Assembly: GCF_009688965.1 (NCBI RefSeq) | Contig: NZ_AP021875.1 | Span: 6,925,001 to 6,989,000, forward strand | Source: Desulfosarcina widdelii | Lineage (GTDB): Bacteria > Desulfobacterota > Desulfobacteria > Desulfobacterales > Desulfosarcinaceae | Direction of reading: 5' to 3' | DNA: 64,000 nt | In this document: piece after piece, positions 1-64,000 of the stretch | Layout of the letters: each line of letters opens with the position of its first letter | Numbering within the stretch: position 1 is the stretch's first letter | Translations under genes and position numbers: made by a program | Notes under the pieces: model-generated | What the model was told of the DNA's origin: nothing | Databases searched by the model: none | What the model saw: only the letters and a program-made list of their open reading frames with translations

Positions 1-1
1 G

Positions 2-1429
2 GAACAGAAGCGGATTTTTCTGCAGATCGCCTGTGAAAACTTAATTCATTCCGGGGATTTCGAACAAGCCATTGAGGCGAAGCGGGGCAGCAGCGCGTTT
101 AAAAAGGAAGAGCGTTTTCTTTTTATTCTGGCAGAGGCATCGCGAACAGAGAAAAACGATTTTGTATCCGATGATCAAGAGCTGAGAACTGCGGTCCTTT
201 CAACGCTCAAGTCCGGCCAACCGGTTACGCAAAAGACCGGCAAAACTTTCGGTTTGCTTTTTTTGCGACATGAGTCGGTTATTGCTACCTTTGCCGTCAA
301 AGAAAATGGCCGAATCCTGGCTGCCGGTGGCCTAGAAAGTCCGCTTACGGTCATCTACCAGGATTTCCGAAGGGTCCAGAAGATCGCCTTTGTTTTCGTG
401 GTGATTAGCAGTTGCTTTTTTGCGCTGATCGGAAATCGACAGTTGTCACGCGTTTATTTCAGACCGTTGCAACGCCTGGCTAAGCGTGCAGAAACCTATA
501 CCGATGAAGACCCGCTTTTTTTCGCCGTTCGTAAGGAGGATAATGAATTTTCAATCCTCTCCACTTCCTTGAACAAGATGCTGCAACGGATTTCTAAAGA
601 CAAGGGCGTTTTGAAAGAAACCATTGGCTCTCTGAAGATGGCCAATCTGGAGCTTCAAAAAGCTCAAAGCGATGTCATCCGTGCAGAGAAACTGGCAACG
701 GTGGGGCGTTTGACGTCAGGCATTGCCCACGAGATTGGAAATCCCATCGGAATTGTCCTGGGGTACCTGGATTTGATGAAACAGACGGATCTGACCCGGG
801 ACGAACAAAACGACTTTATTCGCCGATCGGAAGATGAGATTACGCGCATCAACCATATCATCCGGCAGCTATTGGACATGACCCGGACTTCCTCCAACGA
901 ATCCAAACAAATTGCGATCCACCCGTTGCTGGAGGAACTCGTTTCGGTGTTTTCCTACCAGCCATCCGCCAACGGGATCGTTTTTGAAACCCGATTCGAC
1001 GCTGGCGAAGATCGTGTCGTTGCCGATCCGGAACGTTTGCGGCAGGTGTTTTTGAATATTCTGCTCAACGCTGTGGATGCGATCAATTCTAAGCAGCCTT
1101 CCGCACCGCGGATCCAACTGGTCACCCATTGTCCCATGGATGAAAACGGATCTTGCGGAAAGGATAGCAAAAAGATGATCGAAATCCAGATTCAGGACAA
1201 CGGCCCCGGCATCAAACCTTCCGACCTGAACCATATTTTCGATCCTTTTTTTACTACGAAGCAGCCGGGGGATGGCACGGGCTTGGGACTCAGCGTCTCT
1301 TTCATGATTATCGAGAAACTGGGTGGAACGATCTCCGCATCCAGTGGCGAAAAAGAGGGGACGCTCTTTCGGGTGAGATTACCCCTTGTCGATCCAAAAG
1401 ATCGCGCTTGCGGGCCAATCGGCAGGTGA
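2..1429 (+). CDS. Sensor histidine kinase, 5'-truncated by window edge
   Basis: The frame is open from the first bases of the window, so the gene starts upstream; an internal TTG at 254 is not the true start. The visible part has an extracytoplasmic-looking region, one membrane segment (about bases 380-430), a HAMP-like linker and coiled coil, then a HisKA domain with the phospho-accepting His in 'GIAHEIGNP'. An HATPase_c domain follows with N box (NILLNAVDAI), G1 (DNGPGI), F box and G2 (DGTGLGLS). It should autophosphorylate and pass phosphate to the response regulator that follows, whose start lies 2 nt past this stop. The signal sensed cannot be read from the sequence. Confidence 0.93.
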   Translation, partial: EQKRIFLQIACENLIHSGDFEQAIEAKRGSSAFKKEERFLFILAEASRTEKNDFVSDDQELRTAVLSTLKSGQPVTQKTGKTFGLLFLRHESVIATFAVKENGRILAAGGLESPLTVIYQDFRRVQKIAFVFVVISSCFFALIGNRQLSRVYFRPLQRLAKRAETYTDEDPLFFAVRKEDNEFSILSTSLNKMLQRISKDKGVLKETIGSLKMANLELQKAQSDVIRAEKLATVGRLTSGIAHEIGNPIGIVLGYLDLMKQTDLTRDEQNDFIRRSEDEITRINHIIRQLLDMTRTSSNESKQIAIHPLLEELVSVFSYQPSANGIVFETRFDAGEDRVVADPERLRQVFLNILLNAVDAINSKQPSAPRIQLVTHCPMDENGSCGKDSKKMIEIQIQDNGPGIKPSDLNHIFDPFFTTKQPGDGTGLGLSVSFMIIEKLGGTISASSGEKEGTLFRVRLPLVDPKDRACGPIGR

Positions 1430-1431
1430 AT

Positions 1432-2811
1432 ATGAAAGAAAAGCAAAAAAAAATATTGATCGTCGATGACGAAGAGAACATGCGGCATATGCTGCAAACA
1501 ATGCTCAAGCGTTATGGATATGCGGTCAGTACCGCCAGCGATGGTGCTCGGGGGCTTGCCGAAATCGATCGCAATTCCTTCGATTTCATCCTTTGTGATG
1601 TGAAAATGCCGCAAATGAACGGCATGGAATTTTTGAAGGCCGCCGGTGATCGACTTTTGTCCAGCACGGTCATTATGATGTCCGCATACGGAAGTATCGA
1701 CATAGCCATCGAAGCCATGAAACTGGGCGCCTATGATTTTATCTCCAAACCGTTCAAAAATGAGGAGATCCGTCTGACGATCAAGAAGGCGGAGGAGCGC
1801 GAGCGTCTAAAAAGAGAGAACCTGGAGCTCAAAAAACGAATACGGAGAATCGGCGGCGACCTCACTTTCGGCAATATGGTGGGGAAAAGTACGGCCATGC
1901 AGGGTGTTTTTTCCATGGCGTTGAAAGTGGCCCGTTTCGACAGTACCGTGTTGATTACCGGTGAGAGTGGCACAGGCAAGGAACTGGTGGCTCAGGGCAT
2001 TCATCGCCAAAGCGAGCGGCAATCCAGCCCCATGGTTCCGGTCAACTGCGCATCCATTCCGGAAAGTCTGATTGAGAGCGAGCTGTTCGGTCATGTGAAG
2101 GGTGCATTCACCGGTGCCGACAAGGATAAAAAAGGGCTGTTCGAGATTGCCGAAGGCGGAACCCTGTTTCTCGATGAAATTGGCGATATACCCGTCTCCC
2201 TTCAGCCCAAGCTGCTTCGGGTGCTTCAGGAAAGCGAAGTCCGCCCGGTCGGAGGCAATAAGTCCACGACCGTAAATGTCCGGGTCATCGCGGCGACATC
2301 GAAGGATCTGGAATCGGAGATCGCCAACGGAAATTTCAGGGAAGACCTCTTTTACCGGCTCAATGTCGTCCCCATTGAATTGCCGCCCCTGCGCAATCGT
2401 GTAGACGATATTCCACTGCTGTGCCGGTTTTTTATTACCCGGTTGAACGATTCTTTGGGCAGCGGCATTAAAAATATTTCCGCTGCGGCCATGGCCATTT
2501 TGATGAAACACAACTGGCCCGGAAATGTGCGCGAACTGGAAAATGCCATCGAACGGGCCATGGTGCTCGCCGACAGCGCGACGCTCGAACCCCATAACTT
2601 CTCATTGGGATCTTCCGGATCGGAAGACCCGGATTCTCAAGTAGATTACGATGAGGGATTTTCACTGAAAGTCGCCCGGGCGAAACTGGAAGATCGGTTG
2701 ATTCGCAAGGCGCTGGCCGCCACGGACGGCAATCGAACCCATGCGGCCAACATGTTGGAGATCAGCCACCCTTCGCTATTGAGCAAGATGAAGCTTTACG
2801 GGATCGAGTGA
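1432..2811 (+). CDS. NtrC-family sigma-54-dependent response regulator
   Basis: About 459 aa. Receiver domain at residues 5-120 with acidic pocket DDEEN and phospho-acceptor Asp in 'LCDVKMPQ'. AAA+ sigma-54 activation domain follows with Walker A GESGTGKE, the sigma-54 contact loop GAFTGA and Walker B 'LFLDEIGD', then a C-terminal Fis-type helix-turn-helix. An in-frame TTG at 1408 would extend the protein into the kinase gene; the ATG at 1432, just after the kinase stop, is preferred and implies translational coupling. It probably activates sigma-54 promoters when phosphorylated by the upstream kinase. Target genes are unknown; the next gene is convergent, so it is not an obvious target. Confidence 0.95.
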
Positions 2812-2814
2812 CGC

Positions 2815-3435
2815 TTACAGCTTGGCCTGGGCGAACAGGCGTTCGATATTCAGGCGGTTGATCATTTCGGTGAAGATCTCGCCGATCACCTTTTCCGCAC
2901 CCCCGCTGCCCATGATTTTCACCCGTTCAGCGCTTCCGGAAACCACCTCGCGGGCGATCAGAAGGGAATCCTTGGTCAAGCTGGCCTCATAACTCACGTC
3001 CGCCATCCATTTCTGGCCGACTAATTTGATGTGAAACCGATCGATTTTTATCTGGAATACGGGGACATCGCGGGCTGGCTCGCCAGCCGTTTCCACGCCC
3101 AGTTTCTGCAGCCGCTGCTTAAGGGCCGTTTCGAAAAGCAGGGGCAATTCATAGGCCCCCAACATTTTTTGCTGGTCGTCCGGAAGCATTAGCGCCAGGG
3201 CAAACAGCCCGGTAAAGTATTTGAATTTTTCCTGGGCCCGCGCATTGAAAATTTGGGTGTCCGTTCTGGTGTCGCGGGTTTCGACGAAAACCGTCCGGCC
3301 GGCAAGCGTATCCTCAACTGCAGGCAACTGGTAATCTACATCAATATAGGATTTTTTGGCACATGAGAAAAAACTCAAGGATACCAGGAGCAAAACGGCT
3401 ATCCTCAAGCCTGGTTTGAAATGCTGTGCGACCAT
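2815..3435 (-). CDS. Probable outer-membrane/periplasmic lipoprotein, unknown function
   Basis: About 206 aa. The start at 3435 is chosen because a GGGGG Shine-Dalgarno lies just upstream and it opens directly into a lipoprotein signal: positively charged N-terminus, hydrophobic core, then 'LSFFSC' as lipobox (Ser at -1, but Phe at -2 and -3, so not ideal). A longer frame to 3507 lacks these signals. The mature part is a mixed alpha/beta protein with no enzyme motif seen. It resembles small lipoproteins of the YajG or LPS-assembly-associated type only in general character. It is convergent with the response regulator, with stops 3 nt apart. Confidence 0.75.
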   Translation of the reverse strand: MVAQHFKPGLRIAVLLLVSLSFFSCAKKSYIDVDYQLPAVEDTLAGRTVFVETRDTRTDTQIFNARAQEKFKYFTGLFALALMLPDDQQKMLGAYELPLLFETALKQRLQKLGVETAGEPARDVPVFQIKIDRFHIKLVGQKWMADVSYEASLTKDSLLIAREVVSGSAERVKIMGSGGAEKVIGEIFTEMINRLNIERLFAQAKL

Positions 3436-3713
3436 GGTTCCCCCTTGTGGTGTGAAGAGAAAGAGTCCGTTCTTATGTTGCCTACCCGACAGCAACTTCT
3501 TTGTCAATGCTGCGAAGGATCAACGTCCATATCCGACGGCGGACCTTTTGAATTTGAGTCCACTCCGTCTGTGAATGCACTTGCCAAAACTAAAGTTTCC
3601 GTGGTATCGCTTTACGATTGACGATTCCTGCCTTTGGCAATGAAAAACAGCAGTGTTTCCATGGACCGCTACCGGTCCGCAGTTATACTAACCGATTGAT
3701 GGAGGAGGATGTG

Positions 3714-4727
3714 ATGAAACGATTTTGTATTGTTTTTGCCATTTTTGCCGTATTCGCACTGATCGGTTCCGCCTCGGCCGGTACCTTGGACGATGTCAAG
3801 GCCAAGGGGTTCGTACAGGTTGGGGTCAACGGAGATCTTTTCGGTTTTGGTAAGCCGGACGAAAAGGGCGTCTGGAAGGGCTTGGATGTGGATACCGGCC
3901 GGGCCATCGCCGCTGCCGTGTTCGGCGATGCCAACAAAGTCAAATATACGCCCTTGACGGCCGTTACCCGCTTTACGGCTTTGCAGTCCGGCGAAATCGA
4001 CGTGCTGTGCCGCAACGCCACCCGGACGCTGAGTCGTGAAACGGCGCTGGGACTCAATTTTGCACAGGTCAACTACTACGACGGGCAGGGATTTCTGGTG
4101 CCCAAGTCTTTGGGTGTCAAAAGCGCCAAGGAACTGGACGGCGCGGCGGTCTGCGTGCTGCCAGGCACCACCACGGAACTCAACGTGGCCGACTACTTCC
4201 GTGCCAACGGGATGAAGATGAAACCCGTGGTGATTGAAAACACGGCCGAACTGGCCAAGACCTTCTTTGCCGGGCGTTGCGACTGCCTAACTTCGGATGC
4301 CTCCCAACTGGCCGGCACCCGGGCAGTCGCCCCCAATCCGGACGACTACATCATCCTGCCCGAAATCATCTCCAAAGAGCCCCTTGCCCCGGCGGTGCGC
4401 CATGGCGACGACCAGTGGTACGATATCGTCAACTTTTCCGTGTTGGCCATGATCAATGCCGAGGAACTGGGGATCACCTCTAAAAACGTTGACGAGATGC
4501 TCAACAGCAAGGACCCCAAGGTTCAGCGCTTCCTGGGGGTCAGCCCCGGAAATGGCAAAGCCCTTGGTCTGGACGAGAAATTTGCCTACAACATCATCAA
4601 ACAGGTGGGCAACTACGGCGAAGTGTTCGAACGCAACGTGGGTAAAAATACCCCTCTCAAGATCGAACGCGGTCTCAATGCGCTTTGGACCGACGGTGGT
4701 CTGATGTATTCTCCCCCGTTTAAGTAA
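3714..4727 (+). CDS. aapJ: General L-amino-acid ABC importer, periplasmic binding protein AapJ
   Basis: About 337 aa, SBP_bac_3 fold. The ATG at 3714 has a GGAGGAGG Shine-Dalgarno at 3701-3708 and opens into a signal peptide ending near 'GSASA'. The body matches AapJ/BztA: 'CRNATRTLSRE' near the ligand pocket, 'AVCVLPGTTTELN', 'CDCLTSDASQLAG' and the terminal 'GGLMYSPPFK'. It binds amino acids in the periplasm and delivers them to AapQM. It is first of a four-gene cluster; a strong hairpin separates it from aapQ, which may keep the binding protein in molar excess. Confidence 0.96.
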   Translation: MKRFCIVFAIFAVFALIGSASAGTLDDVKAKGFVQVGVNGDLFGFGKPDEKGVWKGLDVDTGRAIAAAVFGDANKVKYTPLTAVTRFTALQSGEIDVLCRNATRTLSRETALGLNFAQVNYYDGQGFLVPKSLGVKSAKELDGAAVCVLPGTTTELNVADYFRANGMKMKPVVIENTAELAKTFFAGRCDCLTSDASQLAGTRAVAPNPDDYIILPEIISKEPLAPAVRHGDDQWYDIVNFSVLAMINAEELGITSKNVDEMLNSKDPKVQRFLGVSPGNGKALGLDEKFAYNIIKQVGNYGEVFERNVGKNTPLKIERGLNALWTDGGLMYSPPFK

Positions 4728-4830
4728 TCCGCAAGGTTACCGCGCAGGCCTGCAGCACCGGGGTGCGGTCGATGTTGATACCCACCTTTGGCAAACTGCT
4801 GTGCGCCGGCGCGACTTCCTATAATTTGCA

Positions 4831-4864
4831 GCCGGGTGCGCCTTTGCTTATCGGCGCGCCCGGC
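4831..4864 (+). promoter_or_regulatory. Strong intercistronic hairpin between aapJ and aapQ
   Basis: The 12-nt arms at 4831-4842 and 4853-4864 pair completely (one G-U) around a 10-nt loop. No T-run follows, so it is not a classical terminator. Similar hairpins after binding-protein genes, as in malE-malF type operons, are known to protect the upstream message from 3' decay and raise binding-protein output. That role here is inference from position. Confidence 0.6.
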
Positions 4865-4890
4865 GGCACGCAACCTCGAGCCATAACAGG

Positions 4891-6069
4891 ATGCAGACTG
4901 TCCCCCCCGGAGATGAAAAAATACCCCTGCTCAACGATCCCGCCAAGCGATCCCTGATCTACCAGGTGGGGGTGGTGCTTATGGTAGCCGCACTGGGCTA
5001 CTACCTGATGTATAATACCCTGAACAATTTAGAACGCCAATCCATCGCCACCGGTTTCGGCTTTCTCGAAAAAGAGAGTTCGTTTGAAATCGGCGAATCC
5101 CTCATTTCCTATTCGGCGGCGGACAATTACGCACGCGCTTTGATTGTCGGCGTGCTCAACACCCTCAAAGTATCCTTTATCGGCATTGTTCTGACAGTAC
5201 TTTTAGGAACCCTGGTCGGTATTGCCCGGCTTTCATCCAACTGGCTGGTTTCTCGACTGGCGGGCATCTACATAGAGGTTCTTCAGGATATTCCCGTGCT
5301 GCTGCAGCTATTTTTCTGGTATGCCTTCTTCTACGAGATGCTGCCGTCGCCGCGCCAGGCCCTTAATCCTTTCAGCGGCCTGTTTTTGTGCAATCGCGGG
5401 ATGATCTTCGCGGTGCCCGCAGACCACCCAGTCTGGGGGTGGATGGGGTGGGCCTTTATCGTTGCCTGCATCGCGGTTTACCTGATGCGCAGGTGGGCCC
5501 TGCAGCGCTTGTATAAAACCGGCAAGCCTTTTCCGATTTTCTGGTGTTCGCTGGGTCTGCTGCTGGGTTTGCCGCTGATCGTCTGGATGCTGGGCGGTGC
5601 ACCGGTAGCCATGGATGTTCCCCAGCTGCGCGGGTTCAATTTCCAGGGGGGGATGAGTGTCAGCCCGGAGTTTGCCGCTCTGCTTTTTGGACTGGTGCTT
5701 TATACGGCGGCCTTTGTGGCCGAGATCGTGCGGGCCGGCATCCAGTCGGTGAACAGAGGCCAGACCGAGGCGGCCAGATCCCTGGGACTCAGGCAAGGAC
5801 GCGTGCTGAGTCTGGTGATTCTTCCCCAGGCCCTTCGGGTGATCATTCCTCCCCTTACCAGTCAGATGCTCAATCTGACCAAAAACAGTTCGTTGGCGGT
5901 CGCCATCGGTTATCCCGACTTCGTTTCGGTGGCCAATACCACCATCAATCAGACGGGCCAGGCCATTGAGGGCGTTGCTCTGATCATGGCGGTTTATCTG
6001 TGTTTCAGCCTGCTCACTTCGGCCTTCATGAACTGGTACAACAAGAAAATGGCATTGGTTGAGAGATGA
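4891..6069 (+). CDS. aapQ: Amino-acid ABC transporter permease AapQ
   Basis: 392 aa, about 8 hydrophobic segments, with the long N-terminal extension typical of AapQ/BztB ('YNTLNNLERQ' and 'ATGFGFLEKE' are family hallmarks). The BPD_transp_1 domain occupies the second half, with the EAA-type loop 'QTEAARSLGLRQGR' that contacts the ATPase. It forms the inner-membrane channel together with AapM. The end overlaps the aapM start as ATGA. Confidence 0.95.
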   Translation: MQTVPPGDEKIPLLNDPAKRSLIYQVGVVLMVAALGYYLMYNTLNNLERQSIATGFGFLEKESSFEIGESLISYSAADNYARALIVGVLNTLKVSFIGIVLTVLLGTLVGIARLSSNWLVSRLAGIYIEVLQDIPVLLQLFFWYAFFYEMLPSPRQALNPFSGLFLCNRGMIFAVPADHPVWGWMGWAFIVACIAVYLMRRWALQRLYKTGKPFPIFWCSLGLLLGLPLIVWMLGGAPVAMDVPQLRGFNFQGGMSVSPEFAALLFGLVLYTAAFVAEIVRAGIQSVNRGQTEAARSLGLRQGRVLSLVILPQALRVIIPPLTSQMLNLTKNSSLAVAIGYPDFVSVANTTINQTGQAIEGVALIMAVYLCFSLLTSAFMNWYNKKMALVER

Positions 6070-7160
6070 CCGTTCATACCTACGACGAAAGTATCGATCA
6101 GATCAAACCGCCGGTGTCATCGGTTGGTGTGGTGGGGTGGTGCAAGCGCAACCTTTTCAACGGATGGTTCAATTCGGTCCTCACGATCATCATTCTGGGT
6201 TTGATGTTCCAGATCGTTCCTCCCTTTGTCAGATGGGCCTTGGTTAATGCCCATTGGCTGCCTTCGGGTGCCGGCTGCCAGGATGGGCAGGGGGCCTGCT
6301 GGTCGGTGATATCCGCCAATTTCAGGTTTATCATTTTCGGTTTTTATCCCCACGATCTGCAATGGCGGCCGCTTCTGGCCATGGTGATTCTGGTTGCGTT
6401 GCTCTTTTACAGCCGCGATCGCAACCGCTGGAACAAGGCATTGGGATGGGGGTGGCTGGCCGCCCTGGCGGTGATGGGACTTTTGCTGCGCGGCGGCCTT
6501 TTTGGCATGCCAGTGGTGGAAAGCACCCAGTGGGGCGGACTTCCCCTGACGCTGCTGTTGTCGGTTTTCGGCCTGACGGCGGCCTATCCGCTGGGGGTGG
6601 TGTTGGCATTGGGTCGGGCTTCAAGAATGAAGGCGGTAAAAAGCCTGTGTATTGTCTATATCGAAATGATCCGCGGCGTTCCCCTGATCAGCCTGCTTTT
6701 CATGTCTTCGGTGATTTTCCCCTTGTTTCTTCCCGAGGGGGTCACGGTGAACAAAATTCTGCGGGCTCAAGTCGCCATCATCTTGTTCACGGCGGCTTAC
6801 ATCGCCGAAGTCGTCCGCGGCGGATTGCAGGCCATACCCAAGGGCCAGTACGAAGCGGCCGAGTCTTTGGGGCTGAACTACGTTCAGACCATGCGCCTGA
6901 TTGTTTTGCCCCAGGCCCTGAAAATCGTCATTCCACCCTCGGTCAGTATTCTCATTTCGGCCTTCAAGGACACTTCCCTGGTGGTGATCATCGCCCTCTA
7001 CGATTTGCTGAAAACCACCAAATCGGTCCTTTCCGATCCCAAATGGATGGGATTTTCGGCCGAAGCGTATATTTTTCTGGCGATTATCTATTTCTTCTGC
7101 TGCTATTTTATGTCCAACTATAGTCGCAGATTGGAAAAAGAGTTGGATACGGGGTTATAA
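6066..7160 (+). CDS. aapM: Amino-acid ABC transporter permease AapM
   Basis: 364 aa, the second permease. The start ATG at 6066 overlaps the aapQ stop (ATGA), indicating translational coupling. It has an N-terminal hydrophobic extension, then a BPD_transp_1 domain with EAA loop '[15 protein letters not shown]' at about residues 260-275 and the C-terminal membrane helix. It pairs with AapQ as a heterodimeric channel. Confidence 0.95.
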
Positions 7161-7180
7161 ACAACAATCAGGTTTTTGAC

Positions 7181-7957
7181 ATGACTGAAACAACCGAAGC
7201 CATCGACAACGGTATCAAAGCAAACGACACCATCATCCAAATCGTCAACATGCACAAGTGGTTCGGCGATTTCCATGTCCTTCAGGAAGTGAACCTGGAG
7301 GTTGCCCGCGGAGAGCGGATTGTTATCTGCGGTCCTTCCGGATCGGGGAAATCCACGCTGATCCGATGCATCAACCGTCTGGAGGAGCACCAGCGGGGAA
7401 AGATCATCGTCGATGGCACCGAACTGACCAACGACCTGAAAAACATCGAAAAGATTCGGGCGGAAGTGGGCATGGTGTTTCAGCATTTCAATCTGTTTCC
7501 CCACCTCACCATCCTGGACAACCTTACCCTGGGACCGATCTGGGTGAGAAAAACCCCGAAGAAAGAGGCCGAAGAGACGGCCATGTACTACCTGGAGAAA
7601 GTGCACATCGCCGAACAGGCCAAAAAGTTCCCCGGCCAACTCTCGGGCGGACAGCAGCAGCGGGTGGCCATCGCCCGGAGTCTGTGTATGAAGCCCAACG
7701 TAATGCTTTTCGACGAGCCCACTTCTGCCCTGGATCCGGAGATGGTCAAGGAGGTCCTCGACGTCATGATCAGCCTGGCCCAGGAGGGGATGACCATGCT
7801 GGTGGTCACCCACGAAATGGGGTTTGCCAAAAGCGTCGCCCACCGGGTGCTGTTCATGGACTACGGCCGCATCGTCGAGGAGAACAGCCCCCAGGAGTTT
7901 TTCGACAATCCCCAGCATGATCGCACCAAGTTATTTTTGAGTCAGATTCTGCACTGA
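7181..7957 (+). CDS. aapP: Amino-acid ABC transporter ATPase AapP
   Basis: 258 aa ATPase that powers AapJQM uptake at the cytoplasmic face. Walker [11 protein letters not shown] loop '[11 protein letters not shown]', signature LSGGQQQR, Walker B '[13 protein letters not shown]' and the switch His in 'VVTHEMGFA' are all present. It lies 20 bp after aapM. The next gene, alr, is 47 bp downstream on the same strand and may be read through. Confidence 0.96.
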
Positions 7958-8004
7958 GGTGTTGCCCTTAAAAGCCCTGGAACCCTTCGATTCGGAAAAC
8001 GATC

Positions 8005-9111
8005 ATGACTTTTCCCGCCTGCGCCCGTATCCATTTGAATCGACTTCGATGCAACTATCGTGAAATTTGCAAGAAGATTGCCCCGGCCCGCCTGATTCCC
8101 GTGGTAAAGGCCGATGCTTACGGACACGGCGCTATCCCGGTTTCCCGGTGCCTGGTCGACGAAGGCGCCGATTTCCTGGCCGTGGCCCAATATCGAGAGG
8201 CTATGGAACTTCGGGAAAGCGGCATTGGTATCCCGATCCTCATTTTTGGCCGCATCATGGCCGACGAGTTGTCGGAAGCCATCCGGGCGGGCTTTCGAAT
8301 CACCCTTTTCGGCGAAGAAGACATCGACTGGATCGAAAAAACTTCCGGAAGCCAACAGGCAGTTGTTCATGTCAACTTCGAGACCGGCATGGGGCGCGTC
8401 GGTGTGATGCCGGACCGGGTACCACAATTTCTTGACCGCCTGGCACGCTCTCGGCGCTGCATTTGGGAGGGGATGTACAGCCATTTTGCAACGGCCGACG
8501 AGACCGATAAAACCTACGCCAGGCAGCAGTTGTTTCATTTTACCGCCTTGATATCGCAACTGGAAGCCAAGAAAGTGTTGCCGCCTGTTGTGCACATGGC
8601 CAACAGCGGGGCCGTTCTGGATATGCCGCAAAGCTATTTCAATGCCTGTCGATGCGGGATCATCCTGTACGGCCACTATCCGTCCAAAGAAACCTCGCGG
8701 TCCATCCCTTTAAAGCAAGTCATGAACCTGGAGACCCTGGTCGCCCATACGAGACGTCTGCCCCCCGGACACAATGTGAGCTACGGCTGTCGGTGGAAGA
8801 CCGACAGGGAAACCACCATCGCCGTGCTTCCCATCGGGTATGCCGACGGCGTGCGGCGCCATTTGACAGAACGCCTTCAGGTCGGCATCGCCGGCCGACG
8901 CTACCCGGTGGTGGGAACCATTACCATGGACCAGATCATGGTGGATGTGGGAGACGACCCAATTTCCGTGGGCGACCCGGTTTTGATCTGGGGCGAATCG
9001 GAAAACGCCCGAATACAGGCCCTCGATGTTGCCGAAGCCATGGGATCGATTCCCTACGAGCTGACCTGTGGGGTTTCCAGGCGGGTTCCGCGCGTGTTTG
9101 TGGACGACTAA
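8005..9111 (+). CDS. alr: Alanine racemase
   Basis: 368 aa, the usual length. It interconverts L- and D-alanine for peptidoglycan. The PLP lysine sits in 'VVKADAYGHGA' near residue 34, and the C-terminal half carries the family motif 'VLPIGYADGVRR', the 'GTITMDQIMVD' segment and 'ELTCGVSRRVPR' at the end. It follows the aap operon closely. With dat (12.8-13.6 kb) and ddl (37.5 kb) it supplies and uses D-alanine. Confidence 0.95.
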   Translation: MTFPACARIHLNRLRCNYREICKKIAPARLIPVVKADAYGHGAIPVSRCLVDEGADFLAVAQYREAMELRESGIGIPILIFGRIMADELSEAIRAGFRITLFGEEDIDWIEKTSGSQQAVVHVNFETGMGRVGVMPDRVPQFLDRLARSRRCIWEGMYSHFATADETDKTYARQQLFHFTALISQLEAKKVLPPVVHMANSGAVLDMPQSYFNACRCGIILYGHYPSKETSRSIPLKQVMNLETLVAHTRRLPPGHNVSYGCRWKTDRETTIAVLPIGYADGVRRHLTERLQVGIAGRRYPVVGTITMDQIMVDVGDDPISVGDPVLIWGESENARIQALDVAEAMGSIPYELTCGVSRRVPRVFVDD

Positions 9112-9183
9112 AGCCTGGCTGGCGGTAGCCCGATCCCTTCCGAGAAAACGGCTTTCAACCTAACCCGATTGCAGGCGCCCGTT

Positions 9184-12100
9184 ATGAAGTGTCCCGAATG
9201 CCTAAATCCTATTGAAACCGGCGCTTTCACCTGCAAGGCTTGCGGCTTTGTGCTGGGCGCTGTGTGCGGGCACTGCAAAACGGTCAATCGTCCTGCCAGC
9301 AAATTCTGCTGCGCTTGCGGCCAACCACTGGATTCTTCTCCCGAATCGTCCTCTTTTTCCACCCAAGCCTTCGATAAGGCCCGGCCGCCGATGCCGGTTC
9401 CTGCCGACAGCCCGCCTGACCATGCGGGCTTCGGTCAACGCAAATGGGTAACCGTTCTTTTCTCCGATCTTTCCGGGTACTCCAATCTTTGTGAGCGCAT
9501 GGACCCGGAGGATGTCCGCGAGATGATGAACCTCGTGTTCAAAGAGATCGTGAGCATCATTGTCCGATACGAAGGATACATCGACCGGATTATCGGAGAT
9601 GAGGTGCTGGCGGTTTTCGGCATCCCGCAGACCCATGAAGACGATCCCGTTCGGGCGATTCGGGCGGCCATGGAGATCCACCACACGGTGCCTAAAATGA
9701 CCGGCCGCTTCAAAAGAAATCTGGAAAAACCCCTGGCCATGCATTCCGGCATCGCAACAGGCCTGGTGGTCACCGGAAAAGCCGATTTGAAGTCCGGGCG
9801 GCACGGCCTGACCGGCGATACGGTGAATCGGGCATCGATGTTGACGGATCTGGCGGCAACCGGTGAGATTCTCGTGGGATCCGGCACCATGTCCGCGACG
9901 TCTGGATTTTATGAATTCGAAACACGCGAATGCAGGGCCGGCGGCAAAACCTTCGAGCCCATTAAGGCCCATCGCGTTGTCAAATCTTTGGAACGGCCCG
10001 ACAAGATCAGGCGCGTGCGGGGGTTGAATGCCCGACTCGTGGGGCGCAGCGGTCCGATGGAAAGCCTTCGCCGGCAACTGGCCATGGTGATGCGAGGCGA
10101 CGGGGGCTGCGTGCTGCTGGAAGGCGAGGCCGGGACCGGGAAAAGCCGTTTGATCTGGGAATTTAAAAAGACGTTGCACGGAAAATCGATTCGATGGCTC
10201 CAGGGCAACGCCTACGCTTTTTCCCGGAACGTGCCCTACCTGCCGATCATCGATTTGCTGAAAAGAGCGATCGATGTCCGTGACGAAGATTCCCAGGATG
10301 AAGTACGCAGAAAATTAACCGACGAACTGGCCACTATTGGGGATACGACCGGGGCACGTTTTCAAATTGTCGAGCAGTTGTTCACCCTTTCTGGTGACAA
10401 TGCTCCCTACATCCCTCCCGAATCCTGGAAAATACAACTGAGACAAACCCTGGTCCGCATGATCGAAAGGCAGGCCGGAATCGGAACGACCATCATTTGT
10501 ATCGAAGATCTGCATTGGGCCGATCCGTCTACGGTTGAGCTGCTCAAAAACGTGATTAACGAGGCGTATCTGCCCGTATTTTTCCTGATCAGCTATCGCC
10601 CCGAAGCTACGGATTTCGGTCCCGGCCAGTTGTCCTGTGAATATTATCACAGACAGCTCATTCGTCTCGAAGACCTGCCGCCCGAAAAGAGCGAAGAGAT
10701 GGCACGATCTCTTTTGCGATCCGAGCAGGTCCCTTCCCGGTTGCTGGGGTTCATATCCGATCAGCTCAGTGGAAACCCGTTTTTCCTGGAAGAGGCGATC
10801 AACTCGCTTGTCGATGCAGGCACGCTGGTTAAAAAGGGGGGTCACTGGGAAATCAGCGGGGAGATCGGCGATACCGCTTTTTCTTCCGGAATTTCCGCTG
10901 TAATCGCGGCCAGGCTGGATCGGCTGGGGGAATCCACCCGGCAGATCCTCCAAGAGGCCTCGGTCATTGGCCGAGAGTTCTCATCGGTCATCCTGAAACA
11001 GGTTTCCGCCGAACCGACGCATGTTGATCGAAGCCTGGTTCTTCTCAAATCGCTGGGGTTGATTCGAAAGGATGCGGTGGGTGAAAATCGATACCGTTTC
11101 AAGCATGCATTGATTCAGGAGGTGGCCTACAAAAGCCTGTTGAAACGGCAGCGAAGAGATTTGCACGAGAAGATTGCCCACGTTTTGGAAATCGTCAGCC
11201 CCGATCGGATCGAGGCCCTTTGCGAAACGCTGGCATACCACTTCAGCAACGGCCATTCCATGCACAAGGCCATTGCCTATCTGCAGCAGTCCGGACGAAA
11301 GGGATTCAAAAAGTCCGCGGTTATCGAGTCTCACAACTATTACGAAAAAGCCTACCGGATGCTGATGGACAGGGATCGCCTGCTTGAAGACGCATCCCGA
11401 CGCACTGTGGAACTGCTCCTGGAGTGGTTTTTCGTTTTCAACATGCGCGGGCGCTACACCGATGCGCTGGCTTTGATGAAACGGCACGAATCCGAAGCCA
11501 TGGAGAATGTCGATCCGCGTCTCAAGGGGATGTATCTTGCGTGCCTGGGATGGGCGCATCAGCGGCGCGAGCAACTCAATCGTTCCCGCCAATGCCTTAT
11601 GGAAGCTCTGATGATCGGAGAACGGATTCATAATTACGAGGTCATCGCTTATTCCTGCGCTTGTCTCATATGGACCTGTACCGACCTGGGACGGCTTGAC
11701 GAGGCCCTGGTTTTTGCCGCCAGGGCCGAAAAGGCATCACGCTTTTTTGAAACCGAAGATCCAAAATGGTCGTTCGAATTGGATCAGGATCTGGTGCGAT
11801 TCGTTCTAACGGGGACGGCCATTGCCCAATGGTTTAAAGGGGATTGCCGGCAATGCCGCCATCTGGCTGAGCGCCTTGTGGCCTATGGAGAAAACGCAGG
11901 CGATATGAACAGCATCTCCGAAGGCTATCTGGCCCACGGCATGGGGCGTTTCGCTGCCGGCGATTATCACGGCGCCATCGAATTCTGTCTGAAAGCCATC
12001 GACTGTTCGACCGACCCCTTGTACACGTTCAACGCCCGTTTTTTGATGTCTTACGCCTATCTTTCTCTGGACGACGTTTCACGGGCGAAGGAAAATTTAG

Positions 12101-12621
12101 ACGAGATTACACGTTTTTGCGATTCGTCCGGCTATGAATACATCGGTACTTCAGCGACGGCGCTTTCCAGCGTTGTCGAGGTAGCCAGGGGGCATCTCTG
12201 GTTCGGCGTCCGCGCCATCCGGAAGCATATCAAACGATCGCTTGCCGAAGGAAAGGTTTACCATGCCCAGACGTTTCATTTCATTCTGGGCAGTATTTAC
12301 TTGAAGCTGGCCTTGCGCCAGGGGAAAATGGCCGGGTGGGCAATGCTGAGAAATCTGCCTTTTCTCATCTTGCACCTCCCGATGGCATCCGGGAAAGCGG
12401 AATACCATTTCAAAACAGCCATCCGGTTGGCTGACCGGATCGAGGCCCTGGGCGTGAAAGCCCAGGCATGTCTGGATTTGGGACGGCTTTACAAATATAG
12501 GCGGCAGTACGACCTGGCCGAGCCATTGATCAGACAGAGTGTGGCTTTGTTCGACAAGCTTGGTGCGGATCATCATTTCCAGCAGGCCACGGCGGAATTG
12601 AATTCTTTTCGCCAAATTTGA
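9184..12621 (+). CDS. Class III nucleotide cyclase-like / AAA ATPase / TPR regulator
   Basis: About 1145 aa from ATG 9184; a TTG at 9169 is in frame but gives no recognised extension. Domain order: two CxxC-CxxC zinc ribbons (residues 3-20 and 28-45); class III cyclase domain (about 89-265) with both metal aspartates (FSDLSGY and IGDEVLAVFG); an AAA/STAND-type ATPase with Walker A GEAGTGKS and Walker B 'IICIEDLHWADPS'; then a long helical TPR-like region. In the cyclase domain the transition-state Asn is present (GDTVN, about residue 215), but the Arg expected four residues on is Met, so activity may be low or altered. Its stop codon lies within the left arm of the repeat at 12618. Confidence 0.88.
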   Translation: MKCPECLNPIETGAFTCKACGFVLGAVCGHCKTVNRPASKFCCACGQPLDSSPESSSFSTQAFDKARPPMPVPADSPPDHAGFGQRKWVTVLFSDLSGYSNLCERMDPEDVREMMNLVFKEIVSIIVRYEGYIDRIIGDEVLAVFGIPQTHEDDPVRAIRAAMEIHHTVPKMTGRFKRNLEKPLAMHSGIATGLVVTGKADLKSGRHGLTGDTVNRASMLTDLAATGEILVGSGTMSATSGFYEFETRECRAGGKTFEPIKAHRVVKSLERPDKIRRVRGLNARLVGRSGPMESLRRQLAMVMRGDGGCVLLEGEAGTGKSRLIWEFKKTLHGKSIRWLQGNAYAFSRNVPYLPIIDLLKRAIDVRDEDSQDEVRRKLTDELATIGDTTGARFQIVEQLFTLSGDNAPYIPPESWKIQLRQTLVRMIERQAGIGTTIICIEDLHWADPSTVELLKNVINEAYLPVFFLISYRPEATDFGPGQLSCEYYHRQLIRLEDLPPEKSEEMARSLLRSEQVPSRLLGFISDQLSGNPFFLEEAINSLVDAGTLVKKGGHWEISGEIGDTAFSSGISAVIAARLDRLGESTRQILQEASVIGREFSSVILKQVSAEPTHVDRSLVLLKSLGLIRKDAVGENRYRFKHALIQEVAYKSLLKRQRRDLHEKIAHVLEIVSPDRIEALCETLAYHFSNGHSMHKAIAYLQQSGRKGFKKSAVIESHNYYEKAYRMLMDRDRLLEDASRRTVELLLEWFFVFNMRGRYTDALALMKRHESEAMENVDPRLKGMYLACLGWAHQRREQLNRSRQCLMEALMIGERIHNYEVIAYSCACLIWTCTDLGRLDEALVFAARAEKASRFFETEDPKWSFELDQDLVRFVLTGTAIAQWFKGDCRQCRHLAERLVAYGENAGDMNSISEGYLAHGMGRFAAGDYHGAIEFCLKAIDCSTDPLYTFNARFLMSYAYLSLDDVSRAKENLDEITRFCDSSGYEYIGTSATALSSVVEVARGHLWFGVRAIRKHIKRSLAEGKVYHAQTFHFILGSIYLKLALRQGKMAGWAMLRNLPFLILHLPMASGKAEYHFKTAIRLADRIEALGVKAQACLDLGRLYKYRRQYDLAEPLIRQSVALFDKLGADHHFQQATAELNSFRQI

Positions 12622-12754
12622 CGGTCTCGTAAAAAGTGGCAGGGTCGTCATGCCGGGCTTGATCCGGCATCCAGAAGCCATTGAAATGAATGGATTCCGG
12701 CCTGCGCCGGAATGACGAAAAGATGAGGGAAATGACTTTTTACGATCTCATCAA
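12618..12754. repeat. MITE-like palindromic repeat, copy 1
   Basis: About 137 bp bounded by imperfect 20-bp terminal inverted repeats ending in TCGTAAAAAGT (left 12618-12637, right 12735-12754). The core holds a second inverted pair, 'CATGCCGGGCTTGATCCGG' and a 'GGATTCCGGCCTGCGCCGG' block. Related copies lie at 18069, 25868 and 59418. The left arm overlaps the stop codon of the preceding gene. Confidence 0.8.
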
Positions 12755-12780
12755 CTTTTGTAGAACCAAAATAGCAAACC

Positions 12781-13635
12781 TTACGCGGGCGTATCCGCAA
12801 GCGCCTTTTCCCGTAAAAGAGCATACAGACGGCGGGTGATGGGTCCCACCGCTGCATCTCCGATGGGCTTATCGTCGATGCGGACAATCGGGAGCACCTC
12901 GGTAATGGTTCCGGTGAGAAAAACCTCGTCGGCGCCATACAGTTCCTCTATCCCGAAAAACGACTCCTGGACTTCTATACCGGCGGAATGACAGATCCCC
13001 AGAATCGCCAGCCGGGTGATTCCCGGAAGAATATTGTGGGTCAGCGGATGGGTGATCAAGCGCCCGTCGGAGACGATGAACAGATTCGAACTGGTGCCTT
13101 CCCGGACGACATTCTGGTCCGATACGAAAATGGCGTCATCGCAGCCTGCATCGAGCGCCTTCTGCTTGGCCAGGCAGTTGGGCACCAATTGAACGGATTT
13201 GATATCGCAGCGCCCCCAGCGAAGGTCCTTCACGGTTATGGCGCGGGCGCCATTTTCCCGCAAGGATTTCGGCAGTTCTTTGACCGCTCGGATGGTCATG
13301 ACGAATTGCGGTGACATTCCGCGAGAAAAGGCATGGTTGCGGGGGGCGACTCCTCTAGAGATTTGGATATAGATGCCCGCCCGCGGGTAGCCGGATTGTT
13401 CGAACAGTTCCAGTATGGCTTTTTTGATGTCTTCCCGGGCAATGGCATCGAAGGTCAGTTCCCCCATGGAACGTTCCAGGCGGTCCAGATGCTCTTCCAG
13501 CATGAACAGGCGGCCCGCGTAGCTGGCGACAAATTCATAAATCCCGTCTCCGAATTGGTAGCCCCGGTCCTCAATGGGCACCGTGGCCTTTCCAATGGGC
13601 ATGATTTTTCCGTTTAAATAGGCCAGATCCGGCAT
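12781..13635 (-). CDS. dat: D-amino acid (D-alanine) aminotransferase
   Basis: 284 aa, fold-type IV PLP enzyme. It matches bacillary D-amino acid transaminase throughout: 'IEDRGYQFGDGIYE' at about residues 21-34, 'ISRGVAPRNHAFSRG' (about 88-102), and the catalytic-Lys segment 'RCDIKSVQL'. These D-AAT motifs distinguish it from branched-chain aminotransferase, the main alternative. It makes D-glutamate from D-alanine and 2-oxoglutarate for peptidoglycan. The region upstream (13636-13915) is shared with the divergent der gene and should hold both promoters. Confidence 0.88.
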   Translation of the reverse strand: MPDLAYLNGKIMPIGKATVPIEDRGYQFGDGIYEFVASYAGRLFMLEEHLDRLERSMGELTFDAIAREDIKKAILELFEQSGYPRAGIYIQISRGVAPRNHAFSRGMSPQFVMTIRAVKELPKSLRENGARAITVKDLRWGRCDIKSVQLVPNCLAKQKALDAGCDDAIFVSDQNVVREGTSSNLFIVSDGRLITHPLTHNILPGITRLAILGICHSAGIEVQESFFGIEELYGADEVFLTGTITEVLPIVRIDDKPIGDAAVGPITRRLYALLREKALADTPA

Positions 13636-13915
13636 GGGAACTCCTTTCGAAGCGCTGCTTGTTTTTGCGGTTGATTTTCAACTGCTTCGGGAAAAGGGGC
13701 CGGCATACCCGTGCGCCTTAAACCTGAATGCAGAAAAGCTACTTACCACGGTTATCTGGATAGGATCAATAGCTTCATCCAACGGATGTTTGACACCGAA
13801 TTCCCTCCTGGGATATAGCTTTTGAAGCTCAAAGATGAAAGGTGCAAAGTGAAAGTTCTAAGGATTGATTGCTACCGGTTGTCGAACCGGGAGTGCTAAT
13901 AATCGGAAACCCATC

Positions 13916-15301
13916 ATGAAACCCATCGTTGCCATTGTCGGCCGCCCCAACGTGGGCAAATCCACCCTGTTCAACCGGATCACCCGATCCCGCGATGCCA
14001 TCGTGGACGACCTGCCCGGTGTGACCCGGGACCGCATCTTCGGCGATGCCCGCTGGAACGACAAATTGTTCACCCTGGTGGACACCGGCGGTTTTGCCGA
14101 GGGGGACGACGATCCGTTTGCCCCGCATATCCGGCGGCAGGTGACCCAGGCCATCGCAGACGCCGATGCCGTCGTTTTGGTGCTCGACGGCAAAGGGGGC
14201 GTTTCGCCCTTCGATGCCGACCTGATCCACACGTTGCGCACCGTGGACAAACCGGCCCATTTCGTGGTCAACAAGATCGACGGTGAAGGCCAGGAAAAGA
14301 ATATGGCCGAATTTTACGGGCTGGGCATCGAAACGCTTTTTCCCGTTTCCGCCGAGCATGGCTACGGAATATCCGATTTCATGGATGCGCTTACCGCAAC
14401 GTTTCCTGGCGACGAAGAATCGGATGCGCACCCCGATGCCATCCGCATTGCGGTGGTGGGCAAGCCCAATGCCGGCAAGTCTTCCCTGATCAATGCCATC
14501 CTCGGGGAGCAGCGGCTGGTGGTCAGCGAAATGGCCGGCACCACACGTGATGCCATCGACTCCGTCTTTATCCGGGAGAACCGGCACTATGTGCTGGTGG
14601 ACACTGCCGGTATCCGACGCAAGGGCAAGGTTTCCATGCGTTTGGAGAAGTTCTCCATCATCAAAGCCCTGCGCAGCCTGGAGCGCTGTGACGTGGCTCT
14701 GATCGTCATCGATGCCGAACAGGGGATTTCAGACCAGGATGTGCGGGTGGCCGGATACGCCCAGGACCGGGGCTGCGGGGCCATCTTTCTGCTCAACAAA
14801 TGGGACCTGGTGGACAATCGGGACGGCAAAGCTCTAAGGCGCATGACCGACGATCTGCGCATGGCTGCCAAGTTTTTGAGCTTTGCGCCGGTTCTGACTG
14901 TATCGGCCCTGACCGGGCAGCGGGTCCCGAAGATTTTTTCCCTGGTGGATGCCGTATACAACCAGTACGATTTTCGTGTTACCACGGGCCAACTCAACAA
15001 GGTCATGGAAAAGGCCCTGGAGCGCACGCCACCGCCGCTGCACAAGGGTAAGCGCCTTAAATTCTACTATGCCACCCAAGTCTCCTCAAAGCCGCCTACT
15101 TTTGTCAGCTTTGTCAGCTTTCCCGAAGCGGTGCATTTTTCCTATCAACGCTACCTGGTGAACCAGATCCGCGACGCCTTCGGTTTGGACAAGATCCCCC
15201 TGCGGATGCTGCTGCGCCAGCGTACCGGGAAAAATCCCGCTTTTTTAAACAAGAAGCGCACACCGATCAAAGGCAAGCGAAAACGGCGGGAAAAAAGATA
15301 G
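13916..15301 (+). CDS. der: Ribosome-assembly GTPase Der (EngA)
   Basis: About 461 aa with two tandem GTPase domains and a C-terminal KH-like domain, the unique Der layout. G-domain 1: GRPNVGKST, DTGG and NKID. G-domain 2: GKPNAGKSS, DTAGIRRKGKV and NKWD. It acts in 50S subunit maturation. The start at 13916 is chosen because the protein then opens directly into the first G1 motif; an in-frame upstream codon at 13865 gives an unsupported extension. rarA starts at the very next base after the stop. Confidence 0.96.
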   Translation: MKPIVAIVGRPNVGKSTLFNRITRSRDAIVDDLPGVTRDRIFGDARWNDKLFTLVDTGGFAEGDDDPFAPHIRRQVTQAIADADAVVLVLDGKGGVSPFDADLIHTLRTVDKPAHFVVNKIDGEGQEKNMAEFYGLGIETLFPVSAEHGYGISDFMDALTATFPGDEESDAHPDAIRIAVVGKPNAGKSSLINAILGEQRLVVSEMAGTTRDAIDSVFIRENRHYVLVDTAGIRRKGKVSMRLEKFSIIKALRSLERCDVALIVIDAEQGISDQDVRVAGYAQDRGCGAIFLLNKWDLVDNRDGKALRRMTDDLRMAAKFLSFAPVLTVSALTGQRVPKIFSLVDAVYNQYDFRVTTGQLNKVMEKALERTPPPLHKGKRLKFYYATQVSSKPPTFVSFVSFPEAVHFSYQRYLVNQIRDAFGLDKIPLRMLLRQRTGKNPAFLNKKRTPIKGKRKRREKR

Positions 15302-16657
15302 ATGGAGCTTTTCGATCAACAGGCCCAAGCCGTCACTGACCACCAACGCCCCTTGGCCGATCGCATGCGTCCCCAACGTCTGGACGACCTGCACGGCCAG
15401 GAGTCGGTCACCGGCCCGGGCAGCCTGGTCCGGCACGCCATCGAAAACGACCGGATTTTCTCCATGATTCTGTGGGGGCCGCCGGGCTGCGGTAAGACTA
15501 CCCTGGCCCGGATCGTCGCCCACGAAACCAGTTCCCATTTCATTCATTTCTCAGCGGTGCTTTCCGGTGTCAAACAGATCCGGGAGGTCATCGATGAAGC
15601 CCGCAAGCAGCTTCAGTTTAAACGCAGGCGAACCGTCCTGTTCGTGGACGAAATCCATCGCTTTAACAAAGCCCAGCAGGACGCTTTTCTGCACCATGTG
15701 GAATCCGGCCTGATCACCCTCATCGGCGCGACCACGGAAAATCCTTCTTTCGAAGTGATCTCGGCCCTGCTTTCCCGCTGCCGGGTGATTACCCTGAATT
15801 CCCTTGACGAAAACTCCCTGGGCCGGGTGCTCGACAGGGCTCTGGCGGACAAGGCTGCCGGGCTTGGCGACTGGAATCTGGCGCTGGCCGACGATGCGCG
15901 CGAGCATTTGGTCGGCATGGCCTGCGGCGATGCCCGCACGGCCCTCAACAATCTGGAGGTGGCCGTCTCCCTGGCCGTGGCCGAGTCGCCGCCTGCTGCG
16001 GATGGCCGGCGGACGATCACACTGGAACATGTCGAAAACGCCATCCAGAAAAAGGCCTTGATGTACGACAAAGGCGGCGAGGAGCATTTCAATCTGATTT
16101 CCGCCTTTCATAAAAGCATGCGGGGCAGTGACCCCGATGCGTCATTGTACTGGCTTGCCCGTATGATTGAAGCGGGGGAGGACCCCCTGTATGTGGCTCG
16201 GCGCATGGTTCGTTTTGCTTCCGAGGACGTGGGCAATGCCGATCCCTTTGCCCTTCGGATCGCCCTGGGCGCCGTGGAGGCTTTCCGGTTTCTGGGTCAC
16301 CCTGAAGGAGAACTGGCGCTGGCCCAGGCCGCCGTCTATCTGGCTACGGCGCCCAAAAGCAACAGCGTTTACCAGGCCTGGAAAGCGGCTGGCGCGGCAG
16401 CCAGGGACAAAGGCGCTTTGGCGGTTCCCCTGCACATCCGCAATGCCCCCACCCGTTTGATGAAGGACATGGGGTACGGCAAGGGGTATCGCTATGCCCA
16501 TGACTTCAAGGACGGCTATGCCGTTCAGGAACACCTGCCCGAGGCCATCGCCGGCCAGCGGTTTTACTTCCCCACCGACCGGGGATACGAGAAGATGATT
16601 GCCGGGCGCCTTGAAACCTGGCGGGAGTTGAAGGACAAGGTCAAGAAGGGTGAATGA
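15302..16657 (+). CDS. rarA: Replication-associated recombination protein RarA (MgsA)
   Basis: 451 aa AAA+ ATPase related to clamp loaders. Walker [10 protein letters not shown], Walker B '[12 protein letters not shown]', sensor 1 '[11 protein letters not shown]', and the RarA C-terminal tetramerisation region ([18 protein letters not shown]). It acts at stalled replication forks. The ATG directly abuts the der stop (TAGATG), so the two are translationally coupled. Confidence 0.95.
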
Positions 16658-16706
16658 AAAGGATCGTATCTATTAATTGACATAAGGTGACATAAGGGAG
16701 AATGAG

Positions 16707-17204
16707 ATGGCCCGATATTTTACCCCAGGTTTCATCCTGGCTTTTTTGGTTGTGTCCTTGGCTATAGTTTTTGGCGGCCCCATCCGCCCGGCCACCGCGA
16801 AAATGTCTCTTTTCAAGGGTCAGACCGTTTACGTGCCGGTTTACTCCCATATTTACAGCGGCGACCGGGAACGGCCCTTTTACCTGGCCGCCACTCTAAG
16901 TATCCGCAATACAGACCGAAACCACGGGGTTATTATTACTGCGGTGGACTACTACGACTCGGACGGCAAATTCCTGAAACATTACCTCGAGCAACCCATC
17001 TCTTTGGGCGCCATGGCCACCTTGCGCTATGTGGTGCCCGAATCGGACAAAAGCGGTGGATCGGGAGCTAAATTTATCATTCAGTGGCGGTCGGAACACC
17101 CGGTGGCGGAACCGCTCATCGAGTCGGTGATGATCAGCACCAAGACCCAGCAGGGGATTTCTTTTACCTCGCGGGGGCGGGTGTTGGAGGCTGTTATCCC
17201 TTAA
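16707..17204 (+). CDS. DUF3124 family exported protein
   Basis: 165 aa with an N-terminal signal peptide (cleavage likely near 'ATAKM') and an AAGGGAG Shine-Dalgarno. The body carries the DUF3124 start 'TVYVPVYSHIYSG' and a beta-rich fold. Function is unknown; it is probably periplasmic. It is convergent with lgt, and the two stop codons share the palindrome TTAA, so the coding regions overlap by 4 nt. Confidence 0.8.
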   Translation: MARYFTPGFILAFLVVSLAIVFGGPIRPATAKMSLFKGQTVYVPVYSHIYSGDRERPFYLAATLSIRNTDRNHGVIITAVDYYDSDGKFLKHYLEQPISLGAMATLRYVVPESDKSGGSGAKFIIQWRSEHPVAEPLIESVMISTKTQQGISFTSRGRVLEAVIP

Positions 17205-18049
17205 GCACCTGGATGTGAGCGCCTGCCAAGAACCGCCAGCAGTGCACCACCGGCCAGGATCATCGCCAGACACAGCATCTGCCCCATGGAAAAGGAGAGA
17301 AAAACAAAGCCCAGGTGAGCATCGGGCTGCCGGGCGTATTCGATGAAGAAACGCACCAGGCCATAGCCCATCAGATAGATGGCAAGCATGGCTCCCCGGG
17401 TCTTAAATCGCCCTTTGACGGCCCACAGGAAGACGAAAAGAACGATTCCCTCGAAAAAGGCCTCGTACAACTGGGAGGGATGCCGGCGGCCGGGCCCCGG
17501 AGCCAGGGGAAAAAACATGCCGATGGGATGTTCGGTCACCCTTCCATAAAGCTCGCCGTTGATGAAGTTGCCCAGCCTACCAAACGTGTAGCCCAAAGGA
17601 ACGCAGGGGAAGATGAGATCCGCCATCCGGAGAAAATCTAGACGGTTTTTGTGTACGAAAAACCCGCCTCCGATAAGCCCTCCGATAAGCCCTCCATGAT
17701 AGGACATGCCGGTGATACCGGTAAATCTGAAACCGTTGGAGAACTCAAAAGGCAGGACGATTTCCAGCGGGTGGTGAAGGTAGTAGGAAAAGTTATAGAA
17801 CAGCACGTACCCCAGGCGGCCGCCGATGACCAGCCCGACGATCATGGCCGTCATGAGCCCCTGAAGCTGATCCGCATCGATTCCGAAACCGCTTTCCCTG
17901 CGGATGCGGCGATAGGCCAGCGCATAGGCGATGACAAAGGCCACGATATACATCAGCCCATAATACTGCAACCGGAAGGAGCCGATTTGGAAAATGACCG
18001 GATCCATGTGCTCGGGCAGGTGCTGCCACCAGGTTATGAAACCTTGCAT
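17201..18049 (-). CDS. lgt: Prolipoprotein diacylglyceryl transferase
   Basis: 282 aa polytopic inner-membrane enzyme that transfers diacylglycerol from phosphatidylglycerol to the lipobox Cys of prolipoproteins. The Lgt signature 'GRLGNFINGELYGR' is present, along with 'GMSYHGGLIGG' containing the conserved His and 'RHPSQLYEAFFEG' in the C-terminal half. The lipoprotein at 2.8-3.4 kb would be a client. Its 5' side faces the repeat at 18069. Confidence 0.96.
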   Translation of the reverse strand: MQGFITWWQHLPEHMDPVIFQIGSFRLQYYGLMYIVAFVIAYALAYRRIRRESGFGIDADQLQGLMTAMIVGLVIGGRLGYVLFYNFSYYLHHPLEIVLPFEFSNGFRFTGITGMSYHGGLIGGLIGGGFFVHKNRLDFLRMADLIFPCVPLGYTFGRLGNFINGELYGRVTEHPIGMFFPLAPGPGRRHPSQLYEAFFEGIVLFVFLWAVKGRFKTRGAMLAIYLMGYGLVRFFIEYARQPDAHLGFVFLSFSMGQMLCLAMILAGGALLAVLGRRSHPGA

Positions 18050-18068
18050 AGCGATTCGCTTTCAAGAA

Positions 18069-18227
18069 TTGACGGCCTCGTAAAAAGGCCGATATCGGCG
18101 TTACGCTTCATCCTTTGTCACTGCGACGTATCTTTAGTAAGTACGCCTCATTTCTCAGGATTAGCAAGCCTTGATCTCGGCCTTTTTACGAGGTGGTCGG
18201 AAATGCGACTTTTTACGATTCCATCAA
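18069..18227. repeat. MITE-like palindromic repeat, copy 2 (nested inverted repeats)
   Basis: The outer arms match the family (left from 18069 with CTCGTAAAAAGG; right ending 18227 with GACTTTTTACGATTCC). Inside is a perfect 17-bp inverted repeat: 18076-18092 and 18177-18193 (CCTCGTAAAAAGGCCGA and its complement). It lies 20 bp upstream of the lgt start, so it could carry or disturb the lgt promoter. Confidence 0.8.
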
Positions 18228-18319
18228 AAAATGGTTAATGGTTTTACGTGGCCGAGCTTACACGCCCCTCGCCTGAGCGTCAACTCCACAAAATAAAATT
18301 CAAATTTGAGATTTAAAAT

Positions 18320-19615
18320 TCATGGTTCGCTGCTGCCCATCGCCCATTCCAACCGCGCCAACGCCGAACCGTAACCGTACTGCGCTTCATGATACGCGCT
18401 TTGGGCGCGGTCGAGGTAGCTGCGTGCATCGAGCACTTCCGTGGTGGTGGTCAACTGCTGCCGGTAGAGGCGGTCGGTGATCCGCCAGTGCTCTTTAGCC
18501 TGATTCAGGGCTGTCCTGGCCGTGTCGATGTTGCCTTGTGCCACGTCCAGATCGAGACGTGCCTGCACGACCTGCAGCCGGATGTCGTCGCGGATTTTTT
18601 CCAGTGTCTGTTCCAGGGCCCGCTGTTCGGCCGCCGCCTCGGCGCTGCGGGACCGCGTTTTACCGAAGGTGAAAATGTCCCAGCTTGCCTGGACGCCCAC
18701 GCTGGCATTGTGCTGGTTGGCGTACTCATTGGTGCGCGCCCCCACATCTTCGCCATCTTGCTGGTACCGGCCGAACAGCTCAACATGGGGATAGTAGTCG
18801 CTCTTTACGACCCGCTGCTCGCTGCTTTTAGACTCGATGGCCTGTTCTATCAGAGCGATTTCGCATCGGTTCGCCATGGCCCCTTCGACCTGGTCGTCGA
18901 GTTTCGGCAAGGGGATGATGGCCGGGATAGCCTCGGCGATCTCGAGGTCGGCATCGAACTCCCGACCCAGTTGCAGGCACAAGGCCGAACGTGCCTGCCG
19001 CACGGCGGCCTGGGTCCGATGCTGCTGCAAAACGGCGTCGCCCCGGGCAACTTGGGCCTTGAGCAGATCGTTCAAAGGCACCAGCCCGTTGGCGTAAAAC
19101 TTTTCTACGTCGGTCTCATGGGCCGTCAGCGCGGCTACGCTGCCGGCTGACACCTCCAGCTTTTTTTCGGCGACGAGAAGATCGAAGCATCCCTGTTTGA
19201 CCTGCACGATGACCTTCTGTCTGGCCTGCTGCAAGTCAAGTGTCCGGTTTGAGAGCCCTAGTTGGGCCAGACGGTGGCGCGCACTGATGGCGAACCCCGA
19301 GAAAATCGGCTGCCGCAGGGCGATTTCCCAGTGGTGCTGGTCGCGGGTGTTGGTGACCACCGGTGTGCCGGTGATATTGATATAGGGCGACTCGGCCAGG
19401 TTCTGATAGCTGTAGGCTGCCGAAATGCGCGGGAGGAAGTCGGCCCGGGTCGCGTGCGTGGCGAATTCGGCCGCTTGGCGGTAAGCCTCGCCTTCATGAA
19501 TCTCCGGGCTGCTGGCAAGGGCTTCGCGGACGGCGTCATCGATGGTCAGCGGTGCGGCGGCCCAACCGTCGATGGCGACCAGCAAGATAAGGATGGTGAG
19601 CCAGTAGTATTTCAT
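18320..19615 (-). CDS. TolC-family outer-membrane efflux protein
   Basis: 431 aa from ATG 19615, which has a good AGAGGAAAA Shine-Dalgarno and opens into a signal peptide ending near 'GWAAA'. Two OEP repeats with long coiled-coil helices are visible, and a typical C-terminal 'LDARSYLDRAQSAYHEAQ' helix. The frame extends to 20245 but that part overlaps the upstream permease and is a shadow. It is the last gene of the exporter operon, giving the outer-membrane duct that E. coli ybhGFSR must borrow from elsewhere. Confidence 0.92.
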   Translation of the reverse strand: MKYYWLTILILLVAIDGWAAAPLTIDDAVREALASSPEIHEGEAYRQAAEFATHATRADFLPRISAAYSYQNLAESPYINITGTPVVTNTRDQHHWEIALRQPIFSGFAISARHRLAQLGLSNRTLDLQQARQKVIVQVKQGCFDLLVAEKKLEVSAGSVAALTAHETDVEKFYANGLVPLNDLLKAQVARGDAVLQQHRTQAAVRQARSALCLQLGREFDADLEIAEAIPAIIPLPKLDDQVEGAMANRCEIALIEQAIESKSSEQRVVKSDYYPHVELFGRYQQDGEDVGARTNEYANQHNASVGVQASWDIFTFGKTRSRSAEAAAEQRALEQTLEKIRDDIRLQVVQARLDLDVAQGNIDTARTALNQAKEHWRITDRLYRQQLTTTTEVLDARSYLDRAQSAYHEAQYGYGSALARLEWAMGSSEP

Positions 19616-19626
19616 GGTGTTTTCCT

Positions 19627-20748
19627 CTAGTTCAACGTTTTCTTGAAACGTGTCACCGCCAGCGTGAGAAACGCGGCGGCCAGCATGGCCTGGATCCCCA
19701 TGCTCGGCCACAAGGTGCGGATGCCGACGCCTTTGACGACGATGCCGTGAAGGACCTGCAAAAACCAGCGCATGGGGTTGAGCACGGTCAGCCACTGGAT
19801 GACTTCCGGCATGTTGCGGATGGGAAAGATAAAACCGCTGAGCAGAATTGCCGGCACCAGGATGAAAAAGGCGGTTAACAGGGCCTGTTGCTGGGTGTGG
19901 GCCGTAACGCTCACCAAAAGGGCCAGCCCGAGATTTCCGAGGATGTAAATGGTGGCCGACAGGTACAAGAGAAACAGGCTGCCCTCGATGGAAATGCCGA
20001 ATATCAGGCGGGCGATGATGAACATCATCGTCATCGTGACCATGCCGGTAATCAGAAAAGGCAGGGTTTTGCCTAAAATGAACTCCAGTCGTCGGATCGG
20101 GGTGACCATCACCTGCTCGATGGTACCGATCTCCTTTTCGCGCACGATGGCCATGGATGTGAGCACCAGGCCGATCAGAATCAGCATGACGGCGATCAGG
20201 CCGGGAACATAATAGTATTTGCTCTCCAGGTTGGGGTTGTACCAAGCCCTGACGCGTAGATCCAACGGTGATTCGGAACCGGCCGCCGGGACGGCAAATT
20301 CGGCGGACATGCGCCGGTTGAAGCTGGCCACGGCCCGGTTGGCATAGTTAAGGGTGATGGCCGCATCGTTGCTCAGGGTGCCGTCCACCAGAAGCTGGAC
20401 GGTTACCGATCTGCCCGCTCGCAGATCCGCGGCAAAGTGCTGGGGAATGCGCAGGACCGCCCGCGCTTGTCCGGCGTCCAGAAACCTGCGAACTCCTTTG
20501 TCGGTGGCCAGCCTGTGCGTGACGGTAAAGTAGGTGCCGCCGGTGAATTCGGCCACCAGCAGGCGGCTTTGGGGCGTATTGTCCGGATCGACCACCACTG
20601 TGGCGATGTTTTTCACATCGGTGGTCAGAGCAAAGGCCAGCACCGTCATCTGCACCAGGGGCATGGCCAGTACCACCAGACGCATGCGCACGTCCCGGAA
20701 CATCTGCAAAAATTCCTTGAAAAGGATTTGGCGGATACGAAGAATCAT
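19627..20748 (-). CDS. ybhR: ABC-2 type exporter permease (YbhR-like)
   Basis: 373 aa. One N-terminal membrane helix, a large extracytoplasmic domain (about residues 45-170), then five membrane helices; the 'AIVREKEIGTIEQVMVTPI' segment is characteristic of this permease family. It pairs with the permease encoded just upstream (20789-21910), and equal length suggests ancient duplication. The gene starts 40 bp after its partner. Confidence 0.88.
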   Translation of the reverse strand: MILRIRQILFKEFLQMFRDVRMRLVVLAMPLVQMTVLAFALTTDVKNIATVVVDPDNTPQSRLLVAEFTGGTYFTVTHRLATDKGVRRFLDAGQARAVLRIPQHFAADLRAGRSVTVQLLVDGTLSNDAAITLNYANRAVASFNRRMSAEFAVPAAGSESPLDLRVRAWYNPNLESKYYYVPGLIAVMLILIGLVLTSMAIVREKEIGTIEQVMVTPIRRLEFILGKTLPFLITGMVTMTMMFIIARLIFGISIEGSLFLLYLSATIYILGNLGLALLVSVTAHTQQQALLTAFFILVPAILLSGFIFPIRNMPEVIQWLTVLNPMRWFLQVLHGIVVKGVGIRTLWPSMGIQAMLAAAFLTLAVTRFKKTLN

Positions 20749-20788
20749 TTCCGTCCGTTCTCCAAAGTTGAATAGTTCGACGGCCCCG

Positions 20789-21910
20789 TCACAGTTTCAG
20801 TTTCATTTTACGGTGGCATAGTAGAACCATGACGGCGGCGTAGACCGTCAACAGAATCATGTTGAGCCCCAACACCTCCAATCCGATGCCCTTGAGGAAA
20901 ATCCCCTTGAGCAGCGCAATGAAGTAGCGGGCCGGTACGATGAAGGTGATCGCCTGGATCGCCGTCGGCATGTTGTAAATGCCGAAAACGAAGCCCGAGA
21001 GCAAAAGGGTGGGCAGGTATCCGGTGAACAGGGCGAGCTGGTTGGCCAGCACCTGGCTCTTGAGGTTGATGCTGAGCAGAAGCCCCAGAAACAGGGCACC
21101 TGTGAGAAAAACCGACGCCGAAAGAAACAGCAGCGCCGGGCTGCCGCGCAGCGGAACATCGAAAATCCAGCGTCCCATGGCTACGGCGATGGCCACGTCG
21201 ATCAGGCCGATGACGAAATAGGGCACGACCTTTCCGATAACCAATTCGGGAACCCGGATGGGGGTGCTGATGAGTTGTTCCATGGTGCCGGTCTCCCATT
21301 CCCGGGCGATGGTGACACTGGTGAGCATGGCGGCGATGACCACCATCACCAAGGCGATGATCCCGGGAATGATCACGTTACGGCTTTCCATTTCCGGGTT
21401 GTACCAGGCCCGCGGTTCCAGGTTGACCGTTCCCGATATCCCGGATCGGTAACTTCCGGCAACAGTAAGACCGCGATTGTAGATCAGGCCGATGGCTTCC
21501 AGGTAGCCGGCGGCCAGCGACGCGTTGTTGGCGTCGGCCCCGTCGATGAGGGCCTGGACCGACACCGGCCGCCCGGCGCGGATACGGTCGGCGAAATCGG
21601 CCGGGAGGGTCAGGGCCACCATGATCTTGCCGGCGTCAAGCCAGTTGGCGAGTGTAGCCGGGTCGTCAGTATACCGGTCGATGGAAAAATAGGCCGACCC
21701 TTCCAAAAGACTGATCAGTTGACGGCTTTCGGCGGTGCGCGACTGATCCCGGATCGCCGTGGGTACATGCTTGAGGTCCATGGTCAGGGCGTAGCCGAAC
21801 AGGGCGATCAGGAGCATGGGAATGGCGATGGCCAGCACCAGGCTGCGCCAGTCCCGCAGAATGTGAATGAACTCCTTGCGGACCACGGCTATAAGACGCT
21901 GCTTATTCAC
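20789..21910 (-). CDS. ybhS: ABC-2 type exporter permease (YbhS-like)
   Basis: 373 aa with the same plan as the following gene: N-terminal helix, extracytoplasmic domain, five C-terminal helices, and 'TIAREWETGTMEQLISTPI' at the family's conserved position. By order it corresponds to YbhS. With YbhR it should form the heterodimeric inner-membrane pore driven by the double ATPase. Confidence 0.88.
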   Translation of the reverse strand: MNKQRLIAVVRKEFIHILRDWRSLVLAIAIPMLLIALFGYALTMDLKHVPTAIRDQSRTAESRQLISLLEGSAYFSIDRYTDDPATLANWLDAGKIMVALTLPADFADRIRAGRPVSVQALIDGADANNASLAAGYLEAIGLIYNRGLTVAGSYRSGISGTVNLEPRAWYNPEMESRNVIIPGIIALVMVVIAAMLTSVTIAREWETGTMEQLISTPIRVPELVIGKVVPYFVIGLIDVAIAVAMGRWIFDVPLRGSPALLFLSASVFLTGALFLGLLLSINLKSQVLANQLALFTGYLPTLLLSGFVFGIYNMPTAIQAITFIVPARYFIALLKGIFLKGIGLEVLGLNMILLTVYAAVMVLLCHRKMKLKL

Positions 21911-21936
21911 AGTGCGCCCCTTTGATTGAGATGAGA

Positions 21937-23883
21937 TTACCGGTGGTTACCATTTTGACGGTCCTCTTTTTCGATCAGTGAGACGAAGACGTCCTCCATG
22001 GAAGGGGGGACAGGGGCGATGGTCATATCGACGATTCCCAGGCGCTCGGCAATCTCCCGAATACGAATGGTCACCGTTTCGGCGTCGTCCACCTTGAGGT
22101 GCAGGCCGGCGCCGAACAGGGCCACATCCCGGACTCCTTCGACGGCGGCCAGATCGTCCATGAGATCCTGGGGGTTGGCACAGCGCAGATCGAGAATGGT
22201 TTCTTCCACCAGTTTCTCCTTAAGCTGCCGCGGCGAGCCTAATGCAATCATACGGCCCCGGTAGATCAGGGCCACACGGTCGCAGTACTCGGCTTCTTCC
22301 ATGTAGTGGGTGGTGACGAAAACCGTCCGGCCTCGTCCGGCCATATCGTAGATCAAATCCCAGAAGCGCCTGCGGCTCAACGGATCGACCCCGCTGGTGG
22401 GTTCGTCCAGAAAGATGATCGGCGGGCGGTGCAGGATGGCGCAGGCCAGGGACAGGCGCTGTTTCCAGCCCCCGGCCAGAAGCCGTGTAGGCTGGCTTTC
22501 GCGGCCTTCGAGCCCGGCCATGTGGATAGCCCAGGCCCGGCGCTCGGCCAGTCGCTCACCGTCCAGCCCGTAAATGCCTCCGTAAAAGGCGATGTTTTCC
22601 GAGACGGTCAGATCCTCGTAGAGGGAGAATTTCTGGCTCATGTAGCCGATTTTCTGCTTGATGACCTCGGCCTGGGTGGCAATATCGAAACCGGCCACAT
22701 GACCGCTGCCGGCAGACGGGCTGAGCAGACCGCAGAGCATGCGAATGGTGGTGCTTTTGCCGGCGCCGTTGGGCCCCAAAAACCCAAAAATCTCGCCGGT
22801 CGATACGGTCAGGTCCAGGCGGTCCACGGCAACGAAATCGCCGAACTTCCGCGTCAGACCGTCGATCCGGACGGCAATATCGTCGGCAGTACCGGCAGCG
22901 TCGTCCCCGGGGGAAAGCGGCGAGCCGGGGCTGCCGGGGGACGAGGTCTTCTCGTCGGGTTTTACCATAGCCACGAAAACGTCTTCCAGGCTGGGGTCAA
23001 CCGGTTTGAGGTCCTTGATGGGGATATGGGCTGTTTCCAGTATCCGTCGGGTTGTCCCAATGATCGTCTCCGGGTCGCGGCAGACGATGTGCACACTGTC
23101 TCCGAAAAGATCCACGCTGGTCGCCCCGGCCAATTGCTCCTGCAGGATGCGGGCCGCCTTGCGGCTGCTTGCACTGTGCAGCGCCACAAGGCGTTGGGGC
23201 ATTGAGCGGCGTACATCCTCGGGCTTGCCCTGGGCCAATAGACGCCCCTGATCCATCAGGGCGATCCGGTTGCAGCGCTCGGCCTCGTCCAGGTAGGCAG
23301 TGCTGACCAGAATGGCCACTCCGGAGGCCAGCATGCGGTAGAGAATGCGCCAGAAGTCGCGGCGGCTGACCGGGTCCACACCGTTGGTGGGCTCGTCCAG
23401 AAGAAGGACTTCCGGGGTGTGAATCAGGGCGCAGATCAACTGGAGCTTTTGTTTCATGCCGCCTGAGAGGTTACCCGCCAGGCGTTTGCGGAAAGGCCGC
23501 ATGTAGGAGAAATCGAGCAGCTCGTCCAGGCGGTCTTCACGCTCCCGCCGGTTTACGCCATAGAGGTCGGCATAAAAATTGATGTTTTCGTTCACCGTCA
23601 GGTCCGGATATAAACCGAAGCGTTGACTCATATAAGCCAGATGGGTTTTGACCGCGCCGCTTTCCTCCGGCAGACGGCAGCCGGCCACCTCGATTTCTCC
23701 ATCGGAAGGGTCCAAAAGACCGGCCAGCATGCGCAGGGTGGTGGTTTTTCCGGCGCCGTCCGGCCCCACCAGTCCGACGATTTCGCCTTGCGCCACTGAA
23801 AGGGAAATTCCATCCACCGCCTTCAGTTCGCCAAACATACGGCGGACGCCGGTGGCCTGGACGACCGCAGCAGCATGGCTCAT
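21937..23883 (-). CDS. ybhF: Fused double ABC ATPase (YbhF-like)
   Basis: 648 aa with two complete ABC ATPase domains joined by a Gly/Pro/Ser-rich linker near residue 325. First half: Walker A GPDGAGKTT, signature NLSGGMKQK, Walker B 'LLLDEPTNGVDP'. Second half: GPNGAGKST, signature degenerate as LLAGGWKQR, Walker B 'IFLDEPTSGVDP'. One gene supplies both nucleotide-binding subunits for the two permeases. The start overlaps the adaptor gene by 4 nt. Confidence 0.92.
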   Translation of the reverse strand: MSHAAAVVQATGVRRMFGELKAVDGISLSVAQGEIVGLVGPDGAGKTTTLRMLAGLLDPSDGEIEVAGCRLPEESGAVKTHLAYMSQRFGLYPDLTVNENINFYADLYGVNRREREDRLDELLDFSYMRPFRKRLAGNLSGGMKQKLQLICALIHTPEVLLLDEPTNGVDPVSRRDFWRILYRMLASGVAILVSTAYLDEAERCNRIALMDQGRLLAQGKPEDVRRSMPQRLVALHSASSRKAARILQEQLAGATSVDLFGDSVHIVCRDPETIIGTTRRILETAHIPIKDLKPVDPSLEDVFVAMVKPDEKTSSPGSPGSPLSPGDDAAGTADDIAVRIDGLTRKFGDFVAVDRLDLTVSTGEIFGFLGPNGAGKSTTIRMLCGLLSPSAGSGHVAGFDIATQAEVIKQKIGYMSQKFSLYEDLTVSENIAFYGGIYGLDGERLAERRAWAIHMAGLEGRESQPTRLLAGGWKQRLSLACAILHRPPIIFLDEPTSGVDPLSRRRFWDLIYDMAGRGRTVFVTTHYMEEAEYCDRVALIYRGRMIALGSPRQLKEKLVEETILDLRCANPQDLMDDLAAVEGVRDVALFGAGLHLKVDDAETVTIRIREIAERLGIVDMTIAPVPPSMEDVFVSLIEKEDRQNGNHR

Positions 23884-25067
23884 TGCGCTGCCTCGATGAC
23901 CGCATCGGCCGGCATGCCCGGTTTGAGGGCGCTGTCCGGGTTGCTGAGCTGAATTTTGATCCGGTAGACCAGGTTGGTGCGCTCTTCGGTGGTCTGGACC
24001 GAGCGGGGTGTGAATTCGGCCGCGCTGCTGATATAGCTGATCCGGCCTTTCCAGGATCGGTCCGGATAGGCATCGACAGTTACCTCGGCCTCCTGGTTCA
24101 GGCGGATGCGGCCCAGTTCGGTTTCGGAAGCAAAGGCCCGCAACCAGACGTTGGCGATGTCGCCAACGGTAAGCACCGGACTGCCTGGATTCAGGTAGCT
24201 GCCCGGTTCGGCCGATGTGCTCAGCACTACACCGTCGAAGGAAGCGAAAAGCTCCGTCTCGGCCAACTGCTGCCGGGCCACAGCCAAGGCAGCGCCGGCG
24301 GCCTGTTTTTTGGCCCGGGCCTGGTCGACGGCTTCCTGGCGGGGGCCGGCTTTCACCAGGGCGTAGGCCGCCTCGGCCTGAACTAGCGCAGAACGGGCCT
24401 GCCGGATGCGTTCTTTTCGGCTGCCTTCACGGCGCAGGCTCAATCGCTGCTCGGCTGCCTGTCGCCGCGAGGCCGCTGCCGCGGCAGCGTTGGTGGCAGA
24501 ATCCAGGTTGGTTCGGTAAGTTTCGAAGGCCTGACGGCTGATACCGCCATCGGCGAAAACGGCCTCGTAGCGGGAAAAATCGTTTTTGGCCAGGTTCAAC
24601 AGGCTCTTGGCCGTTCGTTCGTCTGCCATGGCTCGCGCCAGGTCCGCTTCGGCTTCGGCGATCTCCTGGTCGCGGCTGCCGTTTTGCAGTTCGCTCAGGT
24701 TGAAGCGGGCCTGCTGAACGGCCGCCTTGGCCTGCCGGATCTCATCGGGGCGGCTGCCGGCTTCGAGTTCGGCCAGTACGGCCGAGGCAAAGTCCATGTC
24801 GGCGAGGGCTTTTTGAAGCTGCAGCCGCTGGTCCGTATCGTCCAGCATAGCCATCCGCTGACCGCTTGCCACATTGTCCCCTTCCTCCACCAGACGGCGG
24901 CTTAGGCGGCCGGGAATTTTAAAAGCCAGGTCGACCTGGGTCACGTCGATGTTGCCGGACAGCGCAATGGATTCGGTCCCATTTTTCGACGCGAGAAAAA
25001 GATGCCAGAAAACGATGGTCAGCAGAATCGCTGCCAAGGGAACGATGATGAGCAGCTTTTTTTTCAT
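23880..25067 (-). CDS. ybhG: HlyD-family periplasmic adaptor (YbhG-like)
   Basis: 395 aa. N-terminal membrane anchor (about residues 3-24), split lipoyl domain ('KIPGRLSRRLVEEGD' to the later 'ELFASFDGVVLS'), a long Ala-rich coiled-coil hairpin (about 95-270) and a beta-barrel. It should bridge the ABC-2 permeases to the TolC encoded in the same operon. GGAGG precedes the start, and it overlaps the TetR stop by 4 nt. Confidence 0.92.
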   Translation of the reverse strand: MKKKLLIIVPLAAILLTIVFWHLFLASKNGTESIALSGNIDVTQVDLAFKIPGRLSRRLVEEGDNVASGQRMAMLDDTDQRLQLQKALADMDFASAVLAELEAGSRPDEIRQAKAAVQQARFNLSELQNGSRDQEIAEAEADLARAMADERTAKSLLNLAKNDFSRYEAVFADGGISRQAFETYRTNLDSATNAAAAAASRRQAAEQRLSLRREGSRKERIRQARSALVQAEAAYALVKAGPRQEAVDQARAKKQAAGAALAVARQQLAETELFASFDGVVLSTSAEPGSYLNPGSPVLTVGDIANVWLRAFASETELGRIRLNQEAEVTVDAYPDRSWKGRISYISSAAEFTPRSVQTTEERTNLVYRIKIQLSNPDSALKPGMPADAVIEAAQ

Positions 25068-25765
25068 ACTTTGCCTCCATTATCCGGGCTGGATGGAACG
25101 TCCATGGCAACCGGATCGGAAATCGAACGGCGTGCTGCCTCGATGCCGGCCAGAGAGAAGCGGGTGATATGATCGGCAAGACCGTCGATGAGGCCGGCGT
25201 CCGAAAAATCCATGGCGGTCAGCCGTGAGACGATAGGCCGGGCCATGGCGTAGTGAAAACACTGCCCGATGACACTGATCTGGCAGCGCATGATGTCCTG
25301 GACGGTTGCGTCAGGGCCGAGAATTTCGGCAACGATACCGCTTAGTACGGCAGCGGCCGGCCGGATGAATTCGTCCACCATGTCGTTTAAAAATATGGAT
25401 GGATCGGCCAGTTCGCGGGCCACCAACTGCCCTTTGCCCGGATAGCCGGAAAGACCACCGGGGGCTATCAGGCGCATGAGCGTGCCGCGGACAAAGGCCC
25501 GCAGGCGTGTCTCGGGATCGGACCGACTGTCAACGCCCTCGTCGAGGGGGTAAAGGTTGAAGGTTCGGGAAATGAGTTCGGTGACCACCGTGCGGTAGAG
25601 TTCCTTCTTGCCGCCGAAATGGTAGTTGATGGCTGCCACGTTGACGCCGGCCGTACGGCAGATTTCGCGGATCGTGGCCGCCTTGTAGCCCATGCAGCCG
25701 AACACGTCACCGGCGGCATCCAGGATTTTCGCTTTTACGGACGTGTCCTCGGTATGAATGGCCAT
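25064..25765 (-). CDS. cecR: TetR-family regulator of the exporter operon (CecR-like)
   Basis: 233 aa. N-terminal TetR helix-turn-helix ('ATIREICRTAGVNVAAIN', then 'YHFGGKKELY'), followed by a C-terminal ligand domain of the CecR/DUF1956 type. First gene of the operon and overlapping ybhG, it likely represses its own transcription; paired sequence repeats lie 27-67 bp upstream. Orthology to E. coli CecR is inferred from gene order plus domain type, so the symbol is tentative. Confidence 0.82.
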   Translation of the reverse strand: MAIHTEDTSVKAKILDAAGDVFGCMGYKAATIREICRTAGVNVAAINYHFGGKKELYRTVVTELISRTFNLYPLDEGVDSRSDPETRLRAFVRGTLMRLIAPGGLSGYPGKGQLVARELADPSIFLNDMVDEFIRPAAAVLSGIVAEILGPDATVQDIMRCQISVIGQCFHYAMARPIVSRLTAMDFSDAGLIDGLADHITRFSLAGIEAARRSISDPVAMDVPSSPDNGGKV

Positions 25766-25791
25766 AACAATCTCCGCTTCTGGAAAAATTA

Positions 25792-25832
25792 AAACAAATG
25801 TTTAAAACAATTGATCTAAACAAACGTTTAAA
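25792..25832. promoter_or_regulatory. Candidate TetR/CecR operator: two direct copies
   Basis: Two copies of AAACAAAYGTTTAAA, at 25792-25806 and 25818-25832, are 26 bp apart start to start. Each contains the partial palindrome AAAC-N4-GTTT. The position immediately upstream of the TetR gene and the AT-rich setting suit autoregulation. Binding is inferred. Confidence 0.55.
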
Positions 25833-25867
25833 TCAAGATCGGTGTCTTGTCAACCAAAAAATCAAGA

Positions 25868-26028
25868 TTGGCAGTCTCGAAAAAAGTCACCAGACATGTC
25901 ATTCCCGCGCAGGTGGGAATCCACTATTTTCAAATTTTTATAGATAGCGATAGGGGTTCACTGCGTGCGCCCGCCTGTGCAGGAATGACATCAATGGGTC
26001 AACTTTGACTTTTTGCGAAACCATCGAA
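25868..26028. repeat. MITE-like palindromic repeat, copy 3
   Basis: About 160 bp. Left arm from 25868 (GTCTCGAAAAAAGTCA), right arm ending 26028 (TGACTTTTTGCGAAACC). The core holds 'GTCATTCCCGCGCAGG' and its partner 'GCCTGTGCAGGAATGAC' in inverted orientation. It sits between the exporter promoter and the 3' end of the radical SAM gene. Confidence 0.75.
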
Positions 26029-26057
26029 AAAAAATGGAAATAATTGGATGCCTGAAT

Positions 26058-26987
26058 TCAGGAGGGGTTCCCGCCGCGATATCGTTTGCCCTGCCAGGTG
26101 TTCTTTTCCCTGAACAGGGTATGAATCAGATCGACGGTTTCTTTTTTTTGCAGGGACCAGTCCGGGGCAACCAACTCCCGGGGGTGGGGGTCGCCGGTAA
26201 GACGCTGAATGATCGTCGTATCAGGGAGGCGTTCGATAAAATCGCAGACGAGTTCGGCGTATTCGCGCTGCTCCAGGCAGCGGTAGGCACCTTTGCTGTG
26301 CAAGGTTTCCATGGCGGTTCCCCGCACCACATACAGCAGGTGAAGCTTGATGCCGTCCAACGCCATGGCGGCAATGAAATCCGCGGTGGCCAGCATATCC
26401 TTTCGGGATTCCCCGGGAAGCCCCAGAATCACGTGGGCACAAATCCGGATATTCCTCCCGCGGGTAGCCGCCACCGCCTTTTCGAAACAGGCGACGTCGT
26501 GGCCGCGATTGATTCGGACAAGGGTTCGGTTGTGAGCGCTCTGCAAGCCGTATTCCACCCAGACCAGATGGTCGCGGGCGTAGCTTTCAAGCAGGTCCAG
26601 TTTGGTGTCATCCACGCAGTCCGGACGGGTGCCCACGGCCATTCCAACGACATTTTCCACGGCCAGGGCTTCGTCGTACATGGCCTGCAGCCGTTCAACC
26701 TGCGCGTAGGTGTTGGTAAAGGATTGAAAGTAGGCCAGCAACTTGTTGGTCTTGAACCGGCGGGCAATCCTGTCCTTGGCGCGCTCGATCTGCTGCGTGA
26801 TGGAAAGCCCTTTTTGGCGGGCGCCGGTACCGGAGCCCCGGGCATTGCAGTAAATGCAGCCCCCTGTGGAAAGGGTCCCGTCGCGATTGGGGCAAGAAAG
26901 ACCGGCATCGACGGTGACTTTGTGGACCCGGCATCCGAAAAGGGATTTGAAATAGGTGTTCAGATCCCGGTAGGGCCTTTTTTCCAT
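26058..26987 (-). CDS. Radical SAM protein, TIGR01212/YhcC family
   Basis: 309 aa. The cluster motif is of the extended form 'CPNRDGTLSTGGCIYCNARG' (about residues 32-51), with the last two Cys spaced CxxC, as in the YhcC family. 'HVILGLPGESRKDM' and 'LHLLYVVRGTAM' also match. E. coli YhcC is a radical SAM protein of uncertain substrate. It stands alone and divergent from mnmG. Confidence 0.88.
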   Translation of the reverse strand: MEKRPYRDLNTYFKSLFGCRVHKVTVDAGLSCPNRDGTLSTGGCIYCNARGSGTGARQKGLSITQQIERAKDRIARRFKTNKLLAYFQSFTNTYAQVERLQAMYDEALAVENVVGMAVGTRPDCVDDTKLDLLESYARDHLVWVEYGLQSAHNRTLVRINRGHDVACFEKAVAATRGRNIRICAHVILGLPGESRKDMLATADFIAAMALDGIKLHLLYVVRGTAMETLHSKGAYRCLEQREYAELVCDFIERLPDTTIIQRLTGDPHPRELVAPDWSLQKKETVDLIHTLFREKNTWQGKRYRGGNPS

Positions 26988-27150
26988 GGTTATCCGGTTC
27001 TTGACCTTGCTGTATAGACAGTACTATTGTGCACTCTACAAAGTTCCAATTAAAAAAATATTATAGCGCGATATTGGCATTCGGCTCAATACGTAATCTC
27101 CGGAACCCAAAATCTTTGAAGAGAATAATTCTATTGGTACAGTACAACAG

Positions 27151-29025
27151 ATGGCAAATTATCCGAAAAAATACGATGTAATCGTCGTGGGCGGCGGGCA
27201 TGCCGGCTGCGAGGCAGCCCTGGCGGCGGCACGCATGGGTTGCAGCACGCTGATGCTGGCCATCGACCTGGACAAGATCGCGGCCATGCCCTGCAGCCCT
27301 TCCATTGGCGGCATGGCCAAAGGGCATCTGGTCAAAGAGATCGACGCCCTGGGCGGGGAGATGGCCAAAATCGCCGATCAAACGGCCATCCAGTACAAGA
27401 CCCTCAATACCAAAAAGGGGCCCGCGGTCCAGGCCACGCGGACCCAGAACGACAAGGGGCGCTATCACACGGCCATGAAGGCGGTGGTGGAATGCCAGGC
27501 CAACCTGGATCTCAAGCAGGCCCTGGTCGAGCGACTGGTCGTCGAGGGCGGCCGGATTCTCGGGATTGAGGATGCCACCGGGTTCGGCTACCAGGCCCCT
27601 TGCGTGGTGCTGGCCACGGGCACCTTTCTTTCCGGGCTGGTCCATATCGGCTTTGCAACCATGCAGGCCGGCCGGGCGGGCGAGTTCGCCGCCTACGGCC
27701 TGCCGGCCCACTTAAAGGAACTGGGGTTCATGTTGGGGCGCATGAAAACCGGCACCCCACCGCGGTTGGATCGGGACAGCATCGATTTCTCCCGGTTCGA
27801 AAAACAGCCCCTGGAAGACGGCACACCGACATTTTCTTTTTCCAACCCCTCGGCCAGGCTGCCCCGGAGGCACAGCTATATCGGGCATACCAGCGAGGCC
27901 GTGCATCAACTGGTGCGCGACAACCTGCACCTGTCGGCCCTGCACAGTGGGATCATCAAAGGGGTTCCGGCTCGCTACTGTCCTTCCTTCGAAGACAAGA
28001 TCGTTCGATTTCCCGAGCGGGAGAGTCACCAGATCATTCTGGAGCCCGAGGGGCTGGATACCCGCGAGGTCTATGCTTCAGGGTTGGGCAACAGCCTGCC
28101 AATGGAGGTCCAGATCCGGATGGTCAGAAGCGTGTGCGGTCTTGAAGAGGCGGAGATCATGCGCCCGGCCTACGCCATCGAGTACGATTTCGTCAATCCG
28201 CTGCAGCTCAAGCCCACCCTGGAAACCAAACGGATCGAAGGCCTTTTCATGGCCGGCCAGATCAATGGTACCTCGGGATACGAAGAGGCGGCGGCCCAGG
28301 GGATGTGGGCCGGCATCAACGCCGCCTGTGTTGTGCAGCAGCGGCCGGCATTTGTCCTGGACCGCAGCCAGGCTTACATGGCCGTGATGGTGGATGACCT
28401 GGTGACCAAAGGGACGCGGGAGCCCTACCGCATGTTCACTTCCCGTGCCGAATACCGGCTGATGCTCAGAGAAGACAATGCCGACCTGCGTTTGGCCGAG
28501 ATCGGTTATGAACTCGGACTGCTCGATGCCGGTACGCTCAAGGACAATCGAGAGCGCAAGGCGATGATCGAGACCGAAATCCAGCGGATCAAAAAGACGG
28601 TGATCAAGCCCCGCCCCGAGGTCAACGCCTATCTCGAAGAGCGGCAAACCCCAGCCCTCAACAACGGTGTCCACCTCGACCAACTGCTCAAACGGGCCGA
28701 ACTGGGTTACGAGGCCGTCAATCGGCTGGCGCCGGCCGAGCCTGCCCCGGAAGGACGGGTGACGCGCCAGGTCGAGATCGAAATCAAATACGAAGGGTAC
28801 ATTCAACGCCAGCTTCAGGAGATCGAAAAGTTCAGGCATCTGGAGCGAATCAAATTGTCCGACCAATTGGATTATGCATTGATTCACGGACTTTCCAGCG
28901 AACTCAGGGAAAAGCTGGCCGCCGTCCGGCCTACATCTTTGGGGCAGGCATCCCGCATCGAGGGTATGACGCCGGCGGCCATTTCCGTGCTCATGGTCCA
29001 TCTGCGCACATGGAAAAACAGGTGA
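27151..29025 (+). CDS. mnmG: tRNA uridine-34 carboxymethylaminomethyl modification enzyme MnmG
   Basis: 624 aa, usual length. FAD-binding GGGHAGCEAA at about residues 11-20; signature 'GPAVQATRTQNDKGRY' and 'GQINGTSGYEEAAAQG'; C-terminal MnmE-interacting region ending 'LMVHLRTWKNR'. With MnmE it adds cmnm5 to U34 of certain tRNAs. No clear Shine-Dalgarno precedes the ATG. mnmE is not in the window. Confidence 0.97.
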   Translation: MANYPKKYDVIVVGGGHAGCEAALAAARMGCSTLMLAIDLDKIAAMPCSPSIGGMAKGHLVKEIDALGGEMAKIADQTAIQYKTLNTKKGPAVQATRTQNDKGRYHTAMKAVVECQANLDLKQALVERLVVEGGRILGIEDATGFGYQAPCVVLATGTFLSGLVHIGFATMQAGRAGEFAAYGLPAHLKELGFMLGRMKTGTPPRLDRDSIDFSRFEKQPLEDGTPTFSFSNPSARLPRRHSYIGHTSEAVHQLVRDNLHLSALHSGIIKGVPARYCPSFEDKIVRFPERESHQIILEPEGLDTREVYASGLGNSLPMEVQIRMVRSVCGLEEAEIMRPAYAIEYDFVNPLQLKPTLETKRIEGLFMAGQINGTSGYEEAAAQGMWAGINAACVVQQRPAFVLDRSQAYMAVMVDDLVTKGTREPYRMFTSRAEYRLMLREDNADLRLAEIGYELGLLDAGTLKDNRERKAMIETEIQRIKKTVIKPRPEVNAYLEERQTPALNNGVHLDQLLKRAELGYEAVNRLAPAEPAPEGRVTRQVEIEIKYEGYIQRQLQEIEKFRHLERIKLSDQLDYALIHGLSSELREKLAAVRPTSLGQASRIEGMTPAAISVLMVHLRTWKNR

Positions 29026-29078
29026 TCCAACGCTTTTCCAAAAAAGAGCCCGATGGCATTTAACAAAGACGCAACCAC

Positions 29079-29107
29079 TTGACATCAAAAGATAACCACC
29101 TTATTTT
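29079..29107 (+). promoter_or_regulatory. Sigma-70-type promoter for the DnaJ-like gene
   Basis: TTGACA (29079-29084), 17-bp spacer, TATTTT (29102-29107). The coding start is 84 bp beyond the -10. The -35 is perfect and the -10 matches 4 of 6. Confidence 0.6.
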
Positions 29108-29190
29108 CTCTGCGACAAATGCCTTGCCGCAAAAGGTGGGCGGGAATCGGTTTTTCACGAGATCATCAACGTGCATGGAGCGATACGATT

Positions 29191-30102
29191 ATGTCCCAAC
29201 AGGATTACTACAAGATCTTGGGGGTGGCTAAAAACGCCACCGACAGCGAAATTAAAAAGGCCTATCGCAAGCTGGCCATGAAATACCATCCGGACCACTC
29301 CAAGGGCGAAAAAAACGCCGAAGACATGTTCAAGAAGGTCAGCGAAGCTTACGCGGTGCTCAGCGACAAGGAAAAACGCAAACAGTACGATACCTTCGGT
29401 TCTGCCGATTTTCATCAGCGATACTCCCAGGAGGATATCTTCCGGAATGCCGACCTGGGAGATATTCTCAAGGAGTTCGGTTTCGGGGGCAAGGGGATGC
29501 GCTTTTCATTTGGTGGTGGTTCTCCTTTTGGCGGTGGCGGCGGGCCCTTCGGCGGTTACCAGCGGCGGCAGGCGCCGGTTAAGGGGTCCGATCTGGTGTA
29601 CGAACTGCCCCTGACCTTGCAGGAGGTGGCCAGTGGAACCAGCAAAACCGTGTCGTTTCAGCATCAGGGACGAAGCGAAAACATAACGGTTAAGATTCCA
29701 CCCGGAATGATTACCGGAAAGAAGCTTCGGCTGGCCGGCAAGGGCGAGCCCAGCGGATACGGTGGGCCGGCCGGGGATCTCTTTATTCAGTCACAGGTCA
29801 GTGCCGATCCGACTTTCACCAGCGAGGAATACGACCTTCACACCACCATTACCATCCGGCTCAGCGAGTCTCTTCTGGGGACCCACGTGGGGATACCGAC
29901 CCTTGAAGGCAAGGAACTGAGCCTCAAAATCCCTCCGGGAACCCGCCATAAGACAAGGATGCGCCTGGCCGGGCACGGGCTTCCGAAGATGAAGAGCCAT
30001 TCAAAGGGCGATCTGTACGTCACCGTTTCCGTGGATATCCCCAAAAAGCTGACTTCCGAACAGAAAAAGATCGTGCAAAAACTAGCCGCCACCGGTATGT
30101 AA
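29191..30102 (+). CDS. CbpA-like DnaJ protein (no zinc finger)
   Basis: About 303 aa from ATG 29191. J domain with HPD in '[10 protein letters not shown]', then a Gly/Phe-rich stretch (about 105-135, '[16 protein letters not shown]'), then the two beta-barrel substrate-binding domains. The four CxxCxGxG repeats of classical DnaJ are missing, giving the type B (CbpA) layout. It would stimulate DnaK and hold unfolded clients. The frame reaches upstream to 29119, but the J domain begins at 29191. Confidence 0.92.
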
Positions 30103-30115
30103 CGAATTAAATTCA

Positions 30116-30144
30116 TTGACAACTAACCCACGGTAGGGTACTTT
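30116..30144 (+). promoter_or_regulatory. Candidate promoter upstream of hpt
   Basis: TTGACA at 30116-30121, 17-bp spacer, TACTTT at 30139-30144. The -35 is perfect and the -10 weak. The leader to the hpt start would be about 175 nt; nothing recognisable is seen in it. Confidence 0.35.
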
Positions 30145-30322
30145 TTTGCCAAATTGGCACCCTGAAATCGGTGTTCTTCGGGTGGCCGTAAAACGATTGT
30201 TTTTTTACTCGAACTTGATTGGCGATACCCACATAATACGATAGAATCCCGTTGCTTATGCTTCTCCCGGTTTCGATATCTTGAATGCCTGCCGGTTGCA
30301 TAGCGGGCAGTAAAGACCATAT

Positions 30323-30844
30323 ATGCCTGATTTTACGTGTGTTTTAGATAAAGATAAAATTAAAAAACAAATCTCCAGGACTGCGGAAATCATTTCGACG
30401 GATTATCGGGGCAGAGAACTGGTACTGGTCGGGGTTCTTAAAGGAGCGTTTCTTTTTCTTGCCGACCTGGCCAGGGAACTGACCTTAGAGCGCGTTAAAA
30501 TAGATTTTCTTCAAGCTTCCAGCTATGGAGCCGATACGGTATCTTCAGAGAACATCGTTCTGAAAAAAGACATTGATATCGATATTCGTGGAAAGGATGT
30601 CATCGTTGTCGAAGATATTGTCGATACTGGTTTGACGCTTTCCTATTTAATCGCGCATTTAAAAACCTTTGGTCCCAGCAGCATCAAGGTTTGCGCAATG
30701 ATCGACAAAAAAGAGCGGCGCAAGGCTGCGATCCATGTCGATTATGTTTGCTGCTCTGTGGAAAAAGGCTTTCTCGTCGGTTACGGCCTGGATTATGCAG
30801 AGGACTTTAGGAATTTACCACAAATTTACCATATGAAACTCTAG
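30323..30844 (+). CDS. hpt: Hypoxanthine phosphoribosyltransferase
   Basis: 173 aa. PRPP-binding loop 'VIVVEDIVDTGLTLSYL' at about residues 93-109, type I PRTase fold, and C-terminal 'LVGYGLDYAEDFRNLP' typical of Hpt. It salvages hypoxanthine and guanine to IMP and GMP. No strong Shine-Dalgarno is seen. The next gene begins 15 bp after the stop. Confidence 0.94.
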   Translation: MPDFTCVLDKDKIKKQISRTAEIISTDYRGRELVLVGVLKGAFLFLADLARELTLERVKIDFLQASSYGADTVSSENIVLKKDIDIDIRGKDVIVVEDIVDTGLTLSYLIAHLKTFGPSSIKVCAMIDKKERRKAAIHVDYVCCSVEKGFLVGYGLDYAEDFRNLPQIYHMKL

Positions 30845-30859
30845 TCTGCGAGGGGTGCC

Positions 30860-33310
30860 ATGATTATCACCTGTGAGGCATGCAACACCAGTTTCAATCT
30901 TGATGACAAGATGATCAAACCCACTGGTTCGAAGGTCAGGTGTTCGGTCTGCGCCAATGTATTCACCGCTTTTCCTGCCCAGGCACCCGCCGTTGAGCCG
31001 GAGCCCCAACCCGTTGAACCTGAACCGGTGCCGCAGGAAACTCAGGCAGTGCCCGAGCCGCCGGCACCCGCCGTTCCAGAGGAACCCTTGCCGAAAGAAG
31101 ATGTTGCTGTCCAAGCGACACCAGAAGAGGATGTTCTCGAAGAAAACGACGGATATCTTTTCGCCGACGGCACCGATCTTGACTTTGCGCTGGATGAGGA
31201 GCCGGAGGAAACGGTCCCGGCCGAGGAAATCGAAGATGCCGTCAGCGATGCCCTGGAGGAAGATCTGGAGGATTTTTCCCTGGAAGCCGAACCCGAAGCC
31301 CCAGAAGAAGGCGATGCCACGGTTATCGCCAGTCTGGACGATGACGACTTCAACCTTGATCTTTCTCCCGAATCCGATGACGAACCCGAAGACGAAACCG
31401 CAACGATGATCGCCAGTCTGGACGACGATGATCTGGACCTTTCCAACATCGATATGGAAACCGATGGGGACGAAACGGTGATCGCCGATCTGGATCAGGA
31501 AGATTTTGATTTGGAAATGTCCTCCGAAACCGAAGGCGATGACGAAGGAACCGCCACCGTGATCGCCAATCTGGATGACGATACCTTCGACCTCGACGAG
31601 GATTTCTCCCTGGAGACTGAGGATGCCGGCACATCGGAAACGGCTGCAAAGGATGCCGGTCCGCAGACCATGGACGATCTGGATGACCTGAGCCTGACGC
31701 TGGATATCGAGCCGGATATTGAAGAAGAAGCAACGCCCTCGGCGCCAAACGTCGAAGACACGGCAGAGCCATCCGCGGAAGATCTTTCGTTGGATTTGGA
31801 CGCCGAGGAAAAAGGTGAAGCGGTCGAAGAGCCGGCTGCAACGGATGCGGAAAAGGCCCTTGACGACGAACTGGACCTGCAGCTTGACATGGAAGAGGAA
31901 ATTGCTCCTGTAAAGCAGCCGGATACCGAATCTTCTCTGCTTGAAGACGACCTGGACCTGAGCGGCCTGGAAAGCCTCCTGGAGGAGGATGAGGCCGGCG
32001 AGGAAGACCGTGCTACCGTTGCCGCAGAGGAAATGGAAGACCTTGAATTGTCCCTTGATGAGGGTGATTTCACCCCTGAAGCGGATGCTACGGCCGCCGA
32101 TGAGGCGGATGAAGCCTTAGAGGATTTGTCATTCGACCTGGATAAAGAGGAGCCGGCCGAAAAGGCCGACCTTGAGGAATCAGCTGATGCCGATCAGGAG
32201 ATTGACCTGTCCGAAATCGAGAAGATGCTCGAAGAGCCGGAAGATGCCGGTCCAAAATTCACCGCCGCACCGGATCAGGACCTTGACCTGGACATCGAGG
32301 CAAGTCTCGAAACCGAAAAATGGATGTCCGAATCCGGCGAAGAGGACCAGTTGGTGGCGGACGAAGAACTGGATCTGTCCGACCTCGAACAGGCCCTGGA
32401 AGATGTGGACGAGGAAGCGCCTGACGAGGGCCCGGAGGATGCGGAGCTGGAACTGGATCTGGACGACGGCCAGGCGGCCGCCGCTACTCCGAAACCCGCG
32501 GCGGTCGACAGCGACCTGGAGTTTGACCTGTCTGATTTCGAAGAGACACCGCAATCCGAATCCGGTGGCCGGGGTGTCGAGCAGGCAGCGGCTGACATGG
32601 AGCTGGAGTTCGAGGTGGAGGAGGAGGCCAAGGCCGATCAGGCAACAGAAGATGAGGGGCTGGAAGAAACCGTTGCCATTCCCGAGCCAGCAACCGAAGA
32701 AGCGAAACCCGCAGCGCCGGAGCCCGTTGCTCCACCGGTTGCACCGTCCAAACCCAAAAAAGTCAAGCCAGCTAAGAAGGGTATGAGCAAGTCGCTGGTG
32801 TTTCTGCTGATCGTCGTTATCCTCGGTGGCGTCGCTTACGGGACGTACTACCTGCTGGACAAAAATGGCATCGAAATCCCCTTTCTCAGCGACTATCTCA
32901 AACCCAAAGTAAACGATCCGGGCAGCCTGAAGTTGACGACCTACGATATCAACAGCAAGTTCGTCGATAATGCCAGTGTGGGCAAGCTTTTTGTGGTGTC
33001 CGGGAAGGTGAAAAACGGCTATTCCGAAAATCGTGGTATGATCACCCTGTCCGGAAAAATATTTTCCACCGGAAAAGTCGCGGTCAACCAGGAAAAGGTC
33101 TATGGCGGAAATATCATGTCCGATCTCGAGCTGGCCAATCTGGAGTGGGACAAGATCAAAAGCCGACTGTCCAATCGACTGGGCGACAACCGCAGCAACG
33201 TCAAGGTAGCGCCGGGTCAATCCATCCCCTTTATGGTGGTGTTCTCCAATCTTCCCAAAGATTTGGAGGAATTCACCATTGAGGTGACGGGATCGACTTC
33301 ACTGAAATAA
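30860..33310 (+). CDS. Zinc-ribbon / acidic repeat / DUF3426 membrane protein
   Basis: 816 aa. An MJ0042-type zinc ribbon (Cys5, 8, 28, 31) is followed by about 600 residues of highly acidic, low-complexity sequence, one membrane helix (about 643-664) and a C-terminal DUF3426 domain that should lie outside the cytoplasm. The acidic part has repeated 'TVIASLDDDDF'-type units (about residues 150-250) and later at least four copies of a short motif [LIF]DLS-x-[LIF]-E (LDLSGLE, IDLSEIE, LDLSDLE, FDLSDFE). The small zinc-ribbon and DUF3426 ends are common in deltaproteobacteria; the long repeat region is the unusual part. Function is unknown. Confidence 0.85.
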   Translation: MIITCEACNTSFNLDDKMIKPTGSKVRCSVCANVFTAFPAQAPAVEPEPQPVEPEPVPQETQAVPEPPAPAVPEEPLPKEDVAVQATPEEDVLEENDGYLFADGTDLDFALDEEPEETVPAEEIEDAVSDALEEDLEDFSLEAEPEAPEEGDATVIASLDDDDFNLDLSPESDDEPEDETATMIASLDDDDLDLSNIDMETDGDETVIADLDQEDFDLEMSSETEGDDEGTATVIANLDDDTFDLDEDFSLETEDAGTSETAAKDAGPQTMDDLDDLSLTLDIEPDIEEEATPSAPNVEDTAEPSAEDLSLDLDAEEKGEAVEEPAATDAEKALDDELDLQLDMEEEIAPVKQPDTESSLLEDDLDLSGLESLLEEDEAGEEDRATVAAEEMEDLELSLDEGDFTPEADATAADEADEALEDLSFDLDKEEPAEKADLEESADADQEIDLSEIEKMLEEPEDAGPKFTAAPDQDLDLDIEASLETEKWMSESGEEDQLVADEELDLSDLEQALEDVDEEAPDEGPEDAELELDLDDGQAAAATPKPAAVDSDLEFDLSDFEETPQSESGGRGVEQAAADMELEFEVEEEAKADQATEDEGLEETVAIPEPATEEAKPAAPEPVAPPVAPSKPKKVKPAKKGMSKSLVFLLIVVILGGVAYGTYYLLDKNGIEIPFLSDYLKPKVNDPGSLKLTTYDINSKFVDNASVGKLFVVSGKVKNGYSENRGMITLSGKIFSTGKVAVNQEKVYGGNIMSDLELANLEWDKIKSRLSNRLGDNRSNVKVAPGQSIPFMVVFSNLPKDLEEFTIEVTGSTSLK

Positions 33311-33327
33311 AAGGTTCGGTTTTCGGC

Positions 33328-33356
33328 TTGACTAACGGGGAATGAGCTGTTAATAG
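33328..33356 (+). promoter_or_regulatory. Candidate promoter for tRNA-Met
   Basis: TTGACT at 33328-33333, 17-bp spacer, TAATAG at 33351-33356, 32 bp before the tRNA 5' end. The -10 is weak. Confidence 0.4.
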
Positions 33357-33388
33357 TCCGCTGTTCTTTTCGGCAACGAAAAAACAAT

Positions 33389-33465
33389 GGCGATGTAGCT
33401 CAGCTGGTTAGAGCATGCGGCTCATATCCGCAGCGTCCGGGGTTCAAGTCCCTGCATCGCCACCA
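33389..33465 (+). tRNA. tRNA-Met-type (anticodon CAT)
   Basis: 77 nt including encoded CCA. The acceptor stem GGCGATG pairs with CATCGCC (33455-33461). The anticodon loop reads CTCATAT with CAT at 33423-33425, and GGTTCAAGT marks the T arm. A fully paired acceptor stem argues against initiator tRNA. Elongator Met is most likely; a lysidine-modified Ile tRNA with the same anticodon cannot be excluded. Confidence 0.93.
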
Positions 33466-33475
33466 GATAACACTT

Positions 33476-33510
33476 AACCCATTGATGTCACAGTCAATGG
33501 GTTTCTTATT
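33476..33510 (+). terminator. Rho-independent terminator after tRNA-Met
   Basis: Perfect 10-bp stem AACCCATTGA / TCAATGGGTT (33476-33485, 33494-33503), 8-nt loop, followed by the T-rich TCTTATTT. It begins 10 nt after the tRNA end. Confidence 0.8.
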
Positions 33511-33536
33511 TGGTCTGAAAATGGCGTTTATCGCTT

Positions 33537-33578
33537 GTCTTACACAAACCCCTTACACAAAGGGGAGAAAGGTAAGAC
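33537..33578. repeat. Nested inverted and direct repeats downstream of tRNA-Met
   Basis: Outer inverted repeat GTCTTAC/GTAAGAC (33537-33543, 33572-33578) surrounds an inner hairpin CCCCTT-ACACA-AAGGGG (33549-33565). The 10-mer CTTACACAAA also occurs twice in direct orientation (33539-33548, 33552-33561). Such arrangements are typical of integrase or excisionase binding sites beside tRNA genes, but no integrase gene remains here. Confidence 0.5.
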
Positions 33579-33654
33579 AGCATGAACTCGACCCGCAGGA
33601 CATCCCCCGCCCTTTCCCATCAACCTGCTGGTCCGCCGCAATGGGCCGGATGAA

Positions 33655-34053
33655 GTGATCGATACGGGCGGTATCGTCAGTTTAAGCGGCCGGATCGTTC
33701 GTGAGGGTGAAGCCGGCCTGGGCTTAGCTTTCAGCGAGGATTATGCCGATGAAGAACTCAATCCCCTGGGCCAGAAGGATCATTTTCTGGCATTCGCCAT
33801 CAACGACCAGACGTTGCTGGACACTTTTTACAGCCTGTATGGTATTGAATATAATGTCGGCTTGGACGATGTCTGGCTGATCGCCTTCGAAGATCTCAAT
33901 CTTGGGGATGCGGATTACACGGATTTGGTGGCCGTTGTTTCGTGCCCGTCACAATTGAATTCGGCACCTATTCCGACACCTATGCCGGGAGCTGTGTGGT
34001 TCCTTGGCTCTGGTATTCTTGGGATTGCGGGGCTGAGAAAACGCAAGGGATAA
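33655..34053 (+). pseudogene. C-terminal fragment of a PEP-CTERM sorted protein
   Basis: The 132-aa frame (open from about 33586, first plausible start GTG 33655) has no signal peptide. It ends in a PEP-CTERM-type tail: 'PTPMPGAVWFLGSG', a hydrophobic helix, then 'LRKRKG'. Such proteins need a secretion signal to reach the exosortase, so this is probably a gene that lost its 5' part, perhaps through events at the adjacent tRNA. A start missed further upstream in the same frame is ruled out by the stop at 33583. Confidence 0.6.
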
Positions 34054-34130
34054 TGGACAGTATTGTTGGGCTGGGCTAACTGGTTCCTACGCTCCTGCGC
34101 GGAAGCCTCCATACCCTGTCGGATGAAGTC

Positions 34131-34158
34131 AAAAAAATACTCCCATGCCGAGCATGGG
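34131..34158 (-). terminator. Rho-independent terminator after PilZ gene (minus strand)
   Basis: Stem CCCATGC/GCATGGG (34142-34148, 34152-34158) with a 3-nt loop. Read on the minus strand it is followed by a run of seven T (34131-34137). It lies 50 bp beyond the stop of the PilZ gene. Confidence 0.75.
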
Positions 34159-34207
34159 CGCAAGGCCGCTGCACGATTCCTGTTGTCCTGGAACCGGCAG
34201 CCATTCC

Positions 34208-34582
34208 TCATTCTTCCTTCTTTTCCGCCTCCCGTTCGATATTTTCGGCAATATACTCTTCAAGCAGCTTACCCCCATCGAGATCGTGTTGGGTAGTAAA
34301 TTCCGTTCCACAGACCCATCCCGGTGTGAAATGCAGTTCCTTTTTGGAGGATATGACCTGAGAGATGTGTCGCGGGATGCCGACTACCCGTGCCGATACA
34401 CGACCGTTGACGATCATCGGTCCGATTTCGGTGCCGATTTCGACCTCATCCGGCGAGTCGATCAAAAAGCCCACACCGTGTGCGTTGATATTGAAAATTC
34501 TATAGGTTTTCCCGTTGATGGTTAAGGTCATGTCCCTGACCGCAAAACGGGGTCTTCTTCGGTTGCCCAAGATCTGATCCAC
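34208..34582 (-). CDS. Small PilZ-domain protein
   Basis: 124 aa, essentially one PilZ domain. The RxxxR motif is present as 'RRRPR' near the N-terminus. The second motif, normally [DN]xSxxG, reads 'NINAHG', with Asn for Ser. It may therefore bind c-di-GMP weakly or not at all. The charged C-terminal tail ends 'AEKKEE'. It is divergent from the CNBD-HDOD gene and has its own terminator. Confidence 0.8.
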   Translation of the reverse strand: MDQILGNRRRPRFAVRDMTLTINGKTYRIFNINAHGVGFLIDSPDEVEIGTEIGPMIVNGRVSARVVGIPRHISQVISSKKELHFTPGWVCGTEFTTQHDLDGGKLLEEYIAENIEREAEKKEE

Positions 34583-34834
34583 GTAACCCTCCTGCCGGTC
34601 CTCTCTGCGAGTTTGTATTCACAGCACAGCCATGGTTGAATATGAAGGATGATTGTTATAGGTGACATACTTCTTATATCGGATCAAGTCGCCTTTCTCT
34701 TTAACCGAATCCGTCGACCGCCCATAACCGTGATCAACATTTTCGCACAGATTTACCCAATGGACTCATGAAATCCATTAACTGGCCGATATATCGATAA
34801 TAAGGTCAAGAACACGAAGCTATTTTCAGGAGGA

Positions 34835-36310
34835 ATGAATGTGACGCCGGCCGCACCGCAAAAATTCATCCTCGACGAATGCAGATCCGACGCGCATGGT
34901 GACCAGGTAAAGACACGCATGACCGTTAATCCTATAGATGTCGCTGCAATTATACATCGGCTCGCTTTTTTCGACACGTTCACTGCGGACGAAAAGTGCC
35001 AGATTACATCCGAAGATGCCCACTTCAGGATGTATAATCCAGGAGAACTGCTGATTCGTCAGGGCAGCAGCGACCGGAGTCTGTTCATTATACTTTCCGG
35101 GAATGTGGCGGTTACCGAATCCGCCGGTGGCACCTTGCTGGCCGTTTTGCGGGCCGGCGATATTTTCGGCGAAATGGCCTTTCTAACCGATACCCGAAGA
35201 ACCGCCAATGTCGTTGCCAGGGATGCGGTGATTGCATTGAAGCTGGACCACCTGCTTTTTGAGCAGCTCTCCGCCGAAGTTCGTGAAAAATTCAAGGACA
35301 AGATCATCAAAAAGCTGGTGACGCGTCTGGAAACGGCCAACAAGGAATTGACCCGCCTCAGCGTCATGGCGGGCAATGGAACTTTCCAAATGCCGGAAAC
35401 CGTTGCCGCGCCTGCCGCCTCGTTTTCAGGAAAGCCCGAGGTTCCGGTGTTCGAATCCGGCAGGGAACTGATCCGCAAGATCGTTTCGCATACCGCCTCA
35501 CTGCCGGCCATGCCGGAGGTGATGATCAAGGTTCAGAAGCTGATCCAACTGCCGGCTACCACCCCGGCCCAACTGGCCAAAATCATCGAGACCGACCCCT
35601 CTATGGTTGCCGGTATTCTGAAAGTCGCCAATTCCGCCTATTACGGATTTCGGGGTAAGGTATCAACCATACAGCATGCATCGTCCCTGTTCGGGACCCG
35701 GCGGCTGGCGGAGCTGATCACGGCCATGAGCGCCGGCGGGGTCCTGGGGAGAGCCATGGACGGCTATGGACATAAAGCCGGTGACATGTGGCGCCATTCG
35801 ATTCTTGTGGCCTGTACGGCCAGTGAAATCGCCGCCATCGTGGCCGATGACATCCTGGACAGCGCCTATATGGCCGGTCTGCTGCACGATATCGGTAAAA
35901 TCATCCTGGATCCATACGTACGTGAACGTAAAGTGTTGTTCGACCATTATTTTTCGACCTATCCGGAAAAAACGATCCAGGAGGCGGAAGGCCATATCCT
36001 GGGATTCAATCATGCCGTCATTGCGGCGATTCTATGTGAAAAATGGAGCTTGCCGAAATCCATTGCCTTCGGCATCCGCAACCACCACCAACCATCGTCC
36101 GCCGGCGACCATCTCCTGTCCCATATTGTTCATTTTGCGGACTATCTCAGTGGTCAAACCGACAAGGAGAGAAACGGCAAAGTTCCTGCCAAATCACTGG
36201 ACGACGCCACACGGTCCATCATCCCCCTGGATCCGGATATGATAGAAACGATTGTAAAAAAGGCTCGCCAGTATACACGAAGCCTGACCGGACGCCTGGC
36301 CAAACGGTAA
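34835..36310 (+). CDS. Cyclic-nucleotide-binding / HDOD domain regulator
   Basis: 491 aa. CNBD (about residues 40-165) with phosphate-binding cassette 'GDIFGEMAFLTDTRRTA', including the conserved Glu and Arg that contact a cyclic nucleotide. A linker leads to an HDOD domain (about 205-400) with 'AGLLHDIGKIILD'. AGGAGG at 34828-34833 is too close to ATG 34835 and better spaced for GTG 34841, which may be the real start. HDOD proteins are signalling outputs of unclear biochemistry. The ligand could come from the cyclase-like protein at 9.2 kb, but that is speculation. Confidence 0.88.
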   Translation: MNVTPAAPQKFILDECRSDAHGDQVKTRMTVNPIDVAAIIHRLAFFDTFTADEKCQITSEDAHFRMYNPGELLIRQGSSDRSLFIILSGNVAVTESAGGTLLAVLRAGDIFGEMAFLTDTRRTANVVARDAVIALKLDHLLFEQLSAEVREKFKDKIIKKLVTRLETANKELTRLSVMAGNGTFQMPETVAAPAASFSGKPEVPVFESGRELIRKIVSHTASLPAMPEVMIKVQKLIQLPATTPAQLAKIIETDPSMVAGILKVANSAYYGFRGKVSTIQHASSLFGTRRLAELITAMSAGGVLGRAMDGYGHKAGDMWRHSILVACTASEIAAIVADDILDSAYMAGLLHDIGKIILDPYVRERKVLFDHYFSTYPEKTIQEAEGHILGFNHAVIAAILCEKWSLPKSIAFGIRNHHQPSSAGDHLLSHIVHFADYLSGQTDKERNGKVPAKSLDDATRSIIPLDPDMIETIVKKARQYTRSLTGRLAKR

Positions 36311-36485
36311 GGCCTGCCCGCCTTTCCACCAAAAGCCCCATTGCCGTGGAGAATAGTCCTTGAAATCGGTCGATGCGGTATAATATAATCCGTCCGTTGC
36401 ACCCGCGGCCCGCTCGACAACCATTGTACATCCCGGCGTATCAACCGGCAGTCTTTTTTCTGCCGCGCCCGGTGAGAAGGATCGC

Positions 36486-36860
36486 ATGTTTCCCGGTTTC
36501 GAAAAGATCATCGAAGCAAGAATAAAAAAGGCCCAGGACGAGGGGTCCTTTGAAAATCTTCCCGGCAGTGGTCAGCCGCTGCAACTGGAAGATGACCGGC
36601 ATATCCCGGAGGACTTGCGAATGGCGCACAAGGTCCTGAAAAATGCCGATTGTCTGCCGCCGGAGGTCCACCTTCGAAAAGAGATTCGGGCGACCGAGGA
36701 TTTGCTGGCCGGAATGACCGACACGACGCAAAAGTATCGTACCATCAAAAAGCTCAATTTTTTGATTTTAAAGCTCAATTCCACTCGAGACACTCATGCC
36801 TCGTTCGATGTCCCCCAAAGGTATTACGGCGATCTGGTCGAACGTCTCGAGAGTAAGTAA
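36486..36860 (+). CDS. DUF1992 (DnaJ homologue subfamily C member 28-like) protein
   Basis: 124 aa. The start 'MFPGFEKIIEARIKKAQDEG' and the following 'FENLPGSGQPLQLEDD' are the conserved core of DUF1992. It is mostly helical, soluble and of unknown function. It lies 11-20 bp upstream of the next small gene and may be cotranscribed with it. Confidence 0.85.
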   Translation: MFPGFEKIIEARIKKAQDEGSFENLPGSGQPLQLEDDRHIPEDLRMAHKVLKNADCLPPEVHLRKEIRATEDLLAGMTDTTQKYRTIKKLNFLILKLNSTRDTHASFDVPQRYYGDLVERLESK

Positions 36861-36880
36861 GCTTTCACCCGGTGGTTTCC

Positions 36881-37372
36881 ATGTTAGGCAAAAACAAAGA
36901 GAACGACGGTTTGGTCAAAAGCGTACTGCTTGCATATTTTATCCTGGCACTGCATGTCCTGCTGATTGCCGGTATGGCAATTCTGGTGCTTTTTTTCCGC
37001 GGTGTCGTCAACTATATGCTGTGGATTGTCCTCGGAGGCATTGCCGTTGTCGGCCTTTCCGCTTTTCTTTTTTTAAGGCGCATGCGGGCGGAAGGAAAAT
37101 CCCTTCGTGAAATGTTGAGAAATCCCGTGTTCAACGGAAGGTCCGTGGAGGTAAGCCTTCTCGGCGGCATGGCCACCGTTAAGCTTGGAGAACCCGCAAA
37201 GCCTTTGGCGATCGGACACGATGCACCGATTGATGTCCCCCGTCTTGAAGACCCGGATGTCCCGCGCAATCCGGAAGTTTCGGAACTGGCAGAACTGGCT
37301 CGTCTGCTGGAAAAAGATCTGATTACCGTCGATGAGTTCAACAGGGCCAAACGCCATCTGCTGAAGGGTTGA
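36881..37372 (+). CDS. Small membrane protein with SHOCT-like C-terminus
   Basis: About 163 aa from ATG 36881 (a GTG at 36872 is in frame). Two membrane helices (about residues 14-35 and 45-65), a cytoplasmic linker, and a C-terminal 'LARLLEKDLITVDEFNRAK' helix pair of the SHOCT type. Function is unknown. The stop overlaps a TTGACA hexamer that could be a -35 box for ddl, though no well-spaced -10 follows. Confidence 0.65.
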   Translation: MLGKNKENDGLVKSVLLAYFILALHVLLIAGMAILVLFFRGVVNYMLWIVLGGIAVVGLSAFLFLRRMRAEGKSLREMLRNPVFNGRSVEVSLLGGMATVKLGEPAKPLAIGHDAPIDVPRLEDPDVPRNPEVSELAELARLLEKDLITVDEFNRAKRHLLKG

Positions 37373-37522
37373 CAATTTCGCGCCGGCCCATAATCCACGG
37401 CAGGCGAGTGTGCCCCCTCAACCAATAATCGGTTCCGGAGCGGGACCGCCGCTTAGGGAACGGAACCACGGCTGCACCCCTGGCGCGGCCGTCGCCGCCA
37501 TCTATTCGGGAAGGAAACGCCA

Positions 37523-38479
37523 ATGATCACCAAAAAAAACATCGCTTTGATTTTCGGCGGTATTTCGTCCGAAAGAGATGTGTCTCTCAACAGCGGCAAG
37601 CAGGTCTTCGATGCCCTGGACAAAAACAAATACGAGGTCGAGACCTACGACCCCAAGGCGGATATTCCCCGGCTGGTAAGCGATGCCAAAAAAATCGACT
37701 GTGCGCTGATTATTCTGCACGGTCCTTACGGGGAAGACGGCACCGTGCAAGGTTTGCTGGACTTGCTGGATATTCCTTATCAGGGAGCCGGTGTGCTGGG
37801 CAGCGCAGTGGCCATGAATAAGTTGTTGTCCAAGCATCTTTACGAAAGGGCCGGTCTGACTGTTCCGCCTTACCGACTGGTCCAACGGGGCGAGGCCGTC
37901 AATGCGGATCGCATCGTCGAACAGCTTGGCCTGCCTGTGGTGGTGAAACCCGTGGAAACCGGATCCAGTGTGGGGATGTCCATCGTCCGACAGACCGATG
38001 GCCTGACCGCTGCGATCCAAAAGGCACTGGGCTACGGTGCCACGGCCATGATCGAGGCGTTTATCGAAGGCACGGAAATCACCTGCGGTGTGCTGGGCAA
38101 TGAAACAGTTGAGGCGCTCCCGTTGATCGAGATCATTCCGGGAGAAAGCCATGAGTTCTTCGATTACGAAGCCAAATACCAGGCCGGCGCCACCGAGGAG
38201 ATTTGCCCGGCGCGACTCGACGAGCCGTTGACCCGCAAGGCGCAGGCATGCGCCATTGCTGCCCACAAGGCCCTTTACTGCCAGGGCTACAGCCGAACGG
38301 ATATGATTCTCAAGGACGGGGATTTCTACGTTCTGGAGACCAACACCATTCCCGGTATGACGGCCACCAGCCTCTATCCGCAGTCGGCTAAGGCGGCCGG
38401 TCTATCCTTTAGCCAATTGCTGGACCGACTGATCGAGTTGGGAATGGCGGCGCGGCGGCGTCAAACGACCAGAGGATGA
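37523..38479 (+). CDS. ddl: D-alanine--D-alanine ligase
   Basis: 318 aa, ATP-grasp enzyme. N-terminal 'ALIFGGISSERDVSLNSG', central 'VVVKPVETGSSVGMSIV' and C-terminal 'VLETNTIPGMTATSLYPQ' are the family blocks. It makes the D-Ala-D-Ala dipeptide of peptidoglycan from D-alanine supplied by alr. It stands outside a mur/dcw cluster here, between small membrane-protein genes and purine biosynthesis. Confidence 0.95.
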   Translation: MITKKNIALIFGGISSERDVSLNSGKQVFDALDKNKYEVETYDPKADIPRLVSDAKKIDCALIILHGPYGEDGTVQGLLDLLDIPYQGAGVLGSAVAMNKLLSKHLYERAGLTVPPYRLVQRGEAVNADRIVEQLGLPVVVKPVETGSSVGMSIVRQTDGLTAAIQKALGYGATAMIEAFIEGTEITCGVLGNETVEALPLIEIIPGESHEFFDYEAKYQAGATEEICPARLDEPLTRKAQACAIAAHKALYCQGYSRTDMILKDGDFYVLETNTIPGMTATSLYPQSAKAAGLSFSQLLDRLIELGMAARRRQTTRG

Positions 38480-38484
38480 CAAGG

Positions 38485-38560
38485 GCTGAAAGCTCATCGC
38501 TCAAAGCTGAAAGGGAAGATCGAAGAATAAGAGCTGAAGGCTGAAAGCTTGAAGCTTAAA
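38485..38560. repeat. Purine-rich degenerate GCTGAAAG repeats
   Basis: Several imperfect copies of GCTGAAAG (38485, 38505, 38533, 38540) and related GCTCAAAG/GCTTGAAG words lie between ddl and purDE. A similar stretch (GCTCAAAGATGAAAGGTG) occurs before der at about 13831. It looks like a simple slipped-strand repeat; no function is visible. Confidence 0.5.
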
Positions 38561-38616
38561 GAAAATCTGGAAAAGTTCGGGGATGACGATATCAACGGCT
38601 AACGGAGGAGGACGCT

Positions 38617-40389
38617 ATGAAAGTGTTGGTTGTCGGTGGTGGGGGCAGGGAGCATGCTCTGGTCTGGAAAATCGCTCAAAGCAAACAGGTGAAGAAAATC
38701 TTCTGTGCACCCGGCAATGCGGGGATTGCCCGCCTGGCCAAGTGCGTCCCCATCGGTGCCGCCGATATCGATAAACTGTTGGCCTTTGCCCAGAAAGAGG
38801 AGATCGATCTCACCGTGGTGGGCCCGGAAGATCCCTTGTCCCAAGGAATTGTCGATCAATTCGAGGCTGCCGGCCTGCGTATATTCGGTGCCAGCCGGAA
38901 AGCGGCCCGGGTCGAATCCAGCAAGTCCTTCGCCAAAGCGATCATGGAAAAATACGGCATTCCCACCGCCAAGGGGCAGACGTTCACCCGCTTGGCACCG
39001 GCCCAGGCCTATGTGAAGCAAATGGGCGCGCCTCTGGTGGTCAAGGCAGATGGGCTGGCGGCTGGAAAAGGGGTGATTGTCTGCAGTACTGAGAAGATGG
39101 CCATGGATGCCCTCAAGCAGATCATGGTGGACAGGGAATTCGGCGAAGCCGGGGACCAGGTCGTCGTGGAAGAGTGCCTGGTCGGGGAAGAAGCCTCCTT
39201 TCTGGCGTTCACCGACGGCAAAACCGTCCTGCCGCTGCCCTCCTCACAGGACCACAAGCCCGTCTTCGATGACGACAAGGGGCTCAACACCGGCGGAATG
39301 GGGGCCTACTCACCCGCGCCCGTGGTGGACCAGTACCTGCACGAGCGCATCATGAACGAAATCATGATTCCCATGGTCAAGGGCATGGCCACCGAGGGCT
39401 GCCCTTACAAAGGCGTGTTGTACGCCGGACTGATGATCGACCGGGACAAGATCAAGGTCCTTGAGTTCAACGGTCGTTTCGGTGATCCGGAGGCGCAGCC
39501 GCTGCTGGTGCGCTTGCAGGACGATATCGTTCCGATCATGGAAGCGGTGATCGACGAGCGCCTGGACGCCTGCCGCCTGACTATTGATCCGCGGGCCTCG
39601 GTGTGCGTGGTGATGGCTTCGGGTGGCTATCCTGGAAAGTACAAAAAAGGATTGGAAATCAAGGGAATCGATGCGGCCAACCGCATGCGGGACGTGGTCG
39701 TGTTTCATGCCGGTACCAGCGCTAAGGGGAAGAAGATTCTCTCCCAGGGCGGACGGGTTTTAGGGGTTACGGCTTTAGGACCTACGGTGGATGCCGCCAT
39801 CAAAAAGGCGTACCAGGCGGTGGCCAAGATCGATTGGCAGGGCGTTCACTACCGCAAAGACATCGGCAAGAAAGCCCTGGTTCGTATGCAGGCGGTACCT
39901 CGGGTCGGGATTGTCATGGGCAGCGACTCGGATCTGAAAGTCATGGAAGCAGCCCTGGGGGTGTTCAAGAAATTTACGATCCCCATCGAAATGACCGTGG
40001 CTTCCGCCCACCGCAGTCCGGAGAGAGCCGCCACCTATGCCGCCACAGCCAAAGAGCGTGGGCTTCAGGTGATTATCGCCGGGGCAGGTCACGCAGCACA
40101 TCTGGCCGGCGTCCTGGCGGCCCATACCACGCTTCCGGTAATCGGCGTTCCCATCGATTCTTCCTGCCTTCAGGGAATGGACGCCCTGCTATCAACCGTT
40201 CAAATGCCGCCGGGCATTCCTGTGGCCACCGTTTCCATCGGAAAGCCGGGGGCCAAAAATGCGGCGATTCTGGCCGTGCAGATGATGGCATTGAATGACG
40301 AATCACTGGCCGACCAGTTGGCGGCTTTTAAACGGGAGATGGCTGCCGAGGTTGAAAAGAAAGCCGAAAAACTCGCCCTGTATCGATAG
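38617..40389 (+). CDS. purDE: PurD-PurE fusion: GAR synthetase / N5-CAIR mutase
   Basis: 590 aa continuous frame. Residues 1 to about 422 are PurD (phosphoribosylamine-glycine ligase): 'VLVVGGGGREHALVWKI', ATP-grasp 'VVKADGLAAGKGV' and 'LEFNGRFGDPEAQ'. Residues about 428-590 are PurE: 'GIVMGSDSDLKVMEAA', 'VASAHRSPERAA' and 'AGAGHAAHLAGVLAAHT'. The PurE half has class I (N5-CAIR mutase) features, so PurK should exist elsewhere. The two steps are not consecutive in the pathway, so the fusion points to co-regulation rather than channelling. GGAGGA precedes the start. Confidence 0.93.
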   Translation: MKVLVVGGGGREHALVWKIAQSKQVKKIFCAPGNAGIARLAKCVPIGAADIDKLLAFAQKEEIDLTVVGPEDPLSQGIVDQFEAAGLRIFGASRKAARVESSKSFAKAIMEKYGIPTAKGQTFTRLAPAQAYVKQMGAPLVVKADGLAAGKGVIVCSTEKMAMDALKQIMVDREFGEAGDQVVVEECLVGEEASFLAFTDGKTVLPLPSSQDHKPVFDDDKGLNTGGMGAYSPAPVVDQYLHERIMNEIMIPMVKGMATEGCPYKGVLYAGLMIDRDKIKVLEFNGRFGDPEAQPLLVRLQDDIVPIMEAVIDERLDACRLTIDPRASVCVVMASGGYPGKYKKGLEIKGIDAANRMRDVVVFHAGTSAKGKKILSQGGRVLGVTALGPTVDAAIKKAYQAVAKIDWQGVHYRKDIGKKALVRMQAVPRVGIVMGSDSDLKVMEAALGVFKKFTIPIEMTVASAHRSPERAATYAATAKERGLQVIIAGAGHAAHLAGVLAAHTTLPVIGVPIDSSCLQGMDALLSTVQMPPGIPVATVSIGKPGAKNAAILAVQMMALNDESLADQLAAFKREMAAEVEKKAEKLALYR

Positions 40390-41026
40390 GATCGTTAACA
40401 TCGACCCGTCCGATCCGGACAAAAACAATATTCGCAGGGCAGTTGGCGTATTGAACCAGCAGGGTGTGCTGGTATTCCCCACGACAGGCCTCTACGGTCT
40501 GGGTGCCGCCGCGTTTTCTCCCGAGGCGATACACCGCGTGTTCGCTGTCAAACGCCGGCCGCACCACATGCCGTTGCTGGTGATGGTGCCCGATTTGGAC
40601 GAAATGGGCAAGGTGGTGCGTTTCGTCCCCGATTTTGCCCGGCCGCTGATGGATTTGTGGCCCGGAGGAATTACGCTCGTCTTTGAAGCCGGGGAAGGGG
40701 TGCCTTCCCTCCTTACCGGCGGAACGGGAAAAATCGGTATCCGCATGCCGGCCCACCCGGTGGCCAAGGCCCTGGTCACAAATTTCGGTGGCCCCATTAC
40801 CGCTACCAGCGCCAACCTGTCCGGCTGCCCGGCCGTATTCGACCTGGCGAACCTTGATCCACGCATAGGTGCCGAGGTGGATTTGATTGTGGATGCCGGC
40901 GTTCTTGCCGGCGGAGCGGGGTCCACCATACTGGATGCCACATGCTGGCCACCGCGAATCATACGGGAGGGCGCCGTTTCCAGAAAGAGGATTGAGGCGG
41001 CACTGGGAACGAAGCCGTCAAATTGA
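40352..41026 (+). CDS. tsaC: L-threonylcarbamoyladenylate synthase (TsaC/Sua5 family)
   Basis: About 224 aa if started at TTG 40352. YrdC fold: 'VFPTTGLYGLGAAA', 'KRRPHHMPLLVMV', 'ATSANLSGCP'. It makes the threonylcarbamoyl-AMP used for t6A37 in tRNAs. No ATG or GTG precedes the conserved core in frame after the purDE stop, so translation must start inside purDE (TTG 40352, or a rarer codon near 40388). Coupling to purDE is likely. Its 3' end overlaps the tRNA-Leu promoter. Confidence 0.82.
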   Translation: MKRKPKNSPCIDRIVNIDPSDPDKNNIRRAVGVLNQQGVLVFPTTGLYGLGAAAFSPEAIHRVFAVKRRPHHMPLLVMVPDLDEMGKVVRFVPDFARPLMDLWPGGITLVFEAGEGVPSLLTGGTGKIGIRMPAHPVAKALVTNFGGPITATSANLSGCPAVFDLANLDPRIGAEVDLIVDAGVLAGGAGSTILDATCWPPRIIREGAVSRKRIEAALGTKPSN

Positions 41027-41055
41027 TTGACAATCGCTTAGTTTTTCCCTATATA
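41027..41055 (+). promoter_or_regulatory. Strong promoter for tRNA-Leu
   Basis: TTGACA (41027-41032), 17-bp spacer, TATATA (41050-41055), 12 bp before the tRNA. It directly follows the tsaC stop codon. Confidence 0.75.
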
Positions 41056-41066
41056 AGCCAACCCAT

Positions 41067-41153
41067 GCCGGAGTGGTGAAATTGGTAGACGCAGTGGACT
41101 CAAAATCCACCGGGGGCGACCCCGTCTCGGTTCGATTCCGAGCTCCGGCACCA
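41067..41153 (+). tRNA. tRNA-Leu (anticodon CAA)
   Basis: 87 nt, with the long variable arm of a class II tRNA. Acceptor GCCGGAG pairs with CTCCGGC; the anticodon loop CTCAAAA gives CAA at 41101-41103; T arm GGTTCGATT; CCA is encoded (41151-41153). It reads UUG codons. Confidence 0.97.
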
Positions 41154-41165
41154 TAAAGAAATCAG

Positions 41166-41198
41166 GGGGTCAGCGCATATCGCCGACCCCTTTTTTTT
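41166..41198 (+). terminator. Rho-independent terminator after tRNA-Leu
   Basis: Stem GGGGTC-A-GCG / CGC-C-GACCCC with loop CATAT, followed by eight T (41191-41198). Confidence 0.9.
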
Positions 41199-41377
41199 AT
41201 GAAAATCGGCGATTGGCCGTCAGGTTTTTAGGGTATGCCGTTTATCGTTTGCAGACGATTTTAAGTCTTCGCTTCCGGGGATTTCACGGCGACCATGAAC
41301 GAAATGCGTCTTTTGTCTAAAAAATCTTCTTGATTCTAATATAAATTCAATATATTAGGATAAAGGGAGGCTCGACA

Positions 41378-41671
41378 ATGTGGAAACAGATTAAAAAATA
41401 CATCACCATCGGTATCGTCATCGCCATCGGGTATTATATTCTGGGGCATCACTTCATCTACTACCACAAGTCCTTTTCCGTAATGCCCAAGGAGGAATTG
41501 ACGATGAAGTACACGTTCTACAGCCTGGACAGCAAGCGTCCGGAAACCATTTTGCGGGTGGATGAACTACGTTGGGCCGGAATCGGCGATATCATGGTCG
41601 AAAAGGGAATGATCTCTGAGAGCGAAATGTACCGTCTGGAGGAGAAAGCGGAGATGGCCTCCCAAGAATGA
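41378..41671 (+). CDS. Small membrane-anchored protein, unknown
   Basis: 97 aa. N-terminal membrane helix (about residues 8-24), then an approximately 70-residue soluble part with an acidic, helical C-terminus ('[18 protein letters not shown]'). GGGAGG lies 8-10 nt before the ATG. No family is recognised. It is convergent with the CNBD gene that follows; a hairpin terminator lies between. Confidence 0.65.
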
Positions 41672-41718
41672 TGAACGCCTAAAAAGTCACATTTCCGACG
41701 GATTCGTATATATAAATT

Positions 41719-41739
41719 TCCCGCGCAGGCGGGATTTTT
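41719..41739 (+). terminator. Short hairpin terminator between convergent genes
   Basis: TCCCGC-GCAG-GCGGGA followed by TTTTT. It lies between the stops at 41671 and 41738 and overlaps the latter by 2 nt. The hairpin word also matches the core of the dispersed repeats, and CTAAAAAGTCA at about 41683 resembles their arm, so it may be a decayed copy doing terminator duty. Confidence 0.5.
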
Positions 41740-42238
41740 ACCCCATGGGCAGCATGTTGTCCGCCAGCCGGCTGGATGCTTTTTTCAGATTTACGCTCAG
41801 CAGGTTGGCCAAACCCTTAAGAATATTTACCCCGATATCCACCTGTTTCTCCATAATTTCCTCGAAAGCGGCACGCTCGAAAACAGCCAACCTGACCTTC
41901 GACCGTGCGATCACCGTTGAAGATCGCGGAAAATTATTGATGATGGACATCTCTCCGATGGACCGCCCTCGGCGCAACGTTGCTCTGACGTCAAAGCTGT
42001 CGGGGCCGGTTTTCTTGGTCACATCCAATTCACCGCTTTCAATAAAACAGACAAAATCGGCTTTGTCCCATTCTTTGAACAGGGTGTCTCCGGGGTCGAG
42101 TTCCACGAAATCCATGCGGGCGGCAACCTGAGAAAGATCGTCTCTTTCAAGAAATACAAAAAGGGGAAGGTTGATGATGAAATCAATCAGATTCTTTTCC
42201 TTATCCATTCCGTTTGGGATCCTTTTTTCCATTTTCAC
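41738..42238 (-). CDS. Stand-alone cyclic-nucleotide-binding domain protein
   Basis: 166 aa, one CNBD with 'GDTLFKEWDKADFVCFIESG' and phosphate cassette 'GRSIGEMSIINNFPRSSTVIA', where Glu and Arg are retained. No DNA-binding domain is present, so it is not a CRP-type activator; it may act by protein contact. The start is uncertain: 42238 and 42232 lack a Shine-Dalgarno, while ATG 42208 has AAAAGGA about 11 nt upstream. Confidence 0.82.
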   Translation of the reverse strand: MKMEKRIPNGMDKEKNLIDFIINLPLFVFLERDDLSQVAARMDFVELDPGDTLFKEWDKADFVCFIESGELDVTKKTGPDSFDVRATLRRGRSIGEMSIINNFPRSSTVIARSKVRLAVFERAAFEEIMEKQVDIGVNILKGLANLLSVNLKKASSRLADNMLPMG

Positions 42239-42484
42239 ATTTAATATATCGACACTTACAAGGGTTTAGGGACTGATACCTCTACAAATAAAAACTCTGG
42301 AGATTTAAGATAAAAACGGCTACAAACGATCCTCTCGGTACCTTTTTTATCGGCACCAGAGATGGGTACTTTAGCCTGTTGCCAATGAGGAGCGAACAAC
42401 TCCTTTTTCCCGGGCATACAATAGGTGTTGAAGGCAGTTCGTTAGCCAGTCAGACGGTTTTGTAAACTATCGGAGACAGGCGTT

Positions 42485-43420
42485 TTGACGATCACTTACT
42501 TAAAATTATTGATGACCGCCATTTTTTGGGGAGGCACCTTTGTATCCGGCCGGATGCTGGCCGAATCCATCCCTCCTTTTTCAGCCGCTTTTATTCGATT
42601 TTTCATTGCCGCGGTGTGTCTGTATGCCATCATCGCCGGACGGGAAGGATCTATTCCAAGACTGGAGAGGCGGCATTTCTTACCGGTGACATTGTTGGGG
42701 CTTACTGGCGTTTTTGCCTATAATACCTTTTTCTTCAGCGGATTGAAGCTTGTTGCGGCAAGCCGGGCATCCATTATCATCGCCAATAATCCCATTATTA
42801 TTTCCATTCTTTCGTCACTGTTTTTCAAGGAGAAACTGTCTCCGACCAAGGTCGCCGGAATTTGTATTTCCGTTTCCGGCGCCGTTATCGCCATCTCCCG
42901 GGGAAATCCCCTGGCTCTTTTTGCCGGCGGTATCGGGAGGGGTGATTTTTTTATTTTCGGTTGTGTGCTGAGCTGGGCTGCATACTCGTTGCTGGGAAAA
43001 CGCGTGATGCAGGACCTGGCGCCGCTAAGCGCAGTGGCCCATTCGGCGGCCATTGGCATGCTGGCGCTGCTGATTCCCGCATGCTTTGAGGGAATGCCCG
43101 CCGCGTTGCCGACCTATTCGTGGGCCGATTGGTGCAATCTGGCTTACCTGGGTTGGTTTGGGACCGTACTGGGGTTTGTCTGGTATTACGAAGGTATTCA
43201 GGCCATCGGCCCATCACGGGCCAGCCTGTTCATCAATTTCGTACCCATCAGCGCCATTTGCCTGGCCCATGTCATTTTAAATGAACCGTTGACGCTGTCG
43301 CTGATGATTGGAGGCGCTATGGTGGTCGCGGGTGTCAGTTTGAACCATATGACCACAACCGTCTCTTGGCGATCTCGGCTAACAACAACAGATCGAATAC
43401 CCATGAAAAGGAGAACATGA
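42485..43420 (+). CDS. EamA/DMT-family transporter
   Basis: 311 aa, about ten membrane helices in two EamA repeats, with the family's opening 'MTAIFWGGTFVSGRML'. The start is TTG 42485 with GGAG about 10 nt upstream. The substrate is unknown; DMT exporters commonly move amino acids or other metabolites. The stop overlaps the next gene's start (ATGA). Confidence 0.85.
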   Translation: MTITYLKLLMTAIFWGGTFVSGRMLAESIPPFSAAFIRFFIAAVCLYAIIAGREGSIPRLERRHFLPVTLLGLTGVFAYNTFFFSGLKLVAASRASIIIANNPIIISILSSLFFKEKLSPTKVAGICISVSGAVIAISRGNPLALFAGGIGRGDFFIFGCVLSWAAYSLLGKRVMQDLAPLSAVAHSAAIGMLALLIPACFEGMPAALPTYSWADWCNLAYLGWFGTVLGFVWYYEGIQAIGPSRASLFINFVPISAICLAHVILNEPLTLSLMIGGAMVVAGVSLNHMTTTVSWRSRLTTTDRIPMKRRT

Positions 43421-43890
43421 TGATTTCAATTCAGATTCCGGACTTCGGGGCGTTGGCTCTGGACCATCTGGTTTTGGATTACAATGGCACCCTGGCAGTG
43501 GATGGTGTGTTGTTGCCTGGGGTCAAAGAAGCGCTCAACTCCCTTTCCCGGGACCTTACTGTTCACGTTGTGACCGCCGATACCTTCGGTAAGGCCGGCG
43601 ACGGGCTGAAAGGAATCGACTGCCGCTTGACGGTTCTGGAACCGGGCCGCCAGGATCAAGCCAAGCTGAACTTCGTCAACGGGCTGGGAGCTGCACAGAC
43701 GGCCAGCATCGGCAATGGACGCAACGATGCCCTGATGCTCGAGGCCTCCGCTTTGGGAATTGCCGTCATTTTAGGAGAGGGGGCCAGCAGTGCCAGCCTG
43801 AAAGCTGCCGATGTCGTCTGTCTTAATATTGTCGATGCGCTGGAATTGTTGACGCATCCCTTGCGACTCACGGCAACGCTGAGATGCTGA
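43417..43890 (+). CDS. HAD-family hydrolase (soluble P-type ATPase-like, COG4087 type)
   Basis: About 157 aa. HAD motif I 'LDYNGTLAVDG', where Asp is the nucleophile but the usual second Asp is Asn; this is normal for the COG4087 group. Motif IV region 'IGNGRNDALML'. It starts with paired ATGs (43417, 43420) after AAGGAG and overlaps the transporter stop. Substrate unknown. Confidence 0.82.
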   Translation: MMISIQIPDFGALALDHLVLDYNGTLAVDGVLLPGVKEALNSLSRDLTVHVVTADTFGKAGDGLKGIDCRLTVLEPGRQDQAKLNFVNGLGAAQTASIGNGRNDALMLEASALGIAVILGEGASSASLKAADVVCLNIVDALELLTHPLRLTATLRC

Positions 43891-43979
43891 AAAAGCTGTA
43901 CCTCACCGCCGACTGTTGATAGTAAAATGGCGCTTCATCGGACTTGGCAACATGGTTTTGCGAAAAATAGGTCGGAACG

Positions 43980-44816
43980 TTGGTTGCGCTGCCCCTTTTA
44001 AATGGAGATATCGATCCATTGAACTACTTGATGGAAAATAACAATGAGGCTCATCGTCTGGAAATGAAAACGGATACGAACCGGATTGCGGCTCAAGTCC
44101 GCTGGGCCGGCCTGAAGCCGGGAATGCGAGTGGCGGATGTAGGCTGTGGACCCGGCAAGATCACTGCCTTACTGCATCGTATGGTTAGTCCCGGTGGAAC
44201 GATAGTCGGGATTGACCAATCCCACGATCGAATCCAGCACGCAATAACGCACTATGGTACTCCGGGGATATCCTTTCAACGCAAAGACATTACCGAGCCT
44301 TTGGACGATTTGGGGACGTTCGATTTTGTTTTTATCCGTTTTGTTCTCGAATACTATCGTTCTCGGGCGTTCGAGATCGTTAGCAATCTCACCCGTATCG
44401 TCAAACCAGGTGGGATCTTATGTTTGGTTGATTTGGACCATAATTGTCTGAATCAATATGGAATTCCATCAAGACTGAAAAATGCCATTGACGCAATAAT
44501 GGCCAAGCTCGAGTGCGATGCGGACTTTGATCCTCGTATGGGCATCAAGTTGTATGCGATGCTGTACGATCTGGCTTTTCAATCTATCGATGTGCGTATT
44601 GAGGCCCATCACCTGATTTTCGGAGAATTGGACTTCGTTCAGGACTACGATTGGACCCGGAAAGTAGAAGTAGCCGCCCAAAATTGTGGGTACGATTTTG
44701 AGGAATACGAGAACGGATACGAAGGATTTTATAGCGAATTCAAATCATCGTTTGCCGATCCGCGGCGATTCATCTACACGCCGGTCGTCTGCTGCCGGGG
44801 AGTTCGGTCCGTTTAA
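43980..44816 (+). CDS. Class I SAM-dependent methyltransferase
   Basis: 278 aa. SAM motif I 'VADVGCGPGKIT' (about residues 52-63), acidic loop 'IVGIDQS', motif IV 'FDFVFIRFVLEYY'. The substrate is not evident; the length and motif layout resemble ubiquinone/SAM methyltransferase-like proteins. The start is unclear: TTG 43980 has no Shine-Dalgarno, while TTG 44019 and ATG 44031 lie after GGAG. Confidence 0.82.
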   Translation: MVALPLLNGDIDPLNYLMENNNEAHRLEMKTDTNRIAAQVRWAGLKPGMRVADVGCGPGKITALLHRMVSPGGTIVGIDQSHDRIQHAITHYGTPGISFQRKDITEPLDDLGTFDFVFIRFVLEYYRSRAFEIVSNLTRIVKPGGILCLVDLDHNCLNQYGIPSRLKNAIDAIMAKLECDADFDPRMGIKLYAMLYDLAFQSIDVRIEAHHLIFGELDFVQDYDWTRKVEVAAQNCGYDFEEYENGYEGFYSEFKSSFADPRRFIYTPVVCCRGVRSV

Positions 44817-44848
44817 AAGTAGGCGGAATGAGGGCAATGGTATTCTAT

Positions 44849-46843
44849 TCAGGATACTCTTTTCATGGGGACGATCTTGGCCGTATCCACCGATTCGGAT
44901 TGGAGTGCCTCTTTTTCATAGTAGCGGATGAAGGCATCGACAACCTTTTCATCAAAGTGGACGCTGCGCCCTTTTTCCAATAGTCGAAAGGCATAGCTGA
45001 TGGGCAGGGGGTCCCGATAGTGGCGTTTGGCCGTAACTGCTTCGAAAAAATCGGCCACGGCGATAATTCTGGCACCCAGTGGAATCTCCTCGCCTTTCAA
45101 GCCGTTGGGATAGCCGCTGCCGTCCATTTTTTCATGGTGGGACCCGGCAACCTCCGGGACTTGGCTGAATATGCCTTCAAAATTGATTTGCTCAAGGATA
45201 CTTTGTGTTCTCTGGGCATGCGTTTTTACCGTTTCGTATTCTTCTTTGGTCAAGCGGCCAGGCTTTTTCAGGATGCTGTCCGGAACACCGATCTTGCCAT
45301 AGTCGTGCAGCAAAGATGCCACTCGTATCATCTCACGATAATTGGTGGACAGATTCAACTCTTCGCAAATCCCCAGTGCATATTCGGTGACCTTCTCGGA
45401 GTGGCCCGCGGTTAAGGGGTCTCTTGCATCAATGCTGGCGGCCAGCACCTGGAGGATGGAACTGAACTGCCGTTGACGGGCTTCCATTAGGTCCGCGTTG
45501 CGGACGCTGATGCCAATCACCGATGCGACACCCATGAGAAGGCTAAGATCGCTTTTCACCAGGGGCCGTTTGGAACGCAGGTTGTCGACAGCTAAAATGC
45601 CGATGGATTGTCCGTCGCAGATGATGGGGCAGCAGATAAAGGATTGGCTGCCCATCTGGTGTGCAAATGCCAGGCTTCTCTTGGAGAGGTTGGGGCTTAT
45701 TTCTTCGATATCGTTGATCAGGAACGGCTTTTGCTCGCGAAAGGAGACCACAAATACTCCTTTCGAATCCGGTTTGTTCAAGTGGAATGCCGATTTTTTA
45801 ATGATATCAAGCTTGTTAAGGTCATAACCAAATCCGGCGTGGAACTCCAGTAGCGAACGGTCCGCATTGGCCAGAAGAATGAATCCACGATCATAATCCA
45901 GGCGTTTCTCAAACAGTCCCACCACCGTTTCGATTACATCCTTAATGTTGGTGTATTTGCTGATGATCTGTCCGATTTCGTTGGTCAGCAGGGTGTTGTT
46001 ATAGTTAATCTGGGTTTCTTTGAGCAGGCGATCAGAAGAATCGCTCAAAATATTCAAACTTGTCTTCAATTCTTTTTGTTCGACCAATTGACCGGTGCTG
46101 AATAGAAGAAAGACAGTGATCAAGGCTATGGGAAGATAAATTGTAGCTGTTATCTGAGGCTGGAAACAAGCAATTACGAGACAAACGGAAAGTAAAAAAA
46201 AGGTAATATAATTTCGAATGTTACGGAAAATATCAGAGGCTGACATTTCCCATGAAATAATATATTTGCACGATTCCGCACCGTGAAAGATACATTCTGT
46301 GTGCTCAACACGTGGAAGTTTATTCAGGAAACCAACCGTAATGGCCTCAAGCAAACCGATTCTATTCTCGCATTGATACGGCTTTTCGTTTACACCGGGT
46401 TTCGGCGTTACAGTGATTTCTACCTTGTTCGGTGAAAGCTTCTTGGTGAAATAATTGGAAGATCTTGCGCAGCTTTCGGAAACATGACCGATAATTTGAT
46501 ATACTTTTCCCGGGCCTAATTGACCAAAAATAAATTGGCCCAATGCACCGATTAGCGAAGGTGATGCAGCAAAGCGCCCGGCTTCCCTGGCGATGTTGTT
46601 ATTACCGGTGAGTTGTACGACTTTATCATAAAACCGGTCAATTTGGGTCTGCGTGAACCAATGCCCTTGATCGGCGATTTCGTATGGTTTCATCCCGGCA
46701 TAGTCAAGAATTTCTTCTATGGCTATATAGCTATATTTTTCTTTTAACAGCTTTATCCAGACATTTAGTCCCCGACTGTTGTAGAGGGCGCTGTTTTCAG
46801 TGAATATTTTTTTATCAGCTACCGGAGATGATTTCATATCCAC
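44849..46843 (-). CDS. HD-GYP c-di-GMP phosphodiesterase with V4R-like, membrane and GAF domains
   Basis: 664 aa. Residues about 30-198 look like a V4R-type ligand domain (ending 'HTECIFHGAESCKYIISW'). Two membrane helices (about 212-250), a GAF domain (about 290-450) and an HD-GYP domain (about 460-650) follow. The catalytic set is complete: 'LLHDYGKIGVPD' (His513-Asp514), 'HHEKMDGSGYPNGLKGEE' and the later 'ARIIAVADFFEAVT'. It should hydrolyse c-di-GMP in response to a bound small molecule. It starts (GTG) 3 nt after the stop of the PilZ gene, so the two are coupled. Confidence 0.9.
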   Translation of the reverse strand: MDMKSSPVADKKIFTENSALYNSRGLNVWIKLLKEKYSYIAIEEILDYAGMKPYEIADQGHWFTQTQIDRFYDKVVQLTGNNNIAREAGRFAASPSLIGALGQFIFGQLGPGKVYQIIGHVSESCARSSNYFTKKLSPNKVEITVTPKPGVNEKPYQCENRIGLLEAITVGFLNKLPRVEHTECIFHGAESCKYIISWEMSASDIFRNIRNYITFFLLSVCLVIACFQPQITATIYLPIALITVFLLFSTGQLVEQKELKTSLNILSDSSDRLLKETQINYNNTLLTNEIGQIISKYTNIKDVIETVVGLFEKRLDYDRGFILLANADRSLLEFHAGFGYDLNKLDIIKKSAFHLNKPDSKGVFVVSFREQKPFLINDIEEISPNLSKRSLAFAHQMGSQSFICCPIICDGQSIGILAVDNLRSKRPLVKSDLSLLMGVASVIGISVRNADLMEARQRQFSSILQVLAASIDARDPLTAGHSEKVTEYALGICEELNLSTNYREMIRVASLLHDYGKIGVPDSILKKPGRLTKEEYETVKTHAQRTQSILEQINFEGIFSQVPEVAGSHHEKMDGSGYPNGLKGEEIPLGARIIAVADFFEAVTAKRHYRDPLPISYAFRLLEKGRSVHFDEKVVDAFIRYYEKEALQSESVDTAKIVPMKRVS

Positions 46844-46846
46844 CTG

Positions 46847-48952
46847 CTAGTGCTTAATGAATTTTAACAATCGTTTTAGATATCTGAAATAATCGTCTGT
46901 ATGGTTCATATTCAAAATCCACAAATTGTATTTTTTCTCAAAAGGAATGGCCAACGCTTCAGCGCTTGTTGCCGGGTATGTAAGCACAGGTATCTCGTTG
47001 AGTTGGAATTGATCAATCAGGGTTCTCAGGCATGCTCGGATGATCTGGTAGTTAAGGCCTCCATGTCTGACGATAAACATTTTTATTGAATTGGTAAGGT
47101 CCGACATGTTCAGACCGATATCGGCCATGTTTACCACGAACACGACCTTGAGGTCTCCCGACATTTTAAGCGCATAGAGATGACGGGAACGAAGAAGACC
47201 GATCTGTGCAAAGGCCGCTTCGGTCTCAGAAATATCATGGCTGTCGTATCCCAAATCTAAAGCTTGAATCATCAAACCGCTGGATTTTTCCTCATAATTG
47301 CATTCAAGATCACGAAGGTCACTGTCGGTCACAGGCATAATCGCCCATCCCGGAGGCAACAGATTTTCCCCGTGCTTCTTTTTCCTGAAATGAAAGTAAG
47401 CAAACTGATCTATTGAACACCCTTTCTGATTTTGGATGTTTTTTGCGGCACCTCCAAATACATGGCTGGGAAATTTGTTTTCAGGTCGAAAGAAACAGAA
47501 AACATAATTCATTCGTATGCTGTTGATCCGGTGTGAATCGTTGATGAAACTGCCGATCTGGTTCAATACTGCCAACCCCCCCCTATTGCTAGAGGTCCGA
47601 AGGGCAGCGTGGTGATGGATAAGCCATGATTTTTCATAAAAACGAACCATGGCCATATGCGCCAGAATTAACCCATTTTTTTGGTAGATAAAATGCCTAG
47701 CAATTTGGGGGGGGGCCGTGTACAGCTTTTTATAAGTTTGTTTAATAAGAAATTTATTTCTCTCTATATATTCATACTTCTCAGGATAAATGAAACCCGT
47801 TTCAAAAAAGAAATTCCATAAATCGTCGGAGTTCACTTGATTGCAGAGATAGGTATTCTTATTGCCAGTTTGTTGAATGAGAGACAGTATCTTAACATGC
47901 TCATCCGCATCCATATCAAGAATGGCAACGCCACATCTGAGCATGCCCGGTTCTTCTTCGTTTTCGACCGGTTTGCTGTAAACCACTTGAGCAGAACAAG
48001 TTACGTTAGCACCGTCGCTAAAGCATATCCGAAGATCCGGGATAATCAGTCCTGGCAAAAGAACGGCATGCTTGCTTTCTTCCTTAACGGCCAGGCCGGT
48101 CCCTGAAAGATCCATTACCTCGAGTTGAATGTAATTTTTAGATAATGGATGACGGAAACTGATGGTAGGCAACGGAACCATTTTCTGACGGGTACTTCTG
48201 AATTCCTTGGGCCGAAAGCGCCTAATTTCACGGTTTGTGACCGTTAAAACCCATTCCTGGCTGCTATGACCATGGGTTTGTTTGAAGATTCGACAATCTC
48301 CCGAATAGAGCGTCTTGTCGCCGTCGAAAAGGATCACGTTTACCGGAAGGTCGGCATTGATCCAAGCAAATGTTTGCGGGGGCGCCGTTTTCACTTGCAC
48401 GCGAAAGGAAAATGCGGAGAAATCAACCATCGATCCGTAAAACAGCGCTCCGTTTTGGGTTACATAAACATGGACACCCCGGCACCCATGCCGCCTGGCG
48501 CTTCTAACGTCTTCGGCGTTACATGTTTCCGGCAACAGCAATTGAATACCTTGGCTGTCGATTTCCAGAACTTCCGGGATAGCAGTGATAAACCGTTTCC
48601 CATCTGGAATGAGTATATTTCCAAACTCATAGCAGTTAGGTTGATCGACAAGATTGACGACATCCTGTTGCCACAGGCAAGTTAAATGATCGTTATGGCA
48701 AGGGTTGGGCTTGGCCTTAAAGGTCAGAAATCGTCGATACCGTTTGTGGCGGAAGTTTATGTAAAGGTATTTATCGAGGAAATTAATTGCGTTTAGCTTA
48801 TTGATCAGTTGAGCGAGATTGATTTGCTTGGATGTGCGGTTGGGTTCCTCAACGGGGGTTGGTAGAGGGCGAGCAGTTAGGCTTTGTTTTTCGTTTGAAC
48901 TGACACATGTTTCTGCTTGGATTTCGTCCGGATACAAATTTGCCCGTTCCAT
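46847..48952 (-). CDS. Tandem PilZ-like protein with acyltransferase-like C-terminal half
   Basis: 701 aa. Residues about 50-200 form a degenerate PilZ-like (YilZ) lobe with 'VDFSAFSF'. Residues about 240-365 form a canonical PilZ domain with RxxxR (Arg241/Arg245) and DLSGTG (281-286). The remaining about 330 residues have a GNAT/FeeM-like look ('WLIHHHAALR', 'FCFFRPENKFP', 'IDQFAYFHF'), possibly in two lobes. This suggests c-di-GMP control of an acyltransferase-like activity, removed by the HD-GYP enzyme encoded next. The C-terminal assignment is tentative. Confidence 0.75.
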   Translation of the reverse strand: MERANLYPDEIQAETCVSSNEKQSLTARPLPTPVEEPNRTSKQINLAQLINKLNAINFLDKYLYINFRHKRYRRFLTFKAKPNPCHNDHLTCLWQQDVVNLVDQPNCYEFGNILIPDGKRFITAIPEVLEIDSQGIQLLLPETCNAEDVRSARRHGCRGVHVYVTQNGALFYGSMVDFSAFSFRVQVKTAPPQTFAWINADLPVNVILFDGDKTLYSGDCRIFKQTHGHSSQEWVLTVTNREIRRFRPKEFRSTRQKMVPLPTISFRHPLSKNYIQLEVMDLSGTGLAVKEESKHAVLLPGLIIPDLRICFSDGANVTCSAQVVYSKPVENEEEPGMLRCGVAILDMDADEHVKILSLIQQTGNKNTYLCNQVNSDDLWNFFFETGFIYPEKYEYIERNKFLIKQTYKKLYTAPPQIARHFIYQKNGLILAHMAMVRFYEKSWLIHHHAALRTSSNRGGLAVLNQIGSFINDSHRINSIRMNYVFCFFRPENKFPSHVFGGAAKNIQNQKGCSIDQFAYFHFRKKKHGENLLPPGWAIMPVTDSDLRDLECNYEEKSSGLMIQALDLGYDSHDISETEAAFAQIGLLRSRHLYALKMSGDLKVVFVVNMADIGLNMSDLTNSIKMFIVRHGGLNYQIIRACLRTLIDQFQLNEIPVLTYPATSAEALAIPFEKKYNLWILNMNHTDDYFRYLKRLLKFIKH

Positions 48953-49173
48953 GGTTGAACCTCAGTGCTGACGTACCAGATCAGTGCAGAAAAAACAGAT
49001 GAATCGTTGCTCAAAACCAAGGTGCCAAGGTGGGCAATTGTGCCCTTGCCTGCCTTCATCCAGAAAAACAACTAACATAGATTCCCTTTCGATGCAAGGG
49101 GTTATATCCGGAGGGCACTTGGTCTGGTGAGGCTAACGGGAAGGATGGAAAAGCACCAAGGGGTTGTGGTCGG

Positions 49174-50193
49174 CTACCCACCGATACCCTGCATCTGGTC
49201 GTTGACGGTTGGGGAACCATTTAAGGCAAGGTGGTGCCTGGCCGCTTTCTGGCGTACGGCGATTCGAAAAATTTCGGCCAACGCTTCATCCGATGCTCCC
49301 CCCCTGAGCAGCTCCTTGAGCGGCTCGTGGCGGTCGGAGAGCAGGCAGGCGCGCAGCTTGCCATCGGCAGTCAGACGCAGTCGATTGCAGCGGCTGCAGA
49401 AATGCTGGCTCAGGGCGCTGATGAATCCGATCTCCCCAAGGGCGCCGGCAAGACGATAGCGTCTGGCCGGGCCGTCATGGCAATGATTTTCCACCGGAAT
49501 CAAATCCCCCAACATGGAAATTTTATTCTGGATTTCCGGTGTCAGGATCTGGTCCCGGGAATTCGTGCGGCTGTTGCCGATGGGCATGTATTCGATGAAT
49601 CGAATGTGAAAGGGGCGGTTTATGGAGAGACGGCCGAAGTCGAGGATCTCGTCGTCGTTGATGCCACGCATGGCCACCACATTGATTTTAATGGGCGAGA
49701 AGCCGATTTCGCGGGCCCGCTCGATCCCGGCCCACACCTGCTCGAATCTGTCGTAGCCGGTAATCTGGGCGAATTTTTCGGGGACGAGCGAATCCAGGCT
49801 GATGTTGATGCGGCGAACGCCGGCATCGTAAATTTCCTGCGCTTTGGACGCCAGCAATACACCGTTGGTGGTTAGGGAGACATCTTCAAGTTCGCGCAGG
49901 GCAACCAATCGACGCAGCAGATCCACGGCCCCTTTCCTGACCAGGGGTTCGCCGCCCGTTATGCGGATTTTGCGAATGCCGAGCCGAATGCCGATGCGGA
50001 CCAGCCTCAGAATTTCTTCGTAGCTGAGGATATCGTCGTGGTTAAGTTTGGGGATGCGGCCCTCAGGCGCGCAGTACAAACATCTGAGATTGCAGCGGTC
50101 GGTGATGGAGACGCGAAGATAGTTCAGGTGCCGTTTTTCCCGGTCCACTAGTTCTCCGACGAAAGGGGCATCTTTATCGGATTCGTTGGCCAT
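49174..50193 (-). CDS. moaA: GTP 3',8-cyclase MoaA
   Basis: 339 aa radical SAM enzyme for the first step of molybdopterin synthesis. The N-terminal cluster is 'CNLRCLYC', the C-terminal cluster 'FCSRCNRLRLTADGKLRACL', and the functional terminal Gly-Gly is present (QGIGG). It follows the tetrapyrrole genes with a 56-bp gap and may end that operon. Other moa genes are not in the window. Confidence 0.96.
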   Translation of the reverse strand: MANESDKDAPFVGELVDREKRHLNYLRVSITDRCNLRCLYCAPEGRIPKLNHDDILSYEEILRLVRIGIRLGIRKIRITGGEPLVRKGAVDLLRRLVALRELEDVSLTTNGVLLASKAQEIYDAGVRRINISLDSLVPEKFAQITGYDRFEQVWAGIERAREIGFSPIKINVVAMRGINDDEILDFGRLSINRPFHIRFIEYMPIGNSRTNSRDQILTPEIQNKISMLGDLIPVENHCHDGPARRYRLAGALGEIGFISALSQHFCSRCNRLRLTADGKLRACLLSDRHEPLKELLRGGASDEALAEIFRIAVRQKAARHHLALNGSPTVNDQMQGIGG

Positions 50194-50249
50194 AAATATT
50201 CCTGGATGCTGAAGGCTTACAGGTTGTTAGACATCAGAAAGGGTGCGTT

Positions 50250-51788
50250 TCACCGGCGCTGCCAGGAATGGTTCAAAATCGCCTGGACCAGACCGGGAAC
50301 CGTGTAGGATTCGGCCTCGATGGTTACGGCCAGGCCCAAATCCCTTGCCGTCCGGGAGGTGATGGGACCGATGCTGGCCACGGTGATCCCTTTCATCAGG
50401 CGCTGTGCATCATCCGGTGGCAGCAGTTTCCGGAAATTTTTCACCGTGGAGGAACTTGTGAAAGTGACCATGTCGATGGTGCCTGCCTCCAGGCGTTTGA
50501 CCAGCTCGTCGCCGCTGTTTTCCGCCTGCCAAGTTTCGTAAACCGTGACTTCGTCCACCGTCGCACCCATGCCGGTCAGCTCCACGGGAAGAACGCTGCG
50601 GGCTTCCTTGGCCCTGGGCAGCAGGATGCGGGTTCCCCGAACGATGGTTTCGGAAAAGGCTTTCACAACGGATTCGGCGCGGTAGTTGTCGGGAACGATG
50701 TCGCTTTTCAGCCCACGGGTTTCAAGGCGCTTGGCCGTGGCCGGTCCGATAGCCGCGGTTTTGATGTGCCCTAAAGCGCGGGCATCGTGACCTTTTTCAA
50801 ACAGACGGTCAAAGAAATAATCCACACCGTTAACGCTGGTGAAGACGAGCCAGTCATATTGGTCAATGGCTTCAATGGCCGCGTCCACCGGCGTCCAGTC
50901 CCTGGTTGGTTTGACCTGGATTGTGGGGCACTGGATCGCTTCGGCACCCAATTCCGTTAACTGACGGATCAGGTCGCTTGCCTGCTCCCGGGCCCGGGTG
51001 ACCACGATGCGGCGGCCGAACAGCGGCCGATTTTCGAACCAGCGCATGGTTTTCCGCAAGTTGACCACGGTGCCGATGATGATGATGGCCGGGGCTTTGA
51101 TGCAGGCCTTCCTTACATCGTCTTCGATGCTGGCCAGGGTGCCGGTCACGGTTTTTTGCTTCGGTGTGGTTCCCCAGCGGACCACTGCCACCGGTGTGTC
51201 GGCCGGTCTTCCATTGGCCATCAGGTTGGCCGCGATGGAGGGTAAATTTTTTACACCCATGAAAAAAACCAGAGTGCCAATGCCGGTGGCCAGGGCTTGC
51301 CAGTCGATGCTGGATTCGCTTTTGGTGGGGTCTTCGTGGCCGGTAACGAAGGCTACGTCGGAGGTGTGGTCGCGGTGGGTCAGCGGAATGCCCGCATACG
51401 CGGACGCACCGATGGCGGCAGTGACTCCCGGAACCACCTCGAATGGCACGTCGGCGGCGATGAGCACTTCGGCTTCCTCGCCCCCGCGGCCGAAAATAAA
51501 CGGGTCGCCCCCCTTGAGCCGGGCCACGGTCAAGCCCTGGCGGGCCTTTTCCACGATCAGCGCGTTGATGCCTTCTTGGGCAAGGGTGTGGTCGCCGCCC
51601 TTTTTGCCCACGTAAATCATCTCTGCGTCCGGATTGGCGTGGGCCAGCAGTGTCGGCGAGGCCAGGTAATCGTAGATCACCACATCGGCCCGGGCGATGC
51701 AATCGACCCCTTTGACCGTAATCAGGCCGGGATCTCCGGGGCCGGCCCCCACCAGATAGACGCGTCCTGTCGAATTAGTTGTGTGCAT
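50250..51788 (-). CDS. cobA-hemD: CobA-HemD fusion: uroporphyrinogen-III methyltransferase/synthase
   Basis: 512 aa. Residues 1 to about 245 are the SAM-dependent uroporphyrinogen-III methyltransferase ('VGAGPGDPGLITVKG', 'RLKGGDPFIFGRGGEE'), leading to precorrin-2. Residues about 255-510 are uroporphyrinogen-III synthase ('TRAREQASDLIRQL', 'VFTSVNGVDYFF', 'TFTSSSTVKNF'). The fusion sends the product straight towards siroheme/cobalamin. It overlaps hemC by 14 nt. Confidence 0.95.
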   Translation of the reverse strand: MHTTNSTGRVYLVGAGPGDPGLITVKGVDCIARADVVIYDYLASPTLLAHANPDAEMIYVGKKGGDHTLAQEGINALIVEKARQGLTVARLKGGDPFIFGRGGEEAEVLIAADVPFEVVPGVTAAIGASAYAGIPLTHRDHTSDVAFVTGHEDPTKSESSIDWQALATGIGTLVFFMGVKNLPSIAANLMANGRPADTPVAVVRWGTTPKQKTVTGTLASIEDDVRKACIKAPAIIIIGTVVNLRKTMRWFENRPLFGRRIVVTRAREQASDLIRQLTELGAEAIQCPTIQVKPTRDWTPVDAAIEAIDQYDWLVFTSVNGVDYFFDRLFEKGHDARALGHIKTAAIGPATAKRLETRGLKSDIVPDNYRAESVVKAFSETIVRGTRILLPRAKEARSVLPVELTGMGATVDEVTVYETWQAENSGDELVKRLEAGTIDMVTFTSSSTVKNFRKLLPPDDAQRLMKGITVASIGPITSRTARDLGLAVTIEAESYTVPGLVQAILNHSWQRR

Positions 51789-52713
51789 CCGTATTGAGTC
51801 TTTCCAGAATATCTCCGGCGCCCTCGGCCAGGAGCGCTTCGGCCAGTTCTACGCCGATCCGTTCACTCCGGGATTCAGGGCCGGTTCGTACCTGTTCGAG
51901 TCGATGGGTCCCGTCCACATCGCAAACCAGGCCGGCGAGCGTGTATCCATGGTCGTCGATATGCCCATGGGCGGCGATGGGAACCTGACAGCCCCCCTCC
52001 AACCGGTTCAGAAAGGCCCGTTCTCCCAGGACCACCGTCCGGGTGGTCGGGTCGTCCAGGGAGCCGATCACTGCGGCGATACGCGGGTCCTGATCCCGAA
52101 TTTCGATACAAAGGGCGCCCTGGCCTACGGCCGGCAGCATGACCGTTTCATCCAGAACCTGGGTAATACGCTCGGACAGGCCCATGCGCAGAACGCCTGC
52201 AGCCGCCAGCACGATGGCGTCCAAAGATTCGGTGTGCAGCTTTTTCAAGCGGGTCTCCAGGTTGCCGCGCAGCGGTACAATGACGAAATCGGGGCGGACA
52301 TGGAGCAGTTGTGCGCCCCGGCGAAGACTGCTGGTGCCGATGCGGGCGCCGTGTTTAAGCTGATCGAGAGGCAGATTTTCCCTTGAAATAAGCACGTCCC
52401 GGGGTTCTCCCCGTTTCGGGATGGCACCGATGCACAAACCTGCGGGAATCTCGGCTGGCATGTCCTTCATGCTATGCACGGCCAGATCGATCCGCCGGTC
52501 CAGCAGTGCTTCTTCAATCTCTTTGACGAACAATCCCTTGCCGCCCACTTTGGCCAAAGGGACATCCAGAATTTTGTCCCCCTTGGTTTTGATAATGGAC
52601 AGTTCGACGGTCAAATCCCGATGGCTGCGTTCGATGGCCCCTTTGACCCAATTGGCCTGCCACAGGGCCAGTTGGCTGCCGCGGGTGCCTACGACAATGG
52701 TTTGCGCTGCCAT
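51775..52713 (-). CDS. hemC: Hydroxymethylbilane synthase (porphobilinogen deaminase)
   Basis: About 312 aa from ATG 52713, which shares an A with the fmdB stop (TGATG) and opens into 'IVVGTRGSQLALWQAN'; the frame runs on to 52866 without support. It contains 'VGGKGLFVKEIEEALLD', 'AVHSMKDMPAEIP' and the dipyrromethane-cofactor Cys in 'LEGGCQVPIAAHG'. It feeds the overlapping CobA-HemD. Confidence 0.95.
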   Translation of the reverse strand: MAAQTIVVGTRGSQLALWQANWVKGAIERSHRDLTVELSIIKTKGDKILDVPLAKVGGKGLFVKEIEEALLDRRIDLAVHSMKDMPAEIPAGLCIGAIPKRGEPRDVLISRENLPLDQLKHGARIGTSSLRRGAQLLHVRPDFVIVPLRGNLETRLKKLHTESLDAIVLAAAGVLRMGLSERITQVLDETVMLPAVGQGALCIEIRDQDPRIAAVIGSLDDPTTRTVVLGERAFLNRLEGGCQVPIAAHGHIDDHGYTLAGLVCDVDGTHRLEQVRTGPESRSERIGVELAEALLAEGAGDILERLNTDAHN

Positions 52714-52946
52714 CAGTGACCACAACTGGCGCAACTGGATGCCGTACAGCCCGTGCAGGACGAGGACGACGCCGATTTGCCTACCGTTTCGCCGCCGCTG
52801 CCCTTGCTGACAAATCCGCAGGCGGACATCATTCGGCACACCTGGGTGTCGTCGCAGTGAGGACAATGGGACGGTTCACTGCCGCCGAGCACCAGGTGCT
52901 CGAAGTTCTGGCCACACGCTTTGCAATGATATTCATAGATGGGCAT
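52713..52946 (-). CDS. FmdB-family zinc-ribbon protein
   Basis: 77 aa. 'MPIYEYHCKACGQNFEHL' with two CxxC pairs is the FmdB regulatory-type zinc ribbon, followed by a Ser/Cys-rich tail 'SSSCTGCTASSCASCGH' that could bind another metal. It is the first gene of the hemC/cobA-hemD run and is coupled to hemC through TGATG. Function in this family is poorly defined. Confidence 0.88.
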   Translation of the reverse strand: MPIYEYHCKACGQNFEHLVLGGSEPSHCPHCDDTQVCRMMSACGFVSKGSGGETVGKSASSSSCTGCTASSCASCGH

Positions 52947-53050
52947 TGGATCTCGGTCTCCTTCATATAACGTTCGGGTCTGAACAAGAGGTCAAAAATA
53001 AGCACGTCAGGCTGCTGGGCAACCCCTTTCGATGGTTTTTGTACGGTTTT

Positions 53051-54415
53051 TTACGATGCTTTGAAAGCCATCATGCGATCCTGGGCTTCTTCGATCATAG
53101 CCCGGCTGTCATGGCCCAGCGCGGCAGCCAGTTCGAATTCGGCCAGGGCGACGTCCAGTCGTCCAAGATCCAGATATACCCGTCCCAGGCGATGGCGGAA
53201 AAGGCCGTTTTCAGGTGCGATGCGAACACTTTGCTCACACAGAACCGAGGCTACATCCAGACTTTCGCCCCGCTTGGCGTACAACCGTCCCAGCATGGAG
53301 AGCGACGCGGCATCCTCCGGATTGATCTTGACGACCGCCTTGTATGCCTGGACCGCTTCTTTGGTCAAGCCCAGCATATCCAGACAGGCGCCCAGTTGCC
53401 GGTACGCGGCAGCGGAACGGTTGTTGGCCTGGACGGCAGCTTCCAGATACGGTCTGGCCTGGTCATGCCTCCTGCTGTCCATATGGATCTGGCCGATGTG
53501 AAAAACCACTTCGAAAACGCCCGGTTCAATCGCCTCGGCGGCCAGAAACGCATCCAGGGCCTGCCGGGTGCGGCCCTGGCGCAGAAACACGAAACCCCGA
53601 TTGTAGACCGGCATGATTTCCTCCGGCGCCAGCCAGATTGCCGTTTCGAAAGCCGTCAGCGCCTGTGAGTACTCTTCAAGCACCCCGTGGCACACCCCCA
53701 GGCTGTTGAGCAGGTTGGTGTCACATGGGTCCAGGCGCAGCCCTTTTTCGAATTCGTTAATGGCGCCCCGGATGTCTCCGGCCTGGTAGAGTCGGTCACC
53801 GCTGATGTTTAAACTTACCGCATCGAAATCGGTGATGCTCCCCGGCCCGAAGAAACCGGCATGCTCGAGCGCTTTTTCGGCATTTTCGACAGTTTGAGAA
53901 CGGGTTGCGTTGGCGGTCGGATAGACGGCAACACCGGCGGTGAGGGCAACCGAATTGTCCGAGGGAAGCGTTGCCTGCATCCGTTGTGCGATTTCCCGGC
54001 CCGCTTTGCCGTCCAGACGGGGAAGGGTAAAAGCGAACCGGCGGTTGCCGATTCGTGCCCAGATGCCGCCGCAATGGCGGCAGACATCCGCCACCGACTC
54101 CAAAGCGACCGTCAGGCTTTCCGATGGGCTGCCGGCTTCCCTTGATGCATCCATGCGGTGATTTTGGGACGCCAACCGAACTGCGAGAATGCAGATCGGA
54201 GCAACGGCTCCAAAGTCGGTTTCAACGGCCTGTTTCAGACCCTGCCGATCCAGCATATCTGGAAATCCGGCCGCAAGACCGCTATCTTCGACCGGACCGC
54301 TGTCCGGACGGACCGATCCCCCATCGTCTTCCGCGGCGGTCTCGTCGGAACTGGAAACCAGAAATTCGTTGGTCGCGCTTCTCTTTTTGAATAGATCCGA
54401 AGGGGTCCTTGTCAT
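53051..54415 (-). CDS. Degenerate GGDEF-like / TPR protein
   Basis: About 454 aa from ATG 54415, 4 nt after the selA stop. Residues about 70-195 have the GGDEF pattern (ARIG...F.F.LP, GVAVYP, ENAEKALEHAGFFG), but the active-site loop reads GNRRF (123-127), so it cannot be a normal diguanylate cyclase. Residues about 205-435 are TPR repeats ('GDIRGAINEFEKGLRLDPCD', then 'YNRGFVFLRQGR'). It is probably a scaffold or nucleotide-sensing protein. The frame up to 54538 overlaps selA and is a shadow. Confidence 0.8.
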   Translation of the reverse strand: MTRTPSDLFKKRSATNEFLVSSSDETAAEDDGGSVRPDSGPVEDSGLAAGFPDMLDRQGLKQAVETDFGAVAPICILAVRLASQNHRMDASREAGSPSESLTVALESVADVCRHCGGIWARIGNRRFAFTLPRLDGKAGREIAQRMQATLPSDNSVALTAGVAVYPTANATRSQTVENAEKALEHAGFFGPGSITDFDAVSLNISGDRLYQAGDIRGAINEFEKGLRLDPCDTNLLNSLGVCHGVLEEYSQALTAFETAIWLAPEEIMPVYNRGFVFLRQGRTRQALDAFLAAEAIEPGVFEVVFHIGQIHMDSRRHDQARPYLEAAVQANNRSAAAYRQLGACLDMLGLTKEAVQAYKAVVKINPEDAASLSMLGRLYAKRGESLDVASVLCEQSVRIAPENGLFRHRLGRVYLDLGRLDVALAEFELAAALGHDSRAMIEEAQDRMMAFKAS

Positions 54416-54419
54416 GGTG

Positions 54420-55847
54420 CTACCTTCCACGGCGATTTTCTGCCAGCATGCGCTCAAAGGCCTTTTCGATAATGTCCAGTTCTTCTTCCTGGAGGGTCCG
54501 TGGATCCATGACGAAGCGATCGTTCTCGATTCTGCCAATCACCGGTGGCGTGCTATTGCGCAGCCATCGTTCGATGCCATTGGCGGATATGCCTCCGATT
54601 TGAACGCCCACACAACAACTGGGCAAATTCAAAAGGGGCAGCGATCCACCGCCGGCACGGGATGCCGAATCCATCAATTCCACCGTAAGGCCTGCCTGGG
54701 AAAGGGCGTCCAGTCGTGATTTCAATTCGGCGGCCCGCGCCTCGATGGCTTTCAACGGCATGGTAAGCATGGCCAGGGTTGGTATCTGCTCCACCGCTTG
54801 GCGCTCGTCCCTGTAAAGCTGAAGCGTGCCTTCCAGTGCCGCCAGGGTCATTTTGTCGATGCGCAGCGCCCGGGTCAAAGGATTGGCCTTGATGCGGTCG
54901 ATGTGCTGCTTGCTTCCTAAAATAATGCCTGCCTGGGGACCACCCAGCAGCTTGTCTCCACTGAACGTGACCACGTCCACGCCAGATTCCAGGGCTTCCT
55001 GGACGGTGGGTTCCTTGAGCAGTCCATATTTCGAAAAATCCACGAAGGTTCCACTGCCCAAATCTTCCATCACGGGAAGGTTGTGCTTGCGGCCGATGGA
55101 AACCAGGTCGGCCAGGGAGACGGCCTTCGTGAACCCGACGATGCTGTAGTTGCTGGTGTGGGCCTTGAGCAGTAGGCCGGTCTGTTCGCCGATGGCATTT
55201 TCGTAGTCGCGGGGATGGGTCCGGTTGGTGGCGCCCACCTCTTTCAGGAAGGCGCCGCTTTTGGCCATAACATCGGGAATGCGGAAGGCACCGCCGATTT
55301 CCACCAGTTCGCCGCGGGAGACTATTACCTCCCGACCCTTGGCCAGGGTATCCAAACAGAGCAGGACCGCCGCGGCATTGTTGTTCACGACCATGGCGGC
55401 CGGGGCGCCGCTCAGTTCGCACAGAATGCCTTCCACCGCGCTGTAGCGGGAACCGCGCCGGCCTTTTTCGAGGTCGAATTCAAGATTGGAGTAGCGGCTG
55501 GATATGGTTTTCAGATTCTCAAGCACCCTGGAGGAGAGAAGAGAGCGGCCCAGGTTGGTGTGCACCACCACGCCGGTGGCGTTGACGGTCCGTTTAAGAT
55601 TCAGTTCCATGGCCCTTCGGGCGCTGTCGAGGGCCGCCTCGACCAGCGCCGCCATTGAGAAACGGTCAGCGTCCAGGGGCGTGGGCGCATTCAATACCGC
55701 TGTCCGCAGGGCGTCGATGGCCTGGCGAATGGCGGGCAGTAGAACCGATTTGGGAACACCTTCGAATTGCTTTCCCTGGTTGCCATACTCAAGGATGCGG
55801 TCGACGCCGGGAATCTGCTTCAGTTGGGCTTGCTTGTTCTTGTCCAT
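54420..55847 (-). CDS. selA: L-seryl-tRNA(Sec) selenium transferase
   Basis: 475 aa PLP enzyme converting Ser-tRNA(Sec) to Sec-tRNA(Sec). 'NATGVVVHTNLGRSLLS', 'DLGSGTFVDFSKYGL' and the PLP-Lys segment 'VVTFSGDKLLGGPQAGII' are diagnostic. Its presence implies selenoproteins in this organism; selB, selD and selC are not in the window and no in-frame UGA gene is seen here. It is followed closely by the GGDEF-like/TPR gene. Confidence 0.96.
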   Translation of the reverse strand: MDKNKQAQLKQIPGVDRILEYGNQGKQFEGVPKSVLLPAIRQAIDALRTAVLNAPTPLDADRFSMAALVEAALDSARRAMELNLKRTVNATGVVVHTNLGRSLLSSRVLENLKTISSRYSNLEFDLEKGRRGSRYSAVEGILCELSGAPAAMVVNNNAAAVLLCLDTLAKGREVIVSRGELVEIGGAFRIPDVMAKSGAFLKEVGATNRTHPRDYENAIGEQTGLLLKAHTSNYSIVGFTKAVSLADLVSIGRKHNLPVMEDLGSGTFVDFSKYGLLKEPTVQEALESGVDVVTFSGDKLLGGPQAGIILGSKQHIDRIKANPLTRALRIDKMTLAALEGTLQLYRDERQAVEQIPTLAMLTMPLKAIEARAAELKSRLDALSQAGLTVELMDSASRAGGGSLPLLNLPSCCVGVQIGGISANGIERWLRNSTPPVIGRIENDRFVMDPRTLQEEELDIIEKAFERMLAENRRGR

Positions 55848-55888
55848 GGGCGTTGTTTCTCAGTTTGTTTTTAGCCGCCGTTACCGTT

Positions 55889-57238
55889 TTACGCTGCTTC
55901 TGCGGCTGGTTGAAAGACGTTCAGCGGGATCAGATCCACCAGATCGCCAAACTGCGTTGCCGGCAGATCGAGCCGTGCCAGATGATCGGCCAGGTTGCTC
56001 GTTCCCATGCGCTCCAGCTCGAGACCGATGTGAAATCTGGACATGAGCAGATCCGCCAGGTAGACGATGGTGGTCAGGTTTCGATTACCGTTGCTCTTTT
56101 CTGGATCGTGATGAAAACGGATGACCTCGGTGAGCCCGTCCGGCAGGGACCACTGTCTGGCCAGCATTTCGCCGGTGCGGGGGTGGTCCATGGAAAGAAC
56201 TCGGTTTTCCACTTCGACGAGTTCCGCCTGACGATCCTGAAACTCCCGATAGAGCATGGGATAGGTGCCGACGATGTAGTGGTCCAGAACGACCTTGCCG
56301 ATATCATGCAAAAGACCCGCCGTATAAGCGATGGCCGGCTCCTGTTTTCCCGTCGCGGACGCGATTTTTTCGGCGATTAAGGCCGTACCGACGGCGTGGT
56401 GATACAATCCGCCCTTGCACAAACTGTAACCACCGTTTCCACACTGGCTGTAGTAACTTTTCACCGCGGCGGATATCACCAGTTTGAGGAACAGCTCCTG
56501 GCCCAAAAACACCAGGGCATGGTCCAGCGAGGTCACATCCCGGCTTTTGGAAAACAGGGCCGAGTTGCAAAGCTGGATGGTCCTGGCACTGATCACCTGA
56601 TCCGTCCTTACCTCTTCGGCGATTTTTCCAATGTCATAATCCCCTTCCTGCATGATTCGCAGGACCTTCAGGGCCACCTGGGGGATGGGGCGAACGGATT
56701 CGATGGCCGTCTCGATATCCGAAGCCGTAGGAGACGGCTTGCCGGGTTGAGTATCCGGCACATCGAAGCCGGCCGGCCGGATATCCCATCGCCAGCGCTG
56801 CATGTCCAGTTCAAGGGTGCACGTAAAAAAACCGCCTGTCTCCGACGCCACTACAGCAATTTTTTTCCGACGGAGGACGTCCATTACCATATCGACGGTT
56901 CTGCCGCCGATATCCAGGTTCATGTCACAGGATGTCAGCGGTCCGACTAGCGCACCTCCGGCGATTACGGCGCGCATATTCTCCGGGCGGGCTCCCGATT
57001 CGACGAGTTGTTCGACGAACATCGGCATGCCGGTAGCGGCATATTTTTCAGGGCAATCCACGTTTTGCCTATTGACCGGTTCCGGAAGCAGCAGGTGAAT
57101 CAGCCCGCCGATTCCAGCAGTTTCATCGACGATGGCCACGCCCACGCAGGTGCCCAAAAATGCCTGGAGCAATCGCGGCTGCGTGCCGCCGGTCATAAAA
57201 GAGCCGGAAGCGACATGGTCTTTTCTCAGGACTCCCAT
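55889..57238 (-). CDS. CheD-HDOD fusion protein
   Basis: About 449 aa. ATG 57238 has AAAGGTG 7 nt upstream; the open frame to 57283 has none. Residues about 20-155 match CheD receptor deamidase: catalytic Cys31 in 'FLGTCVGVAIVDE', His48 in 'GGLIHLLLPEP', then 'KYAATGMPMFVEQLVESGA', 'VIAGGALV', 'ETGGFFTCTLELDM'. Residues about 172-380 form an HDOD domain with 'AGLLHDIGKVVLDHYIVG'. The joining of the two is unusual; it may link chemoreceptor or other deamidation to HDOD signalling. No che genes are in the window. Confidence 0.83.
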   Translation of the reverse strand: MGVLRKDHVASGSFMTGGTQPRLLQAFLGTCVGVAIVDETAGIGGLIHLLLPEPVNRQNVDCPEKYAATGMPMFVEQLVESGARPENMRAVIAGGALVGPLTSCDMNLDIGGRTVDMVMDVLRRKKIAVVASETGGFFTCTLELDMQRWRWDIRPAGFDVPDTQPGKPSPTASDIETAIESVRPIPQVALKVLRIMQEGDYDIGKIAEEVRTDQVISARTIQLCNSALFSKSRDVTSLDHALVFLGQELFLKLVISAAVKSYYSQCGNGGYSLCKGGLYHHAVGTALIAEKIASATGKQEPAIAYTAGLLHDIGKVVLDHYIVGTYPMLYREFQDRQAELVEVENRVLSMDHPRTGEMLARQWSLPDGLTEVIRFHHDPEKSNGNRNLTTIVYLADLLMSRFHIGLELERMGTSNLADHLARLDLPATQFGDLVDLIPLNVFQPAAEAA

Positions 57239-57524
57239 CCAGGGGCACCTTTCATGGGTTTGTGTTACTAACCGGAAACACATATCATTAATAAACCATG
57301 GTTTTCAAGAACGCGTTCCGAAATGGCCAGGGTCAGCGTATTTGGATCGGACACCAGTTCCTTGAGGGATAACGGCCGGGGGCTACTGAAAAAGCACCTT
57401 TTCAAATACAATCCCCATCGGTTGCAATTTGTTTCCCTGTTGCCTTTTTCGGATAAAACATGTCTATTGCCGGTATTCGGCAGGTCAAGGAATGATGAAT
57501 TCGTAGAAAGGGAAGGGCGCTGCC

Positions 57525-58556
57525 ATGGATTCGATTTCCGCTGAAACCATTGCCGGTCAACGGCTGATGGTCGGCTTCGACGGAACCGCCTTTAACGACG
57601 ACCTGAAATTGCTCATCGGCACCCTGCGGGTCGGCGGATTGATTCTCTTCTCGCGCAATATAGAAGAACCGGAACAAATCCGACAGTTGTGCCGGGACTG
57701 CCAGGCCTATGCCCGGCAATGCGGCCTGCCGCCCCTGTTTGTCGCCATCGACCAGGAAGGCGGACAGGTGGCCCGGCTCAAGCCGCCATTCACCCAGTTT
57801 CCGGGCAACCCCGCCATGAGGGCTTTTGATGATGCGGTTCATTTCGCCCGGACAACCGCCCGGGAACTGAAGGACGTGGGCATTAACATGGACATGGCGC
57901 CCGTGCTGGATATTGCACCGGAGAACATCAACAGCATCATGGCGCAACGGGCCTTCGGCGGTGATCCCCAGTGGGTCACGGCCATGGGAACGACTGTGAT
58001 CGATCACTTGCAGCAACGCGGCGTCATGGCAGTGGCCAAGCATTTTCCCGGCATCGGCCGCACGGTTTTGGACAGCCACCTGGCCCTGCCGGATTTGGAT
58101 GTTGATATGGCGGCCTTAACCGATGTGGATCTGGTTCCCTTCGCGGCCGCCATCGCAAATAACGTAGCCGGCATCATGTTGTCCCATATCCGCTACACTA
58201 CAATCGATTCCATATGGCCGGCCAGTCTCAGTCCTTCGGTCACCGCCGATCTGCTGCGCGGCCAAATGGGCTATCGGGGGGTGGTCATGACCGACGATCT
58301 GGACATGGGCGCCATCAAGCCTGGCTACGACATCGAGACCGCCATCAAGCGAATCCTGCTTTCCGATGTGGACATCGCCCTGATCTGCCACAAGGGCCCG
58401 GATATCGAGGCTGCCTGGCAGACGATCCATGGGGCGATCGCCGAGGACGCCGGTTTGAAAGAAAAGGCAAAGCAGTCGTTGCAAAGAATTCTGGAACTGA
58501 AAAAAAACTACCTGAGCGGACCGTGGTTGCAGCGATACGGGTTGACGGCAGCGTAA
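57525..58556 (+). CDS. nagZ: Beta-N-acetylhexosaminidase NagZ (GH3)
   Basis: 343 aa. GH3 motifs: 'VAIDQEGGQVARL', 'VAKHFPGIG' with the His-containing loop 'LDSHLALP', and nucleophile Asp in 'GVVMTDDLDMGAI'. It cleaves GlcNAc-anhydroMurNAc during peptidoglycan recycling in the cytoplasm. The family more often has KHFPGHG; here the His is Ile, but the DSH dyad is kept. Confidence 0.9.
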   Translation: MDSISAETIAGQRLMVGFDGTAFNDDLKLLIGTLRVGGLILFSRNIEEPEQIRQLCRDCQAYARQCGLPPLFVAIDQEGGQVARLKPPFTQFPGNPAMRAFDDAVHFARTTARELKDVGINMDMAPVLDIAPENINSIMAQRAFGGDPQWVTAMGTTVIDHLQQRGVMAVAKHFPGIGRTVLDSHLALPDLDVDMAALTDVDLVPFAAAIANNVAGIMLSHIRYTTIDSIWPASLSPSVTADLLRGQMGYRGVVMTDDLDMGAIKPGYDIETAIKRILLSDVDIALICHKGPDIEAAWQTIHGAIAEDAGLKEKAKQSLQRILELKKNYLSGPWLQRYGLTAA

Positions 58557-58595
58557 ACGTTCAGCTCGGTTCGTTTCGAAAAATGGGGAGAGAAA

Positions 58596-59405
58596 GTGAA
58601 CGCGGAAGCATTCAACACCAAGGTCAAGCGCAATGTGGCCCATAATTTCGATCAGAGCATTCGACTTTATCGGGAATTTGAAGACAAGCACGGCTTTTTC
58701 GAGGCCCTCACCCTGAAAATGGCAAAAGCCATCGGCGTCGAAGAACATGCATCCGTACTGGATATCGGCTGCGGTTACGGGGTTTCCGCCCGGGCCCTGC
58801 GCGACCGCCTGGGCTGCAGGGTGCTGGGCGTGGATTTGTCCCCCGAAATGATCGCTGCCGGCCGTTCGTATTGCCAGAAGGACGGTATTGACCTGTGCGT
58901 GGGCGACGGAGAGAATCTCTCATCCGTCGTGGAAGGGCGCAGCTTTACTTACGCCCTTTACAATGCCTCGATTTTTATCTTTCCCGACGTTTCCAAAACC
59001 ATCGCCGAATCCCACCAATGCCTTCTCGATGGCGGCAAAATCGCTTTTTCGTTCTACCCGCAGCTGCTCGGAGAAGACGATGCAGACCTGTTCGCCCTGG
59101 CTTTTGAGCGGCTGGGAGAGCCCTTGCCGCGGTTTCGCGTCATTACCGGCTACGCCAAGGCCTGTGAAGCACTGGAAAGCCGATGCGTGGACATTCGCCA
59201 CCATCGATGGACGCGTCCTCTGGACATCGAATTCCTTCAGGATTTTTTCTCCATTCCAGCCCAATCCGCTTCGCTCTTTCCGGGCAAGGATTATGAAGCA
59301 CGCCGTGAATTGGCAACGCGGCTTTTCGGCACCCTCGACGATCGGACAGAAACGGGGCGCATTGTCTGGCGCATGGCTGAAGGCACCAAATCGACGGCTA
59401 ATTGA
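58596..59405 (+). CDS. Class I SAM-dependent methyltransferase
   Basis: 269 aa, starting at GTG 58596 after GGGAGAG. SAM motif I 'VLDIGCGYGVSARAL', then 'VLGVDLSPEMIA' and 'VGDGENL'; a C-terminal extension of about 100 residues contains no known domain. The substrate is unknown. It follows nagZ by 39 bp and may be cotranscribed. Confidence 0.82.
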   Translation: MNAEAFNTKVKRNVAHNFDQSIRLYREFEDKHGFFEALTLKMAKAIGVEEHASVLDIGCGYGVSARALRDRLGCRVLGVDLSPEMIAAGRSYCQKDGIDLCVGDGENLSSVVEGRSFTYALYNASIFIFPDVSKTIAESHQCLLDGGKIAFSFYPQLLGEDDADLFALAFERLGEPLPRFRVITGYAKACEALESRCVDIRHHRWTRPLDIEFLQDFFSIPAQSASLFPGKDYEARRELATRLFGTLDDRTETGRIVWRMAEGTKSTAN

Positions 59406-59417
59406 ACGGAGTTAGAG

Positions 59418-59568
59418 TTGACAGTCTCGCAAAAAGTCCCAGGCTCGTCATGCCGGACTTGATCCGGCATCCAGAAGGTATCGAAATGACTCGATAGCAA
59501 TAAAGCTTCATTACATGCGCCGGAATGACGCCGACTTGCGATTCCCGACTTTTTGCATAACCATCAAA
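59418..59568. repeat. MITE-like palindromic repeat, copy 4
   Basis: Left arm from 59418 (GTCTCGCAAAAAGTC), right arm ending 59568 (GACTTTTTGCATAACC); the two match each other at the same variable base (GCAAAAAGTC in both). The core holds 'CATGCCGGACTTGATCCGG', near-identical to copy 1. Confidence 0.8.
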
Positions 59569-59593
59569 ATTATCCTTGGTAGAGAGGTTCAAA

Positions 59594-60712
59594 TTGGCAG
59601 CACAAAATCTACTTGACGGCATCGAAGAAGTCCTTTTGATGGGCCCCGGGCCTTCCTGTATTCATGACAAGGTATACGCGGCATTGAGCAGGAAAACCAT
59701 CGGTCACCTCGATCCTTATTTTATCCGGATCATGGATGTCATCAAGGCTGACCTGCGGACCCTGCTCAAAACGGAAAATACCCTGACGATTCCCATGTCC
59801 GGCACCGGTTCTTCCGGAATGGAAGCCTGTTTCGTGAATCTGGTGGAAATCGGCGATCCGGTGCTCATCCTCATCAACGGGGTATTCGGCATGCGCATGC
59901 AGGACGTAGCCCAGCGTCTGGGCGCCGAGGTGGACAGCCTGGAGTTCAAATGGGGAACGCCGGTTTTGCTCGATGCGGTCAAAGAGAAGATTGAGAAAAA
60001 ACATTATAAGATCGTTGCCGTGGTGCACGCGGAGACTTCGACGGGAGTGAGAAATCCGGTGGCAGAGATCGGAGAACTGCTCAAAGGGTCTGATGCCATC
60101 TATCTGGTAGACGCCGTCACCAGCTTCGGCGGCATGGAGATCGCCATGGACGAATGGGGTATAGATGCGCTTTATAGCGGCACCCAGAAATGTCTTTCCT
60201 GCCCGCCGGGTCTGGCCCCGCTCTCCTTTTCCGAAAAGGCGGTTGCCGCCCTTGAAAATCGAAAATCCAAAGTGCCCAACTGGTACCTGGACCTTTCAAT
60301 GATCATGCAATACTGGAAAGGTGCCACCCGCGCCTACCACCACACGGCGCCCATCAATATGCACTACGGACTCTATCAGGCGTTGAAGCTGATTCTGGAA
60401 GAGGGCCCGGACAATGTCTACCGGCGGCACATGGACAACCACGAGCAGTTGGTGCAAGGCCTGGAGGCGCTGGGCCTCGCCATGCTGGTGACGCCCGACG
60501 CCCGGCTGCCCATGCTCAATTCGGTAAAGGTGCCGGAAGGCGTCGATGAAGCCGCTGTGCGCAGCACCTTGCTCAAGGATTACAAGATCGAGATCGGCGC
60601 TGGTCTGGGGCCCCTATCGGGAAAGATCTGGCGGATCGGACTGATGGGGCACACGGCCAGGCCGGAAAATGTCGAGCGTCTGCTGGGTGCGCTGAAGACC
60701 ATCCTACCTTGA
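59594..60712 (+). CDS. Class V aminotransferase (alanine-glyoxylate/serine-pyruvate type)
   Basis: About 372 aa. TTG 59594 is chosen because GAGAGG lies 6 nt upstream; another TTG at 59576 lacks this. It contains 'LLMGPGPSCIHDKVYAALS' at the N-terminus, 'VVHAETSTGVRNPV', 'LVDAVTSFGGMEI' and the PLP-Lys motif 'LYSGTQKCLSCPPGLAP'. It probably uses alanine or serine with glyoxylate or pyruvate; the exact pair cannot be read. A repeat copy occupies its upstream region. Confidence 0.9.
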   Translation: MAAQNLLDGIEEVLLMGPGPSCIHDKVYAALSRKTIGHLDPYFIRIMDVIKADLRTLLKTENTLTIPMSGTGSSGMEACFVNLVEIGDPVLILINGVFGMRMQDVAQRLGAEVDSLEFKWGTPVLLDAVKEKIEKKHYKIVAVVHAETSTGVRNPVAEIGELLKGSDAIYLVDAVTSFGGMEIAMDEWGIDALYSGTQKCLSCPPGLAPLSFSEKAVAALENRKSKVPNWYLDLSMIMQYWKGATRAYHHTAPINMHYGLYQALKLILEEGPDNVYRRHMDNHEQLVQGLEALGLAMLVTPDARLPMLNSVKVPEGVDEAAVRSTLLKDYKIEIGAGLGPLSGKIWRIGLMGHTARPENVERLLGALKTILP

Positions 60713-60721
60713 ATGAAAACC

Positions 60722-60760
60722 GGGGTTGCACGCATTAGAACTGCAACCCCATCATTCTAT
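60722..60760 (+). terminator. Probable terminator after aminotransferase gene
   Basis: 9-bp stem GGGGTTGCA/TGCAACCCC (60722-60730, 60742-60750) with an 11-nt loop, 10 nt after the stop. The following T content is modest (ATCATTCTAT). Confidence 0.55.
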
Positions 60761-61483
60761 CCAAGCCGGTGACGAATATTTTGTTATGTAAGCAGAGGTG
60801 CGATGGCTTACTGGTTGAAGGTGTTCATTTTTATGGTGTTCGTACCCACACCTATGGCAAAAAGTTTTTTATAATAGCACGTTTTCGGGCTGGATCGCCA
60901 TATATCCATTTACGTATCACCAGTGCGTAAAGACGTGAAGTTATCTCGAACAATCTGAAATTTATAAGAATTATAAAAATTGAATCCCAAAAATCATCAA
61001 TTTCAGCCAAGGATGATCAACTCGTAAACAGAACAACTTCCCAATTGGCGATGCCTTAAAACTTCTTAAAAATTATGGTAAAAAATTCCCAAAAATTATT
61101 TATAAAATTACACAATATTCTATATGTAATAATACGTTTAATTGTCTAACATATTGATAGAATTTATAAATCACTATCATCAATAACTCTGCATAACTTT
61201 TGCATGGTCATCTTTATTCCCCACGGATTTTTCATCTACAATGAACTACCCTCGCCGCAATCAGTGAGGTATCAGCTACGTATTGGGTCGTTTATACCGC
61301 CGCAAGGAACGGGGTATTAGACCTGTTGCTTCGCAATATAAGTTTTTTCCAGTATTCCCGGGAACCTTTTTCTTCAGCGGTGAAATGGACGACTGCCGAA
61401 AATTTTATATAACACTGTTTTTTGTGTATATTTAGCATGTTGTCACAGGAAAATTTTTCCATTTGATCTAAAAAGGGGGGAAT
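60761..61483. other. AT-rich intergenic region with two hairpin-like repeats
   Basis: No supported gene. Bases about 60890-61210 are strongly AT-rich, unlike the surrounding GC-rich chromosome. Two related words sharing GCCGCAA and GGTAT[CT]AG lie at about 61246-61275 and 61294-61320; they resemble the palindromic ends of IS200/IS605-type elements but are too decayed to assign. The promoter of the interrupted gene at 61484 should be near the right edge. Confidence 0.5.
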
Positions 61484-61546
61484 ATGCGAATCAGTCAGAT
61501 CTTCTTGGTAATTTTAATATTAGCTAGTGCTCATCCACAGGAATAA
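61484..61546 (+). pseudogene. 5' signal-peptide fragment of the IS-interrupted MopE/SGNH gene
   Basis: ATG 61484 has a GGGGGG Shine-Dalgarno and encodes 'MRISQIFLVILILA' up to 61525; the IS then takes over and the frame stops at 61546. If the IS (61527-63202) and one TAGCTA copy are removed, the frame continues exactly into 'ISTNVSA' and the MopE-repeat protein at 63209, giving a complete signal peptide with a VSA cleavage site. Confidence 0.85.
61521..61526. repeat. Target-site duplication, left copy
   Basis: TAGCTA immediately left of the IS, identical to 63203-63208. Confidence 0.8.
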
Positions 61547-63202
61547 CTACCTGTAATAAATAAGAAACGCGCATTTTGTAGTGGTTTTTCTCTTCTCTTT
61601 GTAGTATATTGAAAGTCGCCAAACAACCAATATCACTACAAAAGAAAGAAAGGAGCCGATCACAAAATGCGCGAAAAATGGCAAAAACAGATGCCCCTGA
61701 TGCCTCAGATCAAAGACCACGCCCAAGCAAAAGAACTTACAGCTATCAGTGGTATCATCGATGCTCACCCTATCATCTGTGATCGCGTTCTTCAAGATTT
61801 GAACAAGGGCAAGCTGGTGGCCTATCGAACTGGGGCTGACGGCATGAGCGCCGACCAGGTACTGCGTTGTGCTATCGTCAAAATCCTTTTCGGTTTTACG
61901 TATGATGAACTGGCATTTCATATTGTCGATTCGCAGGCATTGAGTTGGTTCTGCCGGATCGGTATCGCCGACAAGGGATACAAAAAATCCGCCCTGAACA
62001 AAAATATCAAAGGCATATCGGACGCCACCTGGGAACTGATCAATGCGGATCTTTTGGGATATGCGAAGCAAAAGGGCATTGAAAAGGGCCGACAGGTCCG
62101 GGTCGATTGCACGTGCGTTGAAACTCACATCCATCATCCCACCGACTCCAACCTGCTGTGGGATGGTGTTCGCGTGTTGACGAGGCTGCTGAAGCGCTTC
62201 CGGGATGAATCGGGGATCACAGTTCCTGACTTCCATAACCATACCCGTGTTGCCAAACGACGGATGCTGGCGGTGATGAATGCCAAACGGAAAAACAAGC
62301 GTAAGGTTGCCTATGTGGACCTGCTCAAAACCAGTCGCAAAGTGGTTGGGTACGCTCATAAGGCAGTCGCTGCGATCAATGCCGGTGCGACCTGCGACCC
62401 GCTGGTCATGACGATTGGCTTCCAGATCGAACATTTTGTCGATCTGACCCGCAGGGTGATCCACCAGACCGAACGCCGGGTTCTTCATGGAGAAACGGTC
62501 GATGCCAAAGACAAAGTAGTATCGTTGTTCGAGCCACATACCGATATCATCGTCAAGGATAGGCGCGATACGCTGTTTGGTCACAAAATCTGTCTGACCG
62601 GAGGCGCGTCGAACCTTATTTTGGACTGTGTCATCACCGAAGGCAATCCGGCCGACGCCGACCTGACGATACCGATGCTTGAGCGGCAAAAACAAATTTA
62701 TGGCCGCTATCCCCTCAAGGCCAGCTTCGACGGCGGTTTTGCATCCAAGGAAAACTTGAAGCGAGCCCAATCGCGTAAGATCAAAGACGTCTGCTTTGCC
62801 AAGAAACGAGGTCTATCTGAAACCGACATGTGCCGCAGCCAATATGTGTATCGTCGATTGCGCCGCTTTCGAGCGGGTATTGAATCCGGTATCTCCTGGC
62901 TGAAGCGTTGCCTTGGCCTGACCCGCTGTACCTGGAAAGGATGGGACTCGTTTAAATCCTATGTTTGGTCTTCGATTGTGGCCGCCAACCTGCTGACCAT
63001 CGCCAGGGGAAAAACAGCCACTTGAGACCTTAATCGATTCCGCATCGTGAAAACTGGTTGAACAAGTGCGCTTGCATTAAGCCGATTTCGGTAAATTAGC
63101 CACAAACCGATGTAGCGATGGTGAGAAAAATCCTGCCGAGGATTTTACCACTCTATTTTTTTTGCGACTCGGCTCTGAAAATTACCATTTATGGATCGAC
63201 AC
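61527..63202 (+). mobile_element. Intact insertion sequence (DDE transposase, IS5/ISNCY-like)
   Basis: About 1676 bp. Ends GTGCTCATCCAC (61527-61538) and, inverted, GTGTCGATCCAT (63191-63202) are imperfect terminal inverted repeats, flanked by 6-bp TAGCTA direct repeats. It carries a single full-length transposase gene in the same direction as the gene it interrupts. The perfect duplication and exact frame repair indicate a recent insertion. Confidence 0.85.
61667..63025 (+). CDS. DDE transposase
   Basis: 452 aa. Catalytic residues: Asp in 'VRVDCTCVETHIHHPTDSN', Asp in 'KASFDGGFASKEN', Glu in 'RFRAGIESGISWLKRCLGL'. The 'ETHIHHPTDSNLLWDGVRV' block is characteristic of an IS5/ISNCY-like group. 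AGGAG lies 11 nt before the ATG. It appears intact. Confidence 0.92.
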   Translation: MREKWQKQMPLMPQIKDHAQAKELTAISGIIDAHPIICDRVLQDLNKGKLVAYRTGADGMSADQVLRCAIVKILFGFTYDELAFHIVDSQALSWFCRIGIADKGYKKSALNKNIKGISDATWELINADLLGYAKQKGIEKGRQVRVDCTCVETHIHHPTDSNLLWDGVRVLTRLLKRFRDESGITVPDFHNHTRVAKRRMLAVMNAKRKNKRKVAYVDLLKTSRKVVGYAHKAVAAINAGATCDPLVMTIGFQIEHFVDLTRRVIHQTERRVLHGETVDAKDKVVSLFEPHTDIIVKDRRDTLFGHKICLTGGASNLILDCVITEGNPADADLTIPMLERQKQIYGRYPLKASFDGGFASKENLKRAQSRKIKDVCFAKKRGLSETDMCRSQYVYRRLRRFRAGIESGISWLKRCLGLTRCTWKGWDSFKSYVWSSIVAANLLTIARGKTAT

Positions 63203-64000
63203 TAGCTATTTCAACGAATGTTTCTGCTGTTAAGCCTCCGCTAGTGTGCGACGCAGATGGAGATAGTTACGAGTCAGACAACAAGAAGTGCGGAGGCAAT
63301 GATTGTGATGACAGCAACCCGAATGTTTATCCGAATGCAAATGAACTTTGCGACGGGTTGGACAATGATTGTGATGGAATCGTTGATGAAAACTGTCCAG
63401 AACCACCGGCTGAACCAACCCGATGCGATCAGGATGCAGACGGGTATGATGCAGATTCAAGATCCTGCAAAGGGGATGATTGTGATGATACCAATCCGTA
63501 TGTTTATCCGGGAGCAGAAGAAATTTGCAATGATGAGATAGATAACGACTGTGATGGTGAAATAAACGAAGGCTGTGGTCAGTGCCCCGACGCTGACAAC
63601 GATGGCTATACAGATTGTGATGGAGACTGTGATGATAATAATCCTTTAGTCAACCCTGACGCTACTGAGCTTTGCGACGGCATTGACAACAACTGCGATG
63701 GGACCATTGATGAAGGATGCTCAAGTATGTATCCCAATAGTATGGCCGCAGCTGGCGACAGCATAACTGTGGCATACAATGCCGATGGAACCGAAAGCCT
63801 GTTTTTTGGTTCCACGGGTTATCAGGATGAGGTGAGCTGGGCGCTTGGTGACAGTATACGGATAAACAGCCATGCGCAAAGGCTTGCGGCATTGAACCCT
63901 GGATTTAGCTGGGATGCGGAATTCGACAACCATGCAATCTCAGGTGCAAACATAATTGATCTCAAGGATCAGGTCATACAGATTGTGCAGGATGGTCCTT
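63121..64000 (+). CDS. MopE-repeat / SGNH-hydrolase secreted protein, N-terminus replaced by IS, 3' end beyond window
   Basis: The frame is open from GTG 63121 (inside the IS) to the window edge; native sequence begins at 63203. After the original signal-peptide remainder come about three MopE-type metal-binding repeats ('NDCDDSNPNVYPNANELCDG', 'DDCDDTNPYVYPGAEEICN', 'GDCDDNNPLVNPDATELCDG', each followed by an NDCDG-like loop), then an SGNH/GDSL-type start 'AAAGDSITVAYNADG' at about 63745-63790. The protein was probably exported to the surface, with repeats binding Ca or Cu. From GTG 63121 a new hydrophobic leader is encoded, so some expression may persist. Confidence 0.8.
   Translation, partial: MRKILPRILPLYFFCDSALKITIYGSTLAISTNVSAVKPPLVCDADGDSYESDNKKCGGNDCDDSNPNVYPNANELCDGLDNDCDGIVDENCPEPPAEPTRCDQDADGYDADSRSCKGDDCDDTNPYVYPGAEEICNDEIDNDCDGEINEGCGQCPDADNDGYTDCDGDCDDNNPLVNPDATELCDGIDNNCDGTIDEGCSSMYPNSMAAAGDSITVAYNADGTESLFFGSTGYQDEVSWALGDSIRINSHAQRLAALNPGFSWDAEFDNHAISGANIIDLKDQVIQIVQDGP
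63203..63208. repeat. Target-site duplication, right copy
   Basis: TAGCTA immediately right of the IS, identical to 61521-61526. Confidence 0.8.

Follow-up and report, generated by a model that had tools for sequence, protein, structure and literature searches.

An ISNCY-type insertion sequence within the signal-peptide codons of a predicted exported MopE/SGNH hydrolase gene of Desulfosarcina widdelii

The interrupted gene and its surroundings

The window analysed here is a stretch of 64,000 nucleotides from Desulfosarcina widdelii (contig NZ_AP021875.1, positions 6,925,001 to 6,989,000), a genome in which dsrA scores above its cut-off, as in a sulfate reducer. Near the right end of the window, two copies of TAGCTA bracket a 1676-bp element at coordinates that agree to the base with an earlier sequence-only reading, and the two parts of a single interrupted frame lie on either side (Table 1).

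Table 1. Features of the interrupted gene and of the insertion sequence (IS), by window position
Feature	Positions	Strand	Basis
Candidate sigma-70-like promoter of the interrupted gene, TTTATA-17-TATATT	61404..61432	+	
Ribosome-binding-like purine tract AAAAAGGGGGGAA, 5′ of the ATG	61470..61482	+	sequence
Interrupted gene, 5′ fragment: start, n-region and hydrophobic core of the signal peptide	61484..61526	+	
Target-site duplication, left copy, TAGCTA	61521..61526	+	
Insertion sequence of 1676 bp (11 intact copies in the genome, this one included)	61527..63202	+	
DDE transposase, 452 aa, NCBIfam NF033593 transpos_ISNCY_1	61667..63025	+	
Outward-reading frame in the right end of the IS, continuing in phase into the 3′ part of the gene; probably not functional	63118..63202	+	
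Target-site duplication, right copy, TAGCTA	63203..63208	+	
Interrupted gene, 3′ part: signal-peptide end (...STNVSA), three MopE motifs, start of GDSL/SGNH domain	63209..64000	+	

The 5′ fragment runs for 43 nt from its ATG (14 codons and one base) and encodes a leader that begins with basic residues and continues into a strongly hydrophobic core. When position 61526 is joined to 63209, the sequence reads MRISQIFLVILILAISTNVSA-VKPPLVCDADGDSY... (also written MRISQIFLVILILAISTNVSA-VKPPLVCDADGD...), which reproduced the continuous frame proposed earlier, with a leader ending in VSA and a MopE/SGNH body. This joined frame falls within a stop-to-stop run of 454 codons and has a Shine-Dalgarno-like tract and a Sec-type leader with the VSA end, which precede three MopE motifs and a hydrolase domain of GDSL/SGNH type; the end of the gene (L009:5518) lies 518 bases beyond the end of the window. 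In the present, unjoined sequence the leader fragment is 20 residues long (MRISQIFLVILILASAHPQE) and its stop codon lies within the IS. The candidate promoter is weak, since a scan of 61000-63400 found three sigma-70-like sites against 3.8 expected by chance.

The gene body is stop-free and contains three MopE motifs (PF11617, 4e-31), followed by matches to Lipase_GDSL_2 (PF13472, E 6.5e-11, 43.5 bits against a gathering threshold of 32.9) and to PF00657 (E 3.6e-10, 40.8 bits against 23.6). Its translation includes AAGDSI, IGHND and DCFHPN, which we take to be the Ser, Asn and Asp-x-x-His blocks that characterize GDSL/SGNH hydrolases, and the domain was assigned accordingly. The SGNH part matched no solved structure by sequence at E 0.01, and Rfam gave no match at the thresholds used. 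The earlier description of the product as a surface protein is a guess; what its features do indicate is an exported protein in which a metal-binding motif is combined with a domain resembling esterases.

An ortholog of the interrupted gene was sought at several taxonomic depths. A protein search of 97 genomes (its own and 96 relatives) matched 37 of them, and the matches listed were repeat-level MopE hits and one SGNH hit (in G083), with no ortholog among them. Neither 389 genomes of the order nor 395 of the phylum (own genome included in both, and both sets drawn evenly from larger groups) contained an ortholog; three weak matches outside the own genome were found in the former and three distant matches in the latter. 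A scan of named genomes yielded at least one relative, at 32% identity, in Oligoflexales, and a collection of plasmids gave one match at 28%. At the DNA level, 13 genomes of the genus were searched (own included; for most of them, scoring covered only some of the candidates from the initial pass), and neither the gene nor its leader was among the matches listed for the 12 congeners, which matched neighbouring genes and dispersed repeats. In one of these congeners (G004), the neighbouring aminotransferase gene (90%) and a gene presumably tsaD-like (91%) are 42 kb apart. Since these searches yielded no ortholog, no empty site was seen at the focal locus, and one is implied there only by the join and by the element's other copies. 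The distant SGNH relatives appear, from their first residues as judged by eye, to carry export leaders of their own. A DsbA-like gene, with a Thioredoxin_4 domain, adjoins the SGNH gene in all three distant phylum-level relatives that were checked (L095, L096 and L097), and the two may possibly form a conserved pair.

Several repeats are also present around the locus. The segment 61234-61341, just upstream of the gene, matches dispersed places in its own genome and in congeners at 72-88%, includes near-copies of CGCCGCAA...GGTATYAG at 61253-61275 and 61298-61320, and is presumably of REP type. Another dispersed repeat (approximately 60818-60956) has parts that match seven places in the own genome and two in congeners at 71-80%. 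Beyond the window, a repeat of about 320 bp (L009:6482-6811) that occurs once in the own genome is found at 15 near full-length places in G004 (87-88%) and looks like a small mobile element.

The insertion sequence, its copies and its target sites

The element has the general features of an insertion sequence, with terminal inverted repeats and a target-site duplication (TSD). Its ends, GTGCTCATCCA and GTGTCGATCCA, form an imperfect inverted repeat with 8 of 11 positions matching when compared by eye. The transposase belongs to the ISNCY_1 family: it scored 460.2 bits against the curated cut-off of 325 of NF033593 and aligned across its length (residues 15-447 to profile positions 5-444 of 444). 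Models of two other families, IS5 (IS5_1, 117.2 bits, cut-off 275) and IS1182 (83 bits, cut-off 270), remained below their own cut-offs and were rejected.

The own genome (7.3 Mb, one contig) contains 16 matches to the IS. Eleven are full copies, two belong to a single split copy, one is a truncated copy, and the other two are relatives at 68%. The same IS is thus found intact at ten places besides the focal site, which the sequence-only reading had not noted. The transposase protein is identical in all 11 intact copies; six of them, including the focal one, are identical across all 1676 bp, and the other five lack one T of a T tract close to the right end. These identical copies present the picture of a recent burst of the element. 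The tract itself (63156-63163) has eight T in the six copies and seven in the five, which may be either real variation or a homopolymer assembly error.

Exact direct repeats of 6-7 bp flank 11 of the 12 two-ended copies. Eight are of 6 bp (TAGCTA, TAACTA twice, TAGTTA three times and TAATTA twice) and three of 7 bp (GAGTCTA, TAAACTA and TAGATTA), while the remaining copy has a repeat with one mismatch (TACCTA/TAGCTA). The pattern TANN(N)TA describes 10 of the 11 exact repeats, and a target preference of this element can now be given as TA, two or three bases, and TA. TAGCTA is its own reverse complement, so that at the focal site a direct repeat is indistinguishable from an extension of the inverted repeats; however, the non-palindromic repeats of other copies (TAGTTA, TAACTA, TAAACTA, TAGATTA and GAGTCTA) are direct, from which the focal duplication is also taken to be a direct repeat. 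One copy (L013, G000:C1:2445489-2448424) is interrupted in turn by about 1.25 kb of other DNA and lies within a frame for an ankyrin-repeat-like protein (named by eye).

For two of the 11 other two-ended copies (L004 and L007), an empty site was looked for in congeners. Both flanking pieces of L007 align to one uninterrupted frame of 140 codons in G004; by tblastx, the alignment of the left flank ends at base 2401 and that of the right flank starts at base 2399. The alignments meet at 2399-2401, and therefore both 7-bp copies fall on a single stretch of G004, which agrees with the repeat at five of seven bases. The G004 homolog may be a paralog, given the further partial matches of the L007 left flank in that genome. 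The flanks of L004 had no match outside the IS in three congeners.

A DNA search with the element in 60 genomes (own included) found matches at some level in 20. The congener G008 has three copies at 88% with identical 11-bp terminal repeats (GTGTCCATCCA, by eye) at both ends; a clear exact repeat flanks one of the three (L075, TAATCTA), and the flanks of the other two are unequal. The same genome has a 341-bp, MITE-like derivative of the IS (L077:1501-1841), internally deleted and without the transposase gene, which lies between copies of TAATTA. A 31-bp identical IS right end stands beside TAATTA in G001 (L079), as it does in the G008 derivative.

Interpretation of the insertion

Taken together, these data argue for a recent insertion of an ISNCY-type element at a TANNTA site in the leader codons of an exported protein, with the enzyme very probably not made, a reading to which we assign a probability of about 0.9. 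Probably mobilized by its own DDE transposase, the IS entered a TANNTA target and generated a 6-bp duplication there. This target lies among the codons for the signal peptide of a gene whose exported product would have three MopE motifs and, at its C-terminal end, a GDSL/SGNH hydrolase domain. The sequence directly shows the insertion, the repeats that border it, the family of its transposase, its presence in many copies and the interrupted frame. The native message still starts well, but its translation ends inside the IS after 20 residues, and the frame 3′ of the IS has no leader with a good start site, so that production of the exported enzyme is very improbable. Loss of export and of function of the interrupted gene is thus predicted from the sequence. 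That the insertion is recent is suggested by the identical copies and by a gene body that is still open.

It is also conceivable, but very unlikely, that the IS has supplied the gene with a new leader, in which case the protein would still be made, and perhaps exported, under control of the element. An ATG at 63118 in the right end, a start that the sequence-only reading had not mentioned, would give the hybrid MVRKILPRILPLYFFCDSALKITIYGST-LAISTNVSA..., and this frame is open through 28 IS codons into the gene and likewise open in the three 88% copies of G008. However, no Shine-Dalgarno-like tract was seen by eye 5′ of this ATG, the scan of 61000-63400 placed no promoter-like site at the IS right end, and the hybrid leader is weakly hydrophobic (best 9-residue mean of 1.53 versus 3.74 for the native leader). 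In five of the 11 intact copies, the shorter T tract shifts the outward frame. Compared with one G008 copy, changes at the three codon positions number 3/3/3 in the outward frame and 27/19/119 in the transposase, although nine changes are few and exclude coding constraint on the outward frame with little force. A search of the literature for an outward reading frame of an IS fused to a signal peptide found none, which is no proof of absence.

The sequence-only reading had regarded the inactivation as phase-like and possibly revertible. According to this idea, the IS would leave precisely, with one target copy, appreciably often and restore the exported protein in a subpopulation. We consider this highly improbable. 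Exact restoration consists of the loss of the IS and one target copy, and is rare for DDE insertion sequences. The join is indeed exact, but such exactness is the trace of any TSD-making IS; moreover, the transposase is of ordinary DDE type, the IS is multi-copy, and nothing observed sets the focal site apart from the other two-ended copies, 12 in all. The recent insertion that splits a signal peptide holds, whereas the revertible, phase-like part of the claim has no support, exact restorability being common to every TSD-making insertion. The earlier argument against chance, from the agreement of frame, duplication and leader, is sound with regard to insertion and silent with regard to switching.

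A further idea combines the T tract with the hybrid leader: the number of T (eight or seven) would set the frame of a portable outward start, and at this locus the insertion would exchange the native leader for the hybrid one and place the exported enzyme under slippage control instead of merely turning it off, which we regard as extremely unlikely.

How often a leader would be met by chance was roughly estimated by counting the positions at which, in fixed phase, a leader of 10-20 codons with a Shine-Dalgarno-like site, a charged n-region and a hydrophobic core ends; there were 164 among the 127,200 positions that the two strands of the window provide and 16 among 24,360 positions when the surrounding region was modelled as a first-order Markov chain, counts that serve as a guide only since the criteria were fixed after the leader had been seen. 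That the two fragments were never one gene, the first being a chance leader-like ORF beside the IS and the second an unrelated gene beyond it, is scarcely credible: an uninterrupted homolog with this leader was not found in the 97 genomes (among the matches listed), the 389 or the 395, but the frame matches, the target is duplicated, the left part has a Shine-Dalgarno-like tract, an n-region and an h-region and the right part a cleavage site, such a coincidence would be expected at about 0.1% by chance (under criteria set afterwards), and a different gene is broken in the same way by one of the other IS copies.

Most likely, the insertion has simply knocked out the gene of an accessory exported enzyme. 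The event is an ordinary kind of IS insertion, and the locus cleanly illustrates recent activity of an ISNCY-type element in a sulfate-reducing bacterium; its significance would grow only if the element proved to excise often from this site.

Comparison with known systems

With the MopE protein of Methylococcus capsulatus, the interrupted gene product has in common only the short Pfam motif PF11617, which is named after MopE. The present protein differs in having three such motifs together with a GDSL/SGNH domain, and copper binding by it is putative.

The element shares with the ISNCY_1 family a single 452-aa DDE transposase, an element length of 1.68 kb and a TSD of 6-7 bp. In ISfinder terms, its home is presumably the ISDol1 group of ISNCY, a subfamily named in the literature. 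In contrast to the 6-7 bp found here, the IS1202 group of ISNCY is described in PMC10132070 as having TSDs of 3-5, >15 or 0 bp.

With respect to reversion, IS492 is an IS110-type element and differs from the element studied here, which is a TSD-making DDE insertion sequence. Precise excision, the published precedent in favour of a switch, is described in PMC5493358 for IS492 (eps locus) and IS1301 (siaA), both with phase variation, and for IS5 in the fuc region; PMC2536512 also describes it for IS492. In Pseudoalteromonas atlantica (IS492/eps) and Neisseria meningitidis (IS1301/siaA), an IS likewise inactivates a gene, there one for exopolysaccharide or capsule, and reversion was reported in those systems, whereas at the present locus it is imagined only.
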